64,000 bases of DNA, from contig NZ_CP073100.1 of NCBI RefSeq assembly GCF_018137965.1, forward strand, positions 3,855,754 to 3,919,753, in the 5' to 3' direction. Of the stretch, positions 1-64,000 are shown one piece after another. Made by a program: the position numbers and the translations under genes. This DNA comes from Luteolibacter ambystomatis (GTDB taxonomy: Bacteria; Verrucomicrobiota; Verrucomicrobiia; Verrucomicrobiales; Akkermansiaceae). How positions within the stretch are numbered: position 1 is the stretch's first letter; each line of letters opens with the position of its first letter. A model generated the notes under the pieces. It worked only from the letters and a program-made list of their open reading frames with translations. It was not told the DNA's origin and did not search any database.

Positions 1-855
1 GGCTTCCACGGCGGCGTTGATGGTGGAGATCACGACGGCGTTCTCGACGGCGTTCATGATGGTCCACTTGCCGGTGCCCTTCTGGCCGGCGGTGTCGAGG
101 ATGAGATCGACGAGCGGCTTGCCGGTTTCCGGGTCGACCTGTTCGAAGATCTTCGAAGTGATCTGGATGAGGTAGGACTCGAGGTCGCCTTCGTTCCAGT
201 CGGTGAAGACGGTGGCGAGCTCGGCCGGGGTGAAGCCCGCGGCCTTGAAGATGTTGTAGGCTTCGCAGATGAGCTGCATGTCGCCGTACTCGATGCCGTT
301 GTGGATCATCTTCACATAGTGGCCGGCACCGCCGGGGCCGATGTGGATCACGCAGGGCTCGCCATCGACCTTCGCGGCGATGGATTCGAAGATCGGCTTC
401 ATCACATCCCAGGTAGAGGCAGGGCCGCCGGGCATGATGGACGGACCCTTGCGGGCACCTTCCTCACCACCGGACACGCCGGCACCGATGAAGCGGAAAC
501 CGAGATCGCCGAGCCACTTGTCGCGGCGCTCGGTGTCGGTGTAGAGCGAGTTGCCGCCGTCGATGATGATGTCACCCTTGTCGAGGAGCGGGATGAGCTG
601 CTCGATCACGGCGTCCACCGGTCCACCGGCCTTCACCATGATCATGATCTTGCGCGGGGAGGCAAGGGACTGCACGAACTCCTCGAGGGACTTCGAGCCG
701 ACCAGCTTCTTGTCCGGATGGGCGGCGACGAATTCGTCCGTGACGGAGGTGGTGCGGTTGTAAACCGAGACCTGGAAGCCGCGGGATTCGACGTTGAGGA
801 CGAGATTCTGGCCCATGACGGCCAGACCAATGAGTCCGAAATCGCTGTTGCTCAT
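1..855 (-). CDS. gnd: 6-phosphogluconate dehydrogenase, decarboxylating (3' part beyond the left edge)
   Basis: Oxidative pentose phosphate pathway enzyme that turns 6-phosphogluconate into ribulose 5-phosphate, CO2 and NADPH in the cytoplasm. The first 285 residues are present and the frame stays open to base 1, so the C-terminal all-alpha part is missing. Visible landmarks are the Rossmann turn GLIGLAVMG (residues 7-15), the substrate loop SGGEEGA (128-134) and the catalytic K182-x2-H185-N186-G-x-E189-Y190. The start is the ATG at 855, which gives the short [11 protein letters not shown]-terminus usual for the family. It is divergent from pgsA, with about 100 bases between them for promoters. 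Confidence 0.95.
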
Positions 856-954
856 GGTGTGATGGAGTTAGGAGGCGGGCGGGGGTGTAGGACACGGATT
901 GCTTGCAAGCAACCCCTTGTTGCGTTTTCCGAATGCATTTCCCACATTCGGTCC

Positions 955-1545
955 GTGAATCTGCCGAATGCGATCACCCTCTCCCGCCTCGTCCTGACGG
1001 TCGTTTTTGTCGTCGGAACGGGAGCCGCCGGACTACGCGGCCATGTCGTCGCGCTGATCGCCTTCACCATCGCCGCTGCCAGTGATTGGCTGGACGGCTA
1101 CCTCGCCCGCAAACTGGGTCTGGTCACGCCGCTGGGCAAACTGCTCGATCCGCTGGCGGACAAAATCCTGGTCTGCGCCGCCTTCGTCTTCTTCTGCGCC
1201 AAGGACTTGTGCCCGGTCTGGGTCACCACCCTGATCATCGCCCGCGAGTTCCTCGTCACCGGCCTGCGCCAGATCGCCATCGAAGCCGGGCAGGTGCTGG
1301 CCGCCGACAATCTCGGCAAATGGAAGACCACCTTCCAGCTCACCTTCTGTATCACCGGCCTCGTGTGGCTGACCTATTCGGATATCGAAGTTCCCGGAAA
1401 AATCACCGCCTTCTGGATCAACCTCAGCCGCCCCGATGGCTGGCTGGCCCAGATCTCCCTGTGGACCGCCGTGGCGCTGACCGTGATTTCCGGTGGCAAC
1501 TACCTCTGGAGCGGGCGCCATCTGTTGAAAGGTTCAGCCCGCTGA
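955..1545 (+). CDS. pgsA: CDP-diacylglycerol--glycerol-3-phosphate 3-phosphatidyltransferase
   Basis: Integral membrane enzyme that makes phosphatidylglycerol phosphate from CDP-diacylglycerol and glycerol 3-phosphate, the committed step to phosphatidylglycerol and cardiolipin. The 196-residue product has the CDP-alcohol phosphotransferase signature: D47-G48-x2-A51-R52-x8-G61-x3-D65-x3-D69. About five hydrophobic segments follow the N-terminus LPNAITLSRL, which is typical of PgsA. I chose the GTG at 955 because the conserved N-terminus begins right there; the same frame is open far upstream but that part is antisense to gnd. The 3' end overlaps the convergent CHAD gene by 12 bases. Confidence 0.92.
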   Translation: MNLPNAITLSRLVLTVVFVVGTGAAGLRGHVVALIAFTIAAASDWLDGYLARKLGLVTPLGKLLDPLADKILVCAAFVFFCAKDLCPVWVTTLIIAREFLVTGLRQIAIEAGQVLAADNLGKWKTTFQLTFCITGLVWLTYSDIEVPGKITAFWINLSRPDGWLAQISLWTAVALTVISGGNYLWSGRHLLKGSAR

Positions 1546-2337
1546 CACGGCCTTCCGGACCTTCGGCGCGGACAACAGCACCGTCTCCAGCAGCGAGGCC
1601 AACCGCTCCTCCAACGCCCGCCATGGGATGGGCGAGAGGGCTTGGGAAAAGCCATGCACCGCCAGCCAAGTGGCCAACACGTGCAGGTCGTTCACGTCCC
1701 CGAGCACATCGGCATAGTCGACCAACTCCTTTTCCGGCTCCTCGCCCAAGTGATGCAGCGCTCCCAGCCAGGCCTTGATCGCCTTGCGAGCCTCATGCAG
1801 TTCCACCGCGCCGGGATCATGTCCGACCGCCTTCAAGCGCTTCTCCAGCCGCCGGGCGAGCGCCTTCCGGCCCTTGCGCACCCGCTTTTCCAAATCTTCC
1901 TCTGAAATGGCGGACAGAGCCGCGCGGGCATGCCGCAGTCTGGCCTCCGCCCACTCCACCGCCACCGGAGGCGGGCGACGTGCCGCCGATTTCGCATGCG
2001 CTTCCAGCAAGGCGCCGATCGCCGCCACGGACGGCTCTTCCGCATGCGGGCCTCCTTCCAGTTCCAGCCGCCGCCACGTGGTCCGTCTGGATACGGAATC
2101 CCTCGGAGCGCCTAGCAATCGCCCGACCGCCGCCACTGCCCGGGCGGCGGACTTCGGCACCCGCAACAGCACCAACCCGCCACGGAGGGACTTCCCTTTC
2201 TTCCGCAGGGCATGGGTTTCGTCCGTGACGTGGGCATTCGGGTTGAGCAAGCCGCGCAGCCTCTCCTCCATCACCAGGCATTCGGCCACCAGGCGGGAAC
2301 GCACTTCGGAGGGGGGTCGCGGATGGCTCTCGCTCAT
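1534..2337 (-). CDS. CHAD domain-containing protein
   Basis: 267 residues, mostly helical. CHAD (conserved histidine alpha-helical domain) proteins bind polyphosphate through a basic surface and often sit on polyphosphate granules. The expected paired signatures are visible: H42-A-L-R45-K-K-G-K (first repeat), L-H181-E-A-R184-K185 (second repeat) and the DVLGDVNDLHVL segment (210-221). There is no CYTH domain, so this is a stand-alone CHAD protein. No polyphosphate kinase or phosphatase is nearby, so the target process cannot be read from context. The 3' end overlaps the convergent pgsA by 12 bases. Confidence 0.85.
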   Translation of the reverse strand: MSESHPRPPSEVRSRLVAECLVMEERLRGLLNPNAHVTDETHALRKKGKSLRGGLVLLRVPKSAARAVAAVGRLLGAPRDSVSRRTTWRRLELEGGPHAEEPSVAAIGALLEAHAKSAARRPPPVAVEWAEARLRHARAALSAISEEDLEKRVRKGRKALARRLEKRLKAVGHDPGAVELHEARKAIKAWLGALHHLGEEPEKELVDYADVLGDVNDLHVLATWLAVHGFSQALSPIPWRALEERLASLLETVLLSAPKVRKAVSAG

Positions 2338-2447
2338 GATGGGACAAGGGACGAAAAAATCAGCGGACGCTAACCGAAAGCTCCCGGCTTGTCAGCCACC
2401 GAAAATGCGCCGACCATTCCCCGCGTAACCTTTGTCTGTTTTTGTCC

Positions 2448-3599
2448 ATGAAGAAAACGCTGATCAAAAACGCCCGCATTGTGTCCCCGGATCAGGAGAT
2501 CGGGAACGGAGCCCTGCTTTTGGAAAACGGCCGCATCGCCGCGGTCTTCGAAGCGGGGGCCGCGCTGCCGGAAGCCGAAGTGGTGATCGATGCCGGAGGC
2601 CGCACGGCGATGCCAGGCTTCTTCGACATCCACTGCCACGGTGCCGATGGCCACGATGTCTGTGACAACACGCTGGAAGCCGTCCGCCACATCGCGAAGA
2701 AGAAGCTCCAGGAAGGAGTGACCACCTGGCTGCCCACCACCCTCACCCAGCCGCAGGACAAGCTGGAGGAAATCGCGGGCAAAATCGCCGAATACATGGC
2801 GAACCCGGAATTCACCCGCGCCCCGGGCGTCCACGTCGAGGGTCCCTTCATCAACAAGGAGAAGGCCGGTGCGCAGAACCCGGAATATGTGCGCCTGCCG
2901 AACTTCGCCGAGCTGAAGGCTTTCCACGACATCGCCCCGGCCCTGATCGTTTCGCTGGCTCCGGAAATGCCGGGTGCACTGGAAGTGATCCGCGAAGCGC
3001 GCGCGATCGGCATCACCAGCTCCGCCGCCCACACCTCCGCCACCGCCGCCCATCTCCGCGATGCGAAGGCCGCGGGCCTGACCCATCTCACCCACTTCGG
3101 CAATGCCATGACGCCGCTCCACCACCGCGAGATCGGCGCGGTCGGCACCGGCCTCATGGATGACTCGATCAAGATCGAGCTGATCTGCGACACCGTCCAC
3201 CTCGCCCCGGACATGCTGAAGCTGATCTTCAAGCTGGTTCCCATCGACCGCATCCTGATGATCACCGACTCCATGGCCGCCTCCTGGATCGGCAACGGCG
3301 AATGCATGCTCGGCGGCCTGGAAGTGGTGGTGGAGAACGACGTGGCCCGTCTCAAGCACGGCGGCGCGCTCGCCGGTTCCGCACTGCTCTACAACGTGGG
3401 CCTCCGCAATGTGGCGGAGCTCACCGGCCTGCCACTCACCGAGATCGTCAAGACGACTTCGTGGAACCAGGCCCAGTCGCTCGGCCTTGAAGGCTTCGGC
3501 AAGTTGGAGTCCGGCTTCCACGCCGACATCGTCCTCCTCGATTCCGACTTCAACATCTGGAAGACGCTGGTGGGCGGTGAAGAGCGCTTCAGCGCCTGA
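2448..3599 (+). CDS. nagA: N-acetylglucosamine-6-phosphate deacetylase
   Basis: Amidohydrolase-superfamily enzyme that releases acetate from GlcNAc-6-phosphate in amino-sugar catabolism and cell-wall recycling. The 383-residue product shows the metal motif H62-x-H64 in DIHCHG, the metal ligand E131 in HVEGPF, the AHTSATAAH and THLTHFGNAM histidine segments, and the catalytic D274 in TDSMAAS. The ATG at 2448 is preferred over an in-frame TTG two codons upstream because MKKTLIKNARIV is the usual NagA start. No nagB or PTS gene is adjacent. It faces the amidase gene, with a GC-rich hairpin between them. Confidence 0.93.
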   Translation: MKKTLIKNARIVSPDQEIGNGALLLENGRIAAVFEAGAALPEAEVVIDAGGRTAMPGFFDIHCHGADGHDVCDNTLEAVRHIAKKKLQEGVTTWLPTTLTQPQDKLEEIAGKIAEYMANPEFTRAPGVHVEGPFINKEKAGAQNPEYVRLPNFAELKAFHDIAPALIVSLAPEMPGALEVIREARAIGITSSAAHTSATAAHLRDAKAAGLTHLTHFGNAMTPLHHREIGAVGTGLMDDSIKIELICDTVHLAPDMLKLIFKLVPIDRILMITDSMAASWIGNGECMLGGLEVVVENDVARLKHGGALAGSALLYNVGLRNVAELTGLPLTEIVKTTSWNQAQSLGLEGFGKLESGFHADIVLLDSDFNIWKTLVGGEERFSA

Positions 3600-3614
3600 G
3601 AGTTGTTTTCAAAG

Positions 3615-3640
3615 CGCGCCCGGCGAAACAACCGGGCGCG
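3615..3640. terminator. Hairpin between convergent nagA and amidase genes
   Basis: A perfect 9-bp GC stem (CGCGCCCGG at 3615-3623 with CCGGGCGCG at 3632-3640) and an 8-base loop fill most of the 41-base gap between the two convergent stop codons. There is no long T run on either side, so it may be a weak bidirectional terminator or an mRNA 3'-end stabiliser. Confidence 0.55.
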
Positions 3641-4501
3641 TCATGCCTTCGGAGCCTCTCCGAAGAGATCCCGCCGCCGATCTTTCAGGGGCGTAACCGT
3701 ACCCTCCCCCCGCGAGCGGCGCAGGGCATCCAGATCGAGATCCGCGATGAGCAGTTGTTCGACGGCGGGTTCCGCCTCGGCGGCGATACCGTCGTTTGGA
3801 AACGCGAGATCCACCGGTGTGAAGGCTCCGCTGCGGGCGTAGTGGAGATTTGCGGCAGGCACACGGGTCAAGGTGCCGACACAACCGGCGGTGACCACGT
3901 CGATCTGGTTTTCCACCGCGCGGGCCATCGCGCAGCGGGTGACCCGAAGATGGCCGCGGCGGTCATCGGTGCAGTACGGCACTACTAGTAGTTCAATGCC
4001 GCGGTCCGCGAGCACGCGCGTCGGCTCCGGGAACTCGATGTCATAGCAGATCTGCACGCCGAACTTCACGATGCCGGTGTCCACGACCACGAGATCATCC
4101 CCGCCGCTGACATCCCACGCATGGCGCTCCCACGGCGTGATATGAAGCTTCGGCTGCTCCATGAGCTGGCCTTCCGGCCCATGAATGAAAGCAATATTGA
4201 ACAAGTGCCCGTCCCGTACCACCGGCTGCGATCCTGCGACGATCCACACACCATGCTGGCGGGCGAGCCGTGTCATCTCGTCATTCACCCCGCCGGTCAT
4301 TTCCGCCAAGGCGCGGATCGAATCCATCGCCCGCCGACGTGGACCCAGTGAGAGCAACGGCAGCGTGAAATATTCCGGAAAAACCACCAGATGCGCGCCA
4401 TAATCCGTCACCGCGGTTTCCACGAAAAACGCGGCGCGTTCGAAGAAGGCTTCGGTGGAAGCGGGACGCTGCATGTCCCACTGGATGGAGGCGGTGCGCA
4501 T
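3641..4501 (-). CDS. Carbon-nitrogen hydrolase (nitrilase-superfamily amidase)
   Basis: Predicted cytoplasmic C-N hydrolase acting on an amide or carbamoyl bond; the substrate is unknown. With the ATG at 4501 it has 286 residues and the superfamily triad: E43 in VFPEYF, K118 in QPKLHIT and C152 in QICYDIEFPE. The aromatic HAWDVSGGDD region after the lysine and the cysteine context resemble the group that includes bacterial N-acyltransferase-associated amidases. The frame is open to an ATG at 4603, but that 34-residue extension is not family-like and would overlap the start of the divergent antiporter gene. Confidence 0.85.
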   Translation of the reverse strand: MRTASIQWDMQRPASTEAFFERAAFFVETAVTDYGAHLVVFPEYFTLPLLSLGPRRRAMDSIRALAEMTGGVNDEMTRLARQHGVWIVAGSQPVVRDGHLFNIAFIHGPEGQLMEQPKLHITPWERHAWDVSGGDDLVVVDTGIVKFGVQICYDIEFPEPTRVLADRGIELLVVPYCTDDRRGHLRVTRCAMARAVENQIDVVTAGCVGTLTRVPAANLHYARSGAFTPVDLAFPNDGIAAEAEPAVEQLLIADLDLDALRRSRGEGTVTPLKDRRRDLFGEAPKA

Positions 4502-4594
4502 GAACAGGCCCACTGATCGGGTGAAAAATCCGCCATGCCAGCAAATTTTTCCGGGACGTAGTCCCTGATCCGGGTATCCTCCAATGGCTTTTTC

Positions 4595-6325
4595 ATGAAT
4601 CACCTCGACCTGATCCTCACTCTAACAGGCGGCCTCGCCGCCGCGCTGGCGCTCGGCCTCGGCTCCCAGAAGCTGGGGCTGTCACCGATCGTGGGCTACC
4701 TGGTCGCGGGTATTCTGGTCAGCCCGAATACCCCGGGCTTCGCCGCGAACAAGGATCTGGCGAAGGAGATGGCGGAGATCGGCGTGATCCTGCTGATGTT
4801 CGGAGTGGGCCTGCACTTCCACTTCAAGGAACTGCTGGCGGTGAAACGGATCGCGGTCCCCGGGGCCATCGTTCAGAGCGCGGTGGCCACGGTGCTGAGC
4901 ATGGTGGTGATGCACTATTTCTTCGGCTGGAGCTGGACGCAGGGCGCGGTGTTCGGAATGGCGATCGCGGTGGCCAGCACGGTGGTGCTCACGCGCGTGC
5001 TGGTGGACAATCACGACCTGCACAAACCGATCGGCCACATCGCGATCGGCTGGCTGGTGGTGGAGGATCTGTTCACCGTCTTCGTACTGGTGTTGATCCC
5101 TGCCGTGTTCGGCGGTGAGAGCGCCGGCGGCGGCGCGCTGGCACTGGCGATCGGTTGGACCGCGCTGAAAATCGTGCTACTGGTGGCCTTCACCTTCGTG
5201 GTCGGCGGCTGGGCGATTCCGCGGTTGCTGACGGTGATCGCGCGCACGGGTTCACGGGAATTGTTTACGCTGGCGGTACTGGTGATCGCGCTGGGCATCG
5301 CGGTGGGTGCGGCGAAGTTGTTCGGCGTCTCGATGGAGCTGGGCGCCTTCCTCGCAGGCATGGTGGTGGCACGCTCGGAATTCAGCACCCGCGCCGCGAC
5401 CGATGCGCTGCCGATGAAGGATGCCTTCGGCGTGCTGTTCTTCGTCTCGGTGGGCATGCTGTTCGACCTGAAGAGCCTGCTCGAAACACCGTGGCTGGCG
5501 GTGGCGACCGTGGGCATCATCCTCATCGGCAAGCCGCTGGCGGCCATCGCCATCGCCCTGATCCTGCGCTATCCGCTGAAGACCTCGCTCGCGGTGGGCG
5601 CGGTGCTTTCGCAGATCGGCGAGTTCTCGTTCATCGTCGGCACCATCGGCAAGCAATACGGACTGCTCGATGACAAGGCCTTCAATGTGCTGGTCGCCTC
5701 CGCGATCATCACCATCACGGTGGCTCCGCTGATCTACCGTTGCGCCGGACCGCTGGAACGCCGCTTGTCAAAGATGCCGGGATTCCGCGCCTTGGCCGCA
5801 CGCGCGGTGGAAACCACGGACAATCTGCCCGCCGATTCTGACGACAACCGCCGCGCCGTGATTGTCGGCTACGGGCCGGTCGGCAAGACCGTGACCCGCC
5901 TGCTGCGGGAGAACGGCTTCACCCCGGTCATCGTCGAAATGAACGTCGATACCGTGCGGACATTGCGGAGCAAAGGCATCGCCGCCGTGTATGGGGATGC
6001 CAGCCATCCGGAAACCCTGATGACCGCGGGTGCGGACAAGGCCGACATTTTCATCCTCAGCGCCTCCAGCGTGGAAATGGGCAGCGAGGCGATCCAGCAG
6101 GCGAAAAAGCTGAATCCGAAAGTGCGCGTGCTGGCCCGCACCGCCTATCTCCGCGAAGCGGACGAACTGCTCAACGAAGGCTCGGACGCGGTATTTTCCG
6201 GAGAGGGCGAGGTGGCTCTGTCGATGACCGAGAACATCCTCGAATACTTCGGCGCGACCGACGAACAGATCGACCGCGAGCGCGACCGCATCCGCCGCGA
6301 TTTGTTCGCGCAGGTGGAGGCGTGA
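4595..6325 (+). CDS. Kef-type monovalent cation:proton antiporter (CPA2) with TrkA-N domain
   Basis: 576-residue inner-membrane protein. Residues 1 to about 385 form about 12 hydrophobic helices of the Na+/H+ exchanger fold, beginning with the typical 'GLAAALALGLGSQKLGLSP' entry. Residues about 420-540 are a cytosolic RCK/TrkA-N domain with the nucleotide-binding turn VGYGPVG followed by VIVEMN and VYGDAS. This architecture matches KefB/KefC and YbaL/RosB-like K+ efflux systems; the exact ion and ligand cannot be decided from sequence. It is a single gene with no KefF/KefG-like ancillary oxidoreductase beside it. The convergent acetyltransferase begins one base after the stop codon. Confidence 0.88.
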   Translation: MNHLDLILTLTGGLAAALALGLGSQKLGLSPIVGYLVAGILVSPNTPGFAANKDLAKEMAEIGVILLMFGVGLHFHFKELLAVKRIAVPGAIVQSAVATVLSMVVMHYFFGWSWTQGAVFGMAIAVASTVVLTRVLVDNHDLHKPIGHIAIGWLVVEDLFTVFVLVLIPAVFGGESAGGGALALAIGWTALKIVLLVAFTFVVGGWAIPRLLTVIARTGSRELFTLAVLVIALGIAVGAAKLFGVSMELGAFLAGMVVARSEFSTRAATDALPMKDAFGVLFFVSVGMLFDLKSLLETPWLAVATVGIILIGKPLAAIAIALILRYPLKTSLAVGAVLSQIGEFSFIVGTIGKQYGLLDDKAFNVLVASAIITITVAPLIYRCAGPLERRLSKMPGFRALAARAVETTDNLPADSDDNRRAVIVGYGPVGKTVTRLLRENGFTPVIVEMNVDTVRTLRSKGIAAVYGDASHPETLMTAGADKADIFILSASSVEMGSEAIQQAKKLNPKVRVLARTAYLREADELLNEGSDAVFSGEGEVALSMTENILEYFGATDEQIDRERDRIRRDLFAQVEA

Positions 6326-6913
6326 TCAATCACTCCCGTGATCCCCGCCGATCTCGTCCGGCCGGATCTCCCTCAGCACCCGGCAGGGATTTCCGACCGC
6401 CACGACATTCGCGGGAATGCTCTTCGTCACCACGCTGCCCGCGCCAATCACGGTATTGTCTCCGATGCTCACACCGGGATTGAGGATCGCACCGCCACCG
6501 ATCCAGACCCGGTTTCCGATGGTCACCGGCAGGGCGAACTCGACGTCCTGCGCCCGGGTGACCGGATCGATGGGATGGCCTGCGGTGTAAATGCTGACAT
6601 TCGGGCCGATCAGCACTTGGTCGCCGATCGTGACACGGTTGCAATCCAGGATCACCAGGTTGTAGTTCGCGTAGCTGCCCTCGCCCCAGTGGATGTTGTA
6701 GCCGTAGTCGCAGCGGAACGGCGGTTCGATGTAGAATTTCCCGCCCGCGGAGCCGAAGAGGCCGCGGAGCAGGGCATGGCGTTCCACGACCTTGGAAGGT
6801 TCCAGCCGGTTGAATTCGAACACCACTTCCTTGGCGTGCTGGCGCTCGCCCGCCAATTCCTCGCCAAAGGAGAAGTAGGGTTCCCCGCGCAGCATCTTTT
6901 CCTTCTCGGTCAT
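6326..6913 (-). CDS. Maltose/galactoside O-acetyltransferase family (hexapeptide repeat)
   Basis: 195-residue left-handed beta-helix acetyltransferase that moves acetyl from acetyl-CoA to a sugar hydroxyl, as in Maa/LacA/NodL. The N-terminus MTEKEKMLRGEPYF is the Mac domain; the hexapeptide repeats run from about residue 85 (ILDCNRVTIGDQVLIGPNVS). H113 in YTAGHP is the expected catalytic histidine, and the end VAVGNPCRVLREI is typical. The ATG at 6913 is chosen on homology. An in-frame ATG at 6940 is possible and has a purine-rich GGCGGAG just upstream. Sugar specificity cannot be inferred. Confidence 0.88.
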   Translation of the reverse strand: MTEKEKMLRGEPYFSFGEELAGERQHAKEVVFEFNRLEPSKVVERHALLRGLFGSAGGKFYIEPPFRCDYGYNIHWGEGSYANYNLVILDCNRVTIGDQVLIGPNVSIYTAGHPIDPVTRAQDVEFALPVTIGNRVWIGGGAILNPGVSIGDNTVIGAGSVVTKSIPANVVAVGNPCRVLREIRPDEIGGDHGSD

Positions 6914-7053
6914 GGCCGTGAAGATGCCCGGGAAGTCCATCTCCGCCACGGAAAATACACCCGTTCCTTTGGGGGAACTGCATGGGAAAGCCGCGCAGAT
7001 AGTTGCATGCGCAAATCTCTTTCCAAGCTGCCCGCACATGGTAGCCTTTTGCC

Positions 7054-8004
7054 ATGTCGAAACGAATCGCCCTCGCTCTGGGCTCCCTCGCCATGATGGC
7101 TCTTCCGACGCTTGCCGCCGATGCCGTGAAGAAAAAGATCCTCTTTTTCTCCAAATCGAGCGGATGGGAACACGATGTGATCTCGTACAAAAACGGCCAG
7201 CCCAGCTTCGCCGAAAAGCAGCTTCTGGAATTGGGCGAGAAGAACGGTTGGGAGTTCACCTTCTCCAAGGACGGCTCGAAGTTCGGCAAGGACTACCTCA
7301 ACCAGTTCGACGCGGTGTTTTTCTACACCACCGGCGACCTCCTCACTCCCGGCACCGACAAGCAGCCGCCGATGACCGCCGAGGGCAAGCAGGCGCTCTT
7401 CGACTACGTCCGCGCGGGCCACGGCTTCATCGGCACCCACTCCGCCACCGATACCTTCCACACCGACAACGAAAGCAAGAAGGGCCCGGAGCGTTTCACG
7501 AACCACGGTGACAAGGCGGACCCCTATGTTCACTTCATCGGCGCGGAGTTCATCATCCACGGCGCGCAGCAGGTCGCGAAGGTGACCGTGACCGATCCGA
7601 AGTTCCCGGGCCTCGCCGATGTGCCGAAGGACTTCAGCTTTCAGGAGGAATGGTATTCCCTGAAGGACTTCAACTCCGACATCCACGTGCTGTCCGTGCT
7701 CGATTCCCCTTCGATGAAAGGCGATCCCTACAAGCGTCCGCCATTCCCGAACACCTGGGCGCGCATGGAAGGCAAGGGCCGCGTCTGGTACACCGCGCTG
7801 GGCCACCGCGAGGACGTGTGGACCAATCCGATCTTCAAGACAATGCTGACCGGCGGCATCAAGTGGGCGCTCGGCGAAGTGAAGGCGGACATCCCGCCGA
7901 ACCTCAAGCAGACCGCCCCGGGCGCGATGACCAATCCGCCCTACGTGGCCCCGAAACCGGCCGCCGAGCCAAAGCCCGCCACCGCAGGCACCCCGGCCCA
8001 GTAA
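7054..8004 (+). CDS. Secreted ThuA-like domain protein
   Basis: 316 residues. A signal peptide (MSKRIALALGSLAMMALPTLAADA) precedes a ThuA-like, glutamine-amidotransferase-like fold: KKKILFFSKSSGWEH, DAVFFYTTGDLL, GHGFIGTHSATDTFH, and a late WYTALGHREDVW. ThuA domains are named for trehalose utilisation and are common in Verrucomicrobiota and Planctomycetota, fused to or near sugar-active enzymes. The classical GATase cysteine is absent, so the function is probably ligand binding or an unknown reaction. The C-terminus is a short Pro/Ala-rich tail. The gene stands alone and ends at a strong terminator. Confidence 0.82.
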   Translation: MSKRIALALGSLAMMALPTLAADAVKKKILFFSKSSGWEHDVISYKNGQPSFAEKQLLELGEKNGWEFTFSKDGSKFGKDYLNQFDAVFFYTTGDLLTPGTDKQPPMTAEGKQALFDYVRAGHGFIGTHSATDTFHTDNESKKGPERFTNHGDKADPYVHFIGAEFIIHGAQQVAKVTVTDPKFPGLADVPKDFSFQEEWYSLKDFNSDIHVLSVLDSPSMKGDPYKRPPFPNTWARMEGKGRVWYTALGHREDVWTNPIFKTMLTGGIKWALGEVKADIPPNLKQTAPGAMTNPPYVAPKPAAEPKPATAGTPAQ

Positions 8005-8022
8005 GCCAGCCGGGATTTTCCC

Positions 8023-8057
8023 AAGGGGCACCTTCCAGCGGAGGGTGCCCCTTTTTT
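8023..8057 (+). terminator. Rho-independent terminator after the ThuA gene
   Basis: A perfect 10-bp stem (AAGGGGCACC at 8023-8032 with GGTGCCCCTT at 8044-8053), an 11-base loop and a T run to 8057. It separates the ThuA gene from the type VII-like operon downstream. Confidence 0.9.
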
Positions 8058-8187
8058 GACCCATCCACGGGGCAAGCGGTGGCGGTTCGCGATTTGTAAG
8101 GAGTTTGTCAAAACTCACAATCGAACTGGAAAGGAAGCAGCGGATTGCCTTGAATGTTGGAAAGGTGCCCGGAAGGCATCCACTGCC

Positions 8188-8460
8188 ATGTCACAAGCCA
8201 TCATCGACCCCGAGGAGGTCCGCCGTTTTGCCGCGGAACTGAAGCGCTTCAACGGAGACCTGCGGGAGCGTTCGTCCTCGCTGATGGCCCGTTTCACGGC
8301 GCTTGGGGAGACCTGGCAGGATCAGGAGCAGGAGAAGTTTGCCGGGGAGTTCACCCAGCTCATGAAAACGCTGAAGGCGTTCCTCGAGTTGTCCGAGCGC
8401 CACACACCCTACCTGCTGAAAAAGGCCGAGCGCATCCAGCAATACCTCGACCAGCGCTGA
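8188..8460 (+). CDS. WXG100-like small helical protein (first gene of type VII-like locus)
   Basis: 90 residues with no cysteine, predicted as two long helices around a turn: the size and shape of a WXG100/ESAT-6 protein, the substrate or structural class of type VII secretion. The turn carries W43-Q-D45 instead of W-x-G, followed at fixed spacing by F51 (W-x-D-x5-F), and the same pattern recurs in the protein at 9018-9230. The ATG at 8188 gives MSQAIIDPEEVRRFA, a usual WXG100-like beginning; an open frame extends upstream to 8056 but looks non-coding. It is followed by three co-directional genes ending in an FtsK/EssC-like ATPase. The family call rests on size, fold and context. Confidence 0.72.
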   Translation: MSQAIIDPEEVRRFAAELKRFNGDLRERSSSLMARFTALGETWQDQEQEKFAGEFTQLMKTLKAFLELSERHTPYLLKKAERIQQYLDQR

Positions 8461-8487
8461 GCCGGGCAGGTTTCCCTCCCTCCCGCC

Positions 8488-9021
8488 ATGTCCGACCAGA
8501 CACGGATTTCCTCGATCGAGGCCTTGGAGAGCTTCCGGGGCGACCTCATCCGCTACATCAACCAGGCGCGCTCGGCGCTGGAGGAGATGGTGGGCGACGT
8601 GCGCCGCACCCGAACCTGGCTGGATACCGACCGTATCCAGCATTGGGGCATGCAGGTGAAGCGCCACACCAAGAAGCTGGAGCAGGCGGAGCAGGAGCTC
8701 TACAGCGCCACTCTCACCGACCCGAAGGGCAGCCACGCCCTTCAGAAAATGAACGTGATGAAATGCAAGCGGCTGGTGGAGGAAGCGGAGGCACGGCTCC
8801 GCGTCATCCAGCAGTGGCGGAAGCAGTTCGACAACCGCGCGGAACCCCTCGTCCGCCAGCTCGACCGGATGTTCGGCCTGCTGGGACAACAATTGCCGCG
8901 CGGGGTCGTATCATTGGGTGAAACCATCAAGGCGCTCCAGGCCTATGCCGAGACCAAGCGACCGCTGAAGCCTTCCGATTCCGCCACCGAAACCCCGACC
9001 GATCCTTCCTCCCCGTCATGA
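8488..9021 (+). CDS. Coiled-coil protein of the type VII-like locus, unknown function
   Basis: 177 residues without signal peptide or membrane segment. Nearly the whole chain is charged and helical (for example VKRHTKKLEQAEQELYSA and CKRLVEEAEARLRVIQQWRK), with a Ser/Thr/Pro-rich tail after about residue 155. It starts 27 bases after the first WXG-like gene and its stop overlaps the next start by 4 bases (ATGA at 9018-9021), so it is very likely co-translated with the second WXG-like protein. In this position it could be a chaperone, a secreted partner or a structural subunit. I recognise no named family. Confidence 0.7.
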   Translation: MSDQTRISSIEALESFRGDLIRYINQARSALEEMVGDVRRTRTWLDTDRIQHWGMQVKRHTKKLEQAEQELYSATLTDPKGSHALQKMNVMKCKRLVEEAEARLRVIQQWRKQFDNRAEPLVRQLDRMFGLLGQQLPRGVVSLGETIKALQAYAETKRPLKPSDSATETPTDPSSPS

Positions 9022-9230
9022 GCGTCTCCAACAGCAAAGGCCTCCTCACCGGCGCCACCAGCCAGCTCCAGGCACAATGGCTGGAAGTCCGTGCCTCCTG
9101 GCGCGACCGCAAGGCCCAGGAATTCGAGCAGGATTATCTCTCGGATCTGGAATCCAGCGTACGCGCCACCGTAAAAGTCATCGAGGATATCGAACGCCTT
9201 CTCCAACAAGTCCATGCCGACTGCGAATGA
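9018..9230 (+). CDS. Second WXG100-like small protein
   Basis: 70 residues, helical and charged. Residues W28-R-D30-x5-F36 match the W43-x-D45-x5-F51 of the protein at 8188-8460 in both spacing and residue type, which suggests the two are paralogues, possibly forming a heterodimer like EsxA/EsxB. It lacks about 20 residues compared with typical WXG100 proteins and has a single C-terminal cysteine (HADCE). Its start overlaps the previous stop in an ATGA, and its end overlaps the ATPase gene by 17 bases, so translation of all three is probably coupled. Confidence 0.7.
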   Translation: MSVSNSKGLLTGATSQLQAQWLEVRASWRDRKAQEFEQDYLSDLESSVRATVKVIEDIERLLQQVHADCE

Positions 9231-12200
9231 CCCCATCGACCCCGGCGAGGTGCTGGGCCGGCTCTCCCGACTGAAGGACGGCGTCACCCACACCGTCGCG
9301 CGCGAACAGGAATTGATGAAATCCCGCGAGGAGCAGCGGGTGCGGGTGATCCGCCAGATTTCCGCACGCGAAAACACGGACTCACAGACCCTCAACGGGC
9401 AGGTGGAGGAATTGCGGAAGGAGCACAAGCACGCGCTCGAACTCCAGCAGGCGATCTACGAGGCACGTCGTATCAAGATCCAGAATGCCTACCACGGCAG
9501 CCGTACTTCGCTGTCCGGACGCATGCAGCTCGTGAAGGACCAGAAGGTCCGCTCCACGCACGGAGCCATGGTCGCGGACAGGCAGCGCCGCCAGAAGGAG
9601 GTGGCCGCCGCCGGGGAAAAGCACGAGGCATTCAAGAATCTGCTGGCTGGCGATCTGCAGGTGCGCGAGGAGGCGAAAATTTCGCTGAAGAAGGCGCTAC
9701 GTTCCTTCGCTCCGCTGCTGCTGCGGAATACCGATATCCATGACAAGGCCGCCGTGAAAGCCGCAGCGGTGGGGACCGCGGAGGAAGTGCGCGCCGCCCT
9801 CCAGGCCGATGTGGAGGAAGCCCGCGCAGCCGCCGAGGCCGCGCATCGCCTGCCGCTGGCGAAGTTGTTCCGCTTCGTACCATGGATCGCCCTGGCCGTG
9901 ATAGCGGCGGGCGTCCACTACTGGCTTTCCCGTTCCGGCACGCCGCTGATGCCGGGACTGGCCATCACGGAAGGGATCCTCGCCGCCGTGTGGCTGCTGG
10001 CACTCGGCCTTTCCTGGTCCACGGGCAGCCGCGGCGCGAAAGCACTGCAATCCGCCCTTATCAACGCGCAGGCGGCACGGGCCTTGTCCGGTGCCCGCGT
10101 GGCGGAACTCAAGGCCGAGGTCGAACAACAGGAGCACGACCAGAACTCACGGATCAGCGAGGTCTTCGGCGAAGCCGACACCGAACTCCGCAAGCTGACG
10201 GCGGAGGAAATGAAGAAGCTCGACCAGAAACACGCGCGCCTGCCTGCGAAGCTCGACAAGCTCCACCAGCGCAATCTGGCGAATCTCAATCGCCGCCATG
10301 AAGCCGCGCTCGGCATGTCCCACTCGGACTCCGCCGAAGTGGCTCTCCAGCGATCCCATGAACGCGATGACGCGATGGCGGTGATCGAATCCGCGATCAA
10401 CCAAACTCTCGGCGAACTGGAGCAGCCATGGGTGGCGGAGATGGTTCCACTGAAGGAACAACTCGATGCCCTCGAAGGTCCGGCTGATGCCCGCTATCCG
10501 GATTGGACACACGACCTTTGTGAAAGCTGGGAGCCGCCTATGGAAACTCCGGCCGCGATCCGCATCGGTCGCATCGCCGTGGATCTGAACAACCTGCCCG
10601 ACGGCATCCCTAAAACCCAGCGGCTCGCTCTTCCCGGCCCTCCGAAGTTCCAGGTGCCGCTGGCGCTCGGCTTCCCCCAGCACGGCTCGCTGATGATCGA
10701 GACCAACGGCGACCCCGCCGCCGCGATCGATGCGATCAATGGCATCGCGCTCCGCCTGCTGGCGAGCCTGCCGCCGGGCCGCTCGTCCTTCGTCTTCATT
10801 GATCCCGTGGGACTCGGTCGCGGCTTCGCCGGGCTGATGCACCTTTCCGACTATGAGGAAACCCTGATCACCCACCGCATCTGGACCCAGACCACCCAGA
10901 TCGAGGAGCGCCTCGCCGAACTCTGCGAGCACATCGAAAAGGTGATCCAGATGTATCTCCGCAACGAGTACGCCACCATCGCCGACTACAACGAGCAGGC
11001 GGGCAGCGTGGCCGAGAAGTATCGCTTCCTGGTGATCGCCGGACTCCCGACCGCCTTCAGCGAAACGGCGGCGAAGCGGCTGCGTTCCATCGCCGCCAGC
11101 GGCGCGCGCTGCGGTGTCCATCTGCTGATCCAGTGCGACCGCAGCCAGCCGATCGAATCCTCACTCGATGAAGAACTGAAACGCGCCTGCCTGCGGGTCA
11201 CGTTGGAGCGCGGCAAATTCCGCCTGAGTGATACCTCCTATGGCACCGGCGAGGTCACCTTCGACACGCCGCCATCCGATGACGATGCCAGCACGCTGAT
11301 CCACCGCATCGGCCAAGCAAGCATCGACTCGAACCGCGTGCAGGTGCCGTTCTCCCAGATCACTCCGCCGGTGGAAGAACGCTGGACCCACGACACCTCC
11401 GAGGAACTGCGCGTGCCGGTCGGGCGCGCGGGCGCGAAGAAGCTTCAGATGCTCGCCATTGGCAAGGGCACCCGCCAGCACGTGCTGGTGGCGGGCAAAA
11501 CCGGTTCCGGCAAATCCACGCTCTTCCACGTCATCATCACCAACCTCGCGCTGTGGTGCGGCCCGGAGCAGGTGGAGTTCTATCTGGTCGACTTCAAGAA
11601 GGGCGTCGAATTCAAGTGCTACGGCACCAAGCGCCTGCCGCATGCGAAGGTGGTGGCGATCGAGAGCGACCGCGAGTTTGCGCTGAGCGTGCTCCAGCAG
11701 GTCGATCACGAGTTGAAGCGCCGCGGCGAACTCTTCCGCAAGGCGGGCTCACAGGATCTCGCCTCCTACAACCGTCACGGCTCGCCCCTGCCCCGCACGC
11801 TGCTGTTGATCGACGAGTTCCAGGAGTTTTTCACCGAAGACGATGCGGTGGCGCAGGAAGCCTCGCTGCTTCTCGACCGCATCGTCCGCCAGGGCCGCGC
11901 CTTCGGCATCCACGTGCTGCTCGGATCGCAGACACTCGGCGGCGCCTACACGCTGGCACGCGCCACGCTCGGCCAGATGGTCATCCGCATCGCGCTCCAG
12001 TGCAATGAAGCGGACGCGCACCTCATCATGGACGAGGACAATCCGGCCCCGCGCCTGCTGACCCGTCCCGGCGAAGGCATCTACAATGACCAGGCCGGTG
12101 CTTTGGCCGCGAACAGCCCGTTCCAGATCGTGTGGCTGTCCGAGCAGGAACGCGACAAGCTGCTGGATGAAGTGGCGGCACTCGGTCGCAAGCACGCCGA

Positions 12201-13074
12201 ATTCCCGGCGGCTCCGATCGTCTTCGAAGGCAACGCTCCGGCGGAAATCCGCGACAACGCCGAACTCGCCGCCGCACTGCGCACCCGGCCGACCACCCGC
12301 CCCGCCGCGGGCCGAGCCTGGCTGGGGGCACCGAACTCGATCAAGGGTCCGACCGAAGCGCGCTTCCAGCGCCAGAGCGGCAGCCACCTGTTGGTCGTCG
12401 GCCAATCCGGCGAGCGAACGTTCTCGCTGCTGCTGGTTTCGATCCTCTCGCTGGCCTCCCAATATCCGGCAGGCCAGGCGGAGTTCTTCATCCTTGATCC
12501 GAATGCCGCGGCTTTGCCGGGCGAGGAATCGTTCCAGCGCCTCACCGCCATGCTGCCGCACAAGGTGCGGATCGGTGGCCCGGCGGAAGCGGCCGTATTG
12601 ATGACCGAACTCAATGCGACCCTCGAAAGCCGCGCTGCCGGCACTCCTGCGGATTCTCCGGAGATCTTCCTGATCGTCCGTGACCTGCAACGCTTCAAAG
12701 CGCTGCGCCCCGAGGATGACTTCCGCTTCTCGATGGATGACGACGCCTCCGCCGCGAGTGCTTCGCAGATCCTCGCGAACGTTCTCAACGAAGGCGGCCC
12801 CGCTGGTATCCACGTGCTTGCCTCCACGGACACCTGGAACAACGTCAGCCGCTGGATTCCGCGCAAGCTGATGGCGGAGTTCGAAATGCGCGTGCTGTTC
12901 CAGATGAGTGCGAACGACTCCGCCAACCTCATCGACGGCCCTGCCGCATCCGGCCTCGGCCTGCACCGTGCGCTCTTCCACAACGAGCACCTCGGCAGCG
13001 ACGAAACCTTCCGCCCTTACGCGCTGCCGGACGACGAGTGGCTGGAGGAAACCAAAGCCCGTCTCCAAAACTGA
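9214..13074 (+). CDS. FtsK/SpoIIIE-family ATPase, EssC/EccC-like (type VII-like secretion motor)
   Basis: 1286 residues. Residues about 25-215 are coiled coil, with two transmembrane helices at about 221-238 and 248-268 and a second coiled coil at about 270-440. Three FtsK-like modules follow. D1 (about 490-690; GSLMIETNGD, FVFIDPVGLG) lacks a P-loop. D2 (about 735-960) is intact, with Walker A GKTGSGKST at 761-769 and Walker B LLLIDEF at 863-869. D3 (about 1040-1280) has a degenerate P-loop, GQSGERTFS (1063-1071), with no lysine. A membrane-tethered chain of three ATPase modules is the EssC/EccC plan. There is no FHA domain and no gamma DNA-binding domain, so a DNA translocase role is unlikely. 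The upstream neighbours encode WXG-like proteins. Confidence 0.85.
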   Translation: MPTANDPIDPGEVLGRLSRLKDGVTHTVAREQELMKSREEQRVRVIRQISARENTDSQTLNGQVEELRKEHKHALELQQAIYEARRIKIQNAYHGSRTSLSGRMQLVKDQKVRSTHGAMVADRQRRQKEVAAAGEKHEAFKNLLAGDLQVREEAKISLKKALRSFAPLLLRNTDIHDKAAVKAAAVGTAEEVRAALQADVEEARAAAEAAHRLPLAKLFRFVPWIALAVIAAGVHYWLSRSGTPLMPGLAITEGILAAVWLLALGLSWSTGSRGAKALQSALINAQAARALSGARVAELKAEVEQQEHDQNSRISEVFGEADTELRKLTAEEMKKLDQKHARLPAKLDKLHQRNLANLNRRHEAALGMSHSDSAEVALQRSHERDDAMAVIESAINQTLGELEQPWVAEMVPLKEQLDALEGPADARYPDWTHDLCESWEPPMETPAAIRIGRIAVDLNNLPDGIPKTQRLALPGPPKFQVPLALGFPQHGSLMIETNGDPAAAIDAINGIALRLLASLPPGRSSFVFIDPVGLGRGFAGLMHLSDYEETLITHRIWTQTTQIEERLAELCEHIEKVIQMYLRNEYATIADYNEQAGSVAEKYRFLVIAGLPTAFSETAAKRLRSIAASGARCGVHLLIQCDRSQPIESSLDEELKRACLRVTLERGKFRLSDTSYGTGEVTFDTPPSDDDASTLIHRIGQASIDSNRVQVPFSQITPPVEERWTHDTSEELRVPVGRAGAKKLQMLAIGKGTRQHVLVAGKTGSGKSTLFHVIITNLALWCGPEQVEFYLVDFKKGVEFKCYGTKRLPHAKVVAIESDREFALSVLQQVDHELKRRGELFRKAGSQDLASYNRHGSPLPRTLLLIDEFQEFFTEDDAVAQEASLLLDRIVRQGRAFGIHVLLGSQTLGGAYTLARATLGQMVIRIALQCNEADAHLIMDEDNPAPRLLTRPGEGIYNDQAGALAANSPFQIVWLSEQERDKLLDEVAALGRKHAEFPAAPIVFEGNAPAEIRDNAELAAALRTRPTTRPAAGRAWLGAPNSIKGPTEARFQRQSGSHLLVVGQSGERTFSLLLVSILSLASQYPAGQAEFFILDPNAAALPGEESFQRLTAMLPHKVRIGGPAEAAVLMTELNATLESRAAGTPADSPEIFLIVRDLQRFKALRPEDDFRFSMDDDASAASASQILANVLNEGGPAGIHVLASTDTWNNVSRWIPRKLMAEFEMRVLFQMSANDSANLIDGPAASGLGLHRALFHNEHLGSDETFRPYALPDDEWLEETKARLQN

Positions 13075-13076
13075 AA

Positions 13077-13105
13077 CAGCGCGGGGATCATCCCCGCGCT
13101 GCTTT
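13077..13105. terminator. Stem-loop after the type VII-like operon
   Basis: A perfect 11-bp stem (CAGCGCGGGGA at 13077-13087 with TCCCCGCGCTG at 13091-13101) and a 3-base loop begin three bases after the ATPase stop codon. The following CTTTG gives only a weak T tract on the plus strand. The convergent lipoprotein gene ends at 13128, so the hairpin may serve both directions. Confidence 0.7.
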
Positions 13106-13127
13106 GAAAAACGAATCAAGACCGGAC

Positions 13128-13841
13128 TCAGCGGCCGCCGGGCTTCACACCCGTCTTGGCATCCAGCGCCCGGATCGCCGAAATCGTGAGGTTCTGCACC
13201 GCCTCGTCAAACGCCTGCGAAGTCGCCTTCGGATTGGAGGCGAAATGGGTCAGCGGATAGGTGTGGGAACCCGCATCGCCCACCACCTGGGTATCGAGCA
13301 GTTTTTCACCGGCGGCGGTTACCTTGAGATTCCCGGTGATCACCGGGCGCACCAGCACCTCGCCATCGGCTTTGCCGGAGCGGACATAACGGTAGTGTTC
13401 GATGGACAGGCTGACATAGTTGGGAGAAGACGACTGGATCTTGCCGCGGAAGAAGGGTTGCTGGGCGAGGTTCGTGGCGAAGGCGGTTTGGGCGCGCTTG
13501 CCGAGGTCGGTAGGTAGGTTTTGCGGTGCCTTGGCGATGGCATCGGCATATTTGCTTTCGAACATCTTCTGTTGGATCGCCTCGGCGATCTCGCTCCCGA
13601 GCGCGAGGATCGCTCCCACCGCGGCCCCCTGTCCAAAGCTGCCATTCCCCACCTGGCCGTAGTAGTGGACCTGAACATCCTGCGCACCCAGCGGAGACTG
13701 ATACGCATCCTTCGCCACCTGCACCTGGGTGACCGCCACCGTGGAAAGTTTCGCCTTCTGGGATTCGGTCCACTGGGCGCACGAAGAAAGCACCAGTGAA
13801 GCAACCGCCACACATGCCAAAGTCAAATTACGATATGTCAT
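13128..13841 (-). CDS. Predicted lipoprotein, unknown function
   Basis: 237 residues with a lipoprotein signal peptide ending in the lipobox LSSC (C21), so it is probably anchored in the outer or inner membrane. The body has a Gly-rich hydrophobic stretch (GSFGQGAAVGAILALGSEI, about 70-88), then a beta-rich region with a KVTAAGEKLLDTQVVG segment. I do not recognise the family. It is convergent with the type VII-like operon, and a hairpin lies between them, so it is probably not part of that operon. Confidence 0.75.
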   Translation of the reverse strand: MTYRNLTLACVAVASLVLSSCAQWTESQKAKLSTVAVTQVQVAKDAYQSPLGAQDVQVHYYGQVGNGSFGQGAAVGAILALGSEIAEAIQQKMFESKYADAIAKAPQNLPTDLGKRAQTAFATNLAQQPFFRGKIQSSSPNYVSLSIEHYRYVRSGKADGEVLVRPVITGNLKVTAAGEKLLDTQVVGDAGSHTYPLTHFASNPKATSQAFDEAVQNLTISAIRALDAKTGVKPGGR

Positions 13842-13997
13842 CGCGGCGGGTTATGCCCGAAAACCCGCGCCCGTCAATTCCCAGCTGGGATGACGAGCGT
13901 GGCAGGAAGGACACACGGAACGGAATGAACGTGGAGATATGGGGCGCAGCCACGATTTCGGCACAAACCTGTAACACTCGCCCCCGCGGCTTTTCAA

Positions 13998-14012
13998 AGT
14001 CGCGGAGCGACT
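13998..14012. repeat. Short palindrome (REP-like)
   Basis: AGTCGC-GGA-GCGACT, a 6-bp palindrome with a 3-base loop, lies in the 207-base gap between the lipoprotein start and the stop of the SH3-like gene. An offset palindrome, CCGCG...CGCGG (about 13984-14006), overlaps it. The gap is otherwise featureless apart from probable promoter DNA for the lipoprotein gene. Confidence 0.4.
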
Positions 14013-14048
14013 GGAAGAGTCGGAGGTCATCGGTGCCGACTGCCGGGC

Positions 14049-14813
14049 TCACCACCCGAACACCACCGGCGGCACGATGAGACGCACATCCCCGGCGCCG
14101 CGGCGGTTGTTCTCGCTTTCCTCGATCGCGGAAACGAAGCCATTGTCGAACTCGACGGAGGTCTTCCCCTTCTCAATCCGCGTCACGCTGACGAGCTGGC
14201 GGAAAAGATTTCCCGTATAGGGGTCACGGACGAGGGCGTAGTTTTTCTGATCCTCGTAGTCGATGTACTCCCACCGCCCGCTCTCACCCTTGCCGGTCTT
14301 TCGGACATCGGTTCTGGTGGGCTTGCCGAGCGAAGCGGCGACTTCGGACACCGTCATGCCCACGGCGACCTGGTGGTTCGCGACCAAGCGTTGGACCACG
14401 ATCTGACGGCTGTAGAGCTTCTTGAGATTCTCGACGAAATTCGGGTCTTTCGAGGAGAATGCCCACGGCGGCACCCATCCGACGAGATCGTCACGGGTCC
14501 CCTTGCCGCGGACATAATAAGCGCGCTCCGTCATGGCCTCCAGCTTCACCGTCTGATCGGCGCGGATAAATCCCACCCGGTGGTTGCCTTCCTTGTCCGA
14601 GAAAACAGGCGCTTCCTTGATGATCGTCAGTTCGACCGGGCGCTTCGCGGGATCGTTGAAATAAACGACCCCCGGTTCCATCTCCAGTTTCGACTGGCGG
14701 TCTCGCTCATTGCGCTTGATGCCGCTGAAGCGCCCGCTTTGGGCGAATGCCGGAGCCGCCACCAGCAGGCAGAAGCAAAAAACGGCGGGGAGACGGAAAG
14801 CCATGGGTTTCAT
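14049..14813 (-). CDS. Secreted protein with SH3-like domain, unknown function
   Basis: 254 residues with a signal peptide (MKPMAFRLPAVFCFCLLVAAPAFAQS). Residues about 55-125 look like a bacterial SH3 fold (LTIIKEAPVFSDKEGNHRVGFI ... YYVRGKGTRDDLVGWVPPWAF), the kind used for peptide or wall binding. A second region (about 150-225) has MTVSEVAASLGKPTRT, reminiscent of the SmpA/OmlA-type 'V-x-x-LGxP' turn. The ATG at 14813 is chosen because the signal peptide begins there; an upstream open frame is only the antisense of hemL. It is divergent from hemL. Confidence 0.75.
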   Translation of the reverse strand: MKPMAFRLPAVFCFCLLVAAPAFAQSGRFSGIKRNERDRQSKLEMEPGVVYFNDPAKRPVELTIIKEAPVFSDKEGNHRVGFIRADQTVKLEAMTERAYYVRGKGTRDDLVGWVPPWAFSSKDPNFVENLKKLYSRQIVVQRLVANHQVAVGMTVSEVAASLGKPTRTDVRKTGKGESGRWEYIDYEDQKNYALVRDPYTGNLFRQLVSVTRIEKGKTSVEFDNGFVSAIEESENNRRGAGDVRLIVPPVVFGW

Positions 14814-14948
14814 GATGTTGGCACCATAGGCGAGGGCGGTGAAAAGCCCAAGCTGGATTCTTGGGACGGATGCTGGGCGGGCTCCATTCATCGAAATTTC
14901 ATCCACCTTGGGATTGGACGCGGCAGGTCCGGCGGGCATCCTTCCGGC

Positions 14949-16238
14949 ATGAACTCGCCCGGCCCGCTCTCGCAGAAACTTTTCGCCACCGCCAAGGAAC
15001 TCATTCCCGGCGGCGTGAACTCCCCGGTCCGCGCCTTCCGCAATGTGGGCGGCGAGCCGTTCTTCGTCCGCAGCGCCAAGGGCAGCCGCATCCAGGACGT
15101 GGATGGGAAGACCTACATCGACTACATCGGCTCCTGGGGCCCGAACATCCTCGGCCACGCCCCGGCGGTGGTGACGAACACCATCCACGAGGTGGCCAAG
15201 TCCGGCGTGTCCTTCGGCATTCCGAATCCCTTCGAGGTGGAGATGGCCCGCACCATCACCGAGTGGGTGCCCTCCGTGCAAAAAGTCCGCATGACCAGCA
15301 GCGGCACCGAGGCGACCATGTCCGCCATCCGCGTGGCCCGCGGTTTCACCAAGCGCGACTACATCATCAAGTTCGACGGCTGCTACCACGGCCACAGTGA
15401 TTCCCTGCTCGTCGCCGCCGGTTCCGGCGCACTGACCCACGGCGAGCCGGACTCCGCCGGGGTGCCGAAGGCCTTCGCGGAAAAAACCATCGTGCTGCCT
15501 TACAACAATCCGGCGGCACTGGAAAAAGTCTTCGCCGAGCAGGGCGAGCAGATCGCCGCGATCATCGTGGAGTCCTATCCCGCGAATGCCGGATTCGTGC
15601 TGCCGAAACCGGGCTACCTCGACCTGCTCAGTTCCATCACGAAGAAATACGGCGCGCTGTTGATCTTCGATGAAGTGATGACCGGCTTCCGCCTCGGCAA
15701 GGCGGGCGTGCAGGGTCTCGAAAACCTCACGCCGGACCTGAGCTGCTTCGGCAAGGTGATCGGCGGCGGCCTGCCGGTCGGTGCCTTCGGCGGTCGCGCG
15801 GAGGTCATGGACATGCTCGCGCCGGTCGGCCCGGTGTATCAGGCGGGCACGCTCTCCGGCAATCCGTTGGCGATGGCAGCCGGTCTGGCGCAACTCAAGG
15901 AACTCTCCAAGGCTTCCGGCTTCCCGCGTCTGGAAGAACTCGGCGCGTATTTTGAAAAAGGCCTGCACCGCGTCTTCACCGAGCGCGGCATCCCCTACCG
16001 CCTCAATCGCGTCGGCTCGATGTTCTGCCTGTTCTTCACCGACCGCGAGATCGTGAACGTGGATGACGTGATGAAGCAGGACCTGGAACTGTTTAAGAAG
16101 TTCTTCTGGGGCTGCCTTGAGAAAGGCATCTACATCGCACCGAGTCCGTACGAAACCGGCTTCCTCTCTCTCGCCCACACGGAGGCGGATCTGGATGACA
16201 CGCTGACGGTATTCGAGGAAGTGCTGAAGGGAATCTAA
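14949..16238 (+). CDS. hemL: Glutamate-1-semialdehyde 2,1-aminomutase
   Basis: PLP enzyme converting glutamate 1-semialdehyde to 5-aminolevulinate in the C5 route to haem. The 429-residue product starts SQKLFATAKELIPGGVNSPVRAFRNVGG, the family hallmark, and has the SSGTEATMSAIR phosphate-binding segment, IFDEVMTGFR, and the Schiff-base lysine K269 in CFGKVIGGGLP. Length and end are normal. With hemB at 27880 it shows that tetrapyrrole synthesis goes by the C5 pathway. The stop codon is at the edge of a 19-bp inverted repeat. Confidence 0.96.
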   Translation: MNSPGPLSQKLFATAKELIPGGVNSPVRAFRNVGGEPFFVRSAKGSRIQDVDGKTYIDYIGSWGPNILGHAPAVVTNTIHEVAKSGVSFGIPNPFEVEMARTITEWVPSVQKVRMTSSGTEATMSAIRVARGFTKRDYIIKFDGCYHGHSDSLLVAAGSGALTHGEPDSAGVPKAFAEKTIVLPYNNPAALEKVFAEQGEQIAAIIVESYPANAGFVLPKPGYLDLLSSITKKYGALLIFDEVMTGFRLGKAGVQGLENLTPDLSCFGKVIGGGLPVGAFGGRAEVMDMLAPVGPVYQAGTLSGNPLAMAAGLAQLKELSKASGFPRLEELGAYFEKGLHRVFTERGIPYRLNRVGSMFCLFFTDREIVNVDDVMKQDLELFKKFFWGCLEKGIYIAPSPYETGFLSLAHTEADLDDTLTVFEEVLKGI

Positions 16239-16315
16239 GTTCGTAGTTCCTCCTTCGGGAGAGTTTCTAAAACTACAGGCTCTTCCCAGCCCTTCTGAAG
16301 GAGGAACTACGAACT
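16238..16315. repeat. Palindromic intergenic element at the hemL stop
   Basis: Perfect 19-bp inverted arms at 16238-16256 (AGTTCGTAGTTCCTCCTTC) and 16297-16315, separated by 40 bases. The left arm begins on the last base of the hemL stop codon. It could fold into one long hairpin acting as a terminator, or be a mobile REP/MITE-type element. The rest of the gap to 16503 holds nothing recognisable. Confidence 0.75.
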
Positions 16316-16502
16316 CTGAAAACACACAAATACGAGTGAGTGTGGCAGCAAAGGGCGTGAAGCACGCCAGAGATGCGAAGGCGATCCGGCCAAGGGAGAT
16401 CACCTCACCGGCCAAATCCCTGTTTTCGTTGCTGCGGAAATGCCCGGACGATCTCTCGAAATGGGTTCGTCCCCGATCCAAGGAGTCATCACGAAGTCTC
16501 CA

Positions 16503-16838
16503 ATGAACCGCAAACCCCAACTCGACGCCACACAGTGGGAAAAGATCGCAGGCCACTGGCCGCTTGTGATTCCAACATTCATCGCGATGGCCGCTTCATG
16601 GATTGGCCCATTGATTCTCAAGTCGGGGAATATCGGACTTGGTTTCGTACTGGAGCTCATGATCACGAGTGCCGCACTGATCGGATGGGCGAAGTTTCCA
16701 GCCTACCGGAGCGGCCGGATTTTTTCCTGGGGAACGAAAACCGTGCCCGCCTCACGGGCTTGGGCATATCGATGGGGTTGGCTGATGTTTTTGAGCGGAA
16801 TGGTGCTGGCGCTGCTGCTCATCAGCATGATGGCGTGA
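16503..16838 (+). CDS. Small membrane protein, unknown
   Basis: 111 residues with about three hydrophobic helices (LVIPTFIAMAASWIGPLIL, FVLELMITSAALIGWA, WGWLMFLSGMVLALLLI). There is no recognised family. The ATG at 16503 gives a charged cytosolic N-terminus (MNRKPQLDATQWEK). Codon use is less GC-biased at third positions than in flanking genes, as in the next small gene, so recent acquisition or a fast-evolving orphan is possible. Confidence 0.55.
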   Translation: MNRKPQLDATQWEKIAGHWPLVIPTFIAMAASWIGPLILKSGNIGLGFVLELMITSAALIGWAKFPAYRSGRIFSWGTKTVPASRAWAYRWGWLMFLSGMVLALLLISMMA

Positions 16839-16869
16839 CAGTGTCGCGGAAATCCCATTCCATCGCGAC

Positions 16870-17247
16870 ATGAAGGGGTTCATCGGATTCATGAAATTCT
16901 TCGCACTCCTCGCTGCTTTCTCCATTCCGTGTGCTCTGGCTTGGTCATGCTTTGTCACCGACCGCCTCTACCACTGCCCGGACTCCCTGCCCGGGGATTA
17001 TTTCTCTCCGGGAAAATGGGTGCATGATCCCGTGGTGGCCAGGAAGGATGTCATTGGGCCGGAAGCCCACCCTCAAGCGGACTCAATCAAAACGGGTTGG
17101 AGCCAAAACCAGCTCCTCGCCTTGTGGTTCACGTTTTTCGTTCCATCTACAGCAGCCAGCGCCTTTCTCGCACGTCTGCCATGGAGAGATCGACGCACCC
17201 GGTGCCTACGACCGCATGAATTTCCATTGTCAGCCTCCCACCGATGA
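16870..17247 (+). CDS. Small membrane/secreted protein, unknown
   Basis: 125 residues. An N-terminal hydrophobic segment (FMKFFALLAAFSIPCALAW) is a signal anchor or signal peptide; a loop with two cysteines (SCFVTDRLYHCPDS) follows, then a second hydrophobic stretch (LLALWFTFFVPSTAASAFLA) and a basic tail. It lies 31 bases after the previous small membrane gene and 18 bases before the next gene, so the three may be one transcript. An in-frame ATG at 16891 could also be the start. No family is recognised. Confidence 0.5.
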   Translation: MKGFIGFMKFFALLAAFSIPCALAWSCFVTDRLYHCPDSLPGDYFSPGKWVHDPVVARKDVIGPEAHPQADSIKTGWSQNQLLALWFTFFVPSTAASAFLARLPWRDRRTRCLRPHEFPLSASHR

Positions 17248-17265
17248 CATTGAAAGGGCCGCCGC

Positions 17266-17544
17266 ATGTCCTTTCCCCGCAACAAAGCCACCCGCAAGAA
17301 CTACAAGGACACCCAGTACCTGTGGTACATGGCCCACAAGGACGGCAAGACCGAGCTGCAGATCGAAATGACGGCGTCGGTGAACGGCCAAACCTTGATC
17401 GCCGATCTGCCACGGATCGTGAACCAGACCATGATCGAGGCGGCGATCGACTACGGCCGCAAGGCGGGCTGGACGCCGGATCAGGCCGGGCCGCCATTCC
17501 GCTGCAAGTATCTGCGCGGACAATTCACCCGACTGGAAGACTGA
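17266..17544 (+). CDS. Conserved-looking small cytosolic protein, unknown
   Basis: 92 residues, soluble and mixed in charge, with a central segment SVNGQTLIADLPRIVNQTMIEAAIDYGRKAGWTPDQAG. A purine-rich stretch (GAAAGGG) precedes the ATG at a usual ribosome-binding distance. Third-position GC is high, as in core genes, unlike the two small genes before it. I do not recognise a family and cannot infer a function. Confidence 0.6.
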   Translation: MSFPRNKATRKNYKDTQYLWYMAHKDGKTELQIEMTASVNGQTLIADLPRIVNQTMIEAAIDYGRKAGWTPDQAGPPFRCKYLRGQFTRLED

Positions 17545-17589
17545 CCCTGCGTTTTGACGCGGCCGATGAGCCGTGCTAACAAGGGCACC

Positions 17590-18369
17590 ATGGATCTCCA
17601 ACTTTCGGGCAAGACCGCCCTCGTCACCGGTTCCACCAAGGGCATCGGCCTCGGCATCGCCCGCTCCCTGGCCCGGGAAGGCGCGAACGTCATCGTCAAC
17701 GGCCGCAGCGAGGCCTCCGCCAAAGCCGCAGCGGATCAGATCGGCAACGGCGCGCGCTGGATCGCAGCGGACGTTTCCACCGCCGAAGGCTGTGCTGTCA
17801 TCGCCGAACAAGCCGGACAGGTCGACATCCTGGTGAACAACGCCGGGATCTTCGAGCCGAAGCCCTTCGCGGATATTCCAGACGAGGATTGGGAGCGCTT
17901 CTACCAGGTGAACGTGATGTCCGCCATCCGCCTGACCCGCGCGCTGCTGCCCGGCATGCTGGAGCGCAACTGGGGCCGGGTGATCTTCATCTCCAGCGAG
18001 AGCGGCATCCAGATCCCGGAAGAGATGGTCCACTACGGCATGACCAAGGCCGCGGAGATCGCGCTGGTCAATGGCATCGCCCGCACCACCAAGGGCACCG
18101 GCGTGACGGTGAATGCGGTGCTGCCGGGGCCGACCGCCTCCGAGGGCGTCACCGATTTCGTCGGACAGCTCGCCAGCGAGGCGAAACAGACGCCGGAGGA
18201 ATTCGAGAAGGAGTTCTTCCGCAGCGTGCGCGGCACCTCGCTGCTCCAGCGCTTCGCCACGGTGGAGGAAATCGCGGACACCGTCGCCTTCATCAGCTCC
18301 CCGCTCGCCTCCGCCACCAACGGCGCGGCCGTGCGCGTGGACGGCGGAGTGTTGCTGGCGACCGCGTGA
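17590..18369 (+). CDS. Short-chain dehydrogenase/reductase (SDR)
   Basis: 259-residue classical SDR, an NAD(P)-dependent oxidoreductase of the FabG-like type. It has the cofactor motif T13-G-x3-G18-I-G20, the NNAG segment (83-86) and the catalytic S136, Y149-x3-K153. The end AAVRVDGGVLLATA is typical. A stretch SEAKQTPEEFEKEFFRSVRG before the C-terminus matches the longer substrate loop of SDRs close to 3-oxoacyl-reductase paralogues. The ATG at 17590 is preferred over one at 17554 because MDLQLSGKTALVTG is a normal SDR start. The substrate is unknown. Confidence 0.9.
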   Translation: MDLQLSGKTALVTGSTKGIGLGIARSLAREGANVIVNGRSEASAKAAADQIGNGARWIAADVSTAEGCAVIAEQAGQVDILVNNAGIFEPKPFADIPDEDWERFYQVNVMSAIRLTRALLPGMLERNWGRVIFISSESGIQIPEEMVHYGMTKAAEIALVNGIARTTKGTGVTVNAVLPGPTASEGVTDFVGQLASEAKQTPEEFEKEFFRSVRGTSLLQRFATVEEIADTVAFISSPLASATNGAAVRVDGGVLLATA

Positions 18370-18418
18370 AAACACCCCGATCTTGATCATTCGACGGGCG
18401 CATGGATGTATATCATTC

Positions 18419-18982
18419 ATGCGCTTTCTGATCGCCACCTTTCTTCTACTATCCCCGCTCCATGCCCAGAGTGGCCCGAAATTGGTGGAAGCGGCGCGAA
18501 AGCAGGTCGGTGTCACCCTCACCTACGATCCGGCGTATGTGGTGATGGGTTATCCGGGCGGTGACGTGCCGCGGGAACGGGGCGTTTGCACGGACGTGGT
18601 GGTCCGCGCCTTCCGGGACGGGCTCTCACACGATCTCCAAAAGCTGGTCCACGAGGACATGGCGGCGAACTTCGGCTCCTACCCGAAGCAGTGGGGCCTG
18701 AAGAAGACGGACAAGAACATCGACCATCGCCGTGTTCCAAACCTCCAGACCTTCTTCAAGCGCCGCGGACTGGTCCAGCCTGTCACTCAGAATCCCGGCG
18801 ACTACCAATCTGGCGATCTCGTCACCTGCACGGTGCCGCCGAACCTGCCGCACATCATGATCGTGAGCGACAGGAAGACCGCCGATGGCCGGCCGCTGGT
18901 GATCCACAACATCGGCCGTGGCGCGCAGGAGGAGGACATCCTGTTCATGTTCCCCCTCACCGGGCACTACCGGTGGAAATGA
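18419..18982 (+). CDS. Secreted DUF1287 protein (YijF-like)
   Basis: 187 residues with a signal peptide (MRFLIATFLLLSPLHAQS). The remainder matches the DUF1287 pattern: VEAARKQVGVTLTYDPAYV, GYPGGDVPRERGVCTDVVVRAF, QSGDLVTC and LPHIMIVSDRK, then VIHNIGRGAQEED. The conserved Cys (VCTDVV) and His residues resemble an NlpC/P60-like papain fold, so a peptidase or amidase role in the periplasm is possible but unproven. The start lies 49 bases after the SDR stop codon. Confidence 0.8.
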   Translation: MRFLIATFLLLSPLHAQSGPKLVEAARKQVGVTLTYDPAYVVMGYPGGDVPRERGVCTDVVVRAFRDGLSHDLQKLVHEDMAANFGSYPKQWGLKKTDKNIDHRRVPNLQTFFKRRGLVQPVTQNPGDYQSGDLVTCTVPPNLPHIMIVSDRKTADGRPLVIHNIGRGAQEEDILFMFPLTGHYRWK

Positions 18983-19112
18983 GATCCGTCTCATCAAGGA
19001 TGCCTTATGGCCGAAAACAGGCATATCTAACAGGACAATTTCGGCCACACTGTTAAAACTCCACAGATAATACAAAAGATCATTGCGGAGTATTGAGGTG
19101 ATTTCATAGCCC

Positions 19113-19496
19113 ATGCGGCGCATGAATCACCCTGTCGCGATGTTCGAGATCATGGCGCTGGACCAAACGCGCCTCATTTCCTTCTACAAGGAGCTTTTCG
19201 GCTGGCACGTGGAATTGAGTCCGGAGGGATTCGGCTACATCCACTTCCCACCCTCGCCACCAGCGGAACGCCCGATGCTGGGCGGGATCGGCCAGGCCAA
19301 GGCCGGCGTCCCCGGTTGGGAAAAAGGCACCGCACTCTACGTGCTGGTGGAGAACGTGGAGGACACCCTTGCCCGGGCGGAAGGGCTCGGAGGCACCATC
19401 GTGGTCTCGAGCACGCCCGTGGACCACTACGTCTTCGGCATGTTCGAGGACCCGGAGAAGAACCTCCTCGGCCTGATCGAGCCTTTCAAAACCTGA
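19113..19496 (+). CDS. VOC-family (glyoxalase/bleomycin-resistance fold) protein
   Basis: 127 residues of the vicinal-oxygen-chelate fold: FEIMALDQTRLISFYKELFGWHVE opens the first beta-alpha-beta-beta-beta unit and YVFGMFEDPEKNLLGLIEP closes the second. Members include metal-dependent lyases, dioxygenases and binding proteins; the substrate cannot be told. The 130-base upstream gap is AT-rich (GATAATAC near 19064), suitable for a promoter. The VioB-like pair starts 63 bases downstream on the same strand and may share the transcript. An in-frame ATG at 19122 is an alternative start. Confidence 0.82.
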   Translation: MRRMNHPVAMFEIMALDQTRLISFYKELFGWHVELSPEGFGYIHFPPSPPAERPMLGGIGQAKAGVPGWEKGTALYVLVENVEDTLARAEGLGGTIVVSSTPVDHYVFGMFEDPEKNLLGLIEPFKT

Positions 19497-19559
19497 CATC
19501 CCCTTTCCCGGCAGCCCGCCACGGAATCCCATCCCACCGCATATCCACCGCAACCAACC

Positions 19560-21389
19560 ATGAGTTATCTATCCAGCCGCCTGCGACTGCACTTCGCGGG
19601 CAAATTCCAAGCCAGTGTCTCCACCGTGAACAACGATGTGAAGCACTTCGACAACGCCACCTTCAAGCCCTCCTACCAGGAACGCCAGGACAAGCTCCAC
19701 ATGAACGGCTGGTGGAATCCGGACGGCGACGGCGTCTGGCGCCTGCTGGGCTGCGACATCACCGCCGCCTACAATGCGGATGGTACCAAGCCCGCCACGA
19801 CCGATGCGATCTACCAATGCTCGGTGGCGGATTCCGATGACAGCGCCCCGGCGAAGATCGTGGACCTCGATCCGGAGCAGCAGATGGTTTCCACCATCTT
19901 CGGCCTCCAGGTCCGCATCGCCGACGGCCACGGCAACACGCTGATGCGCGGCTTTTTCGATCCCGGTCCGTTCACCGAACTGTGGCTGAAGATCGTCGGC
20001 GGAGGCGGCGACCTCGCCATGGGTGCGATGTGGCAGTCCGTGGTGACCGCCACCGAGTGGGGCGATCTTTCGAACTCCCCTTTCCTTCAGGATCTGAAGG
20101 CGGCGGCCGATGCCAACACGGGGCTGCTGTCGATGAAGTTCAACGTCGACTGCTATTCGATGACCTGGCCAACCACCGGAGCATCCGCGGAAAGCCCTCC
20201 CGGCAGCCAGTTCTGCCGCGGCCGCATCGTCGGCACGCTGGGACCCGCCTCCGCCGCCGAGCCGAAGCATTTCATCCTCGGCCGCCAGCTCATGATCCCC
20301 GAGGCAGCCACCCAGAATCTCAATCCCTACATCAACTACTGCGCCGCGGTGGTCGATGAAACCGCCAGCGTGGTGCGTCTGGATCTCGGCAATGCGCTCC
20401 AGATCAACCCCGATGGCACCCAGGTGGACAATGGCACGCTGACGCTGTCCGTGATCCAAGGCAGCACGCCCGTGGCGCTGGGCACGATCCCCTATACCCA
20501 GCCGGGCTGGTACCAGGCCACCGCCGGAGTCGTGGAAGTGCCTGTGACCGCCGCGCAGCTCGCGATCATCGCGGACAATCCGCTGTCGCTGGCGCTGTCC
20601 GGCTACCCGGACTCGCCCACAGCCGAACCCCAGGGCGGCCTCTACGTCCGCGCCGACCTGTTCGTCTTCCGCATGAGCCCGGGTGACACCCAGGCGGTGA
20701 CCTTCTACGCCACCGCCTACGGCCAGCCCTACACCAGCCAGGAGATCACCTTCGACTACAACACCAACGGTCTCCAGGCCGGCCCCACCGATCCTGATGT
20801 GGGCACACCGACCAGCGCGCTGACCTTCCCGGCCAGCATTACTACAGATACCGTAGCAGGCACCGCCACGCTGACCCTCACCGCCGCCAACCCGGGCAAC
20901 CCGCGCCACTACATCGACGGGCAGGTCTACGGCGTCGGCTACGGCCTTGCCAATCAGGGTGCGCTCTATCCTTCCAATATCTGGAACTTCGTCAGCGTGC
21001 TCGTGTTCGACACCTTCGTGCCGGACAACCCGATCACCTGGTACGGCAGCATGCAGCCGATCTTCCAGCAGTATGCCAACCTCTACCCGGTGATGGCGCG
21101 CTTCGTGGACCTCGGCGACTACCTCCAGGTGGTCGGATACGCGCAGATGCTGCAGCTCGCCTTCAGCCTGCCGGAAGAAGATCCGAACGCGATGCCGGTC
21201 ACGCGCGATCTCTCGCCCGCGAAACGGAAGGCCATCCTCGAATGGCTGCAGAACCCACTGGAAGGCACGCCACCAGCGACACCCAAGGCACTCGAAACAA
21301 CCGTACCGGCCGCACCCACGGAAGAAGCCCTCAGCAAGGGCGGAAAGGCCGCCGCCTTCAGCAAACGCCTCGCCTTCCAGAAGCCGTAA
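19560..21389 (+). CDS. VioB N-terminal-region-like protein
   Basis: 609 residues, no signal peptide. The opening (SSRLRLHFAGKFQASVSTVNND) and NGWWNPDGDGVWRLLGCDITAAY resemble the beginning of VioB (IPA imine dimer/chromopyrrolic-acid-type synthase). The end, with YANLYPVMARFVDLGDY followed by MPVTRDLSPAKRKAILEWL, parallels the VioB segment just before its ferritin-like half (YPFM...; STRELSAPKARLFLKYL). Here the chain stops after an Ala/Pro/Lys-rich tail, and the ferritin-like half is encoded by the next gene, 24 bases on. The similarity is recalled from family knowledge, not computed. Its catalytic role is unknown. Confidence 0.65.
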   Translation: MSYLSSRLRLHFAGKFQASVSTVNNDVKHFDNATFKPSYQERQDKLHMNGWWNPDGDGVWRLLGCDITAAYNADGTKPATTDAIYQCSVADSDDSAPAKIVDLDPEQQMVSTIFGLQVRIADGHGNTLMRGFFDPGPFTELWLKIVGGGGDLAMGAMWQSVVTATEWGDLSNSPFLQDLKAAADANTGLLSMKFNVDCYSMTWPTTGASAESPPGSQFCRGRIVGTLGPASAAEPKHFILGRQLMIPEAATQNLNPYINYCAAVVDETASVVRLDLGNALQINPDGTQVDNGTLTLSVIQGSTPVALGTIPYTQPGWYQATAGVVEVPVTAAQLAIIADNPLSLALSGYPDSPTAEPQGGLYVRADLFVFRMSPGDTQAVTFYATAYGQPYTSQEITFDYNTNGLQAGPTDPDVGTPTSALTFPASITTDTVAGTATLTLTAANPGNPRHYIDGQVYGVGYGLANQGALYPSNIWNFVSVLVFDTFVPDNPITWYGSMQPIFQQYANLYPVMARFVDLGDYLQVVGYAQMLQLAFSLPEEDPNAMPVTRDLSPAKRKAILEWLQNPLEGTPPATPKALETTVPAAPTEEALSKGGKAAAFSKRLAFQKP

Positions 21390-21413
21390 TCCCTCACCAA
21401 CCCATTTCTTTTT

Positions 21414-22469
21414 ATGATCCTTCTCAAATCGAACCTCGTCGAAAGTCTCGAAACCGGCGGCAAGCCCGCCGTGCTGCACGCCCTCCAGCAAGCGATCCAG
21501 CTCGAGCACGCCACCATCCCTCCCTATCTCTATGCGATGTATTCGCTGGGGCAGCAGACCGACAATGCCGCCGTGGCGGACATCATCGGCAGCATCGTGG
21601 CGGAGGAGATGCTCCACATGACGCTCGCGTGCAATGTTCTCAATGCCATCGGCGGGCATCCCGTGATCGATACCCCTGCTTTCACCCCGGACTATCCCGG
21701 CCCGCTGCCGGGCGGCGTGGAGAGCGGACTGATCGTGAACCTCGCGCCCTTCTCGCTCGATGTGGTGAAGAATGTCTTCATGGAGATCGAGGAGCCTCAG
21801 GACCCGAACGACTATCCGGAGACGGCTACGCTGCTTGAAGCGAATGGCCAGGCCGGCGTGACCATCGGCCAATTCTACGATGAGATCAAAAAGCAGCTCA
21901 TCGCGCTGGGCGAGGACGCCTTCACCGGCGATCCCGCGCGGCAGGTGCAGCCGCCGTTTCCGGAAGGCGGCATCGTGACCGACCTCGCAAGCGCGCTGGA
22001 GGCGATCGACATCATCATCGACCAGGGCGAGGGCACCGGCACCACGCCGCTGGCCGGTGAGGATGGCGAGCTCGCCCACTACTACAAGTTCGCGGAGATC
22101 TACTACGGCCACGCGCTCATCAAGAACCCGAATGCGAAACCAACCGACCCGCCGGACCAACAGTACTACTACGGTGGCGCGCCAATCACCTACAATGCCT
22201 CCGAGATCGCACAAATCCCGACCAATCCGAAGGCGGCGGACTATCCGAGCGGCTCCGCGCAGCGTCATGCGATGGACAACTTCAACTACACCTACACCAG
22301 CTTGCTGAAAGGTCTGCACGATCTCTTCAACGGCCAGCCCGACACCTTCCGCCGCACGCTCGGCGCGATGATGTCACTGCGCCAGCAGGCGCTCGACATG
22401 ATGGCCGGCACCAACCTGCCCGGACCGATCGGACCGAGCTTCGAGTATCAGCCGGTCAATCCGGCCTGA
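21414..22469 (+). CDS. Ferritin-like protein (VioB/RebD C-terminal type)
   Basis: 351 residues. The N-terminal half is a four-helix ferritin-like bundle of the iminophenyl-pyruvate dimer synthase type: LQQAIQLE31HATIPPYLYAMYSL, then VAEE65MLH68MTLACNVLNAIGG. E31, E65 and H68 are candidate metal ligands. Later segments AHYYKFAEIYYGHALIK and LLKGLHDLFNGQP complete the helices. VioB, RebD and StaD carry this domain fused at the C-terminus of a roughly 1000-residue protein; here it is a separate gene directly after a protein resembling the other half. No VioA-like oxidase is nearby, so bisindole synthesis is not implied. Confidence 0.82.
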   Translation: MILLKSNLVESLETGGKPAVLHALQQAIQLEHATIPPYLYAMYSLGQQTDNAAVADIIGSIVAEEMLHMTLACNVLNAIGGHPVIDTPAFTPDYPGPLPGGVESGLIVNLAPFSLDVVKNVFMEIEEPQDPNDYPETATLLEANGQAGVTIGQFYDEIKKQLIALGEDAFTGDPARQVQPPFPEGGIVTDLASALEAIDIIIDQGEGTGTTPLAGEDGELAHYYKFAEIYYGHALIKNPNAKPTDPPDQQYYYGGAPITYNASEIAQIPTNPKAADYPSGSAQRHAMDNFNYTYTSLLKGLHDLFNGQPDTFRRTLGAMMSLRQQALDMMAGTNLPGPIGPSFEYQPVNPA

Positions 22470-22564
22470 TGCCGTGACATCCCGCCACCCCGCCGTGCAT
22501 GGCGGCGGGGTGGTGACGGATGTGCTTTCCCTCCCATCGGCACGCAAGTCTACTGGCGGCACGC

Positions 22565-23065
22565 ATGATGGCGGGCTTCCATTCAATGATGCCGGTGAGC
22601 GGCTGTCTCGCCGCGGAGGTGATATCCTTGCGCTTCCGGCACCGGCGCGTGTTCCCGGATTGGACGCTGCCGCTGGTCGCACTGTTTGGTGTGCTGCCGG
22701 ATATCTGCTCTCCTCACATTTCGCTGGAGGACCGGCACGCCAGCTTCTCCCACTCGCTGTTGTTCCTCGCGGTGCTGGTGCCGGTGTGCGGAATGATCGC
22801 CTTCTGGTTTGAGAAAGGCATGCGCCTGCGCGTGGCCGTCGTCATCTGGCTGGCCGCAATGTTGCATCTCGCCGCGGATGCCGTTTCCGGTGGCATTCCG
22901 TGGTTGATTCCGTGGAAGGAAGAACCGCTCGGCGACTACTACCTCGAGCCCTTTACCTGGCCGATCTACGATGCGGTGTTCATCATCACCGCCTGGCTGC
23001 TGTGGCGCTGGCGGCAGCGGCTGGAAGTGAGGGCATATGAGCGGGAACTGATGTCCGCCGATTGA
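22565..23065 (+). CDS. Membrane-bound metal-dependent hydrolase-like protein (YdjM/DUF457)
   Basis: About 166 residues with four hydrophobic segments. The signature of the family is visible: LFGVLPDICSPH followed by DRHASFSHSLLFL, then AAMLHLAADAVSGG, an arrangement of Asp/His residues near membrane ends also seen in YdjM and related inner-membrane hydrolases. The start is uncertain: the ATG at 22565 is used, but 22520 and one further downstream (MMPVSG) are possible. It is co-directional with the VioB-like pair. Confidence 0.7.
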   Translation: MMAGFHSMMPVSGCLAAEVISLRFRHRRVFPDWTLPLVALFGVLPDICSPHISLEDRHASFSHSLLFLAVLVPVCGMIAFWFEKGMRLRVAVVIWLAAMLHLAADAVSGGIPWLIPWKEEPLGDYYLEPFTWPIYDAVFIITAWLLWRWRQRLEVRAYERELMSAD

Positions 23066-23068
23066 GGC

Positions 23069-23434
23069 TCACCCCACATACTGGGTGAACATGATGACGT
23101 TCCCTTCGGTATCGGCCAGCGTAGCGAGAATGATGGGTTCGCCCTCGCGTTGCTCCGGCACCTGAATGGGAGTCGCGCCCGCAACCAGCGCGGCGGCATA
23201 GGCCTGTGCCACATCCCCGTATTGAATGGAGAGCCCGGTTTGGGCGCGTGAACCATCCCCGCCGCCATGCAGCCCGAGAACCGCGTCACCAAAGCGGAGC
23301 TCCGACCAGTGCGGGGTGGTGAAGCTCTCGTCAAAACCCAGTACGTCACGATAAAAAGCCACCGCCCGGTCCATGTCCGAGGCCATGAGCACAAATTTGA
23401 CCGCTTGAGGCTTCAATGTGGATGAATGAATCAT
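23069..23434 (-). CDS. VOC-family protein
   Basis: 121 residues of the glyoxalase/bleomycin-resistance fold: VKFVLMASDMDRAVAFYRDVLGFDE and WSELRFGDAVLGLHGGGDG, then EPIILATLADTEGNVIMFTQYVG. The substrate is unknown. The ATG at 23434 is preferred because the N-terminal extension of the open frame to 23536 runs through the thioredoxin terminator. It is convergent with the hydrolase gene, 3 bases away. Confidence 0.8.
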   Translation of the reverse strand: MIHSSTLKPQAVKFVLMASDMDRAVAFYRDVLGFDESFTTPHWSELRFGDAVLGLHGGGDGSRAQTGLSIQYGDVAQAYAAALVAGATPIQVPEQREGEPIILATLADTEGNVIMFTQYVG

Positions 23435-23533
23435 GGGAAGGACCGGGAATGGATGCCTGTCTAACAGACTTGTGGGAAATATCAAAGCTTCCGCACTCAT
23501 CAGGCCGAACTGGCAGCCCAGGGAGCTCCAAAA

Positions 23534-23567
23534 CAAAACCGGCCTCCCGCGAAGGAAGGCCGGTTTT
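23534..23567 (-). terminator. Rho-independent terminator of trxA
   Basis: An 11-bp stem (AAAACCGGCCT at 23535-23545 with AGGCCGGTTTT at 23557-23567) with an 11-base loop lies 28 bases after the trxA stop on the minus strand. It ends in a T-rich run in that direction. Confidence 0.85.
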
Positions 23568-23594
23568 GGAAAAATCGGATCTGATGGAACCGGC

Positions 23595-23915
23595 TCAGGC
23601 GAGCGCGAGCAGCTTCGACTTGAGCTGGTCCTTGGTGACGTTCGCGCCGACGATCTGGTCCTTCACTTCGCCGTTCTTGAAGAACAAGAGCAGCGGGATC
23701 GAGCGGACGCCGTACTTCACCGCGAGCTCGCGGGCGTCGTCGACATTGACCTTGGCGACCTTGGCCTGGCCTTCCAGTTCAGCCGAGACCTGATCGATCA
23801 CCGGGCCGATCATTTTGCAAGGGCCGCACCATTCGGCCCAGAAATCGACGAGCACGGGCTGGTCGGAATCGATGACTTCGGATTGGAAATTGGCTTCGGT
23901 AAGTTGGAGTGCCAT
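23595..23915 (-). CDS. trxA: Thioredoxin
   Basis: 106-residue cytosolic disulfide reductase. It contains the active site W29-C30-G-P-C33, the buried Asp in LVDFW, and the cis-proline RSIPLLLFFKNGE. The length is normal. The ATG at 23915 is preferred to an upstream in-frame start because MALQLTEANF matches the family N-terminus. It is followed by a clear terminator. Confidence 0.95.
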   Translation of the reverse strand: MALQLTEANFQSEVIDSDQPVLVDFWAEWCGPCKMIGPVIDQVSAELEGQAKVAKVNVDDARELAVKYGVRSIPLLLFFKNGEVKDQIVGANVTKDQLKSKLLALA

Positions 23916-24013
23916 GCGCGGAACTTGGATGCGGGGGGCGGAAACGTCAAGGGCCACCCTGCGGATGGCAGGATGGCCCTTTGAAGAGAACGGGTTACAG
24001 ACCCCGCGGCTGT

Positions 24014-24097
24014 TCAGGACAGCGGCAGACCGTTGGCGGAAAAGGCGAAGAACGCCACCACCGCAGCCAGGATGAAGTTGAGGATGGGAAGTGCCAT
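24014..24097 (-). CDS. Possible 27-residue hydrophobic peptide
   Basis: A short open frame, MALPILNFILAAVVAFFAFSANGLPLS, starts 18 bases after the stop of the Pro-rich membrane protein on the same strand. It would form a single transmembrane helix. There is no clear Shine-Dalgarno sequence (AACCTTCCTGAAACC upstream). It may be a real small membrane peptide of the same transcript or chance. Confidence 0.3.
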   Translation of the reverse strand: MALPILNFILAAVVAFFAFSANGLPLS

Positions 24098-24115
24098 GGG
24101 TTTCAGGAAGGTTGG

Positions 24116-24769
24116 TTATTCAGCAGCGGCACCGGAAGAGAACAACTGGCCCCAGGAGCCCTGTTCCGGATTGTCCTTCGCACCGATCCAAGTGTTCGCG
24201 ATCATGAGCTGGAACGCGAGAACGGCGAGCGCGGCGATGAAGCCGACCACGGAGAGGGCGTTGGCGATGCCTTCGCCACCAGCGCTTTCTTCCTCATCGT
24301 CACCGGCGAGGGTAGCGGTCTGGCCGAAGGTCGGACGCGGAGAGGAGCCGAGCGGCTGGGTGGGAGCCTGAAGCTGCACGGTGGCCTTCGGGAGAGCCAC
24401 GGTCTGGCCTGCAGCGGGAGCGCCGGCACCCGGAAGCGTCGGCGAGCCTGCGGGGCGCAGGGGAATGGTCGGAGCCGGGCCCGGAGGACGCGGCGCACCG
24501 CCCGGGGCGGTCGGGGCACCCGGCACGGTGGGAGCACCGGCGGGGCGGAGAGGAATGGTCGGAGCGGGAGCCGGCGGGCGCGCCGCACCACCCACGGTCG
24601 GAGCCGAAGGAGCGGTCGGCGAAGGCGGACGAACCACCGGGGCACCACCAGGAAGGGTGGCGGCGGGAGGAGCATCGGCCGCTTTCAGGGTCACGCGGAC
24701 GGTTTCCTTCTTCAGAGGAACGCTCGACGTCTGCTTCGACGGAGCCGGTTGGTTTTCATTCTCGCTCAT
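24116..24769 (-). CDS. Pro/Ala-rich single-pass membrane protein with internal repeats
   Basis: 217 residues. The first 150 are Pro/Ala/Gly-rich and contain a 30-residue unit repeated twice (PAPTIPLRPAG at 68-78 and 98-108), then an acidic DDEEE patch. One transmembrane helix follows at about 172-192, with a short C-terminal tail. There is no signal peptide, so the long Pro-rich part is probably cytosolic. I do not recognise a named family; the design suggests a flexible tether or scaffold. Confidence 0.68.
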   Translation of the reverse strand: MSENENQPAPSKQTSSVPLKKETVRVTLKAADAPPAATLPGGAPVVRPPSPTAPSAPTVGGAARPPAPAPTIPLRPAGAPTVPGAPTAPGGAPRPPGPAPTIPLRPAGSPTLPGAGAPAAGQTVALPKATVQLQAPTQPLGSSPRPTFGQTATLAGDDEEESAGGEGIANALSVVGFIAALAVLAFQLMIANTWIGAKDNPEQGSWGQLFSSGAAAE

Positions 24770-24961
24770 TCAGACGCGGGTTTTGGGATTTGAGAAAGCT
24801 ACTAAGACGGACCAGCGCGAAGCTGTCAAACCCCCATCTGAGGGTTTTTCAAGCCCCGGCCCGCATGGCCCCGTGGCGTGTGAACCCACGTTTGCTCCGA
24901 GAGCCCGCGAATCGCACTCCAGGACAGTGACACGATTCCCAAAATCCGGCAGGGTGATGCC

Positions 24962-25408
24962 ATGTCTCCCGTCACCCGTTCCCGCGTCTTCGGCATGCTG
25001 TGCTTCACCATCGGTGGCGCGTGCCTGATCATCGGGATCTGCTGGCTGGTGCCGAATCTGCGGCTGGCGGCGACCGGCACCGCCGTGGAGGGGCGGATCA
25101 CCGGCTTCCGGGAGATCGTCCAGAGCCGTCGCAACCACGTGGCGATCCATCCGGTGGCCGCCTATGAAGTGGAGGGAAAAGTTTATCAGGCGGAGACCCC
25201 GGCCCATACCGATCCACCGCGATTCAAGACCGGTGATCCGGTGAAAATCCTGGTGCCACCGGGCGATCCGGCGGGCGGGAAGTTCGCTGGATTCGTGGAT
25301 CTCTGGCTCGGGCCGCTGGTGCTGACCGTTCTGGGATTGGTCCTGAGCGGCGTCGGCTGGTGGGGATGGAACCACCGTGTCGGCGGGGCCAGCCGGGCGG
25401 TTTGCTAG
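24962..25408 (+). CDS. DUF3592 membrane protein
   Basis: 148 residues with an N-terminal transmembrane helix (VFGMLCFTIGGACLIIGICW), a beta-rich loop (AVEGRITGFREIVQS ... YEVEGKVYQAETPAHTDPPRFKTGDPVKILVPPGDP) and a C-terminal helix (GPLVLTVLGLVLSGVGWW). The VEGRI...YEVEGK...GDPVKILVPPGDP pattern is that of DUF3592. Function unknown. The 192-base gap upstream holds only a short 6-bp hairpin with a T run at 24828-24849. Confidence 0.78.
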   Translation: MSPVTRSRVFGMLCFTIGGACLIIGICWLVPNLRLAATGTAVEGRITGFREIVQSRRNHVAIHPVAAYEVEGKVYQAETPAHTDPPRFKTGDPVKILVPPGDPAGGKFAGFVDLWLGPLVLTVLGLVLSGVGWWGWNHRVGGASRAVC

Positions 25409-25470
25409 AACTTCCGTAACGCAAATTTCGCGTGCATCCCCGGGGCGAACCGGCGAAAACCCCGTCGCCC

Positions 25471-26988
25471 ATGTCCAACGACAAGACCGCCATCACCCCG
25501 ACCCGCGCCCAGGACTTCCCCGAGTGGTACCAGCAGGTCGTCCGCGCCGCCGATATGGCGGAGAACTCGGAAACCCGCGGCTGCATGGTCATCAAGCCGT
25601 GGGGCTACGGCATCTGGGAACTCATCCAGCAGCAGCTCGACCGCCGCTTCAAGGCCACCGGCCATCAGAACGCCTATTTCCCGCTGCTGATCCCGCTTTC
25701 CTATCTGGAAAAGGAAGCCGAGCACGCCGAGGGCTTCGCCACCGAGTGCGCCGTGGTCACGCATCACCGCCTGGAAGCGCAGAAGGACGAGGTGACCGGC
25801 AAGACCAGGATGATCCCGACCGGCGAACTCGCCGAGCCCTACGTCATCCGCCCGACTTCCGAAACGATCATCGGCGCGGCCTTCGCCCGCTGGGTGCAGT
25901 CCTACCGCGACCTGCCGCTGCTCATCAACCAGTGGGCGAACGTGATGCGCTGGGAAATGCGCCCGCGCCTGTTCCTCCGCACCGCCGAGTTCCTCTGGCA
26001 GGAAGGCCACACCGCGCATGAGACCATGGACGAAGCCATCGTCGAAACGCGGATGATCCACGGCCTCTACGAAGAGTTCCTCCGCGACCACCTCGCCATC
26101 CCGGTGATCCCCGGGGAGAAGACCGAGAACGAGCGCTTCCCGGGTGCCGACATGACCCTCACCGTCGAAGCGATGGTGCAGGACCGCAAGGCGATCCAGG
26201 CCGGCACCTCGCACTACCTCGGCCAAAATTTCTCGAAGGCGCAGGACATTTCCTTCACTGGTCGCGATGGCACGATCCAGCACGCCCACACCACCTCGTG
26301 GGGCGTATCCACCCGCATGATCGGCACGCTGATCATGGCCCATGCGGATGACGATGGCCTGGTGCTGCCGCCGCGCGTGGCCACCCAGCAGATCGTGATC
26401 ACGCCGGTGACGCCGAAGGAAGACACCCGCGATGCGGTGCTCGCCTCCTGCCAGGCGCTGGCCAGCACGCTGCGCAACCAGAGCTTTCACGGCGAGCCGC
26501 TGCGCGTCCATGTCGATACCCGCGACATCAACGGTGGCGTGAAGAAGTGGGAATGGATCAAGAAGGGCGTGCCGGTCCGCATCGAGATCGGACCTCGCGA
26601 CATCGAGACCCGCAAGGTCTGCCTCCAGCGCCGCGACCAGGCGGTGACCGCGAAGGAGTTCGCCGACAAGGAGGACTTCATCCAGCGCGCCGCCGATATC
26701 CTGCAGGAAATCCACGACTCGCTGCTCGCGAAGGCCACCACCTTCCGCGACGAGAACATCACGCCCTGCGATTCGATCGAAGCCTTCCACGCCCACTGGG
26801 GTCAGGACAACCCGGGTTGGCTCATCACTCCGTGGGCCGGTTCGCCGGAGCAGGAAGACGAGCTTTCCGGCCAGCACAAGATCTCGATCCGCTGCCTGCC
26901 GCTCGACAAGCAGGACGAACCGGACGCGCCCTGCGTGCTCACCGGCGTCCCGACGCGCGGCCGCGCGATCTGGGGCCGGAGTTATTGA
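25471..26988 (+). CDS. proS: Prolyl-tRNA synthetase, archaeal/eukaryotic type (ProS3)
   Basis: 505-residue class II aminoacyl-tRNA synthetase that charges tRNA-Pro. It begins DFPEWYQQVVRAADMAENSETRGCMVIKPWGYGIWE and lacks the long INS editing domain between motifs 2 and 3 found in the bacterial type; it ends in a tyrosine (WGRSY), as type-3 ProRS does. Motif 2 is visible around WANVMRWEMRPRLFLRTAEFLWQEGHTAH. This form also occurs in Thermus, mycoplasmas and several other bacterial phyla. The ATG at 25471 follows an open frame to 25432 that lacks homology. Confidence 0.92.
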   Translation: MSNDKTAITPTRAQDFPEWYQQVVRAADMAENSETRGCMVIKPWGYGIWELIQQQLDRRFKATGHQNAYFPLLIPLSYLEKEAEHAEGFATECAVVTHHRLEAQKDEVTGKTRMIPTGELAEPYVIRPTSETIIGAAFARWVQSYRDLPLLINQWANVMRWEMRPRLFLRTAEFLWQEGHTAHETMDEAIVETRMIHGLYEEFLRDHLAIPVIPGEKTENERFPGADMTLTVEAMVQDRKAIQAGTSHYLGQNFSKAQDISFTGRDGTIQHAHTTSWGVSTRMIGTLIMAHADDDGLVLPPRVATQQIVITPVTPKEDTRDAVLASCQALASTLRNQSFHGEPLRVHVDTRDINGGVKKWEWIKKGVPVRIEIGPRDIETRKVCLQRRDQAVTAKEFADKEDFIQRAADILQEIHDSLLAKATTFRDENITPCDSIEAFHAHWGQDNPGWLITPWAGSPEQEDELSGQHKISIRCLPLDKQDEPDAPCVLTGVPTRGRAIWGRSY

Positions 26989-26999
26989 GCCCGGAGAGC

Positions 27000-27027
27000 A
27001 AAGACATTCCTATCCTTGTTGGAGGTA
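27000..27027. repeat. Degenerate palindromic element after proS
   Basis: CAAAGACATTCCTATCCTTGT resembles a degenerate copy of the 7-bp hairpin unit CACAAGC-ATTCCT-GCTTGTG found at 27778-27797. It lies between proS and the LURP-one-like gene. The match is only partial. Confidence 0.35.
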
Positions 27028-27083
27028 GATGAGAGCCGCTTTGGGCTGACAGACGCGGCATCACGTGTTAGATCCCGCGCATC

Positions 27084-27770
27084 ATGTCTGATGTGAACCC
27101 TTACACCACCCCGCAATCCCAGGTCGTCGCCACGCCTCCGCCACTCTCGAACGACCAGGTGACGAAGGCGCTGACCGGCCTGCAATACCCGCTCCAGCTT
27201 TCCTTCAAGGTCCTCGCTCTCGCCAGCCAAGCCACCGTGACCGATGCCGCGGGCCGCACCGTGCTCTACACGAAGCAGAAGCTCTTCAAGTTCCGCGAGC
27301 ACGTGGAGATCTTCACGGACAACACCCAGTCCTCGCTGCTCGCCGAGATCAAGACCCGCAAGGTGATCGACTGGTCGGCGCGCTACATGTTCACGGATGC
27401 CCAGGGTGGCGCGATCGGCAGCGTCGGCCGCCGCGGCTGGCGCTCGATCTGGCGTGCGCATTACGAGAGCTTCAATCCGGGCGACGAGGTTCCGGACTTC
27501 TCCATCCGTGAGGAGAACCCCGGCGCGAAGGTGATGGACTCCCTGCTGGGCGAGGTGCCGCTGCTGGGACTGCTCAGCGGCTACTTCTTCCATCCCAAGT
27601 ATCTCGCCAGCCGCTCGAGTGGCGAAGGAGCGATGCGACTGACCAAGGAGCCCGCGTTCTTCGAGGGCAAGTTCAAGATCGAGAAACTCACCGATCTGTC
27701 CACGCGCGAGGAGATGAACCTGATCCTCTCGTTCATGATGCTGGTGCTGCTGGAGCGCCGGAGAGGGTGA
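27084..27770 (+). CDS. LURP-one-like / tubby-fold protein, unknown function
   Basis: 228 residues. After a Pro-rich N-terminus (NPYTTPQSQVVATPPPL) the chain is beta-rich: LQLSFKVLALASQATVTDAAGRTVLYTKQKLFKFREHVEIFTD, SSLLAEIKTRKVIDWSARYMFTDAQGGAIGSVGRRGWRSIWRAHYES. That reads like the LURP-one-related/phospholipid-scramblase-like (tubby) barrel. There is no clear long transmembrane helix except LLGEVPLLGLLSGYFF. The function of bacterial members is not established. The assignment is from pattern only. Confidence 0.6.
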   Translation: MSDVNPYTTPQSQVVATPPPLSNDQVTKALTGLQYPLQLSFKVLALASQATVTDAAGRTVLYTKQKLFKFREHVEIFTDNTQSSLLAEIKTRKVIDWSARYMFTDAQGGAIGSVGRRGWRSIWRAHYESFNPGDEVPDFSIREENPGAKVMDSLLGEVPLLGLLSGYFFHPKYLASRSSGEGAMRLTKEPAFFEGKFKIEKLTDLSTREEMNLILSFMMLVLLERRRG

Positions 27771-27777
27771 GCGGCAG

Positions 27778-27880
27778 CACAAGCATTCCTGCTTGTGAGT
27801 GTGGGCGGTGGAGCGCGGAGAGATCCCACGGGCTTTCTCCACGACCCCGCTCCACCCGTGCGCAAATTGGAAACTTGCGC
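27778..27880. repeat. Multi-hairpin intergenic element before the hemB stop
   Basis: Three nested or tandem palindromes fill the gap between convergent genes: CACAAGC/GCTTGTG (27778-27784, 27791-27797), GGTGGAGCG/CGCTCCACC (27807-27815, 27848-27856) and GCGCAA/TTGCGC (27860-27865, 27875-27880). The last arm ends on the first base of the hemB stop codon (CTA, 27880-27882). It may act as a terminator for both genes or belong to a dispersed family. Confidence 0.55.
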
Positions 27881-28866
27881 TACCTCAACCACTCCGCCGC
27901 CTGCTTGGCGAAGTAGGTGAGAATCAGATCCGCGCCGGCACGCTTGATGCCGGTGAGGGATTCCAGCACCACCGCCTTCTCATCCAGCCATCCGGCGGCG
28001 CAGGCGCTCTTGATCATGAGGTATTCGCCGCTCACCTGGTAGGCGGCTACGGGGAGTGTCGTACTCCCGCGCAAGGTGGAGATGATGTCGAGGTAGGGAC
28101 CGGCGGGTTTCACCATCACCATGTCCGCGCCTTCCGCCTCATCGAGCTGGAGTTCGCGGATCGCCTCGCGGGCGTTGCCGGGATCCATCTGGTAGGTCTT
28201 CTTGTCGCCATCCTTCGGAGCGGAATCGAGCGCGCCGCGGAAGGGACCATAGTAGGCCGAGGCATACTTGGCGGTGTAGCTGAGGATGGAAACGTGCTCG
28301 AAGCCGGAGTCATCGAGCGCCGAGCGGATCGCGGCGACGCGGCCGTCCATCATGTCCGACGGCGAAACGATGTCCGCACCGGCGCGCGCGTGGCAGAGCG
28401 CCTGGGCGACGAGGATCTCCACCGTCTCGTCATTGAGAATGTGGATCTCACCAAGACCATCGCGGGCGACCACGCCATCGTGGCCATCCGAGTTGTAAGG
28501 ATCGAGCGCCACGTCCGTGATGACGCAGAGAGATGGATACGCCTGCTTCAGCGCCTCGATCGCACGTGGGACCAGACCGTCATCGTTGTAGGCTTCCTCG
28601 GCGTGCGGAGTCTTGAGGGATTCCTCGATCTTCGGGAACAACACCACGGCATGCACGCCGAGCGCGACCGCCTCGCCAACTTCCTTCACCAGACCCGGCA
28701 GCGACCAGCGGGTGACACCGGGCATCGAGCTGATCGGCGTGTCCTCCGCGTCCTCGTGGATGAAGACCGGCAAAATGAAATCCGAAGCGGACAGCGTGGT
28801 CTCGCGGACCAGCGAGCGGATCGCCGGTGTGCGGCGGTTGCGGCGGGGACGGATCGGGAAGTTCAT
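27880..28866 (-). CDS. hemB: Delta-aminolevulinic acid dehydratase (porphobilinogen synthase)
   Basis: Condenses two 5-aminolevulinate molecules to porphobilinogen. The 328-residue product has both active-site lysines: K200 in SYTAKYASAYYGPFR and K253 in MVKPAGPYLD. The metal-site loop is D118-V-A-L-D122-P-Y-N-S-D-G-H-D (Asp-rich) rather than the Cys-rich zinc triad, which points to the magnesium-dependent class. The N-terminus FPIRPRRNRRTPAIRSLVRET is normal. It lies just downstream of cysS on the same strand, separated by 22 bases, so the two are probably co-transcribed. Confidence 0.96.
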   Translation of the reverse strand: MNFPIRPRRNRRTPAIRSLVRETTLSASDFILPVFIHEDAEDTPISSMPGVTRWSLPGLVKEVGEAVALGVHAVVLFPKIEESLKTPHAEEAYNDDGLVPRAIEALKQAYPSLCVITDVALDPYNSDGHDGVVARDGLGEIHILNDETVEILVAQALCHARAGADIVSPSDMMDGRVAAIRSALDDSGFEHVSILSYTAKYASAYYGPFRGALDSAPKDGDKKTYQMDPGNAREAIRELQLDEAEGADMVMVKPAGPYLDIISTLRGSTTLPVAAYQVSGEYLMIKSACAAGWLDEKAVVLESLTGIKRAGADLILTYFAKQAAEWLR

Positions 28867-28888
28867 GGGATGAAACGGAGTTGAGCCT

Positions 28889-30277
28889 TCAGACCGGCGT
28901 AAGTTCGTAGGAGTCTTTGGCGTCTTTCACCGCCCAGCCGAGTTCGGTGAGCTTGCCACGCAGTTCATCGGACTTCGCCCACTCCTTCGCAAGGCGGGCC
29001 TGCCAGCGTTCCTCGGCGAGGGCGCGGATGTCTTCCGGCACTTCGGCGGCGGCTTCCTCTTCGGGAAGCGTGATGCCAAGCGCGCGCAGCACGCGGTTGA
29101 ACCCGGCGAGCGCCTTGGCCGCCGCTTCGCCTTCCAGCGAAGAAGCCTCGCGCATGCCAGTGAAGAGCCCACCGAGCGCACCCGGCGTGTTGAGATCATG
29201 CGAAAGCGAGTCCCACGCCGCTTGGAACGGCCCGAAGTCAACGCTGTCGAAGCGCGCTTCCGCCGGAGCCTTCGCGGCGAGCGCACGCGCGCCCTTCGCC
29301 AGTTTCGCCAGCGCCTCGCGGGCGCCGTGCAGCGAATCGAGTGTGAAATTGAGCGGCTTCCGGTAATGCGCGCCGATCAACACGTAGCGCACCTCCATCG
29401 CGGTGAAGCCCTTCGCCTCGAGATCGTCGATGGTGTAGAGATTGCCCAGCGACTTCGACATCTTGCCGCCATCCACCAGCAGGTGGGTGATGTGGAACCA
29501 ATGCTCGGCGAAGTGCCCGCCGCAGGCACACTGGCTCTGCGCGATCTCGTTCTCATGGTGCGGGAAGACGAGGTCCACGCCGCCGGAGTGCAGATCGAAG
29601 GTGTCGCCGAGGTATTCCGCGATCATCGCGGAGCACTCGAGGTGCCAGCCGGGGCGACCCTGGCCCCACGGGGATTCCCAGAAGTTCTCACCGTCCTCCG
29701 GCTTGCGCGCCTTCCACAGCACGAAGTCGGAGATACTATCCTTCTCGTACTCGTCCGAGTTCGCGCGGGCGTTCTGGGTCTTGCCCAGGTCCAGCTCGCG
29801 CTGGTCGAGGCGGGAGAGTTTTCCGTAGGCGGGATAGGAGGCGATGTTGAAATAGACCGAGCCGTCCTCGGACGCATAGGCGTGCCCCTTCTCCACCAGC
29901 GTCGCGATCATCGCGATCTGCTGCGGCAGGTGCTCCACGGCACCGGGCTCCACGTGCGGCGGCTGGCAGGCGAGCTTTTCGCAATCGGCGTGGAATTTCT
30001 CCGTCCAGAAGGCGGTGAACTCCGTGAGCGACTTCCCGGCCTTCTGCGAATCACGGATCGTCTTGTCGTCCACGTCCGTAATATTCCGGACGTGAAAGGT
30101 GCGGACGCCGCTGGTTTCCAGCGTGCGGCGGAAAACGTCCTGCAGCACGAAGGTGCGGAAGTTTCCGATGTGCGCGGGACCGTACACGGTGGGGCCGCAG
30201 CAGTAGAACCGGAAGGTGGACCCGTCCAGGGGCTGGAGCTCGCGTTCGCTCCGGCTCAGGGTGTCGAAAAGCCGCAT
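28889..30277 (-). CDS. cysS: Cysteinyl-tRNA synthetase
   Basis: 462-residue class I synthetase charging tRNA-Cys. C27 of the zinc site lies in FYCCGPTVYGPAHIGN; the HIGH-like motif is HIGN (36-39) and the KMSKS loop is GGKMSKSLGN. The zinc ligands continue in HLECSAMI and HHENEIAQSQCACGG. The ATG at 30277 gives MRLFDTLSRSE, the usual N-terminus; a further upstream start at 30319 is not supported by homology. It is the first gene of a probable cysS-hemB pair. Confidence 0.95.
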   Translation of the reverse strand: MRLFDTLSRSERELQPLDGSTFRFYCCGPTVYGPAHIGNFRTFVLQDVFRRTLETSGVRTFHVRNITDVDDKTIRDSQKAGKSLTEFTAFWTEKFHADCEKLACQPPHVEPGAVEHLPQQIAMIATLVEKGHAYASEDGSVYFNIASYPAYGKLSRLDQRELDLGKTQNARANSDEYEKDSISDFVLWKARKPEDGENFWESPWGQGRPGWHLECSAMIAEYLGDTFDLHSGGVDLVFPHHENEIAQSQCACGGHFAEHWFHITHLLVDGGKMSKSLGNLYTIDDLEAKGFTAMEVRYVLIGAHYRKPLNFTLDSLHGAREALAKLAKGARALAAKAPAEARFDSVDFGPFQAAWDSLSHDLNTPGALGGLFTGMREASSLEGEAAAKALAGFNRVLRALGITLPEEEAAAEVPEDIRALAEERWQARLAKEWAKSDELRGKLTELGWAVKDAKDSYELTPV

Positions 30278-30315
30278 GCGCGGATGCAACGGACTGAAAC
30301 GCCGATGGGCAAGTC

Positions 30316-30609
30316 TCAACGGCGGCGGCGCAGCACCAGCAGCAACGATGGCGCCAACAGCAGCAAAGCGGAGGGCTCCGGTACCGGCTGGATCTCCACC
30401 ATCCGCTTCACCGGCATCTTGCCCGCGTCCACCACCTCGATCGGCATCATCAGCGCACCATCGGGGGCAGTGGTGAACGATACGGGTGAAACCACAGGTC
30501 CGGTCGTCAGCGCAGGCCGCCCGTCACGAACCCGACCCCACGCGGCGAAGGCAGGCAAGGCCACCAACGCCACGGCAAGCACGATCGGATGAAACGCCCG
30601 GGGAACCAT
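30316..30609 (-). CDS. Short PEP-CTERM sorted protein
   Basis: 97 residues with an N-terminal signal peptide (about 1-22) and a C-terminal PEP-CTERM sorting signal: VPEPS (76-80), a hydrophobic stretch (ALLLLAPSLLLVL) and four arginines. Such signals are processed by exosortase and the proteins end up at the surface or in the extracellular matrix. Only about 50 residues lie between the two signals, with no recognised domain. Its start faces the gene at 30715 across an AT-rich intergenic region. Confidence 0.75.
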   Translation of the reverse strand: MVPRAFHPIVLAVALVALPAFAAWGRVRDGRPALTTGPVVSPVSFTTAPDGALMMPIEVVDAGKMPVKRMVEIQPVPEPSALLLLAPSLLLVLRRRR

Positions 30610-30621
30610 GAACGCCGCCAA

Positions 30622-30714
30622 AGTATGAAATTTTTAAAAAATATCAATTTATTTTAAATAAATTGCAGGATTGGCGGGCTGGGGATCGAGGCTAGGGTGC
30701 CGGAGGTGATCGCG
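30622..30714. promoter_or_regulatory. AT-rich divergent promoter region
   Basis: The stretch AAATTTTTAAAAAATATC to TTTTAAATAAATTGC (about 30628-30665) is sharply richer in A+T than anything around it and sits between two divergent genes. No -35/-10 pair is certain. It probably holds promoters in both directions and may be bent or bound by a regulator. Confidence 0.5.
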
Positions 30715-31236
30715 ATGATACGGAACGAACGGGTCAGGCAGGTATTGGCAGCAGCGGCCATTCTCGGCGGAGTGCTGGTACTCACTCTGGGCATCCGTGC
30801 GGCGAGCTTCCTTCCCGGTGTGACGGGAGAGTTCTTCGGCATGATCACCGGCGTCCTCTCCACGCCGGTCTTCCTGGAGATTTCGTTCTTCCTCATGGGC
30901 TTCATGATCGTGCTGGCGCTCAACCACTGGCGCATGAAGAAGGAGGGCGACGAGTTCGTGTATCTCGACCAGATCCAGGAACCGGAAACCACCCATCTTC
31001 CCGACCAGGCGAAGTGGGCCATTTATAAAACCAAACCCCTGCCCGGCGAGGAGCCTTCGCTGCTGGTCCAGGCCGAGGGCGCGCTGGAAATCGGCGATCT
31101 CCAGGCTGCCGCCGATGCGGTGGCGGCGATGGAGGAAACCGAGCTTCACCTTCCCGAGACTACCGCCCTGCGGATCCGTCTCGCCCGTGCCAGCGGTCGC
31201 GAAGACCTCGCCCGCAAGCTGGAAGCCGGGCATTGA
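30715..31236 (+). CDS. Membrane protein with tetratricopeptide-like tail, unknown
   Basis: About 173 residues from the ATG at 30715 (an alternative ATG is at 30697). Two transmembrane helices (LAAAAILGGVLVLTLGIRAASFL and VFLEISFFLMGFMIVLALNHW) are followed by a charged cytosolic domain whose end (LLVQAEGALEIGDLQAAADAVAAMEETELHLPETTALRIRLARASGR) reads like one or two TPR helices. There is no family name. Confidence 0.6.
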   Translation: MIRNERVRQVLAAAAILGGVLVLTLGIRAASFLPGVTGEFFGMITGVLSTPVFLEISFFLMGFMIVLALNHWRMKKEGDEFVYLDQIQEPETTHLPDQAKWAIYKTKPLPGEEPSLLVQAEGALEIGDLQAAADAVAAMEETELHLPETTALRIRLARASGREDLARKLEAGH

Positions 31237-31286
31237 AGCGGGATTGCACCGCGCGCGGAATCTGCCATGGAAGTGCGCGAGCGAAC

Positions 31287-31994
31287 ATGATTCCCCTGCT
31301 GTTCAGTTGCGAGCATGCCACCTGCGCGGTGCCCGAGGCATGGCGCGATCTCTTCCGCGGCCATGAGGAAACCGTGGAGTCTCCTGAAGGTTGGGAACCC
31401 GGCGCGCTCAATCTGGCCCAGGGCTTCGCCATCAAGCTGCGCATCCCTCTCGCCCACGGCGATGTCACGCGCCTGCTGATCGATCTGGATGCCGCGGGCG
31501 AGGAACGCTGGAGCCGATTCTCCGCCACGCTCACAGACGCCCAGCGGACGAAGCTGATCGAACGTCATGAGACGAAACATCATGATGTCCTGTGCGCACG
31601 GGCCACGGAACTGCTGCGGCATGTTCCCGCCGTAGTCCATCTGATGGTCCATACCACGCCCGATGACAGCGGCGCGGTGGTGCTGGAAACCAGCAGCCCG
31701 GATACTCCGGCAGCCCGGTGGGCGGACACCTGGGCCCATCTGCTCCGCCAGAATCCGGAGCCGCTCCGTGTCGAAACGCGCACCGCCACACTGCCCGCTC
31801 CCACCGCTTCACTGCGCCTGTTCTTCGGCCCGGCGGCCTACTCCGCCCTCGCCCTGCGGGTATCCCAATCCTTCTTCCTGGAAGGCCGGCCCTGGCGCTG
31901 GGAAAAGCTGAAGAAACACCTCGCAGACACCCTCGCGGCGACGGCCAAGGAGCTCACTGTTTCCCAAGAATCCCCTTCGTCTCCCCAATACTGA
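31287..31994 (+). CDS. N-formylglutamate amidohydrolase-family protein
   Basis: 235 residues of the FGase family, zinc-dependent hydrolases of N-formyl amino acids such as N-formylglutamate in histidine breakdown. Hallmarks are IPLLFSCEHATCAVPEAW (SCEHA, residues 7-11), TRLLIDLDA, KLIERHETKHHDVL and VVHLMVHTT. The ATG at 31287 begins exactly at the conserved N-terminus. No hut genes are nearby, so the natural substrate is unknown. The 3' end overlaps the convergent lipoprotein gene by 41 bases. Confidence 0.82.
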   Translation: MIPLLFSCEHATCAVPEAWRDLFRGHEETVESPEGWEPGALNLAQGFAIKLRIPLAHGDVTRLLIDLDAAGEERWSRFSATLTDAQRTKLIERHETKHHDVLCARATELLRHVPAVVHLMVHTTPDDSGAVVLETSSPDTPAARWADTWAHLLRQNPEPLRVETRTATLPAPTASLRLFFGPAAYSALALRVSQSFFLEGRPWRWEKLKKHLADTLAATAKELTVSQESPSSPQY

Positions 31995-32586
31995 GGCCCC
32001 GCTGCTGCTGCCAATCGATGACTGAAGGAGATGTGAAAACGCGCCGGCGCACATCGGTCTCAGCGTCCGAAGGATGGTCGAAAGTCTTTCCGGATGCCTC
32101 GCGGGCATCCTTGGTGGCAAAGTCGTTGGTCTTGTAGGCCTCGCCACCGCCCTCACGTGCGGCTTTCGTCCCATCGCGCGCGGCCATCCCGCCAAAACGG
32201 GATGACTTCTGGAAACGGCTGCCGTCGGTGTTGCCGGTGTATTCCTTCAGCTCGTAGCTCTTGTTCCCCCACCAGGATTTCTTCTGATACTCGCCGGTCT
32301 TGAATTCCTTCTTGGTCCCCGCGAAGTCGCCTTTGAAATAGGGGGAATCCCGGTCCTTCCTGTCGAAGGAGCTGCGGCGATTCCCCACGGCCTTCCAGTT
32401 GCCCTCGGAATCCTGTTTGTATCCGCCTCCGCCCGCCATGTCATCCGCCCAGGAGTCGGCGCTCCGGATCCTCGCTCCTTGGTTGGCCCGGCTGGTGACC
32501 GCCGGAGACGACGCGCTCTTATCCCCGGCGCAGGAAACGACAAGCGCGGCCACAGCCGGGAGGAGGATTCGCGAAAGCGCTTTCAC
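31954..32586 (-). CDS. Predicted lipoprotein, unknown function
   Basis: 210 residues with a lipoprotein signal peptide ending in VVSC (C19). The mature part is hydrophilic, charged and rich in Gly, Lys, Asp, Ser and aromatic residues (YKQDSEGNWKAVGNRRSSFDRKDRDSPYFKGDFAG), probably disordered or repetitive. There is no recognised domain. Its last 41 bases overlap the convergent FGase-like gene. Confidence 0.68.
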   Translation of the reverse strand: MKALSRILLPAVAALVVSCAGDKSASSPAVTSRANQGARIRSADSWADDMAGGGGYKQDSEGNWKAVGNRRSSFDRKDRDSPYFKGDFAGTKKEFKTGEYQKKSWWGNKSYELKEYTGNTDGSRFQKSSRFGGMAARDGTKAAREGGGEAYKTNDFATKDAREASGKTFDHPSDAETDVRRRVFTSPSVIDWQQQRGLSIGETKGILGKQ

Positions 32587-32639
32587 AGTGCGGCACGTTG
32601 CGCCGCCGGCTCCGGCAGCGCAATCGAAAAGGCGGAGCG

Positions 32640-34577
32640 TTAGAGCGTCACCTGGGCACCCAGTTCCACCACGCGGTTCGGCGGCAGCTTGAAGTAAGCG
32701 GAGGCCGGAGTCGCATTGCGGAGCATCGAGGCGAAGATCGCGAGGCGGAAGCGGTGCTTCGAAGTGCAGGCCTTGCCGGTGACGATCGTCTCGCGCCCGA
32801 GGAAGAAACTGGTGCGGCCCGGATGATAACCGATTTCCGGCGGCATCCCGTCCTTCAACGCCTGGGGCACATCCGGCTCCTCGGCAAAGCCGAAACGCAG
32901 AACCACATTCAGGAAGCCCTGGCCGAGATCCTTGAACTCGAACCGCTCCTCCTTCGCCGCCACCGCCACATCCAGCGTGAGCACGTGCAGCAGGATCAGC
33001 CGCTCATGGATCACGCCGTTGTGCTTGAGATTATGCAGTAGCGGCACCGGCACGGCATCGGCCTGGCCGGTCATGAAAATGGCGGTGCCGCGGACGCGCG
33101 GGATGGTGCCGCGGGCCACCTGGTCGAGCAGGTCGCCGAGCGGGATGCGCTGGCGGGCGAACTGGATCGCGCTGCGGTTGCGCCCCCACGTCCAGGTCGT
33201 CATCAGGAACATCACCGCCGCCGCCACCACCAGCGGCAGCCAGCCGCCATCATGGATCTTCAGCGAATTCGCGGAAAGGAAGGCGACGTCCACTCCTAGG
33301 AAAATGCAGGACAGGATCGCGGCCTTGACCGGCGACCACTGCCAGATCTTGCGGGCAGCCACCCAGAACAGCACCGATGTGGCTGTCATGGTCAGGGCGA
33401 TCGCAATGCCGTAGGCGGCGGCGAGGGCCTCGGAGGACTGGAAGATCACCACCAGCAGCACGCAGGCGATGGCCAGCAGCCAATTCACCATCGGCAGGTA
33501 GATCTGACCCTTTTCCGTCACGGAGGTGTGGAAGATGCGCAGGCGTGGCAGGCAGTTGAGCTGGATCGCCTGGGCGGTGAGCGAAAAGGCACCGGAAATG
33601 AGCGCTTGGCTGGCAATGATGGTCGCGAGCACGGCGAGGATCACCAGCAGCAGATTCAAGCCCGGGAAGCGTGCGGGATCGATCAGGTGGAAGAACGGCG
33701 AGGCGTTCTCTCCGGACATGATCTCCGGGGAGCGCTCAAGCAGGGCGGCCTGGCCGAGGTAGTTCAACACCAGGGCCGGGCAGACGATCGCCCACCAGGC
33801 CATGCGGATCGGGCGGCGGCCGAAGTGACCAAGGTCCGCATAGAGCGCCTCGCCCCCGGTGACCGCGAGGAAGACCGCCGCAAGCAGCGGCAGGCCATGA
33901 CGCCATTCGACCACCAGGAATTTGATCGCAGTGGTGGGCAGGAGCGCCTTGAGCACCATCGGGGTCTGGAGCAGCGAAACCGTGCCGGTGATCGCCAGCA
34001 CCGCGAACCATGTCAGCACGATCGGGCCGAAGAGTTTGCCAACTTTCGCCGTGCCAAAACGCTGGATCGCGAACAGACCGATGAGGATGATGCTGGCGAT
34101 CAGCGGAATGAGGTGCTCGCTTTTCGTAATCGCGGGGACCGCTTCCGTGAGCGGCTTCACCGTTTTCAAACCCTCCACGGCGCTGAGAACCGAGATCGCC
34201 GGAGTCAGCATCCCGTCCGCATAGATGAGCGCCGCGCCAAAGAGGCCGAGCATGAAGAACCATTTCTGGTTCTTCTCCCCGGGCACCGCATTGCGGATCA
34301 GCGCCGCCAGGGCGAGCACTCCGCCTTCACCACGGTTGTCGAGGCGCAGGATCATCCGCAGATACTTGAGGCCCACGATGAACAGCAGCGACCAGACGAT
34401 CAACGAGGCCGCTCCGATCAGATTGAAGGGATTGACCGGTGCGCCGTGTCCGCTGAGGAAGCATTCCTTGAATGCGTACAGCGGACTCGTGCCGATGTCC
34501 CCGAAAACCACTCCCAATGCTCCCAACGCGGCAGCCACCGGCCAGCGCGACGTCGTCCCAGATTCAGCCTGACTCAT
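32640..34577 (-). CDS. kup: Low-affinity potassium uptake protein (Kup family)
   Basis: 645-residue K+/H+ symporter with about 12 transmembrane helices. The N-terminal ALGALGVVFGDIGTSPLYAFKECF is the Kup signature, and the cytosolic C-terminal domain ends about residue 640. The ATG at 34577 (MSQAESGTTSRW) is preferred over upstream starts to 34643 because homology begins there. The gene is divergent from the Skp-like gene, with an AT-rich gap. Confidence 0.93.
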   Translation of the reverse strand: MSQAESGTTSRWPVAAALGALGVVFGDIGTSPLYAFKECFLSGHGAPVNPFNLIGAASLIVWSLLFIVGLKYLRMILRLDNRGEGGVLALAALIRNAVPGEKNQKWFFMLGLFGAALIYADGMLTPAISVLSAVEGLKTVKPLTEAVPAITKSEHLIPLIASIILIGLFAIQRFGTAKVGKLFGPIVLTWFAVLAITGTVSLLQTPMVLKALLPTTAIKFLVVEWRHGLPLLAAVFLAVTGGEALYADLGHFGRRPIRMAWWAIVCPALVLNYLGQAALLERSPEIMSGENASPFFHLIDPARFPGLNLLLVILAVLATIIASQALISGAFSLTAQAIQLNCLPRLRIFHTSVTEKGQIYLPMVNWLLAIACVLLVVIFQSSEALAAAYGIAIALTMTATSVLFWVAARKIWQWSPVKAAILSCIFLGVDVAFLSANSLKIHDGGWLPLVVAAAVMFLMTTWTWGRNRSAIQFARQRIPLGDLLDQVARGTIPRVRGTAIFMTGQADAVPVPLLHNLKHNGVIHERLILLHVLTLDVAVAAKEERFEFKDLGQGFLNVVLRFGFAEEPDVPQALKDGMPPEIGYHPGRTSFFLGRETIVTGKACTSKHRFRLAIFASMLRNATPASAYFKLPPNRVVELGAQVTL

Positions 34578-34866
34578 TCGGCGGTTTGGTTCTTTAAGCG
34601 TCCGCTCCGCACAGGGGGCGGACACGCGCCGATGAGCATCCAACCTAACCGGAAAAGCAAGCGAATTTGCACAAGCCTCTACTTATAAAATAGTTGCAAT
34701 ATTGGAAGTGACTTTGAGGCTCCGTGGTGATTCGCGCGGGAGAAATCCTATCCGCGCTCCCAGCATCCACCCGACCCTAACAGCGGATTTCTCTCTTTCT
34801 CCGGGAACTATGAGCTTGGGGGGGCTCGACACCCGCCGTTTCCAAGTGCATCCTAGCGCCAGATCC
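34578..34866. promoter_or_regulatory. Intergenic region between kup and the Skp-like gene
   Basis: 289 bases with no convincing gene. The core at about 34670-34710 is AT-rich (ACTTATAAAATAGTTGCAATATT) and looks suited to divergent promoters. A TGTTAGGGT-like motif appears on the minus strand near 34775-34785; a similar one lies upstream of the autotransporter gene (about 56715). An open frame extends upstream of the Skp-like start but lacks homology. Confidence 0.4.
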
Positions 34867-35505
34867 ATGACCCGATTGATCGCCACTCTCATCGCGCTGA
34901 CCACGCTCGGAGCCGCCGCCGCGCCTCCCAAGGTCGCCTTGGTCCGCATCACCGATCTCTATCGGGACCTGCCCTCGACGAAGACGGAAATCTCCGGGTT
35001 CGATGCCCAGCGCGAGGACATCATGAAGGACCGCCGCGCCGAGGAGCTGCGCAAGCTGGTCGAGGAACTCAAGTCGCTGCAGGCGGACATCCAGAAGGAG
35101 GGCAGCGCCAGCGATCCGGGACGCCAGAAGCTTCTCAAGGACTATGAAACCAAGGTGGCGGCGATGAAGAGCCTCCAGCAGGAATTCGAGAATTTCAAAA
35201 ACGAGCGCACATTGGAAATCAACCGCGAGATGGTGAAGACGATGCGTGCCTCTTTTGAGCGGATCACCAAGGAGGCACGTGCGGTCGCCGAGAAAAAAGG
35301 CTTCGATTGGCTGATCGACAGCTCTGGAAACACAAATACCGGCCTGCCCGTCGTTCTCTACTCGAAGAACGCGCCCGACCTGACCGCAGAGGTGCTCGCC
35401 GCCTTGAACACCTCCACCACCGGAACCCCTTCTTCCGAAGCCGCCGCTCCGCAAACGCCGCCAGCGACCCCCACACCCAAACCTGCTGCCAAGCCAGCCC
35501 GTTGA
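34867..35505 (+). CDS. OmpH/Skp-like periplasmic chaperone
   Basis: 212 residues with a signal peptide (MTRLIATLIALTTLGAAAA), then a long coiled coil (about 45-140; REDIMKDRRAEELRKLVEELKSLQADIQKEG ... ETKVAAMKSLQQEFENFKNER) and the closing EKKGFDWLIDSSGNTNTGLPVVLYSKNAPDLT that is typical of OmpH/Skp. Such proteins hold outer-membrane proteins in the periplasm. A Thr/Ala/Pro tail follows. No bamA or lpx genes are adjacent, which is unusual for skp. Confidence 0.8.
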   Translation: MTRLIATLIALTTLGAAAAPPKVALVRITDLYRDLPSTKTEISGFDAQREDIMKDRRAEELRKLVEELKSLQADIQKEGSASDPGRQKLLKDYETKVAAMKSLQQEFENFKNERTLEINREMVKTMRASFERITKEARAVAEKKGFDWLIDSSGNTNTGLPVVLYSKNAPDLTAEVLAALNTSTTGTPSSEAAAPQTPPATPTPKPAAKPAR

Positions 35506-35509
35506 CACC

Positions 35510-36028
35510 ATGGAAACACTCAAAGCCATCCTTCAGGAACGATTCACCTGGGGCCTGCTGCTGGGCCTGCTGATCGCCGGATTCATCTGGAAGTCCGCCT
35601 TCCACGCCAAGCGCAACCTCTCCAAGGAGAACAAGCGCATCGCCGACGAACACCGCGATCTCACCAGCCACCTCAACACCCAGCTCAAGATCAACGCCAG
35701 CGGCAACCAGACGCTGCAAACCGAGCTGGAAGACCTGAAGAAGCAGAACGAAACGCTGCGCATCAACCTCGCCGCCCTCCAGCAGAAGCCCGGGCAGGCC
35801 GAACTCCGCCAGCTCCAGATCACCGAGACCGCCGTGCGGCTGATGCGCGAGCAGGCGCCCGGATTCGCCCCCGCATGGGAAAAGGCCATGCGCCAGGCGG
35901 AGAGCGATCTCGCCTCCGCGGACTCCGGACTCAAAAAGCTCGTCCGCCGCGTGATCCCCGGCCTCGGCAATTCCAGCTCCACCGCCAGCGCGCCGCTTCT
36001 CGTCACAGACGAAAAAGCCGATGGTTGA
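35510..36028 (+). CDS. Membrane-anchored coiled-coil protein, unknown
   Basis: 172 residues. After a short N-terminus there is one transmembrane helix (WGLLLGLLIAGFIW, about 14-27) and then a coiled coil of about 60 residues (KRNLSKENKRIADEHRDLTSHLNTQLKINASGNQTLQTELEDLKKQNETLRINLAALQ). No family is recognised. It starts 4 bases after the Skp-like stop and its end overlaps deoC by 8 bases, so it appears to be translationally coupled in a three-gene operon. Confidence 0.68.
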   Translation: METLKAILQERFTWGLLLGLLIAGFIWKSAFHAKRNLSKENKRIADEHRDLTSHLNTQLKINASGNQTLQTELEDLKKQNETLRINLAALQQKPGQAELRQLQITETAVRLMREQAPGFAPAWEKAMRQAESDLASADSGLKKLVRRVIPGLGNSSSTASAPLLVTDEKADG

Positions 36029-36758
36029 TCCAGCCCGCCTGATCGGCCTGCTCGATCTCACCACCCTCGGCTCCACGGATACGGATACGGACGTGCAGGC
36101 GCTCGCCGCACGGGCGATCACTCCGGTGCCCGGTCGCCCGGACATCCGCTGTGCGGCGGTGTGCGTATGGCCGAACTTTGCGAGCGTTGCGGCGGAATCG
36201 GTGAAGGGAAGCGGCTTGGACATCGCCTGCGTGGCCGGTGCGTTTCCGTTTTCCCAAGCGCCCTTGGCCGTGAAAGTCGCCGAAGTGGCCGCTGCCGTCG
36301 CAGCCGGTGCCACCGAGATCGACATCGCCATCCACCGCGGGCTCTTCCTCTCCGGCCGCCACGATGAACTGCGCGCGGAGATCGCCGCGATGAAGGGAGC
36401 CTGCGGCTCCGCTCACCTCAAGGTCATCCTGGAAACCTGCGACCTGCCGGATGACACGGCCATCCGCGTCGCGTGCCGGATCGCTCTCGAAGGCGGAGCC
36501 GATTTCCTGAAGACCTCGACTGGCAAGGGGAAATACGGAGCCACCCTCGCCCACACCCGCGTCCTTCTCGAAGAAGCCACGGCGTGGACCGCAGCGAGCG
36601 GCAAGGCCATCGGCGTGAAACCCGCCGGTGGCATCCGTACACATGCGGAAGCGAGCGCTTACTTCGAGCTCGCTTCGGAGTTCTTCCCCGAAGTCCGTGC
36701 GGAGAATTTTCGCATCGGAGCGTCCACGCTACTGGATGATCTGATCGCAGCACTCTGA
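36021..36758 (+). CDS. deoC: Deoxyribose-phosphate aldolase
   Basis: 245-residue class I aldolase cleaving 2-deoxyribose 5-phosphate into glyceraldehyde 3-phosphate and acetaldehyde. It has D101 in EIDIAIHRG, the Schiff-base lysine K164 in FLKTSTGK and the proton-relay lysine K200 in GVKPAGGIRT. It overlaps the upstream coiled-coil gene by 8 bases. It faces ppc, with 17 bases between the stops. Confidence 0.92.
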   Translation: MVDPARLIGLLDLTTLGSTDTDTDVQALAARAITPVPGRPDIRCAAVCVWPNFASVAAESVKGSGLDIACVAGAFPFSQAPLAVKVAEVAAAVAAGATEIDIAIHRGLFLSGRHDELRAEIAAMKGACGSAHLKVILETCDLPDDTAIRVACRIALEGGADFLKTSTGKGKYGATLAHTRVLLEEATAWTAASGKAIGVKPAGGIRTHAEASAYFELASEFFPEVRAENFRIGASTLLDDLIAAL

Positions 36759-36775
36759 CTGGGAGCATTTCCCGA

Positions 36776-39553
36776 TCAACCCGTCGTCCGCAGACCGGAA
36801 GCGATGGCGTTGATCGAAAGCAGCAGGTCCGGCAGCAATGCATCGGCATCATGCTGTTTCCCGGCGGTGAGCAGTTCGCGCCACTTCCGCAACAGCACGA
36901 TCTGGCGGTGATGCAGGACCTTCAGCGGAGCCTCGCGGATGTCGAGGGTCTTCGCCATGCGCGGACGGCGGTCCGCCATCTCGCCATCGAACAACTCGGC
37001 CAGCAGCACGCGGGTGCGTTCGAACTCGGCATCGATGATCTCAAGGAACCGCGTCCGCAGCTTCTCATTCGTCACCAGCGCGGCATACTCGTGCATCAAC
37101 TTGAGGTTCGCGGAAGCCAGGTTGGTTTCGACGTTGGTGAGAACGTAGGTGAGGAAGGTGGAGTCCGGCAGCGCGGCCTTCAACTCGGCGAAACCGGCCG
37201 GGTCTTCCTTCTTGAGCGCTTCCAGACCGGAGCCGACACCGAACCAGCCCGGCAGGTAGTAACGGGCCTGCGTCCATGAAAACACCCATGGAATGGCACG
37301 CAGATCGGAGATGGAATGCCCCTGCTTGCCTGTTCGGCGGGCGGGACGGGAGCCGATGCGCGCGTGCTCCAGCGCATCGAGCGGGGTCGCCTGACGATAA
37401 AAGGTGATGAAGTCCTCGGCGTGAAGCAGGGCCTGATACGCCTCCTGGCTGGCCTTCGCGAGGCGCGGCATGAAGCGCTCGCACGGGTCCTGTTGCTTCC
37501 TGCCGAAGCGGTGGCGGGCGGTGGTCACGGCGGCACCCGCGAGGAGAAGCTCAAGATTGTAGGTGGCATTCGCGAGGTTCGCATACTTCTGCGCGATCGT
37601 TTCCCCCTGCTCGGTCATGCGGAAGTGGCCGGACATCGCGCCATGCGGCAGCGAGGCCATGAACCAATGCGTCGGGCCAGCACCGCGGGAGATCGTGCCG
37701 CCGCGGCCGTGGAAGAAGCACAGCGGAATGCCGTGCTCCTTGCCGGTCCGCGTCAGGGCTTCCTCCGCTTTGTGGAGCGCCCACTGCGCCGCGAGAATGC
37801 CGCAGTCCTTGTTGGAATCGGAATAGCCGAGCATCACCTGCTGCGTGGAGAAGACCTCGCTGGTCCCCATGAGGAACGAACGGCTGCGGCGGGTGAACGG
37901 ATGCTCCAGGAACGCGGCGAGGATGTCCGGCGAGCGGTCGAGGTCATCCATGGTCTCGAACAACGGCACCACTTCCATCGGGCAGGCGAGCCCCTCGGGA
38001 GTCAGCTCCATCAGGCCGGCCTCACGGGCGAGCAGATAGACCCCGAGCAGGTCGGAAAGCTGGCGGGTCATCGAGATGATGAGCGCGCCAAGGCCCGCGC
38101 CACCCCATGCCAGACGATGGCGGACGAGCACGCGGTAGCAATCCAGCACGGCGGACGCTTCATGCCCGGCGACGATCCCCTCATGCAGGAACGGGCGTGT
38201 CGATTGGAGTTCCTCGTTGAGGAAAACGAGACGTTTTGCCTCCGGCCAGTTCGGATAATTTTCACCATCCGGCACGTGCGCGGCGGTGAGGAGTTGGGCG
38301 ATCGCCTTGTCGTGGAATTCAGAGTTCTGGCGGACGTCGAGCGTGGCCAGATGGAATCCGAACATGTCAATCTTGTGGCGCAGCGGGCGGATGTACTGGT
38401 CTTCCACCAGATGGCAGCCCGCATCCTGAAGCGTGCGCGAGAGCAGATCGAGATCCGCGGTCAGTTGGTCCACGGTGACATAACCCAGCTCGCCCTTCGC
38501 CTGAAGGCGCAGGCGCAGTGCGATCAGCGCGGAAAGCTGGCGCCACGGTTCCTCCAAGTGCCGGTCGAAAATTTCCTTCACCGCTTCCTCCGCACCGAAG
38601 CCGAGGACGAACGACAACTCATCGATGCGCGCCTGGAGATCATCCGGCGCGGGCGAGAGATGGCGGGAAAGCGTGAGCTGGGTGGAGAGCGCGGAGAACT
38701 CGCGGTGCAGCAATTCGAAGGCTGCCTGCCGGAGTTGGATCAAGGCGGTCTCCGTGACCTGCGGTGTCACCAGCGGATGGCCGTCGCGGTCGCCGCCGAT
38801 CCAGGTGCCGAACGAAAGCCGTGGGATGTTTCCGGCGGCGTTGAGCGCATCCATCGGATAGCCGGCATCGCGCCAAGCCTCGGTGAAGTGCAGGTCGAGG
38901 CGGTTCACCGCATCCGGGAAGAGGTCGCGGAGATAGTGGATGGAATTCCGCAGTTCGCTGATGATATCCGGACGGACGAGGTGGATCTCCGCGGTGCGCC
39001 ACAGCGTTTCGAGGGTCGTCACCATGTGCTGGCGCAGGCGGCGGCGTTCGCGCTCCGTGTATTTCGGATACTCGTTGCGGACGAGATCGTCATAGAGCGC
39101 GCGGTGGCGTTCGCGGATGCTGGCGCGTTTCGCCTCGGTCGGGTGAGCGGTCAGCACCGGCTCCACCTCCACGTCGCGCAGCACATCGAGGATTTCATTC
39201 GGACCCAGGCCCAGGTCCCGCAGATCGCGAAGCGCCTGCGGCCACAGTCCGCGGATCGACTCGGCCCCGAGCACATTCTCGCGCTCGCGGCGGATCGCAG
39301 CGGCCACGCGTTCCTCGACCATGTTCAGGAGCTGGAAGCCGATCGAATAAAGCTGCGGGATGCCCGCGGGCGGATTGGCATCATCCGGCACCGTGCCCGA
39401 CCACGGCAGGTAGGGCAGAAGGGCGGTCTCGCCGGTCGATTCGAGCGCCTCGCCGAGGCAGCCGATCAAAAAGGACAGCGTCTCGTCGATCAGGTCGAAA
39501 CCTTCAAGTCGGAGTTGTTCGCGGGTGGGGGTCAAGGTGGCCGTTCCGGTCAT
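36776..39553 (-). CDS. ppc: Phosphoenolpyruvate carboxylase
   Basis: 925-residue anaplerotic enzyme making oxaloacetate from PEP and bicarbonate. Key segments are the catalytic H137 in VLTAHPTEAKR, GTWIGGDRDGHPLVT, GYSDSNKDCGILAAQW and the mobile loop FHGRGGTISRGAGPTHWF. The C-terminus is NAIASGLRTTG, in place of the usual QNTG allosteric end. The ATG at 39553 was chosen; a GTG at 39565 is also in frame. Gap 39566-39750 separates its start from panD. Confidence 0.96.
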   Translation of the reverse strand: MTGTATLTPTREQLRLEGFDLIDETLSFLIGCLGEALESTGETALLPYLPWSGTVPDDANPPAGIPQLYSIGFQLLNMVEERVAAAIRRERENVLGAESIRGLWPQALRDLRDLGLGPNEILDVLRDVEVEPVLTAHPTEAKRASIRERHRALYDDLVRNEYPKYTERERRRLRQHMVTTLETLWRTAEIHLVRPDIISELRNSIHYLRDLFPDAVNRLDLHFTEAWRDAGYPMDALNAAGNIPRLSFGTWIGGDRDGHPLVTPQVTETALIQLRQAAFELLHREFSALSTQLTLSRHLSPAPDDLQARIDELSFVLGFGAEEAVKEIFDRHLEEPWRQLSALIALRLRLQAKGELGYVTVDQLTADLDLLSRTLQDAGCHLVEDQYIRPLRHKIDMFGFHLATLDVRQNSEFHDKAIAQLLTAAHVPDGENYPNWPEAKRLVFLNEELQSTRPFLHEGIVAGHEASAVLDCYRVLVRHRLAWGGAGLGALIISMTRQLSDLLGVYLLAREAGLMELTPEGLACPMEVVPLFETMDDLDRSPDILAAFLEHPFTRRSRSFLMGTSEVFSTQQVMLGYSDSNKDCGILAAQWALHKAEEALTRTGKEHGIPLCFFHGRGGTISRGAGPTHWFMASLPHGAMSGHFRMTEQGETIAQKYANLANATYNLELLLAGAAVTTARHRFGRKQQDPCERFMPRLAKASQEAYQALLHAEDFITFYRQATPLDALEHARIGSRPARRTGKQGHSISDLRAIPWVFSWTQARYYLPGWFGVGSGLEALKKEDPAGFAELKAALPDSTFLTYVLTNVETNLASANLKLMHEYAALVTNEKLRTRFLEIIDAEFERTRVLLAELFDGEMADRRPRMAKTLDIREAPLKVLHHRQIVLLRKWRELLTAGKQHDADALLPDLLLSINAIASGLRTTG

Positions 39554-39750
39554 GCGCGCGGCCACTCAAGCACGAAGCGGGCCGAATGGGAAAGCGAAGC
39601 CTTGGAGATTCCGGAAACCGGCCGTCCCCGGAGCCTCCGGATCGTCATAAACGATGCGGCGTCAAACGCTTCCGCCCCGCCCGGCAGACCACCTTCCGGG
39701 AACCTTGCCGCTTGACGCCGGGCCGCGAGGGGGTTTCCTTCCCGCGCGCC

Positions 39751-40098
39751 ATGCTCCGCCAGTTCCTCAAGTCCAAGATCCACCGCGCCATGATCACCCA
39801 CGGCGACGTGGACTATGAAGGCAGCATCGAGATCCCGACGGACCTCATGGAAGCCGCAGGCCTTTGGGAGGGCGAAAAGGTGCTGGTGGCCTCGATCACC
39901 ACCGGCAACCGCCTCCAGACCTACGTCCAACCCGGCCCTCCAGGACTTGGCCACATCATCATCAATGGCGGCGCCGCCCACCGGATCAAGGTCGGCGAGC
40001 GCGTGGCCATCATGGCCTTCTGCCTGTCCGAAACCCAGGTGATCGCCAAGAAACTGGTCCTTTCCGAAACCAACGAAATCCTCCGCCAGGGCCGCTGA
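39751..40098 (+). CDS. panD: Aspartate 1-decarboxylase (pyruvoyl-dependent) precursor
   Basis: 115-residue precursor that self-cleaves to give a pyruvoyl cofactor and makes beta-alanine for pantothenate. The N-terminus MLRQFLKSKIHRA has the conserved K9, and the cleavage site lies in VDYEGS (Gly-Ser). Conserved NRLQTY and IINGGAAHRIKVGERVAIMAF segments follow. The open frame reaches upstream to 39586, but the family start is the ATG at 39751. It is divergent from ppc. Confidence 0.92.
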   Translation: MLRQFLKSKIHRAMITHGDVDYEGSIEIPTDLMEAAGLWEGEKVLVASITTGNRLQTYVQPGPPGLGHIIINGGAAHRIKVGERVAIMAFCLSETQVIAKKLVLSETNEILRQGR

Positions 40099-40176
40099 GC
40101 CCTCGGAAATCCCCTGTTTTTTCGCCACAACTCCCCGCTTTACAAGGTGGGGACCGCCTCCCATAGTCCCGCGCCC

Positions 40177-40728
40177 ATGATTCTCGCTGACATTCCTTGG
40201 CTCAACCTCAGCATCAACCTGCTGTTGGTCATCTTCTTCTTCGTCTGCGTGATGATGGTGCTGCTGATCCTGATGCAGCGTCCGAAGCAGGAAGGTCTGG
40301 GCGCCACTTTCGGCACCAACGTGACCGATCAGGTCTTCGGCGCACGTACCACCAATGTTCTCCAGCGCGGCACCGTTTATCTGGCCACCGCTTTCTTCAT
40401 TCTCGCTCTGACGCTCGCGATCCTCATCGGTCACCGCAATGCCAAGAACACGCTGATCGACAAGAACGCCAAGGAAGCCCCGGCCCCGGTTGCCGAGGCT
40501 CCAGCCGCGCCTGTCGCTCCGGTGGTCCCCGCTCCGACCGAGGCTCCGGCTCCCACAACCGCCGTGGCTCCTCCGGTCGAAGCGCCGAAAACGGGTGACG
40601 CGCCGAAGAGCGAGGAAGCTCCGAAGACCGAGACTCCGGCCCAACCGGCCGCTCCGGCTGACGCCCCCGCCAAGCCTGCCGAACCTGCGGCTCCGGCAAA
40701 CGGCGGAGAAAAACCCGCCGACCAGTAA
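40177..40728 (+). CDS. secG: Preprotein translocase subunit SecG with extended C-terminus
   Basis: 183 residues. The first 95 are a normal SecG, with two transmembrane helices flanking the conserved loop LMQRPKQEGLGATFGTN and the FGAR.TNVLQRGT segment. The last roughly 85 residues are a low-complexity Ala/Pro/Glu/Lys tail, not present in ordinary 75-110-residue SecG. The tail is most likely cytosolic or periplasmic and disordered. The start is the ATG at 40177. It lies just ahead of the rhomboid gene, 12 bases apart. Confidence 0.9.
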   Translation: MILADIPWLNLSINLLLVIFFFVCVMMVLLILMQRPKQEGLGATFGTNVTDQVFGARTTNVLQRGTVYLATAFFILALTLAILIGHRNAKNTLIDKNAKEAPAPVAEAPAAPVAPVVPAPTEAPAPTTAVAPPVEAPKTGDAPKSEEAPKTETPAQPAAPADAPAKPAEPAAPANGGEKPADQ

Positions 40729-40740
40729 CGCTTTCCCGGC

Positions 40741-41919
40741 GTGACCGACACGCCCGAGATCCCCGATGACGCCCCGGTGTGGGCGCGCGTGGATGCATTC
40801 TCCGAAGCCCCGGATGGCTGGGGCTGGACGGATCGCAAGGGCGGCCGGCACCCGGTGGGATCGCTGGAAGAACTCGCCATCTCCATCCGCGAAGATCGTT
40901 CCTCGGCAATCGATCTGGTCTGGACTCCGGCAAGCCCGCGGATGGTCGTGCCGGAAGAGGTGCCGGAATTGTTCCATGCCTTGTTCGCCGCGCGCCGCCG
41001 CTGGGCCGCCGCTGATCTGGAACACTCGCTCGGCCAGCTCAAGATCTTCGGGGCGGGCGTGGTGGTGACCGTCGCCATGGCGATCTGGAAGGACCAGCCG
41101 CTGCTGAAGTCCGCCAACATCGGCATGGCGCTCGTGCTGTTCGTCATGTTCGCGCTGATTCCTTGGTACCAGGCATGGAAGCGCGGGCGCGAACTCCACC
41201 ACTGGTCCCCGGGAGGAATGGTCGCAGCGATCCCACCGCTGCGCTTTGAGACGTGGCTGGATCTCCAGCGCGCGCCATTCACCAAGTGCCTGCTGGTGTT
41301 GATGACCCTCACCGGTCTCGCACAAGTTTTCAGCCTTGGCTCCATCGACTCCGCCGGACTGGTGAAAAGCGCCTACTTCCAAGGCCAGACCTGGCGGCTC
41401 TTCACCGCCCCGTTCCTGCACGGCAATCCAGTCCACTGGTTCCTCAATATGGCCGCTCTGCTCTATCTCGGCAGACGCGTCGAAGTCTTCGCCCGCTGGC
41501 CGCATCTGGTGATGGTGTTTCTCTTCACCGCTTGGGTCGGAAGTGAGGCCTCGGCCCGCTTTTTCGAATCCACCTCGGTGGGAGCGTCCGGTGGTCTGAT
41601 GGGCCTGCTGGGTTTCCTGCTGGTTTTCGAAACCCTGCATACGCGCCTGGTTCCGCGCTCCTCAAGGCGGCGCCTGCTGGCGGGCGTGGTGCTCACCGGA
41701 GTCATCGGCCTGATCGGCTACCGCTTCATCGACAATGCCGCGCACGTCGGCGGGCTCATCGCAGGCTTGGTCTATGCGGCGATCGTGTTCCCGAAATCCT
41801 CCTCGCCGCACCGCCCGCAAAGCACGCTCACGGATCGGATCGTCGGCACGCTTGCGTTGGCCGCCACCGTCGGCTCCGCCGCCTTGACCGTCTGGAAAGT
41901 GCTGGGTCCGAGGAGTTGA
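40741..41919 (+). CDS. Rhomboid-family intramembrane serine protease with GYF_2-like N-terminus
   Basis: 392 residues from a GTG start. The N-terminal roughly 80 residues (DGWGWTDRKGGRHPVGSLEEL ... LVWTPASPRMVVPEEVPEL) resemble a GYF_2/DUF4339 domain. A membrane helix pair follows, then the rhomboid core: HGNPVHWFLNMAALLYLGRR, the catalytic serine in SVGASGGLMGLLG and the histidine in NAAHVGGLIAGL. This pairing would put a protein-binding module in front of the protease. The stop codon lies inside the left arm of a 30-bp inverted repeat. Confidence 0.85.
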   Translation: MTDTPEIPDDAPVWARVDAFSEAPDGWGWTDRKGGRHPVGSLEELAISIREDRSSAIDLVWTPASPRMVVPEEVPELFHALFAARRRWAAADLEHSLGQLKIFGAGVVVTVAMAIWKDQPLLKSANIGMALVLFVMFALIPWYQAWKRGRELHHWSPGGMVAAIPPLRFETWLDLQRAPFTKCLLVLMTLTGLAQVFSLGSIDSAGLVKSAYFQGQTWRLFTAPFLHGNPVHWFLNMAALLYLGRRVEVFARWPHLVMVFLFTAWVGSEASARFFESTSVGASGGLMGLLGFLLVFETLHTRLVPRSSRRRLLAGVVLTGVIGLIGYRFIDNAAHVGGLIAGLVYAAIVFPKSSSPHRPQSTLTDRIVGTLALAATVGSAALTVWKVLGPRS

Positions 41920-42052
41920 GGCTTTAGCCGAGGAGGGCCTTTCCCAGGGGGCGGAGTCTGGTGAATGCTTTCACTATTCCGCTTTCCACTTGATAACTCC
42001 CACAAGCCTCCGGCTCCCTCTCAAGGCCCTCCTCGGCTAAAGCCTCAACTCC
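41912..42052. repeat. 30-bp perfect inverted repeat element
   Basis: Perfect inverted arms at 41912-41941 (beginning GGAGTTGAGGCTTTAGCCGA) and 42023-42052, separated by 81 bases. The left arm covers the last eight bases of the rhomboid gene, including its stop codon. The right arm ends 11 bases before the aminotransferase start. No terminal target duplication or transposase is visible. It may be a MITE-like element or a large hairpin terminator. Confidence 0.85.
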
Positions 42053-42063
42053 GCTTCATTTCC

Positions 42064-43368
42064 ATGCTTCCCGACCTCATCACCCCCGTCCCCGGCCCTC
42101 GTTCGCAGCAGCTCGCCGCGCGGCTCGGCGAGGTCGAGTGCCGGAACACCACCTTCCGCTCACCGGAGTGGCCGGTGTTTTGGGAACGCGCGGAGGGCGT
42201 GAACGTGTGGGACGCGGATGGCAACCGCTACCTAGAGCTCACCAGCGCCTTCGGCGTGGCGACGCTCGGCCATGGCTTCACCGCGGAAGCCGTCCGCCAC
42301 CAGTCCCGCGATCTCCTGCACGCGATGGGCGATGTCCATCCGGCCCGCCTCAAGGTGGAACTGTGCGAACGCCTGAGCGCGATCACTTTCGAAAGCTGGA
42401 CCGGCGGCAAAGGCAAAACCCTTCTGGGCAACTCCGGCTTTGAAGCCGTGGAGGCGGCATTGAAAACCGCCGCGCTTGCCACCAGACGCACGGGCATCCT
42501 CGCTTTCGAAGGTGCCTATCATGGACTCGGCTACGGGGCTTTGCTCGGCGCGGGCATCCCGTGGTTCCGCGAGCCATTCGACAACCAGCTCGCCCGCATC
42601 ACCACCCTCCTCCCCTTCCCGGCGGATGAAACGGGGCTCGATGCCTTCCGGTCCGCGCTCGCAAACGTGGATGGCCACGATATCGGCGCGGTACTGGTCG
42701 AGCCGATCCAAGGCCGCGGCGGCATCATCATCCCGCCTCCATCGTTCCTGCGCGAACTCCGCGAATGGTGCGATCAAACCGGCGCATTGTTGATTTTCGA
42801 CGAGATTTTCACCGGCCTGAACCGCACCGGAAAACGCTTCGCCTGCGAGTGGGACGGCGTGGTGCCCGATCTGGTCTGCCTGGGCAAGGCGCTCAGCGGC
42901 GGCTTCCCGATCTCCGCCTGTGTCGGCAAAGCCGCAGTAATGGATGCCTGGCCGGAAACCCATGGCGAGGCGCTCCATACCAGCACCTTCCTGGGCAATC
43001 CGCTCGGCTGCGCAATGGCCATCGCCGCACTCGATGAACACCTGAAGCCCGCCACGACCGCAGCCGCAGCGGATCAAGGAACCGCGCTACACACGGCTCT
43101 CATGACTCTCTCCGGAGAACCCTTCGTCACCGCCGTCCGAGGCCGGGGATTGCTCCAAGCCATCGAACTCCACCACCCGGACGGTCGCCCGGCAGGCGAT
43201 GTAGCCATCGGGATCGTGCAGGAATTGCTCCAGCAAGGCGTGCTGCTGCTGCCGGAAGGACCCACCGGCCACGTACTGGCATTCAGTCCCCCGCTGGGTC
43301 TGGATGCCGGGGAAATTGGATTCGCCGTCGAATGGCTCCGCCAATCCCTGCGGCGGAAAAATAAGTGA
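42064..43368 (+). CDS. Class III PLP-dependent aminotransferase
   Basis: 434 residues. Visible are GVNVWDADGNRYLELTSAFGVATLGHG at the N-terminus, LLIFDEIFTGLNRTGKRFACE and the PLP-lysine K275 in CLGKALSGGFPISACVG. The end (GLDAGEIGFAVEWLRQSLRRKNK) is typical. The family includes 4-aminobutyrate, ornithine and diamine aminotransferases; substrate cannot be given from sequence. The ATG at 42064 is used because the open frame upstream to 41965 lies in the inverted-repeat element. Confidence 0.88.
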   Translation: MLPDLITPVPGPRSQQLAARLGEVECRNTTFRSPEWPVFWERAEGVNVWDADGNRYLELTSAFGVATLGHGFTAEAVRHQSRDLLHAMGDVHPARLKVELCERLSAITFESWTGGKGKTLLGNSGFEAVEAALKTAALATRRTGILAFEGAYHGLGYGALLGAGIPWFREPFDNQLARITTLLPFPADETGLDAFRSALANVDGHDIGAVLVEPIQGRGGIIIPPPSFLRELREWCDQTGALLIFDEIFTGLNRTGKRFACEWDGVVPDLVCLGKALSGGFPISACVGKAAVMDAWPETHGEALHTSTFLGNPLGCAMAIAALDEHLKPATTAAAADQGTALHTALMTLSGEPFVTAVRGRGLLQAIELHHPDGRPAGDVAIGIVQELLQQGVLLLPEGPTGHVLAFSPPLGLDAGEIGFAVEWLRQSLRRKNK

Positions 43369-43445
43369 CACAGGTGTCCGGTAACGCTTTCCAAGGACAG
43401 GTTCTTTTGTCGTCCGTCTCAGTTTCATCCAGTCCTTTCCTCCGT

Positions 43446-44702
43446 ATGAAAACCCAGGCCTCCCTCGCGCTGGCTTTTGCCTTGCTCGCGATTCCCATCC
43501 ACGCCGAACCGGCCGCACCTCCAGCCATCGATGGCACGCTCACGGACGGCACCCTTTTCGCCAAACCGATCAAGGACCTGATGCCGTCCACCGGCGGCTT
43601 CGCATGGCTGAGCGACAAGAAGGACGGCCTTCGCGCAAACGCCAACCGCTGGACTCTCTTTGGAGAAAAGACCGGTGAAATCGTCATCCGCGGCGATGAC
43701 ACGAAGACCACCTCCGTCAGCGTATCCCTCTACAATCGCGGCGATGACGGGGAAATTTCCGTGAAGGATCTGGAGGGGCGTTTCGAGGATTGGAAGAAAC
43801 GCATCAGCACCGGCCTCGGCAATCCGGGTGAGGTCTATGCCCAGCGCAGCGCGGTGAACCTCAAAGGCTGGATGTGGAAAAAAGACAAGTCCGCGTGGCT
43901 TCTGGAATCCTCGGTCAGCCGCGGTGATGGCGCGCCGCAGGCCGAATTCCTGCGGCTCCGGCTGGCCTCGCTCGACACCGCCAGTGCCAAGGCGCAGGTG
44001 GTGAAGCGCGCCAGCCTCACCGACCACATCGTGAAGAAGGACACCGGCGATGTGTATATCGACGGCGTGCCGATGGTGGACCAAGGCCAGAAAGGCTACT
44101 GCGCCGTCGCCACCGCCGAGCGCGTGGCCCGCTACTACGGTCTCGAAGTGGACCAGCATGAGATGGCGCAAGTGGCAAAGACCGGCGAGAACGGCACCAG
44201 CATGGCCGAGATGGAGGAAGCCCTGAAGCGGATCACCGGCCGCCTCCACATCAGCACCACCAAGCGTTTCGACTACGACGCGAAACAATACGAGGAAGAC
44301 GTGCGGGACTACAATATCGCGGCAAAGCGCGAAGGGGCCGCCAAGTTCGAACCCAATCCGAACGTGCTCGACGTCTCCTCCCTTCAGCAGAATGTGAAGC
44401 CGGAGGTGTTCCTGGCCGCGAAGGTGAAGCAATCCGGCTACAAGCGCTTCCTCGCCCGCATCCAGGAAGCCGTGGACAAGGGCATCCCGGTGAGCTGGTC
44501 GCTCCAGCTCGGCATGTTCAAGGAAGCGGGCCTGCCCCAGACCCACGGCGGCCACATGCGCCTCATCATCGGCTACAACACCAAGACCCAGGAAATCATC
44601 TACTCGGACTCCTGGGGCGCCGGCCACGAAATGAAGCGCATGCCCGCGGGTCAAGCATGGTGCATGACGATGGCTCTCTACACGATGGCCCCCACCTGGT
44701 GA
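43446..44702 (+). CDS. Secreted C39-like cysteine peptidase
   Basis: 418 residues with a signal peptide (MKTQASLALAFALLAIPIHAE). Residues about 20-195 are an uncharacterised beta-rich region. The C-terminal half is a papain-like C39 fold: VPMVDQGQKGYC219AVATAERVARYYG with the nucleophile, THGGHMRLIIGYN with the histidine and YSDSWG with the Asp/Asn. It is not linked to an ABC exporter, so it is not a bacteriocin processing peptidase in context; a general secreted peptidase is more likely. It overlaps the next gene by 4 bases (GTGA). Confidence 0.8.
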   Translation: MKTQASLALAFALLAIPIHAEPAAPPAIDGTLTDGTLFAKPIKDLMPSTGGFAWLSDKKDGLRANANRWTLFGEKTGEIVIRGDDTKTTSVSVSLYNRGDDGEISVKDLEGRFEDWKKRISTGLGNPGEVYAQRSAVNLKGWMWKKDKSAWLLESSVSRGDGAPQAEFLRLRLASLDTASAKAQVVKRASLTDHIVKKDTGDVYIDGVPMVDQGQKGYCAVATAERVARYYGLEVDQHEMAQVAKTGENGTSMAEMEEALKRITGRLHISTTKRFDYDAKQYEEDVRDYNIAAKREGAAKFEPNPNVLDVSSLQQNVKPEVFLAAKVKQSGYKRFLARIQEAVDKGIPVSWSLQLGMFKEAGLPQTHGGHMRLIIGYNTKTQEIIYSDSWGAGHEMKRMPAGQAWCMTMALYTMAPTW

Positions 44703-45370
44703 AGCTCGACCGTCTCCTCGCCAAGCACCAGTCGATGGGCCGCAACGAAGCGCGCCGCCGGATCATCGGCGGCCGTGTCCGTGTGGATGGAGAGACGGTC
44801 ACGAGCCACGACCGGGAGATCGACCGCTTCACCCGCGTGGACATGGATGGTGAAGTCGTCCGGGAGCCGGAGCGGTTGCTGCGCATCCTGCTGCACAAGC
44901 CAGTCGGCGTGGTCAGCGCCACCGTGGATGCGGAGCACACGACCGTGATCGACCTCATCGATGACCCGGACAAGCACACGCTGCACATCGCCGGGCGGCT
45001 GGATCGAAATACGTCAGGTCTCGTACTTCTGACCAATGACGGCCGCTGGTCGAAGCGGCTGATGAACCCCGAACACAAGGTGGACAAGGTGTATCTTGTC
45101 GAAACCCGCGATCCGATTCCCGATGATGCCGTGGAAGCCTTCGCGCGCGGCTTCTATTTCCACACCGAGGATCTCACCACCCTGCCCGCGGAGCTGGAGA
45201 TTCTCGGCGAACGGAGCGCCCGCCTCACCCTGCACGAAGGCCGCTACCATCAAGTAAAGCGCATGTTCCACCGCATCGGCAACCGGGTGACCGCGCTGCA
45301 CCGCGTGAGTATCGGGGACATCCGCCTGCCGGAGAATCTCAAACCGGGGGAGTGGCGGTTTTTGAAATAA
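44699..45370 (+). CDS. RsuA-type pseudouridine synthase (probably 16S rRNA pseudouridine 516)
   Basis: 223 residues. An S4-like RNA-binding domain (KLDRLLAKHQSMGRNEARRRI, residues 2-22) is followed by the RsuA/RluB/E/F catalytic motif GRLD102RNTSGLVLLTNDG and KVYLVET. The GTG at 44699 overlaps the preceding stop in GTGA (44699-44702), which makes translational coupling likely. An upstream ATG at 44657 lies inside the peptidase gene. RsuA itself is one option; RluB-like is the other. Confidence 0.88.
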   Translation: MKLDRLLAKHQSMGRNEARRRIIGGRVRVDGETVTSHDREIDRFTRVDMDGEVVREPERLLRILLHKPVGVVSATVDAEHTTVIDLIDDPDKHTLHIAGRLDRNTSGLVLLTNDGRWSKRLMNPEHKVDKVYLVETRDPIPDDAVEAFARGFYFHTEDLTTLPAELEILGERSARLTLHEGRYHQVKRMFHRIGNRVTALHRVSIGDIRLPENLKPGEWRFLK

Positions 45371-45383
45371 CTCTCCCGTTCAC

Positions 45384-45520
45384 TGTAGCTGAAAGCTCTG
45401 CTTTCAGAATGTAGGGGGAAGCTCCAGCTTTCCCTCTTCGGGGGAGGGGCTCGTTCCGCCTTCCCGACACCGCCAACTGGGGCTGGCGGTGTTCATTCAA
45501 AAGCGGAGCTTTCGACTACA
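45384..45520. repeat. Composite palindromic intergenic element
   Basis: The whole gap between convergent genes is hairpin DNA. An outer imperfect repeat (TGTAGCTGAAAGCTCTGCTTT at 45384-45404 and AAAGCGGAGCTTTCGACTACA at 45500-45520, about 18 of 21 paired) encloses CTGAAAGC/GCTTTCAG, GGGGAAGCT/AGCTTTCCC and CACCGCCA/TGGCGGTG. The right arm ends at the base before the ABC-transporter stop codon. No gene is present. Confidence 0.75.
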
Positions 45521-47404
45521 TCAATGCCGCTGCTGCTCGAGCAGCAGGCGGAACAGATCGTGCGACTTCTCCAGTTCCGCGAAGGTGCCGTCACCGACGA
45601 TACGACCGCCTTCAAAGACCAGGATGCGGTCGGCGATGCGGATGGTACTGAAACGGTGCGCGATGATTAGGGTCGTACGGCCACGGGCGAGAGCAGCCAG
45701 TTCCTGCTGGATGCGGGCTTCGCTCTCGGAATCGAGCGCGCTGGTGGCTTCGTCCAGGATCAACACCGGAGCATTGCGAAGGAAGGCGCGGGCGATCGAG
45801 ATACGCTGCTTCTGGCCACCGGAGAGTTGGGCACCGCGCTCGCCAACCTGCGTCTCATAGCCATGCGGCTGCTGGACGATGAAGTCATGCGCGTTGGCCT
45901 GGCGGGCGGATTCCAGCACCTGCTCCTTGCTCGCACCTTCACGACCAAGACGGATGTTCGCCTCGATGGTGTCCGAGAACAGCACGGCCTCCTGGGGGAC
46001 CAGCGTGATGTGATCGCGGAGATCTTTTTTCCTCACCTCGCGCAGGTCCGTGCCATCGAGGCGGATGGAACCCGCAAGCGGATCATAGAACCGCGGCACC
46101 AGACTGGCGAAGGTGGTCTTGCCCGCACCGGAAGGTCCGACGAGGGCAACGATCTGGCCGGCGGGGATCTCGACATTGATGTCCTTCAACGCCGGAGAAT
46201 CGCCATAGGAGAACGAAACTCCATGGAAGGTGATCGCACCGTTGACATTCTCGATCTTCGCCGGAGCCACCGGATCCGGCGTGCTTTCCGGTGCATTGAG
46301 GATTTCCTCCAACCGGTCGAGCGAGACACCGCCCTGCTTGAGGCGGTTGTGTACTTCGCCGAGTTTTTTCATCGGGTCGTAGCACATGTAGAGCGCGGCC
46401 ACGAGCGGGATGAAGGCTTCCAACGTGAGGTGCTGGCGCGCGCCGTAGAACAACGCCGCGGACACCACGATGGCGGAGACGAACTCGATCGCGGGCGGCG
46501 CGAGGAAACGGTACTTGATGACCTTCAGATGCAGCTTCGTCCAACGGGCAAGGCCGGAAAGGAAACGGCCCGCCATCAGATCCTCCAGATTGAACGCGCG
46601 GATCTCGCGGGCCGCACCGAGCGTCTCGCTGAGGACGGCGGTGTTGTCCCCCTGGGTCTTCTGCATCACGGCGGCGCGGAGCATGAGCTTCTTGCCGACG
46701 AGACGGATCGGCAACACGCAGATCGGAATGCTGATCAGGCACAGCAGCAGGAAGAACGACTCCTTGCTCTGCCAACTGCTGTAGGCAAGGAACCCCAAGG
46801 CGCTGACGAGCGTGAGCGGCTGCTTGATGATGTCATTCGCCACGGTGGTGACCACCATGTTCATCATCTGGGTATCCCCCATCACGCGGCTGATCAGGTC
46901 ACCGGTCTTCTTGCCGCTGAAGAACCCGAGCGGCAGACGCTGGAGCTTGTCGAAGACCTTCTGCTGGATGTCCTTCAGCACTTCCAGGCCGCACTGGGTG
47001 GTCCAATAGACGTTCAGAAATCCGGCGGCTCCGCGGATCAGGAAAGCAATGGGCATGACCGCGCAGGCGGCGATCAACAGCCAGGTGCCCGCATTCTCCT
47101 TCCCGGCGAAGTCCTCAAAACGGACGGCGATCTCCTGCTGTTTTTCGGCTGTCTTCAGCTTGCCCGGAAACGCCTTCTCGATGATCCGGGTGGCCTCCTC
47201 CTCACCCTTCGCCTCCACGAGCGCCTCCCGCGCATCCAACACCGACTGCGCCTGCCCGAAGATCACCGGAAACACCGTGCTGAGCAAAAACGGCATGCCG
47301 AAGCCGCTCGCAGCCGCATAGATCACCCCGGCGATCATGGACGCGGCAAAGCGTCCTTTCACACGCTTGAGCAGCGCGAAGTAGGGTCGGAAGCGTTCGA
47401 ACAT
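45521..47404 (-). CDS. ABC exporter, MsbA-like (fused membrane and ATPase domains)
   Basis: 627 residues. Six transmembrane helices fill residues about 15-370, with an unusual charged insertion (about 55-100) between TM1 and TM2. The ATP-binding domain has Walker A GPSGAGKTT (about 421-429), the signature LSGGQKQRISIARA and Walker B VLILDEATSALDSES, then the H-loop IIAHRFST. The order TMD-NBD and size fit a homodimeric MsbA/McjD-type lipid or drug exporter. The substrate is unknown. It is not in a visible operon. Confidence 0.9.
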   Translation of the reverse strand: MFERFRPYFALLKRVKGRFAASMIAGVIYAAASGFGMPFLLSTVFPVIFGQAQSVLDAREALVEAKGEEEATRIIEKAFPGKLKTAEKQQEIAVRFEDFAGKENAGTWLLIAACAVMPIAFLIRGAAGFLNVYWTTQCGLEVLKDIQQKVFDKLQRLPLGFFSGKKTGDLISRVMGDTQMMNMVVTTVANDIIKQPLTLVSALGFLAYSSWQSKESFFLLLCLISIPICVLPIRLVGKKLMLRAAVMQKTQGDNTAVLSETLGAAREIRAFNLEDLMAGRFLSGLARWTKLHLKVIKYRFLAPPAIEFVSAIVVSAALFYGARQHLTLEAFIPLVAALYMCYDPMKKLGEVHNRLKQGGVSLDRLEEILNAPESTPDPVAPAKIENVNGAITFHGVSFSYGDSPALKDINVEIPAGQIVALVGPSGAGKTTFASLVPRFYDPLAGSIRLDGTDLREVRKKDLRDHITLVPQEAVLFSDTIEANIRLGREGASKEQVLESARQANAHDFIVQQPHGYETQVGERGAQLSGGQKQRISIARAFLRNAPVLILDEATSALDSESEARIQQELAALARGRTTLIIAHRFSTIRIADRILVFEGGRIVGDGTFAELEKSHDLFRLLLEQQRH

Positions 47405-47456
47405 CGGGCGGGAGCATCGGGGCCACCCGCCCGGGTAACAAGCCGGAATAAGACCC

Positions 47457-50400
47457 TCAGGGTTTGGTGATTTTCCACCTCAGGAAACGCTTTTTCGCGG
47501 ATCCATTGACCATCGTGGCCTTCAAAACACCTCCGGTCCTGGTGATCGTGATTCCGGAGTTCGACCAGGTGGTCATGTCAAACGACCATTCCGCGCCATA
47601 GATGATGTCGCTCCGGTCCGCGGCCAGCGGACGTGACAGGGAGATCGTCACGTCGGCCGGGTTCAAGACCAGGGAATCGACCAAGGCTCCGTTCTTCACC
47701 AAGGGATCGAGCGAGAACGCGTATTCCAGCCAATTCGGGATGCCATCTCCATCGGAATCGATGGTATCCGGCACTCCCACCAGGCTGGGATATTCATATG
47801 CCAGCCATCCCGCGAAACCGGTGAGAGCAGGCGTATTGGTAGGCACCACCACGAGAGTCTGGCCCCATACTCCAGGCGAGGCTCCATTCATGGCGCGGAT
47901 GCGCAGGCGGTAGCTGGCACCAGCGACAAGGCTTTCGCCGGCTGAAGCCACATTCAATCGGAACGAGGAGGCATTGCCCGGCAAGCTGGTCACGTTGATC
48001 GTGGACAGAGTTGTCGAATTGCTCACCGCGATGTCATCGATCCAGGCGCCGGAGAGCGCCGCCGAGGTATTGCCGGTGTCCGAGGTGGAGAGAATCGCCG
48101 AGCCCACATCATTGCGGAACGCGAAGCGCAAACGGATGGTCTGGCCTGCATAGGAAGCGAGGGAAACGGATTGGGCCGCGAAGATATTGGCACCCGTGAT
48201 GGGATCCGAAGTGGTGGCGGACAGGGTCGCCGCCAGACCCGGCTGGTTCCACACCGAGGTCCATGTGGTGCCGCCATCCGTGGAGACCTCCGCATGAATG
48301 AAGTTCGTCTTCAGCATGCGCCCGCGGTGGCTCGCGAAGGTAAGATTGCTGGTCGCCGTCGGCACGATGTTCCGGTCGACGGTGAGCGTATCCAGCGTGT
48401 CGGTGGCGTTGTCCACACCGAGACGGAACGAGTTGGTCCCGGTTTTCTTGTACTTGGTGCTGACCAGCGAATATCCGGTGCCGGTGCCATCGATCACCTG
48501 TGGAGCCGGAGATGTCTCGGCGCCTTCCGTCCAGGTTCCCGATCCCACCCGTGCCACTTCAAGTTGATAGCTGGTCGGAGCGCCTTCCGGCGTGAAGGCA
48601 TACGTCGCTCCGGTCACCGGTGGCGCGGTGGGGCCGGTCAGGGGCAGCGGCGGCTGCGGAACCACGGCGGTGTAGCCATTGTAGGCCATCCAGCGGCCAC
48701 CCATCATCGCCCGTCCGCGCAGCCACCAGGTATCGCCCGGGACCAGGGACTCGCCCACGGCGGCGGAGTTGAAGGTGACCTGCGTGGCGGGTGCGGCCGG
48801 AGCAAGCGCGGCCTTCTTCTCCAGCCACCTGCAATTCGTCACGCTGATGTCATCCAGATAGACCCCGGTGGTCGTGCCCGGCGTGTTTCCTACGGTGTAG
48901 ATCGTACCACCGGTGGCGGGCACATAGTAGAGGCGGAACCGCACGCGGGCGATGCCTGACGTCGGAAGATCGAACGAGGCGGTGCTGAACGCCGGATCGA
49001 TGCCATTGCCGCCGTTGTATTGGAGCGTGGTGAGCGCGCTCCATGTCACGCCGCCGTCCAGGGAGGTCTCGACGTTCATGAACATGTTCGCGGTCATCTG
49101 GCCGCGCTTGTAGGCGAAGTTCAGCTTGGATCCTGCGGCCAGCACGATGTCACGATCGATCTCAAAGCTCTGGTCCGGAGCGCCACCCGTCACCGGATCG
49201 TAGGACGTCGGCAGCGTGAGGCGGAATGCCTTCGCGCCGGTGTTGTGATAGGTGGTGGAGATCAATGGAGCCGCCGCGCCATTGGTGGTGCGGTCGATGA
49301 CCTTCGGAGCCGGGGAATCCTCCGCGCCCTCCGTCCAGGTCGCCGGTTGGAGCTTGAAGCAACCCACTTCCACCGCATCCGAGAAATCCGGACGGGAGAA
49401 GGAATAGGTGGCGGAGCCGGTCGCCGGTGGAGTCGCCGTGCCCAGCACGGCGATCGTCTCCGTCATCTTCTCCGGATTCATGAGAGTGACGGAGTACGTG
49501 TAGGAGGCGATATGGCCGCTGGGGATATCGAAATTCGAGACCTTCACCTTGAAGGTCGTATCGGAATTCACCGCCTTCACCGCGACCGCGGTCGGAACCT
49601 TCCAGACGATGGCATTGTCTCCGTATCCGGTAGCAATGGAAACCACCCCCCAGCTTCCATCCCGGACGAGCTCCACGTCATTCGCGTCATACATCTGCAC
49701 GGTGGTCAACCCCGTGAATGTGGCGCCGGGATAAGCGAGCGACCAATACGGCGAATTCAACTGGGCCGGGAAGTAGCCCGCCGCCGGGTAGGGCACATAA
49801 CGGGCGGCGGCGGCGGTATCCGATTCACCAGTGATCTGGGCGACGTAAAGGGTGTTGGTCGGAGCCTTCGGACCACCCGACTCTTCCGTCTTCAGGCCCG
49901 GGGTATCCCCGGTGGCGAAGTTGGTGGATTGCACGCGCAGCAGCCAGCGACGGTGTCCGACCGACGTATTCCATGCCGAAACTCCGGAGGTATCCTCGCG
50001 CACGTAGGCATCAATCGCGCCGGGACCGAAGAACCCGTTCGCGAGGTCGCCATAATGATTGCCGTTCCACGCCACGGCGGACCAGCCCGCGAGATTGTTC
50101 GCCGGCGCGTGGTTCATGGCACTGTTTCCATTCCGCGCGATGAGCATGGCCGAGGCCTGCGCCGCCGCCGACTTCAACGTGGTCAGGGGAGGAGCCGCCG
50201 TATCTCCGGCCGTGAAGGCGATGGTCGAAGAAGTATTGAGCTGCACCGACGCGGGCACCTTGCACAAGGCCCGCACGAAATTCACCCGCCGCTCCACATC
50301 ATTGGCGAAGACGGTGGCCACCGTGCCCGGCGCACCGGTGGTATAACTGCCGGTCCAGCCGATGCGGCTCTGGTAGCCTTCCGACTCCTTGTAAACGGAC

Positions 50401-50552
50401 TGCCAGAACGACACCACGTCATTGCGCTGCGAAATATCGACGGAATAGCCGTCAGTACCCGGTGCGGTGCCATTCCCCGTCCACGCCTGTGCAACGGGAA
50501 TTGTTCCGATCACGGCGGCCAACGGCAGCCAAGCACCCCGCGAAAAATTCAT
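47457..50552 (-). CDS. Large secreted CAP/SCP-domain protein with duplicated modules
   Basis: 1031 residues with a signal peptide (about 1-23). Residues about 60-240 resemble a CAP/SCP domain (ERRVNFVRALCKVPASVQL, NSAMNHAPANNLAGW, GHRRWLLR). Two homologous beta modules follow, each with WTEGAExSPAPxVID (about 404 and 671), a 'VD/DRxIV' turn and a 'YLDDISV/WIDDIAV' end. Near the C-terminus DSDGDGIPNWLEYAFSLDP is a calcium-binding type-3-repeat-like segment. It probably acts outside the cell. The exact family is unknown. Confidence 0.7.
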   Translation of the reverse strand: MNFSRGAWLPLAAVIGTIPVAQAWTGNGTAPGTDGYSVDISQRNDVVSFWQSVYKESEGYQSRIGWTGSYTTGAPGTVATVFANDVERRVNFVRALCKVPASVQLNTSSTIAFTAGDTAAPPLTTLKSAAAQASAMLIARNGNSAMNHAPANNLAGWSAVAWNGNHYGDLANGFFGPGAIDAYVREDTSGVSAWNTSVGHRRWLLRVQSTNFATGDTPGLKTEESGGPKAPTNTLYVAQITGESDTAAAARYVPYPAAGYFPAQLNSPYWSLAYPGATFTGLTTVQMYDANDVELVRDGSWGVVSIATGYGDNAIVWKVPTAVAVKAVNSDTTFKVKVSNFDIPSGHIASYTYSVTLMNPEKMTETIAVLGTATPPATGSATYSFSRPDFSDAVEVGCFKLQPATWTEGAEDSPAPKVIDRTTNGAAAPLISTTYHNTGAKAFRLTLPTSYDPVTGGAPDQSFEIDRDIVLAAGSKLNFAYKRGQMTANMFMNVETSLDGGVTWSALTTLQYNGGNGIDPAFSTASFDLPTSGIARVRFRLYYVPATGGTIYTVGNTPGTTTGVYLDDISVTNCRWLEKKAALAPAAPATQVTFNSAAVGESLVPGDTWWLRGRAMMGGRWMAYNGYTAVVPQPPLPLTGPTAPPVTGATYAFTPEGAPTSYQLEVARVGSGTWTEGAETSPAPQVIDGTGTGYSLVSTKYKKTGTNSFRLGVDNATDTLDTLTVDRNIVPTATSNLTFASHRGRMLKTNFIHAEVSTDGGTTWTSVWNQPGLAATLSATTSDPITGANIFAAQSVSLASYAGQTIRLRFAFRNDVGSAILSTSDTGNTSAALSGAWIDDIAVSNSTTLSTINVTSLPGNASSFRLNVASAGESLVAGASYRLRIRAMNGASPGVWGQTLVVVPTNTPALTGFAGWLAYEYPSLVGVPDTIDSDGDGIPNWLEYAFSLDPLVKNGALVDSLVLNPADVTISLSRPLAADRSDIIYGAEWSFDMTTWSNSGITITRTGGVLKATMVNGSAKKRFLRWKITKP

Positions 50553-50601
50553 GCGGACTTCTAGAAGGTCCGAGCCTCTTGAGCAACAGCCGTTAGCTGT
50601 C

Positions 50602-51312
50602 TTACGCGAACTCGTAACGCAGCGCGGAAAGTGCGAAAAGCGCGGCGGTTTCGGTTCTCAGGACCGTCGGCCCCAATGTGACGGGCAAAAAGCCCGATTC
50701 CAGCGCCGCCGCGGTTTCTTCCGGGGTGAAATCCCCCTCGGGTCCCACAAGCACGGTCGCCGTATGAGAATCCGCTGCCGCTCTCACCGTCTCGCGCATC
50801 GGCTTCGCACCGGGTGCCAGCGAAGCGATCAAACGGAGACCTTCCGTGGAACTTGTGAGCCATGGCTGGAAGTCCATCGGCTCCGCGACTTCCGGCAGAA
50901 AATCCGCTCCACATTGCTTGCAGGCCTCCAACGCCACCCGCCGCCACTTGTCGGCCTTGCCATCGCCCGGCTGCACGATGGTGCGCCGGGTGACCAAAGG
51001 CTGGATCGCGGCCACGCCGAGCTCCACCGCCTTCTGGACGACCAGGTCCATGGTCTTCCCCTTCGGGATGGCGACGGCCAGGATCATCGCCGGTCGCATC
51101 CGTGGCAGCGTGATGCTTTCTTCGAGCGTGAGGCGCACACGGTCGCGGGCCACCTCTTTCACCACGGCATCCGCACGGCGACCGCCACCATCAAACACGA
51201 TGACGGTTTCCCCGGCGCGAATGCGCATCACCTGCGAAAGGTGCTTCGCTTCATCGCCGGTGAGCCACGCCTCCTCGTTCCACGAGTCCGGGGAAAGAAA
51301 GAAGCGTGGCAC
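50602..51312 (-). CDS. rsmE: 16S rRNA (uracil-1498-N3)-methyltransferase
   Basis: 236 residues of the SPOUT class. The N-terminal PUA-like domain (HLSQVMRIRAGETVIVFDGGG) precedes AIPKGKTMDLVVQKAVELGV, the SAM-binding knot VGPEGDFTPEE and the closing LGPTVLRTETAALFALSALR. It methylates U1498 in 16S rRNA. It follows dnaJ by 11 bases on the same strand, a common arrangement (dnaJ-rsmE). Confidence 0.93.
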   Translation of the reverse strand: MPRFFLSPDSWNEEAWLTGDEAKHLSQVMRIRAGETVIVFDGGGRRADAVVKEVARDRVRLTLEESITLPRMRPAMILAVAIPKGKTMDLVVQKAVELGVAAIQPLVTRRTIVQPGDGKADKWRRVALEACKQCGADFLPEVAEPMDFQPWLTSSTEGLRLIASLAPGAKPMRETVRAAADSHTATVLVGPEGDFTPEETAAALESGFLPVTLGPTVLRTETAALFALSALRYEFA

Positions 51313-51323
51313 GGTGGTGAAGA

Positions 51324-52487
51324 TCAGAGATCGAAGAAGCGACGGGCCTTCTGGAAGAAGGACTCCTGCATCGGCGAATTGTGCTCGCCGATGGACTCGG
51401 AGAACGCGCGCAGCTTTTCCTGCTGCTCGGTGCTCAGCTTCGTCGGCACCTCCACCTGGGCTTTTACATGCAGATCGCCGCGGCGACCGTTGGAAAGCGC
51501 GGGCATGCCCTTGTCGCGGAGGCGGAACACGGTGCCACCCTGCGTGCCTGCGGGAATTTTGATCGAAAACTGTCCGTCGAGGGTCGGGATCTTCAGCTCA
51601 CCGCCGAGGGCAGCGATGCTGAAGGGCAGCGGCACTTCGCAGAAGAGATCGGAACCATCACGATCAAACACGTCGTGATCCTTCACATGGAGGAACACGT
51701 AGAGATCACCCGCCACACCGCCACGGACACCGGCATCACCATTGCCGGAGGAACGCAGGCGCGTACCGGTATCGACACCTGCCGGGATGCGGATCTTGAT
51801 GCGGCTGTCACGCTGGACGCGGCCCTCGCCCTTGCAGGAACCGCAGGGATCGGCCACCACCTCGCCCGCGCCACGGCATTCCGGGCAGGTCGATTGCTGG
51901 ATGAAAATACCGGCCTGGCGGGCGACCACGCCGCGGCCGCCGCAGGTGGTGCAGGGACGGGTGCCGCCGCTGCTCTTCGAGCCGCTGGAGTGGCAGGTAT
52001 CACAACCAGTGAAACGTTCGATCTCCAGCTCCTTCTCCACGCCGCGCGCCGCTTCCTCAAGCGAGATTTCCAGATCGTAGCGCAGGTCGCTGCCGCGCTG
52101 CTTGCTGCCCTTCTGGCGACGGCCGCCGCCACCGCCGAAGAACTCCTCGAAGCCACCGCCAAACGCGGAGCCGAAGACCTGCGAGAACAGGTCCATCGGA
52201 TCGTGGAATCCACCACCGCCGAAGCCGCCGCCTCCAAAACCACCGCCGCCTCCAAAGGCGGCATGGCCGTAGCGGTCATACGCGGCGCGCTTGTCCGGAT
52301 CGCTCAGCGCCTCATAGGCCTCGCCAAGCTCCTTGAACTTCTCCTCGGCTTCCTTGTCCCCCGGATTCTTGTCCGGATGGAACTTCACCGCGAGCTTGCG
52401 GTAGGACTTCTTGATTTCCTCTTGGGAGGCATCCCGGGACACGCCCAGGATTTCGTAGTAGTCACGTTTTCCAGACATGGTGGACAT
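51324..52487 (-). CDS. dnaJ: Chaperone protein DnaJ
   Basis: 387-residue Hsp40 co-chaperone of DnaK. The J domain has HPD in [10 protein letters not shown]; a Gly/Phe-rich linker follows, then four zinc CxxC motifs ([32 protein letters not shown]) and the substrate-binding C-terminal domain. An AGGAG sits 8 bases before the ATG at 52487, which selects this start ([12 protein letters not shown]) over an ATG at 52478. The gene follows grpE with 3 bases between them. No dnaK is in the window. Confidence 0.95.
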
Positions 52488-52490
52488 GGC

Positions 52491-53051
52491 TCAGGCTCCT
52501 GGGGTGGACGGGGCTTTCGCAACAATCACGCTTGCGGGGCGCAACAGGCGGTCGCGCAGGCGGAAGCCACGGCGGGTGACGCGCAGCACGCGGCCTTCCG
52601 GCACGGCGGTGGTTTCCTCCTGGCTGACGGCTTCGTGGACGTTCGGGTCGAAGTCCTTCCCTTCCGCCGGGATCTCTTCCACGCCTTGGGAAGAGAGAAA
52701 ATCGGCAAGCTGGCGGCGCACCATGTCCATGCCGATGTAGATCATCGAGCCCTGGTCCTTCGAGGCGGCCATCATGCCCATTTCGAAATTGTCGATCACC
52801 GGCAGGAGCTCCTCCAGCAACCGCTGGTTGGCGAAGCGCATGGCATCCTCGCGCTCGCGGGCGGCGCGCTTGCGGAAATTCTCAAGGTCGGCGGCGGTGC
52901 GGAGGGCGGTTTCCTTCCATTTCGCGGCTTCGGCTTCGAGTTGCTCCCAAGGATCGAGCTGGGCCGCTTCGGCAGCGACATCCGGGGTGGCGGAGGACAC
53001 GTCCTCAAGGACTTCCCCACCGGTGGCGGCCTGGTCGTTGTCGGAATTCAT
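52491..53051 (-). CDS. grpE: Nucleotide exchange factor GrpE
   Basis: 186 residues. It has an acidic disordered N-terminus, a long coiled coil (about 50-90; EQLEAEAAKWKETALRTAADLENFRKRAAREREDAMRFANQRLLEELLPVIDNFEMG) and the C-terminal beta domain FDPNVHEAVSQEET and VLRVTRRGFRLRDRLLRPASVIVAK. It releases ADP from DnaK. The ATG at 53051 matches the family. The operon is grpE-dnaJ-rsmE; I saw no CIRCE-type operator in the 50 bases up to the autotransporter terminator. Confidence 0.93.
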   Translation of the reverse strand: MNSDNDQAATGGEVLEDVSSATPDVAAEAAQLDPWEQLEAEAAKWKETALRTAADLENFRKRAAREREDAMRFANQRLLEELLPVIDNFEMGMMAASKDQGSMIYIGMDMVRRQLADFLSSQGVEEIPAEGKDFDPNVHEAVSQEETTAVPEGRVLRVTRRGFRLRDRLLRPASVIVAKAPSTPGA

Positions 53052-53102
53052 GGCGCTACCTGTATTCACGGCGGGGCCGCCGTCAACCCCCGTCCGGGTA
53101 CG

Positions 53103-53136
53103 AAAAAGGCCGCCGTCCTCGTCCGGGACGGCGGCC
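53103..53136 (-). terminator. Rho-independent terminator of the autotransporter gene
   Basis: An 11-bp GC stem (GGCCGCCGTCC at 53108-53118 with GGACGGCGGCC at 53126-53136), a 7-base loop and, on the minus strand, a TTTTT run (53103-53107). It lies 26 bases downstream of the autotransporter stop and before the grpE start. Confidence 0.9.
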
Positions 53137-53161
53137 AAAGGATCCGTGGCCGGTGAAATGC

Positions 53162-56100
53162 TCAGAAGTTGTAGTTCAGTCCGACCGATCCGCCGTGGCT
53201 ATCCAGACCCTCGCTGTCCGTGGAAATTTCCCCGCGGTAGCCCACATCCAGCACCAGGTTCGGAGCCAGGCTGATGCCCGTGCCGGCCGTCAGGAGGATG
53301 GCGGAATTCAAATCCGGCCCGACCACCGAGAACGGCGCACCGTTCGGCAGGAACGCCACGGCACTGTTGCCACCATCCTCGAATTCATGCGCGTAGGCCA
53401 CGGAGGCATAGGGACGGAACGTGCCGCAGTTGCCCTTGATCCGGTAGCCGATCAACCCGCGCAGGGAATCCACGCTGTAGTCGCCGACTCCGATCGGGAA
53501 GCCACCGCCGGTGTTGAAGCCATCGACATCCACGTTCTGGTATTCAAGCCCCACGAACGGACCATGCCTGAAGGAACCGGCATCGAAGGTATAGCCGACG
53601 GTCCAGAGTGCCTGGATGCTGGTGGCATCCAGGCTGCCGCCGCCGACACCGGGGAGCACGCCTCCGAAGGCACGCGTGGCATCGATGCTGTGACTGCCAT
53701 AGCCGATCAAGGCATCCGAGTACCAGCCGGTGGACCTGCCGAGGGTGGCGTAGATCGCGCCACGCAGGCTGTCGATGTCGGAGCTGCCGCCGGTGTAGTC
53801 GAGATCGCTCTTCGATCCATTGAGCAGCACTCCGAGCACGAAGGATGGCGAGACCCGGTAATCGATGCCCACGGTGAACGACGCCACATTGCCGTCGAAG
53901 TCCGAGAGAGCGGTGGGGCCGCTGTAGTCCTGCCAGTCATACGACAGCGAACCCCATACATTGAACGGACCGCCCGAGGAAACGGACGCAGGTGCGGAGG
54001 GAGCGAGAGCGCCCTTCGCGCTGACCTGGGTGCGATAAAGACCGCTTCCCTCATCGCTGTCCCGGAGCCCGGAAAGGCGGTCCGAGATCTGGCGGTGCAG
54101 GCTGTAGTCGGTATTGATCACCGAGCTGGTGAGCGCCAGATAGGTGGCGGGATCGAGCGCGGCCAAGGTCGCTTGCACCGTGGCCAGGTTCGAATAGTCG
54201 AGCGAGGCGATGAAGTCCTGCACCAGCGGGTTCGGAGAATTCACCGAGGCGTCCAGCGCCGCACCGAGCGAAGCTTGGTTCGCGGTAATGCCCGGGAGCC
54301 CCGCGAAGTTGTGCTGCACGGTGAGCACGATGTTCGTCCCGCCGTCCGCAAGTGCGGCGGTGGTGAAGAAGTTCGTGAGCACGGTGGTGGTGGAGTTCAC
54401 GCCGCTCTCGGTGGCGAGGAACGGGCCATTGTCCACGATGTTGCCATTGAACTGGACACCGAGCGCCCCCATCGTGCCGAAGTTGGCGATGCCGGTGGCG
54501 CTGTCCACCACCGTATAGGTGCCGTTTCCGATCGCCTGGTTGATGTTGGTGGCGGAGATGCGGATGTTCGCGCCATTCACGTTGTAGGTGTTCGCGCCGC
54601 CGGTCTGGACGATGAGGTCGCTGTTCACGCCGTTGTTGATGGCGGTCTGCGGCGCCACGTCCCAGCGGATGAAGGTCCCGGCACTGTGGGTGACATTGCC
54701 GGTGAGATTGAGCTGGCCGATGGCATTGGTCGGCACGGCATCCAGCGTGATCGGGACGCTGCCCGCGCTGAAGCCGCCGCCGGTGAGGGCGATGTTCGCA
54801 TCCCAGGTGCCGGTGCCACCGAGAGCGGAGCCGCCGGCATTGATCGTGGCCTGGGACACGGTGTTGCCATCGACAGCACCATTGATATAGAGACCGCCGC
54901 CGGTGATGCTGACCGTGTTGACGTTGGCCCCGCCGTTGAGGAAGGCCACACCAGCGTTCGACTTGTTGATGGTCTCGGTGAAGGAGACCAGTCCGGTGAC
55001 CCGGATCGTCGCGCCGCCGATCGCCGTCTGGCCGTTGATCAGGTTCAGCGTGTCGTTGCCGAGGCCCATGTTGATCGCACCGGTGACAAGCGAGCTGGAG
55101 GCCCCGGAGGTCAGGTTGATGATGTCGGCGCCACCGCGGGTGACGATGTTACCGGTGACCGTTGAACCGGAGTTCAGGTTCAGCGTGTCGATGCCGGAGA
55201 TCGCGCCGTCAATGGCGGTGCCGCCGGTGCCGGTAACCACGCCGCTGTTGGTGAGGACGAAGGTGCCCGCCCCCGCGAAGGCCTCGATGCCGACGTTGCC
55301 CAGGATCGTGCCGGTGTTCGTCACCGTGGAGCCATCGCTGACACGCACGCCCGCGCCCGAAGTGCCGCCGACAAAACCGGCGTTGATGACGGTGGCGTTG
55401 TCATCGAGCCAGATCCCGTTGACGGCACCGGAGATGAGGTTGCCGGGGAGGCCGACGTTCTGGACCACACTGTTGTCCAAGCCGTGGACACCATCGTTGA
55501 CAAAGCCGTGGACGACACCGCCATTGATGATGAAGAGATTGTCCCCGCCGGTGATACCGGTGCCGCCGGTGCCATTGATCACCCCGTAGTTGTCCACGTA
55601 GAGGTTGAAACCGCCGCTGGCACCATTGACGCTGCCGTTGATGGCACCGCCGCTCGCGTTGGTGATGAATCCGGAGGCACCGACCTTGATACCATCACCG
55701 CCGTTGCCGACGACGGTGGCGAGATTCTGGTTGGTGATGGTGAAGTTGTCCCCGGCGAGGATACCGTTCACCGCGCCGCTGATGCCCCCGCCGAAGACGG
55801 GATTGGACATCACGAAGTTCGTGTTGTTGTAGACGAACGCGCCGTTGCCAAGTTTCAAGCCGTTGCCCACGCCGCTGCCGGTGATGGCGCCGTTGTTGGT
55901 GATGCTGGCCCCATTCGCGGCATTGATGCCGTCACCATTGAGGCCGGTGAAGGTGCCGCCCACTTCATTGACGACGACCAACCCGTCCTGGACCAGCGCG
56001 CCATTCGTCTGGCCGCGGATGATACCGCCGGTGTGGTTGGTGATGCCCACGCCATTGCCGCCCTGCACACCATCCGCGCCCACCGCGGTGAGGCCCTCGA

Positions 56101-56590
56101 TCAGACCGGAATTCACCACGGTGCCGCCGGGCAGCATGAAGTACACGCCGTCATCGTAGCCGATGATCTTGGCTCCGGAGTAGTTCGTGATGAGGCTGCC
56201 GCCCTTCGCGTGGATGCCCTCCGCGCCGGTGGAGCTGAACGTGCCGTAGTTGTTCACGATCACCACGTTGGCGTTGGAGTCGATCCCGTGCAGGCCACTG
56301 ACGCTGCCGGAGTTGTTGATCGTGTAGTTGTCGGACGTCACCTCGATGCCGTCCATGATCCCCGGATCCCCGATGAGGATCGCGCCGGCCTGGATGGTCA
56401 CCGTGTAGGGAGCGGTGGTGCCACCGCTGGCATTGATGGAGTCCGCGGCTGGAAGGCCGCCGTTGTAGTTGGAAGGAACGAAGACATTGCCCGGGGTATC
56501 GGGATTGATCGCCGCCGCGTGCAACATGGCAGGGAAGACAATCAGCGAGGGTAAAGCACTTGTCGCAAAACGAAGGAACTTCGGTTTCAT
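53162..56590 (-). CDS. Autotransporter (type Va) with beta-helical passenger
   Basis: 1142 residues. A signal peptide (about 1-25) is followed by a passenger of Asn/Gly/Thr/Val-rich repeats of the type 'NxGxVxGxxGxGI' (for example IDSNANVVIVNNYGTFSSTGAEGIHAKGGSL), predicted as a right-handed beta-helix. The last roughly 280 residues are an outer-membrane beta-barrel (FNVWGSLSYDWQDYSG, VGYTFDAGSFRHGPFVGLEYQNV, terminal GSVGLNYNF ending in Phe). The function is probably surface adhesion. The start is the ATG at 56590, after an AT-rich upstream region. Confidence 0.88.
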   Translation of the reverse strand: MKPKFLRFATSALPSLIVFPAMLHAAAINPDTPGNVFVPSNYNGGLPAADSINASGGTTAPYTVTIQAGAILIGDPGIMDGIEVTSDNYTINNSGSVSGLHGIDSNANVVIVNNYGTFSSTGAEGIHAKGGSLITNYSGAKIIGYDDGVYFMLPGGTVVNSGLIEGLTAVGADGVQGGNGVGITNHTGGIIRGQTNGALVQDGLVVVNEVGGTFTGLNGDGINAANGASITNNGAITGSGVGNGLKLGNGAFVYNNTNFVMSNPVFGGGISGAVNGILAGDNFTITNQNLATVVGNGGDGIKVGASGFITNASGGAINGSVNGASGGFNLYVDNYGVINGTGGTGITGGDNLFIINGGVVHGFVNDGVHGLDNSVVQNVGLPGNLISGAVNGIWLDDNATVINAGFVGGTSGAGVRVSDGSTVTNTGTILGNVGIEAFAGAGTFVLTNSGVVTGTGGTAIDGAISGIDTLNLNSGSTVTGNIVTRGGADIINLTSGASSSLVTGAINMGLGNDTLNLINGQTAIGGATIRVTGLVSFTETINKSNAGVAFLNGGANVNTVSITGGGLYINGAVDGNTVSQATINAGGSALGGTGTWDANIALTGGGFSAGSVPITLDAVPTNAIGQLNLTGNVTHSAGTFIRWDVAPQTAINNGVNSDLIVQTGGANTYNVNGANIRISATNINQAIGNGTYTVVDSATGIANFGTMGALGVQFNGNIVDNGPFLATESGVNSTTTVLTNFFTTAALADGGTNIVLTVQHNFAGLPGITANQASLGAALDASVNSPNPLVQDFIASLDYSNLATVQATLAALDPATYLALTSSVINTDYSLHRQISDRLSGLRDSDEGSGLYRTQVSAKGALAPSAPASVSSGGPFNVWGSLSYDWQDYSGPTALSDFDGNVASFTVGIDYRVSPSFVLGVLLNGSKSDLDYTGGSSDIDSLRGAIYATLGRSTGWYSDALIGYGSHSIDATRAFGGVLPGVGGGSLDATSIQALWTVGYTFDAGSFRHGPFVGLEYQNVDVDGFNTGGGFPIGVGDYSVDSLRGLIGYRIKGNCGTFRPYASVAYAHEFEDGGNSAVAFLPNGAPFSVVGPDLNSAILLTAGTGISLAPNLVLDVGYRGEISTDSEGLDSHGGSVGLNYNF

Positions 56591-56785
56591 ATTTTCTTCA
56601 GGGTAAGGGATAACCCGGCCGCCACAGGGCCACCGGGCCAAGCATGGGAAATGCCGCGACGCCGCTTGGAGAACCCGCCAAAACGCCATCACAGCATCGT
56701 TTACCTATCTCAACCCTAACAGAATCAGGCCTACAAAATGTAACTTTTGACTTATCCGCCTATAAAAAGGTGCAAATCGCACTCT
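56591..56785 (-). promoter_or_regulatory. Upstream region of the autotransporter gene
   Basis: 195 bases between recG and the autotransporter start. The section 56700-56780 is AT-rich and on the minus strand contains CCTTTTTATAGGCGG and TTACATTTTGTAGG, possible promoter elements, and GTTAGGGT near 56715 resembling a motif upstream of kup. No exact promoter can be assigned. Confidence 0.35.
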
Positions 56786-58798
56786 TCAGGCGATCAGGAC
56801 CGCCAGCTTGGCAAAGCCGCCCTCCAACCGTGGATCCACGTGGATGACATGCCCGGCCAGCGCCCTCGCCTCGCGGATGAGGGCCACATCGGACAGGAAA
56901 TCGATGAACTTCAGGTCCGCCATGCCGCTCTGGGCCGTTCCCAGCACATCGCCCGGCCCGCGCAAACGCAGGTCCGCTTCCGCGATCTCGAAGCCATCCG
57001 CCGTGCCCTCAAGCACCTTGAGCTTTTCGAGCGCCTCCGGGCTTTTCCCGTCCGTGAGCAACACGCAGTAGCCCTTGTGGCCGCCACGGCCGATGCGCCC
57101 GCGAAGCTGGTGAAGCTGGGCCAGGCCGAACCTCTCCGCATGGTGCAGGATCATCACGCTGGCATTCGGCACATCCACACCGACCTCGATCACCGTGGTG
57201 GCGATGAGTGCGGCCAGTTCACCGTCACGAAAACGCCGCATCACGCTTTCCTTGTCTTCCGGCGGCAGCTTGCCATGCAACAGGCCGATCTCCCGGCCCG
57301 GCAGGCGCTTCCGCCATTTCTCAAAGGCTTCGGTGGCCGACTCCGCCTTGAGGGTGTCACTCTCCTCCACCAGCGGATAAACCAGATAGGCCTGCCGTCC
57401 TTCATCAAGCTGGCTTTTGACGAACCCGGTCACGTCCGTCTGCTTCGGGTTCACGCGCAGGGCGGTGACGATCCGACCGCGTCCGGCGGGTTTTTCATCG
57501 AGCAGGGAAATATCCAGATCGCCGTAGATGGTCAGCGTGAGCGTCCGCGGAATCGGCGTGGCGGTCATCACCAGCACATCGGGAATGGAACCCTGATCCA
57601 CCAGCCGGCCACGCTGGGCAACGCCGAACTTGTGCTGCTCATCGATCACCACCAATCCGAGATCCTTGAAGGCCACCTTGTCATACAGCAGCGCGTGGGT
57701 GCCGATCACGATCTGCGGCTCGCCTTCGATCGCGAGGTGGGTGGACTCTTCCTTGGCTGCGGTCAGCAGGGTGATGCGCACGCCCAACGGTTCCAGCCAG
57801 CGGCGGAAGGTGAGGAAGTGCTGCTCCGCGAGGATCTGGGTGGGTGCCATCAGCGCGGCCTGCGCACCGGAGTCCACCGCCAGCAGCATCGCCGCCATGG
57901 CGACGAAGGTCTTACCCGCCCCCACATCGCCCTGCAGCAAACGGTTCATCGCCCGCGGTGAACGCAAGTCCGAGACGATCTCCTTGATCGAGCGCTTCTG
58001 CGCGCCGGTGAGATCAAAGGGCAGGCTTTCATAAAAGCGCTTCAGCAGTGTGGTGCGTGTGCCTTGCACGCGGCCTGAATGCTCATCATGCCGCGCGCGA
58101 CGCCATAGCACGTTGAGCTGAAGCGTGAAAAATTCCTCCAGGGCAAAGCGCCTCCGCACCACCGAAGCCTGCTCCGCTGAATCGGGGAAATGCACCAGCC
58201 GGAACGCCTCCGCCCTCGGCATGGAAGGATCGACGTCATACACCCACGCCAGCGAGGCCGGATCGACCTGATGCAGCATGAGATGGACGATCTCGCGCAA
58301 GCGCCGCTGCGGAATGCCGGAGACATTCTTATAAATGGGAACGATGCGCTCCAGGTGGATCGAGGGGCCGTCATCCTCGCGGAGAATTTCGAACTCCGGA
58401 TGGTCGATCACCAGCCGGCCGTTGGAATCCTTCACCTTGCCATAGACGATCACCTCATGGCCGCTGGCGACCATCTTGTGGATGAACGGCATGTTGAACC
58501 AACGGCACGTCACCTTGCCGGAGCCGAATACTCCGCCACTGCCGTCCATCACCACCGCTTCATAGAAACGCCTCCCACCAAAGCCACGGAGGGACGCATC
58601 CACCACGGTGCCGCGCAGACACACCGGCACACCGGAAGCCTGCACCGGGAACGCATCGAAGCGCCGCCGGTCTTCATGACGCCGTGGCAGCCAGTCCAGG
58701 ATATCCGCCGGAGTCCGCAACCCCGCCGCCGCCAAGGCCGCGACCTCCTTGGCCGGAAGCACCGGCAGGGAGGAGAGGTCGGCATCGGCGGAGATCAT
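56786..58798 (-). CDS. recG: ATP-dependent DNA helicase RecG
   Basis: 670 residues, branch-migrating superfamily 2 helicase that remodels stalled forks and Holliday junctions. The N-terminal wedge/OB domain (about 60-160) is followed by Walker A GDVGAGKT, the DEQH box VVIDEQHKFG, TATPIPRTL, and ATTVIEVGVDVPNASVM with QLRGRIGRGG. The length is slightly shorter than the usual roughly 690. It is the first of several co-directional minus-strand genes. Confidence 0.95.
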   Translation of the reverse strand: MISADADLSSLPVLPAKEVAALAAAGLRTPADILDWLPRRHEDRRRFDAFPVQASGVPVCLRGTVVDASLRGFGGRRFYEAVVMDGSGGVFGSGKVTCRWFNMPFIHKMVASGHEVIVYGKVKDSNGRLVIDHPEFEILREDDGPSIHLERIVPIYKNVSGIPQRRLREIVHLMLHQVDPASLAWVYDVDPSMPRAEAFRLVHFPDSAEQASVVRRRFALEEFFTLQLNVLWRRARHDEHSGRVQGTRTTLLKRFYESLPFDLTGAQKRSIKEIVSDLRSPRAMNRLLQGDVGAGKTFVAMAAMLLAVDSGAQAALMAPTQILAEQHFLTFRRWLEPLGVRITLLTAAKEESTHLAIEGEPQIVIGTHALLYDKVAFKDLGLVVIDEQHKFGVAQRGRLVDQGSIPDVLVMTATPIPRTLTLTIYGDLDISLLDEKPAGRGRIVTALRVNPKQTDVTGFVKSQLDEGRQAYLVYPLVEESDTLKAESATEAFEKWRKRLPGREIGLLHGKLPPEDKESVMRRFRDGELAALIATTVIEVGVDVPNASVMILHHAERFGLAQLHQLRGRIGRGGHKGYCVLLTDGKSPEALEKLKVLEGTADGFEIAEADLRLRGPGDVLGTAQSGMADLKFIDFLSDVALIREARALAGHVIHVDPRLEGGFAKLAVLIA

Positions 58799-58812
58799 GG
58801 AGAAGAGCTGGC

Positions 58813-59139
58813 TTATTCTCCGAGCAGCGACAACTGCCGGAGGTAATCGAAACTATAAAGACCGGTGGCATGCCCGTCCCCCCAACCGAACTGAAGCGCG
58901 TAGCCGCCGATAGGATCGATCTTCACCAGATCGAACGCACGCGGACCGAGCTCCACCACCGGCTTCACCACCCGACCGAGCGCATCGGGCTCACCTTGGC
59001 AGGACGCGCATGGACATGCACGGCGCAACATCGGCAGCGGCAGATACAGCTCCTCTCCATCCGCAAACGCGATGGCGAGTTCGTTTCCGATGACGGTGGC
59101 TTGGGCAAAGGCGGAGGCCATGCACGGAGCATGAATCAT
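58813..59139 (-). CDS. DUF971 protein (GBBH-like N-terminal domain)
   Basis: 108 residues. DUF971 resembles the N-terminal domain of gamma-butyrobetaine hydroxylase. It includes LPMLRRACPCASCQGE, with a C-x-C-x2-C cluster that may bind a metal, and a 'VKIDPIGGYALQFGWGDGHATGLYSFDYLRQL' end. The ATG at 59139 overlaps the stop of the upstream gene in ATGA (59136-59139), which supports this start and coupling. Similar small proteins lie near Mrp/NBP35-type iron-sulfur factors in other bacteria; none is present here. Confidence 0.82.
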   Translation of the reverse strand: MIHAPCMASAFAQATVIGNELAIAFADGEELYLPLPMLRRACPCASCQGEPDALGRVVKPVVELGPRAFDLVKIDPIGGYALQFGWGDGHATGLYSFDYLRQLSLLGE

Positions 59140-59834
59140 CCCAGCTCGCCGTCCACCCGATAGGCACGCCGGCCGAAAATCGCGGAGCCAACCCGCACGA
59201 GCGTCGCGCCCTCCTCGATGGCTTCCTCATAGTCCCCACTCATGCCCATGCTGAGATCCGGCAGCACCACACCGGAGGAACCGGCGAGCCGATCACGCAT
59301 TACGCGCAGGGCGGAGAACCACGGACGCGCGTTGCCATCATCGGGTGGAATGGTCATCAAGCCACGGATCTCCACGTGCTTCAAAGCGAGCAGGGCTTCC
59401 ATCTCCCGCTCCAATACAACGGGTTCGAAGCCACCCTTGGAAAGCTCCCCCGCCGCATTCACCTGGAGAAAAACCTGCGGCCTCAATCCAAGCTCCGCCG
59501 CGACCTGATCGGTGTAGGCGGCGAGCCGGAGCGAATCGATCGCATGGATCGCTTCGAACAGCGGCAAAATCTTCCGCACCTTGTTCCGCTGCACGCCACC
59601 GATGAAATGCCAGCGCAAGCCGGACGGGGAAGCCGCGATCTTCGGCTCCGCTTCCTGCAAGCGGCTCTCGCCGAACAAGGATTGCCCGGCGGCAGCGGCA
59701 TCCGCCACGGACTCCGCCGGAAACGTCTTCGACACCGCGATCAGCGCCACCGATGACCGCTCCCGGCCCGCCCGCCGGCATGCCGCCGCGATGCGGGCCT
59801 CCACCGCCGCAAGATGCTCCGCCACCTCCGACAT
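59136..59834 (-). CDS. PLP homeostasis protein (YggS/PROSC family)
   Basis: 232 residues, a TIM-barrel pyridoxal-phosphate-binding protein that controls vitamin B6 and amino-acid balance. The PLP lysine K36 is in LIAVSKTFPAE; other marks are LFGESRLQEAEPKI, WHFIGGVQRNKVRKIL, RGLMTIPP and the phosphate-binding LSMGMSGDYEEAIEEGATLVRVGSAIFG. The ATG at 59834 is used; a GTG one codon earlier is also in frame. The gene overlaps the DUF971 gene by 4 bases. Confidence 0.93.
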   Translation of the reverse strand: MSEVAEHLAAVEARIAAACRRAGRERSSVALIAVSKTFPAESVADAAAAGQSLFGESRLQEAEPKIAASPSGLRWHFIGGVQRNKVRKILPLFEAIHAIDSLRLAAYTDQVAAELGLRPQVFLQVNAAGELSKGGFEPVVLEREMEALLALKHVEIRGLMTIPPDDGNARPWFSALRVMRDRLAGSSGVVLPDLSMGMSGDYEEAIEEGATLVRVGSAIFGRRAYRVDGELG

Positions 59835-59844
59835 CACACGATTC

Positions 59845-62097
59845 TCAGCGGACGTCCGCCGTGGGCTTGATCATGCCAGCCATGCGGGCGTTTTCGGTGA
59901 TATCGACCAGATCCTTGAGAACCATGAGGCCTTCCCGCTTCACCGGATCCATGCCGCTGGGCCAACGGGGCGTGTCATCCAGATCCTCGGTCTTGTCCTT
60001 GGCCTTGCGCATGAAGCCCTCGTCCTCCACGGATGGATCGTAGGCGTGGATGTCCGCGCCCTTTTCGATGTCCTCCAGCGAGAGCTTGTAGAACTTGAAG
60101 CGCGCGGAGTCCTCGTCCTGCTGCTTCTTGAAACGCTCCCTGCGCTCGATGTTGCGGGTCTTCTGGGTGCTGTCCGCCTCATCCAGCTCTTTCTTGCGGG
60201 TGGCGATGTTCAGCGAAACCTTGTTCTCGGCCTGGCGGGTCTTGGCCTTGGTGACATCCTCGGTCACATAGGCGAAGTCCTTGCTGGCGGTGACACGGGT
60301 CTTGCTCAATTCCTGCAAGCGAGGGAGGAACAGATTGGCCTTCGGCATCTGGTTGAAATCACCGGCCGGGCGGATGCGATCGTGCGGCAACGCATGATCG
60401 AGGAATTTCTCCCCGATCTCCACGGCGTCCGCAAGACTCGGCAGCACCACGTCCGAGGCGACCCCCTCAAGCTGGGTCGAGGAACCGGACGGGCGGTAGA
60501 ACTTCTGGATGGTGACTTTGAGGAATCCGGCACGATCGCGGGCCGCGAAGAACGGCAGCATCTTGCCGATGTCCATCGGCTGCTGGACAGTGCCCTTTCC
60601 GAAGGTGGAGGAATCGCCGACGATGACAGCGCGGTTGTAGTCCTGGAGCGCACCGGCGAGAATCTCGCTGGCGGAAGCGCTGCTCTTGTCGATGAGCACG
60701 ACCATCGGGCCGTCATAGAGCGGCTTGCGGTTGTCCGCGTCCTTCACCTGGACTTGGCCGAGGGTGTTCTTCACCTGCACCACGGGTCCGCGGTTGATGA
60801 AGAAGCCGGTCATGCGACGCACTTCATCGAGCGAGCCGCCGCCGTCGTTGCGGAGGTCGATGATGAGGCCGTCGATCTTTTCTTCATTGAGGCGCCCAAG
60901 GATGCGCTCCACGTCCACCGAACAGCGGGTGGTACCTTCATCGAAATCCGCGTAGAACGAAGGCAGCGTGATCCAGCCGAGGCGGCGGGGAGTTCCTCCG
61001 GGCTGCTTCATCTCGATGATCTCGGCGCTCGCCTGCTCGTCCTTCAGCTCCACCTTGCCACGGGTGATGGTAACGATCTTGGCCTCGCCGCGGGCACCAC
61101 CGGCCGGTTCGACCTTGAGGCGGACCGTGGTGTTCTCCTTGCCTCGGATCAGATCGACCACCTTGTCGATCTTCATGAACATGATGTCCGTCATCACGCC
61201 GGAGTTGATGGAATCGACGGCGACGATGCGGTCGTTGAGCTTGATGTTGCCTTCGCGATCCGCCGGCCCATTGACGACGATGCCGGTGATCTTGGTGGCG
61301 CCGTCCTCCTCGGCCTGGAGCAAGGCCCCGATGCCGACGAGCTCGTTCTTCATGCCGTCCTTGAACCGGTTCATCTCCCGGAAGCTCATGTAATCGGTAT
61401 GCGGATCATAGGACCGCGCCACCGCGCTGAGGAAGTAGTTCGCGATCTCCTCGTCATCCACGTCATCCTTGATGCTGTGGAGGAAGCGGTCGTAGCGGAG
61501 CCTGATCTTCTCCTTCGGCTCGCGGTCGCCCTTGGTCGGGTCCGGCTTGCCCTGGTCGGCCGCCATTTTCACGAGCATGTCGCGGCGCAGGGTCTCGGCG
61601 AGGACGGCCTCGCGGATCTGCTGGCGCCAGATCGACTTCGCCTCCACTTCGGTCTTCGGCCAAGGCGCATCCTTGCGGGAGCGCATGATCGTCTCATCCT
61701 TGCTGAAATCGAAATCCGGACCGGAAAGCATCTCCTTCGCATCCGCCACGCGGGCTTCCACCCGGGCCTGAAAGGTGTGGTAGATGTCCTGGGCCGGCTT
61801 CATGCTCTCGTTCTGCAACAGCATGGAGTGCAGCTTGTCCCCGTAGTCCGCCTTGAAGCGGTCCACGTCCTGCTGCGTGAAATAGACACGGCCGTAGTCG
61901 AGATCCCGGAGATAATCCTCAAGGAACTGCTCGCTGAGCTTCGCATTGAACGGCAACCGGGAATAGTGGCTGTTCTGGAGCAGGATGGCCATCTGGCGGC
62001 CAACCTCGTTGAAATCAGCCTTTTGGGCACACGCGGTGCTCGACACTGCGGCGGCCATAACGGCCATAACCGACCTGCGGATGCGGATGATACTCAT
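59845..62097 (-). CDS. Tail-specific/C-terminal processing protease (Prc-like, S41)
   Basis: 750 residues. A signal peptide (about 1-25) is followed by an N-terminal helical domain, a PDZ domain (about 260-350; ELVGIGALLQAEEDGATKITGIVVNGPADREGNIKLNDRIVAVD) and the S41 catalytic domain with GLIIDLRNDGGGSLDEV, DKSSASASEILAGALQD and the lysine in DSSTFGKGTVQQP. It cleaves misfolded or C-terminally marked periplasmic proteins, as Prc does. The ATG at 62097 is chosen because the signal peptide starts there. Confidence 0.9.
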   Translation of the reverse strand: MSIIRIRRSVMAVMAAAVSSTACAQKADFNEVGRQMAILLQNSHYSRLPFNAKLSEQFLEDYLRDLDYGRVYFTQQDVDRFKADYGDKLHSMLLQNESMKPAQDIYHTFQARVEARVADAKEMLSGPDFDFSKDETIMRSRKDAPWPKTEVEAKSIWRQQIREAVLAETLRRDMLVKMAADQGKPDPTKGDREPKEKIRLRYDRFLHSIKDDVDDEEIANYFLSAVARSYDPHTDYMSFREMNRFKDGMKNELVGIGALLQAEEDGATKITGIVVNGPADREGNIKLNDRIVAVDSINSGVMTDIMFMKIDKVVDLIRGKENTTVRLKVEPAGGARGEAKIVTITRGKVELKDEQASAEIIEMKQPGGTPRRLGWITLPSFYADFDEGTTRCSVDVERILGRLNEEKIDGLIIDLRNDGGGSLDEVRRMTGFFINRGPVVQVKNTLGQVQVKDADNRKPLYDGPMVVLIDKSSASASEILAGALQDYNRAVIVGDSSTFGKGTVQQPMDIGKMLPFFAARDRAGFLKVTIQKFYRPSGSSTQLEGVASDVVLPSLADAVEIGEKFLDHALPHDRIRPAGDFNQMPKANLFLPRLQELSKTRVTASKDFAYVTEDVTKAKTRQAENKVSLNIATRKKELDEADSTQKTRNIERRERFKKQQDEDSARFKFYKLSLEDIEKGADIHAYDPSVEDEGFMRKAKDKTEDLDDTPRWPSGMDPVKREGLMVLKDLVDITENARMAGMIKPTADVR

Positions 62098-62186
62098 GGG
62101 TGACAGCACGACGTGCGGTATTTGCGGAGTCGCGTCACCTTGCCACAAGGGGGCAAGATGTCGATTTTTTAAAAGAGTGGAATCCC

Positions 62187-62906
62187 CTATTTCCGGGCCT
62201 TCCGCTTCTCCAGCCAATCCTGGAAATAAGCCTCCTCGGCCTCGCGCTGGAGCCGTCCGGCATCCGGCATGTCCCCGAATGGAAGCAGCCGCTCCACCTC
62301 CGGCGGGCGGCGGTCCAGCGTGACCTCCACATCCGCCACCGCATTGCCACGGAGCACCTTCAAGGTGATCTTCGAGCCTGGTTTGCGCGCGCGAATCCAC
62401 TTCTGCAAATCCTGCACCGCATCCGCATCCCGCCAAATCCGGTCCCCAGCCCCGACGATGAGGCCTCCAACCGGCAGGCCCGCTTTCGCCGCAGGTCCAC
62501 CCGGCACCACAAAGGTGATGCGGACCCCGAACCGGTTCCCGGCATCCCCGGGCACGACCGCCGCCACCGCCTGCATCATGATGCCGATGTAGCCTTCCCC
62601 CTCCCTCCGGTAAGTGTCCATGACCATCTCACGCAACGCGCCAAGGCAGCGCCGCCGGATTTCCGGGTCCGTCTCGGTCGTGGCATGGCGGTAGAGCCAT
62701 TCCATCCCTTCCTTCGGCCTTCTCCGCCCCCACGCAAGGAGGGCATCCTGACCGCCCTGACGCTCCTTGAAGTCCTCAGCCGCCAGGCGTTTGAGGACAT
62801 CCGCGGGAGGCCCCGCCTCGGGCGGTACGGCCCACCCCACCATGGGTCCGGCTCCCACCATCAGCAGGAGCCACAACCAGCTTCGGTGGCAGGACACGAT
62901 GCGCAT
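62187..62906 (-). CDS. Secreted PDZ-domain protein
   Basis: 239 residues. A signal peptide is likely (about 1-26). A helical region (about 35-95; LKRLAAEDFKERQGGQDALLAW) may be armadillo/HEAT-like. A PDZ domain follows (about 105-205; GYIGIMMQAVAAV, RITFVVPGGPAAKAGLPVGGLIVGAGDRIWRD, TLKVLRGNAVADVEVTL). There is no protease domain. It lies upstream of the Prc-like protease on the same strand, with an 89-base gap. Confidence 0.78.
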   Translation of the reverse strand: MRIVSCHRSWLWLLLMVGAGPMVGWAVPPEAGPPADVLKRLAAEDFKERQGGQDALLAWGRRRPKEGMEWLYRHATTETDPEIRRRCLGALREMVMDTYRREGEGYIGIMMQAVAAVVPGDAGNRFGVRITFVVPGGPAAKAGLPVGGLIVGAGDRIWRDADAVQDLQKWIRARKPGSKITLKVLRGNAVADVEVTLDRRPPEVERLLPFGDMPDAGRLQREAEEAYFQDWLEKRKARK

Positions 62907-62917
62907 GGCCGTACATG

Positions 62918-62948
62918 AAAAAGCACCGATCCCGTGGGACCGGTGCCT
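62918..62948 (-). terminator. Rho-independent terminator of the polysaccharide export gene
   Basis: On the minus strand GGCACCG-GT-CCC pairs with GGG-AT-CGGTGC (stem interrupted by a 2-base mismatch, 2-base loop) and is followed by TTTTT (62918-62922). It lies just after the stop of the Wza-like gene. Confidence 0.8.
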
Positions 62949-62957
62949 TCGAGAAGC

Positions 62958-63527
62958 TCAATTTCCCCAGATGTTCTTCTCGGGAACTTCAATGGTGTCG
63001 CTCTGCTCAAGAACGAAGCTTTTGAACTGTTCCTGCTTCAGGTCGAGTTTCCTCACCTTGCCGCCACGGGTCAGGAGCACACGGTTGATGGCTCCGAACT
63101 CATCGGCACCTCCGGCCTGCTGGATCGCCTGGTAAATCGTGAGGCCCGCAACAAATTCAACCTGTCCGGAACGGCGCACGCGACCGCCCACATGGACGAC
63201 CTGCTTGGCAAGGGTCTGCTGCGAGGAGGCGATGACGTTGACACTGGGACTGGTGTAGATTTCAGCCGCCTTGTAGGCCGCCGCAATGCGGCCGCCCAGC
63301 GAAGCGGGACTGGTGCCCGCCGCCGAAACCGGGCCGATCATCGGCATGTCCACATTACCGCTGTCCGAAACGGTGTACTCCCCGCTCACGCGGGCGGCGT
63401 CCTCGGGCGGCACGCCACGAAGGTCGATCTTGATGGCCTGACCCGGTTGAATGGTGGTCTGCGCCGAGGCAGACGCCGCCAGGCCGGCGAACGCCAGCAA
63501 GGCAAAAAGGAAACTCTTCACGTTCAT
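62958..63527 (-). CDS. Polysaccharide export protein (Wza-like, SLBB)
   Basis: 189 residues. A signal peptide (MNVKSFLFALLAFAGLAASASA) is followed by a Poly_export domain (IQPGQAIKIDLRGVPPEDAARVSGEYTVSDSGNVDMPMIGPVSAAG) and one SLBB domain (VVHVGGRVRRSGQVEFVAGLTIYQAIQQAGGADEFG). It lacks the lipobox cysteine and the C-terminal amphipathic helix of full Wza. It forms or anchors an outer-membrane channel for exopolysaccharide. AAGGA lies 2 bases upstream of the ATG as ribosome site. The next gene upstream encodes a tyrosine kinase of the same pathway. Confidence 0.85.
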   Translation of the reverse strand: MNVKSFLFALLAFAGLAASASAQTTIQPGQAIKIDLRGVPPEDAARVSGEYTVSDSGNVDMPMIGPVSAAGTSPASLGGRIAAAYKAAEIYTSPSVNVIASSQQTLAKQVVHVGGRVRRSGQVEFVAGLTIYQAIQQAGGADEFGAINRVLLTRGGKVRKLDLKQEQFKSFVLEQSDTIEVPEKNIWGN

Positions 63528-63558
63528 ATCCTTAAAGGTGGTGGAGGTTGGCGCCGTG

Positions 63559-64000
63559 TCAATACAGCTCGGAGTCCTTCTGCCCCTGGGCTTGCGCCTG
63601 CGGGCGGGCGGGCGGAGCCGACGAGGATTGAGCCGCGGCAGCAGGCTGGTGGGACACCGGCTGCGACTCCGCCGGAGCGTAGTAGGTGTAATAGCTGGTG
63701 TAATACTGGTACTGGCTGTCACTGCGGACATCCACGTTGTTGAGCACCACCCCGATGACGTGGCCGCCCACGTCCTCGACGGCCCGCTTCACACGCATCA
63801 GCATGTTGCGCGGCAGCTTGCGGTGCTGGACGACGATCATGGTGAGGTCCACTTCGCTGGCGAGCACCGAGGCATCGCTCACCCCGAGGATCGGCGGGCT
63901 GTCCACGAGCACGAGGTCGAAGCGCTGCTTCACATCCTGGATCAGTTCCGACATGCGCCGGGAGTTCAGGATGCCCGCGGCGTCCGCCGGCAGGATGCCG
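63559..64000 (-). CDS. Exopolysaccharide tyrosine autokinase (Wzc/CapB type), C-terminal part
   Basis: The last 147 residues of a protein that runs out of the right edge. GILPADAAGILNSRRMSELIQ, VLVDSPPILGVSDASVLASEVD (the Walker A'/B region), MIVVQHRKLPRNMLMRVK and GVVLNNVDVR are typical of bacterial BY-kinases. The tail is Tyr-rich (YQYYTSYYTYY), the expected autophosphorylation cluster, followed by a Ser/Ala/Pro/Gln-rich end. It controls polymer length and export together with the Wza-like protein. The N-terminal half is unseen. Confidence 0.88.
   Translation of the reverse strand, partial: GILPADAAGILNSRRMSELIQDVKQRFDLVLVDSPPILGVSDASVLASEVDLTMIVVQHRKLPRNMLMRVKRAVEDVGGHVIGVVLNNVDVRSDSQYQYYTSYYTYYAPAESQPVSHQPAAAAQSSSAPPARPQAQAQGQKDSELY

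What the first reader, a model, noticed from the sequence alone, without database searches (positions are those of the whole stretch)
8188..13074. Minimal type VII-like secretion locus outside the classical phyla
Four co-directional genes with spacings of 27 bases or overlaps encode two WXG100-like small proteins, a coiled-coil protein and a membrane-tethered three-module FtsK-type ATPase. No EccB/D/E, EsaA, EssB, mycosin or EsaB homologue is visible here. A core of ATPase plus small helical proteins with one extra coiled-coil gene would be an unusually reduced system. The genus-level identity is uncertain, but the locus does not read as DNA translocation since the gamma domain is missing.
Basis: partly seen in the sequence, partly recalled or inferred. 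Interest (0 to 1): 0.75.

Follow-up and report, generated by a model that had tools for sequence, protein, structure and literature searches.

The report
Stand-alone four-gene type VII-like secretion cassette
Four linked genes encode a membrane ATPase related to the motor of type VII secretion plus three small helical proteins, a compact set that recurs in two phyla of Gram-negative bacteria without several of the usual partner proteins and whose cargo is unknown.

Summary
In detail: window 8188-13074 encodes P1 (90 aa, WXG100 above Pfam's cut-off), P2 (177 aa, predicted long helical hairpin), P3 (70 aa, WXG100 below cut-off) and a 1286-aa ATPase with two hydrophobic segments and three FtsK-like modules, only the middle one with a Walker A. 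By curated profiles and Foldseek the ATPase is nearer EccC/EssC than FtsK. The order P1-P2-P3-ATPase is kept in 13 of 15 cassette genomes of the phylum and in 47 of 57 testable named loci, mostly Planctomycetota and Verrucomicrobiota; no flanking gene is shared widely. YukD/EsaB, EssB and EsaA give nothing above cut-off in the 15 genomes; EccB could not be judged. Two T7SS motifs fail: W-x-G is W-x-D throughout, and YxxxD/E is missing from P1 and P3. The kind is not new: a 2012 table footnote and a 2024 paper describe WXG100 proteins with a three-module ATPase active only in the middle. Added here: a self-contained four-gene form with membrane segments, a very conserved P1, and P2 relatives with different C-terminal domains. 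Best reading: a reduced T7SS-like inner-membrane translocase; secretion is unproven.

The parts
8023..8053 (+). hairpin running into a T tract: probable terminator of the upstream ThuA-family gene, in front of the operon
   Evidence: fold -27 kcal/mol, z -5.0 against shuffles; the simple scan, with its loop limit of 8, did not list it
8188..8460 (+). P1, WXG100-type protein, 90 aa
   Evidence: PF06013 40.4 bits, cut-off 27.3; profile of 13 relatives hits HP0062 and EsxB structures
8314..8322 (+). P1 W-x-D motif at the place of W-x-G
   Evidence: W-x-D in 66 of 66 aligned P1 sequences
8488..9021 (+). P2, predicted long two-helix hairpin with a low-confidence tail, 177 aa
   Evidence: model pLDDT 86.5, helices 2-77 and 84-156; found in 14 of 288 genomes
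9018..9230 (+). P3, second WXG100-like protein, 70 aa, C-terminal Asp-Cys-Glu
   Evidence: PF06013 17.9 bits, below cut-off; W-x-D in 72 of 72; Cys in the last six residues in 50 of 59 named loci
9214..13074 (+). ATPase, 1286 aa: N-terminal coiled-coil-like region, two hydrophobic segments, three FtsK/EccC-like modules
   Evidence: PF01580 121.9 bits; EccCb 118, EccCa 113, EssC 89, FtsK 30.5 bits
9850..9906 (+). hydrophobic segment 1 (residues 213-231)
   Evidence: hydropathy scan
9955..10011 (+). hydrophobic segment 2 (residues 248-266)
   Evidence: hydropathy scan
10606..11328 (+). module 1, no Walker A (residues 465-705; limits set by me)
   Evidence: alignment A4, model
11371..12168 (+). 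module 2, the only one with Walker A and B (residues 720-985; limits set by me)
11494..11517 (+). Walker A GKTGSGKS (residues 761-768)
   Evidence: invariant in all 14 rows of A4
12226..13038 (+). module 3, no Walker A (residues 1005-1275; limits set by me)
   Evidence: alignment A4, model
13077..13101 (+). G+C-rich hairpin just after the ATPase stop, without a T run
   Evidence: fold about -23 kcal/mol, z -6.6

Best explanation
A self-contained, reduced type VII-like translocase of diderm bacteria. The ATPase is anchored in the inner membrane by two helices and probably forms a ring with its single catalytic module (module 2); modules 1 and 3 are non-catalytic. P1, perhaps paired with P3, is the small helical client or adaptor recognised by the ring, and P2 is a long helical hairpin that acts as cargo carrier or adaptor, since relatives of P2 bear different C-terminal domains. 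ATP hydrolysis in module 2 would push or remodel the P1/P3/P2 complex at or across the inner membrane. Shown here: gene content, recurring order, co-occurrence, relationship of the ATPase, the single Walker A, the hydrophobic segments, the Imm33-like domain on some P2. Inferred: that the segments span the membrane, the ring, P1-P3 pairing, recognition, direction of transport, and that anything leaves the cytoplasm.
For: Nearest curated ATPase families are EccC/EssC, and so are the first Foldseek hits (EccC 4nh0 E 5.7e-34, EssC, then FtsK at 2.5e-12); FtsK rows stand apart in the tree. P1 is WXG100 above cut-off and its profile finds solved WXG100-type proteins. P1 in 16 and ATPase in 17 of the same 288 genomes, no P1 without ATPase at these limits. 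Order kept in 13 of 15 cassette genomes and in 47 of 57 named loci. P1 is nearly as conserved (mean identity 63.8% over 13 genomes) as module 2 (70.8%), far above P2 31.7%, P3 33.8% and the N-terminal region 17.3%. Two hydrophobic segments in 14 of 14 such ATPases of the phylum set, and in 54 of 68 named ones. P2 of L061 ends in an Imm33-like domain (54.2 bits, cut-off 27).
Against: 0 of 66 P1 and 0 of 72 P3 have YxxxD/E in the last 25 residues of the aligned part, and none has W-x-G. No known T7SS membrane partner was found among those that could be tested, so no known channel, and nothing for the outer membrane was sought. Only one WXG100 protein above cut-off in 14 of 15 cassette genomes, so no substrate repertoire of that family. 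P3's own profile finds no WXG100 structure. VIA-align ranks single FtsK and TcpA domains (Z about 24) slightly above EccC domain pairs (Z 22.6), and the tree does not show EccC to be nearer than FtsK. Of 68 named ATPases, 10 show one hydrophobic segment, 3 none and 1 three. 10 of 57 named loci lack part or all of P1-P3 beside the ATPase. Close relatives sit in Ter/CoCoNuT-type operons, with ATPases without such segments (L036, L037).
Confidence: 0.5

Rival explanations
1. It is not a secretion system: a membrane-tethered stress or defence complex that stays inside the cell, in which the ring ATPase senses or remodels P1/P3/P2, as a stand-alone relative of the Ter/CoCoNuT-linked WXG100-ATPase modules.
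For: Relatives lie with vWA, PP2C-like and kinase genes and a coiled coil with a nuclease-like end (L036; the names of these genes are my reading, Pfam listed nothing for the coiled-coil protein), and beside TerD genes on a Rhodococcus plasmid; the CoCoNuT paper describes such operons. No YxxxD/E in P1 or P3, no known partner found. The ATPase matches defence proteins SspH (89 bits) and mad8 (75 bits), SspH as well as EssC.
Against: The vWA, PP2C-like, kinase and nuclease-like proteins of L036 and TerD of L139 have no blastp match (E 1e-3) in the 13 cassette loci or in the 80 named loci. The window's own neighbours are of ordinary metabolic and transport families in the 7 of 9 that Pfam names. 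PADLOC gives nothing for P1 and P3 and only weak coiled-coil-type matches for P2 (18.6 bits). The hydrophobic segments set it apart from L036 and L037.
Confidence: 0.3
2. A DNA translocase or conjugative coupling ATPase with helical accessory proteins.
For: PF01580 domain; single-domain structural Z to FtsK and TcpA about 24, slightly above EccC; a phage FtsK/SpoIIIE-like family scores 161 bits with the middle part.
Against: EccC/EssC profiles score 89-118 bits against 30.5 for FtsK; no gamma domain listed; the genome has another gene that scores 222 bits with the FtsK family; FtsK rows form a separate, starred group; a WXG100 protein is present in 15 of 15 cassette genomes.
Confidence: 0.08
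3. A relic or selfish mobile cassette without a cellular function.
For: Patchy: 15 of 288 genomes of the phylum carry the cassette type, and one of the four listed members of the window's genus lacks the ATPase; the 2012 footnote calls such sets mobile versions of T7SS.
Against: Strong conservation of P1 and module 2, open frames in the 13 cassettes; no flanking gene is shared by more than 3 of 13 loci, so no common mobility gene shows.
Confidence: 0.07

Closest known systems
Solo WXG domains with a distinct YueA-like ATPase, only the middle of three FtsK/HerA domains active (Zhang et al. 2012, PMC3482391, Table 1 footnote; passages seen)
   Same: Phyla named include verrucomicrobia and planctomycetes; WXG protein; three modules, middle one active
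   Different: The passages seen give no gene order, no P2 or P3 and no membrane segments; 'solo' WXG there, two WXG100-like proteins here
EssC-like ATPase/WXG100 extension of type III-A CoCoNuTs with TerY-P (PMC11090510, passages seen)
   Same: N-terminal coiled coil, only the central module active, two WXG100-type proteins, a coiled-coil protein
   Different: Here two hydrophobic segments, no TerY-P-like genes beside it, P2 without nuclease end, both small proteins W-x-D (the paper reports WxG in one of its two)
HP0062 of Helicobacter pylori (PDB 3FX7; review PMC3397514, passages seen)
   Same: Best-scoring solved relative of P1; the review gives WRD in the bend and a gene cluster with an FtsK/SpoIIIE-domain protein
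   Different: Reported as a homodimer; its neighbours were not examined here
T7SSa/T7SSb (EccC, EssC)
   Same: Motor family and WXG100 partner
   Different: YukD, EssB and EsaA not found, one Walker A module, no W-x-G, no YxxxD/E in P1 or P3

Membership tests
Type VII secretion system (ESX/Ess) | EccC/EssC-type motor as nearest curated family | tested here: met
   Best NCBIfam families EccCb/EccCa/EssC, Foldseek top EccC/EssC; VIA-align ranks FtsK domains slightly higher
Type VII secretion system (ESX/Ess) | Curated equivalog score for EccC or EssC | tested here: not met
   118, 113.3 and 89.1 bits against cut-offs 346.55, 509.15 and 778.4
Type VII secretion system (ESX/Ess) | WXG100 protein above Pfam cut-off | tested here: met
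   P1 40.4 bits against 27.3; P3 17.9 is below. Below the NCBIfam cut-off for WXG100_ESAT6 (30.2 against 44.85)
Type VII secretion system (ESX/Ess) | W-x-G motif in the bend | tested here: not met
   W-x-D in 66 of 66 P1 and 72 of 72 P3
Type VII secretion system (ESX/Ess) | C-terminal YxxxD/E export signal | tested here: not met
   0 of 66 P1, 0 of 72 P3, 5 of 70 P2 in the last 25 residues of the aligned part (tails beyond the aligned part not included)
Type VII secretion system (ESX/Ess) | YukD/EsaB, EssB or EsaA in the genome | tested here: not met
   None above cut-off in 15 genomes; weak matches below cut-off: YukD in 1 (19.6 bits, cut-off 27), EssB in 2 (18.3 and 16.8, cut-off 27.4). One control genome passed the cut-off in each search, B. 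subtilis being among those that rang
Type VII secretion system (ESX/Ess) | EccB in the genome | tested here: inconclusive
   0 of 15, but no control genome rang
Type VII secretion system (ESX/Ess) | EccE, EssA, mycosin | not tested
   No search made
Type VII secretion system (ESX/Ess) | Secretion of the WXG100 proteins | not testable with these tools
   Needs cells
Three-module YueA-like ATPase with WXG domain, only middle module active (Zhang 2012 footnote) | Walker A in the middle module alone | tested here: met
   Window and 13 relatives; exactly one Walker A pattern in 79 of 80 named ATPases (some are partial, and the loci were found partly by that middle motif)
CoCoNuT/TerY-P WXG100-ATPase extension | TerY-P-like genes and coiled-coil nuclease beside the ATPase | tested here: not met
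   No blastp match of the L036 proteins in 13 cassette loci or 80 named loci (one set of queries, so distant forms could be missed)
CoCoNuT/TerY-P WXG100-ATPase extension | ATPase without membrane segments | tested here: not met
   Two segments in 14 of 14 of the phylum set; named set 54 of 68 two, 10 one, 3 none, 1 three; none in L036 and L037
FtsK/SpoIIIE DNA translocase | Gamma DNA-reading domain | tested here: not met
   Not listed up to E 10
FtsK/SpoIIIE DNA translocase | Groups with FtsK in a tree | tested here: not met
   FtsK rows form a starred group without the cassette (root unknown, several EccC rows long)

The most novel reading that the evidence does not exclude
A distinct stand-alone protein exporter of the Planctomycetota-Verrucomicrobiota lineages: one membrane ATPase ring with one catalytic module, W-x-D dimers instead of W-x-G ones with a different recognition tail (YLxQR in P1, Asp-Cys-Glu in P3), and P2 as a modular payload carrier whose C-terminal domain is swapped between lineages. 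It would be a type VII-like system that works in diderms with an outer membrane without the known partner proteins.
Probability: 0.3. Interest if true: 0.75.

Novelty: new variant of a known kind. Interest (0 to 1): 0.5.

Why it matters
If it exports protein, four genes would be a smaller set than any type VII system I know of (recall, not searched), and in diderm bacteria, so the question of what the other T7SS components are for could be tested directly. If it does not export, it would show that WXG100 proteins and EccC-type motors have an intracellular use.

Tried and rejected
FtsK or conjugation ATPase: disfavoured, although VIA-align gives single FtsK and TcpA domains a slightly higher Z than EccC. 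Matching of the three modules to EccC D1-D2-D3 or to the DUF plus D1 plus D2 was not settled: by sequence module 2 scores best with D1 (73.8 against 47.7 bits in 4nh0), but the whole model aligns end to end with 4nh0 419-1315. A fold for P2: Foldseek gives long helical hairpins of unrelated proteins, none at E 0.001 or below, so no homology is claimed. PHROGs: a phage FtsK/SpoIIIE-like family scores 161 bits with residues 726-996, more bits than any EccC model gives; not followed. In the tree the EccC D3 row has a very long branch on the cassette side, and the split between the cassette side and the EccC/FtsK side is weak (70/80), so the tree is used only to say that FtsK rows are apart. Prevalence in Planctomycetota was not measured. 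Literature: the 2012 Ter paper (Anantharaman) is not held, so it is cited only as quoted in PMC11090510. Searches for print on this stand-alone form; they cover open-licence papers only.

Limits of the counts: the 288-genome set and the 80 named loci overlap (L048 and L028 appear to be the same contig by its length), so counts are not independent. Of the 80, 12 had a partial or split ATPase and 11 too little upstream DNA, leaving 57. P1, P2 and P3 rows are those found by the profiles at E 0.01 (53, 57 and 59 named loci) plus the 13 of the phylum set. E-values of the Rhodococcus proteins are for a small set of proteins, not for a database.

Full report
Observation. A strong hairpin running into a T tract lies at 8023-8053, behind the upstream ThuA-family gene, and a G+C-rich hairpin follows the ATPase at 13077-13101, so the four read as one operon (inference). 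The only sigma-70-like match lies inside the ATPase gene and is no more than chance. The genome is one contig of 5.32 Mb and the window is C1:3855754-3919753. Of nine neighbouring genes scanned, seven belong to ordinary families (amidohydrolase, carbon-nitrogen hydrolase, Na/H exchanger, acetyltransferase, ThuA, class-III aminotransferase, short-chain dehydrogenase) and two have none.

Protein by protein. P1 is a WXG100 protein by Pfam (40.4 bits, cut-off 27.3) and P3 only weakly (17.9); both are below the NCBIfam cut-off (30.2 and 19.2 against 44.85). A profile of 13 P1 relatives finds HP0062 of Helicobacter (E 2e-10) and EsxB (E 4e-8) among solved structures; the P3 profile finds no such structure. 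P2 has no family above cut-off and is predicted as one long helical hairpin, helices 2-77 and 84-156, with a low-confidence tail. The ATPase has a coiled-coil-like N-terminus (my reading), two hydrophobic segments, and three FtsK-like modules; the middle one alone has Walker A.

What the ATPase is related to. NCBIfam scores are 118 (EccCb), 113 (EccCa), 89 (EssC) and 30.5 (FtsK), all far below the curated cut-offs. The model of residues 427-1286 (pLDDT 81) finds EccC and EssC first by Foldseek E-value; VIA-align gives single FtsK domains Z about 24 and EccC/EssC domain pairs Z about 22. A phage FtsK/SpoIIIE-like family gives 161 bits and the defence protein SspH 89 bits with the middle part. 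In a tree of 30 module sequences the 15 cassette rows join (93/94), then the Rhodococcus row (99/96), while FtsK rows stand apart (100/99); whether EccC D1 or FtsK is the nearer outside group is not resolved. The genome's other gene of the FtsK_SpoIIIE family is elsewhere and scores 222 bits.

Distribution and gene order. The ATPase is in 17 of 288 sampled genomes of the phylum, P1 in 16, all among those 17, P2 in 14. Fifteen of the 17 hold the cassette type: 13 with P1-P2-P3-ATPase in order, one split over two contig ends (G004) and one with the P1-P2-P3 trio on another contig than the ATPase (G086, whose P2 one search had missed). In one of the 13 (L027) the spacings are loose (271, 45 and 589 nt). 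Among 80 named loci, 49 are labelled Planctomycetota, 27 Verrucomicrobiota, 1 Bacteroidota, 3 without phylum; 57 have a full-length ATPase and at least 2 kb upstream, and 47 of these have the order: 26 Planctomycetota, 19 Verrucomicrobiota, 1 Bacteroidota, 1 without phylum. The 10 exceptions: two lack P1, one keeps only P3, seven show none of the three. Flanks: among 13 cassette loci one gene family is shared by 3, two by 2, and six by the same-genus pair L034/L035; in the named set the largest cluster spans 7 of 80 loci at varied places.

Partners. In 15 cassette genomes one WXG100 protein passes the cut-off in 14, two in G211, whose second comes from a Ter-type locus (L036). YukD, EssB and EsaA give nothing above cut-off in 15 of 15; there are weak matches below it for YukD in one genome and EssB in two; one control genome passed the cut-off in each of the three searches. 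EccB gave nothing, but no control rang. P2 has no second copy in the window's genome at E 0.01.

Motifs. All 66 aligned P1 and all 72 aligned P3 have W-x-D and none W-x-G; none has YxxxD/E in the last 25 residues of the aligned part. P1 ends in QR in 45 of 53 named loci and P3 has a Cys among its last six residues in 50 of 59. HP0062 also has WRD and an FtsK/SpoIIIE neighbour according to a review (PMC3397514, passages seen), so W-x-D may mark this branch; the CoCoNuT paper, however, reports WxG for one of its two proteins. Mean pairwise identity over 13 genomes is 63.8% for P1, 70.8% for module 2, 48.3% for module 1, 42.4% for module 3, 33.8% for P3, 31.7% for P2 and 17-18% for the N-terminal, membrane and stalk regions: P1 changes almost as slowly as the catalytic module, which suggests contact with it (inference).

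Membrane segments. Two hydrophobic segments are found in all 13 cassette ATPases of the phylum set and in that of G086; in the named set, of 68 ATPases of at least 1150 aa, 54 show two, 10 one, 3 none and 1 three at the threshold used. The Ter-type ATPases L036 and L037 show none.

P2 as carrier. In some Phycisphaerales and other Planctomycetota P2 is longer; L061 carries an Imm33-like domain (54.2 bits, cut-off 27), L088 scores 25.3 bits, just below, and L094 nothing. In L036 the corresponding coiled coil is followed by a nuclease-like end (my reading of the sequence; Pfam names nothing there), shared with L037 and described for such operons in PMC11090510. On a Rhodococcus plasmid the order is ATPase, a P2-like coiled coil with an extra C-terminal part, a P3-like and a P1-like protein, near TerD genes; there P1 (E 5e-14) and P2 (E 1e-8) match in a small set of proteins, P3 only weakly (E 1e-3), and the P1-like protein is below the Pfam cut-off (17.5 bits).

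Prior knowledge. A footnote to Table 1 of Zhang et al. [quoted passage not shown] PMC11090510 (2024, passages seen) describes such ATPases with N-terminal coiled coils, without transmembrane parts, with two WXG100 proteins in CoCoNuT operons, and quotes Anantharaman 2012 for stand-alone versions. PMC3935865 (passages seen) found WXG100 proteins almost only in two phyla, with a few in Chloroflexi; PMC11217815 (passages seen) describes T7SS subtypes in Actinomycetota and Bacillota. I found no description of the four-gene stand-alone form in the searches listed under Tried and rejected.

Verdict. A real, conserved, stand-alone variant of a known but little-studied kind. It works, most likely, like a type VII motor with small helical clients, but by the tested features it cannot be filed as a T7SS.

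Noticed in passing
L036 (G211), about 4166-14845: The same genome that has a cassette also has a Ter/CoCoNuT-type relative: vWA, WXG100, coiled coil with a nuclease-like end, ATPase without hydrophobic segment, second vWA, PP2C-like and kinase genes (names of the neighbours are my reading of the sequences).
   Followed up: partly
L038 (G051), 6200-10268 in the flipped locus: A small genome of the window's family has a variant with two WXG100-like proteins (both W-x-D by reading), a separate 316-aa protein with several hydrophobic segments and a shorter ATPase of 836 aa, as if the membrane part were a gene of its own.
   Followed up: partly
L139, 8489-13919 (Rhodococcus sp. AH-ZY2 plasmid): Actinobacterial relative on a plasmid typed as conjugative, near TerD genes, with P1-, P2- and weakly P3-like proteins in changed order.
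   Followed up: partly
L061 3744-4805, L088 1581-2600: P2 with an Imm33-like domain (L061 above, L088 just below Pfam's cut-off); what it does there is unknown.
   Followed up: partly
window 9219-9227 and P3 of 59 named loci: P3 ends in Asp-Cys-Glu or similar in most loci; a nearly constant Cys at the tail might bind metal or form a disulfide.
   Followed up: no
L149 (G086 contig 193), 1767-2798: The P1-P2-P3 trio lies apart from its ATPase, so the trio can be inherited as a block; the seven named loci without a trio may be the same case.
   Followed up: partly
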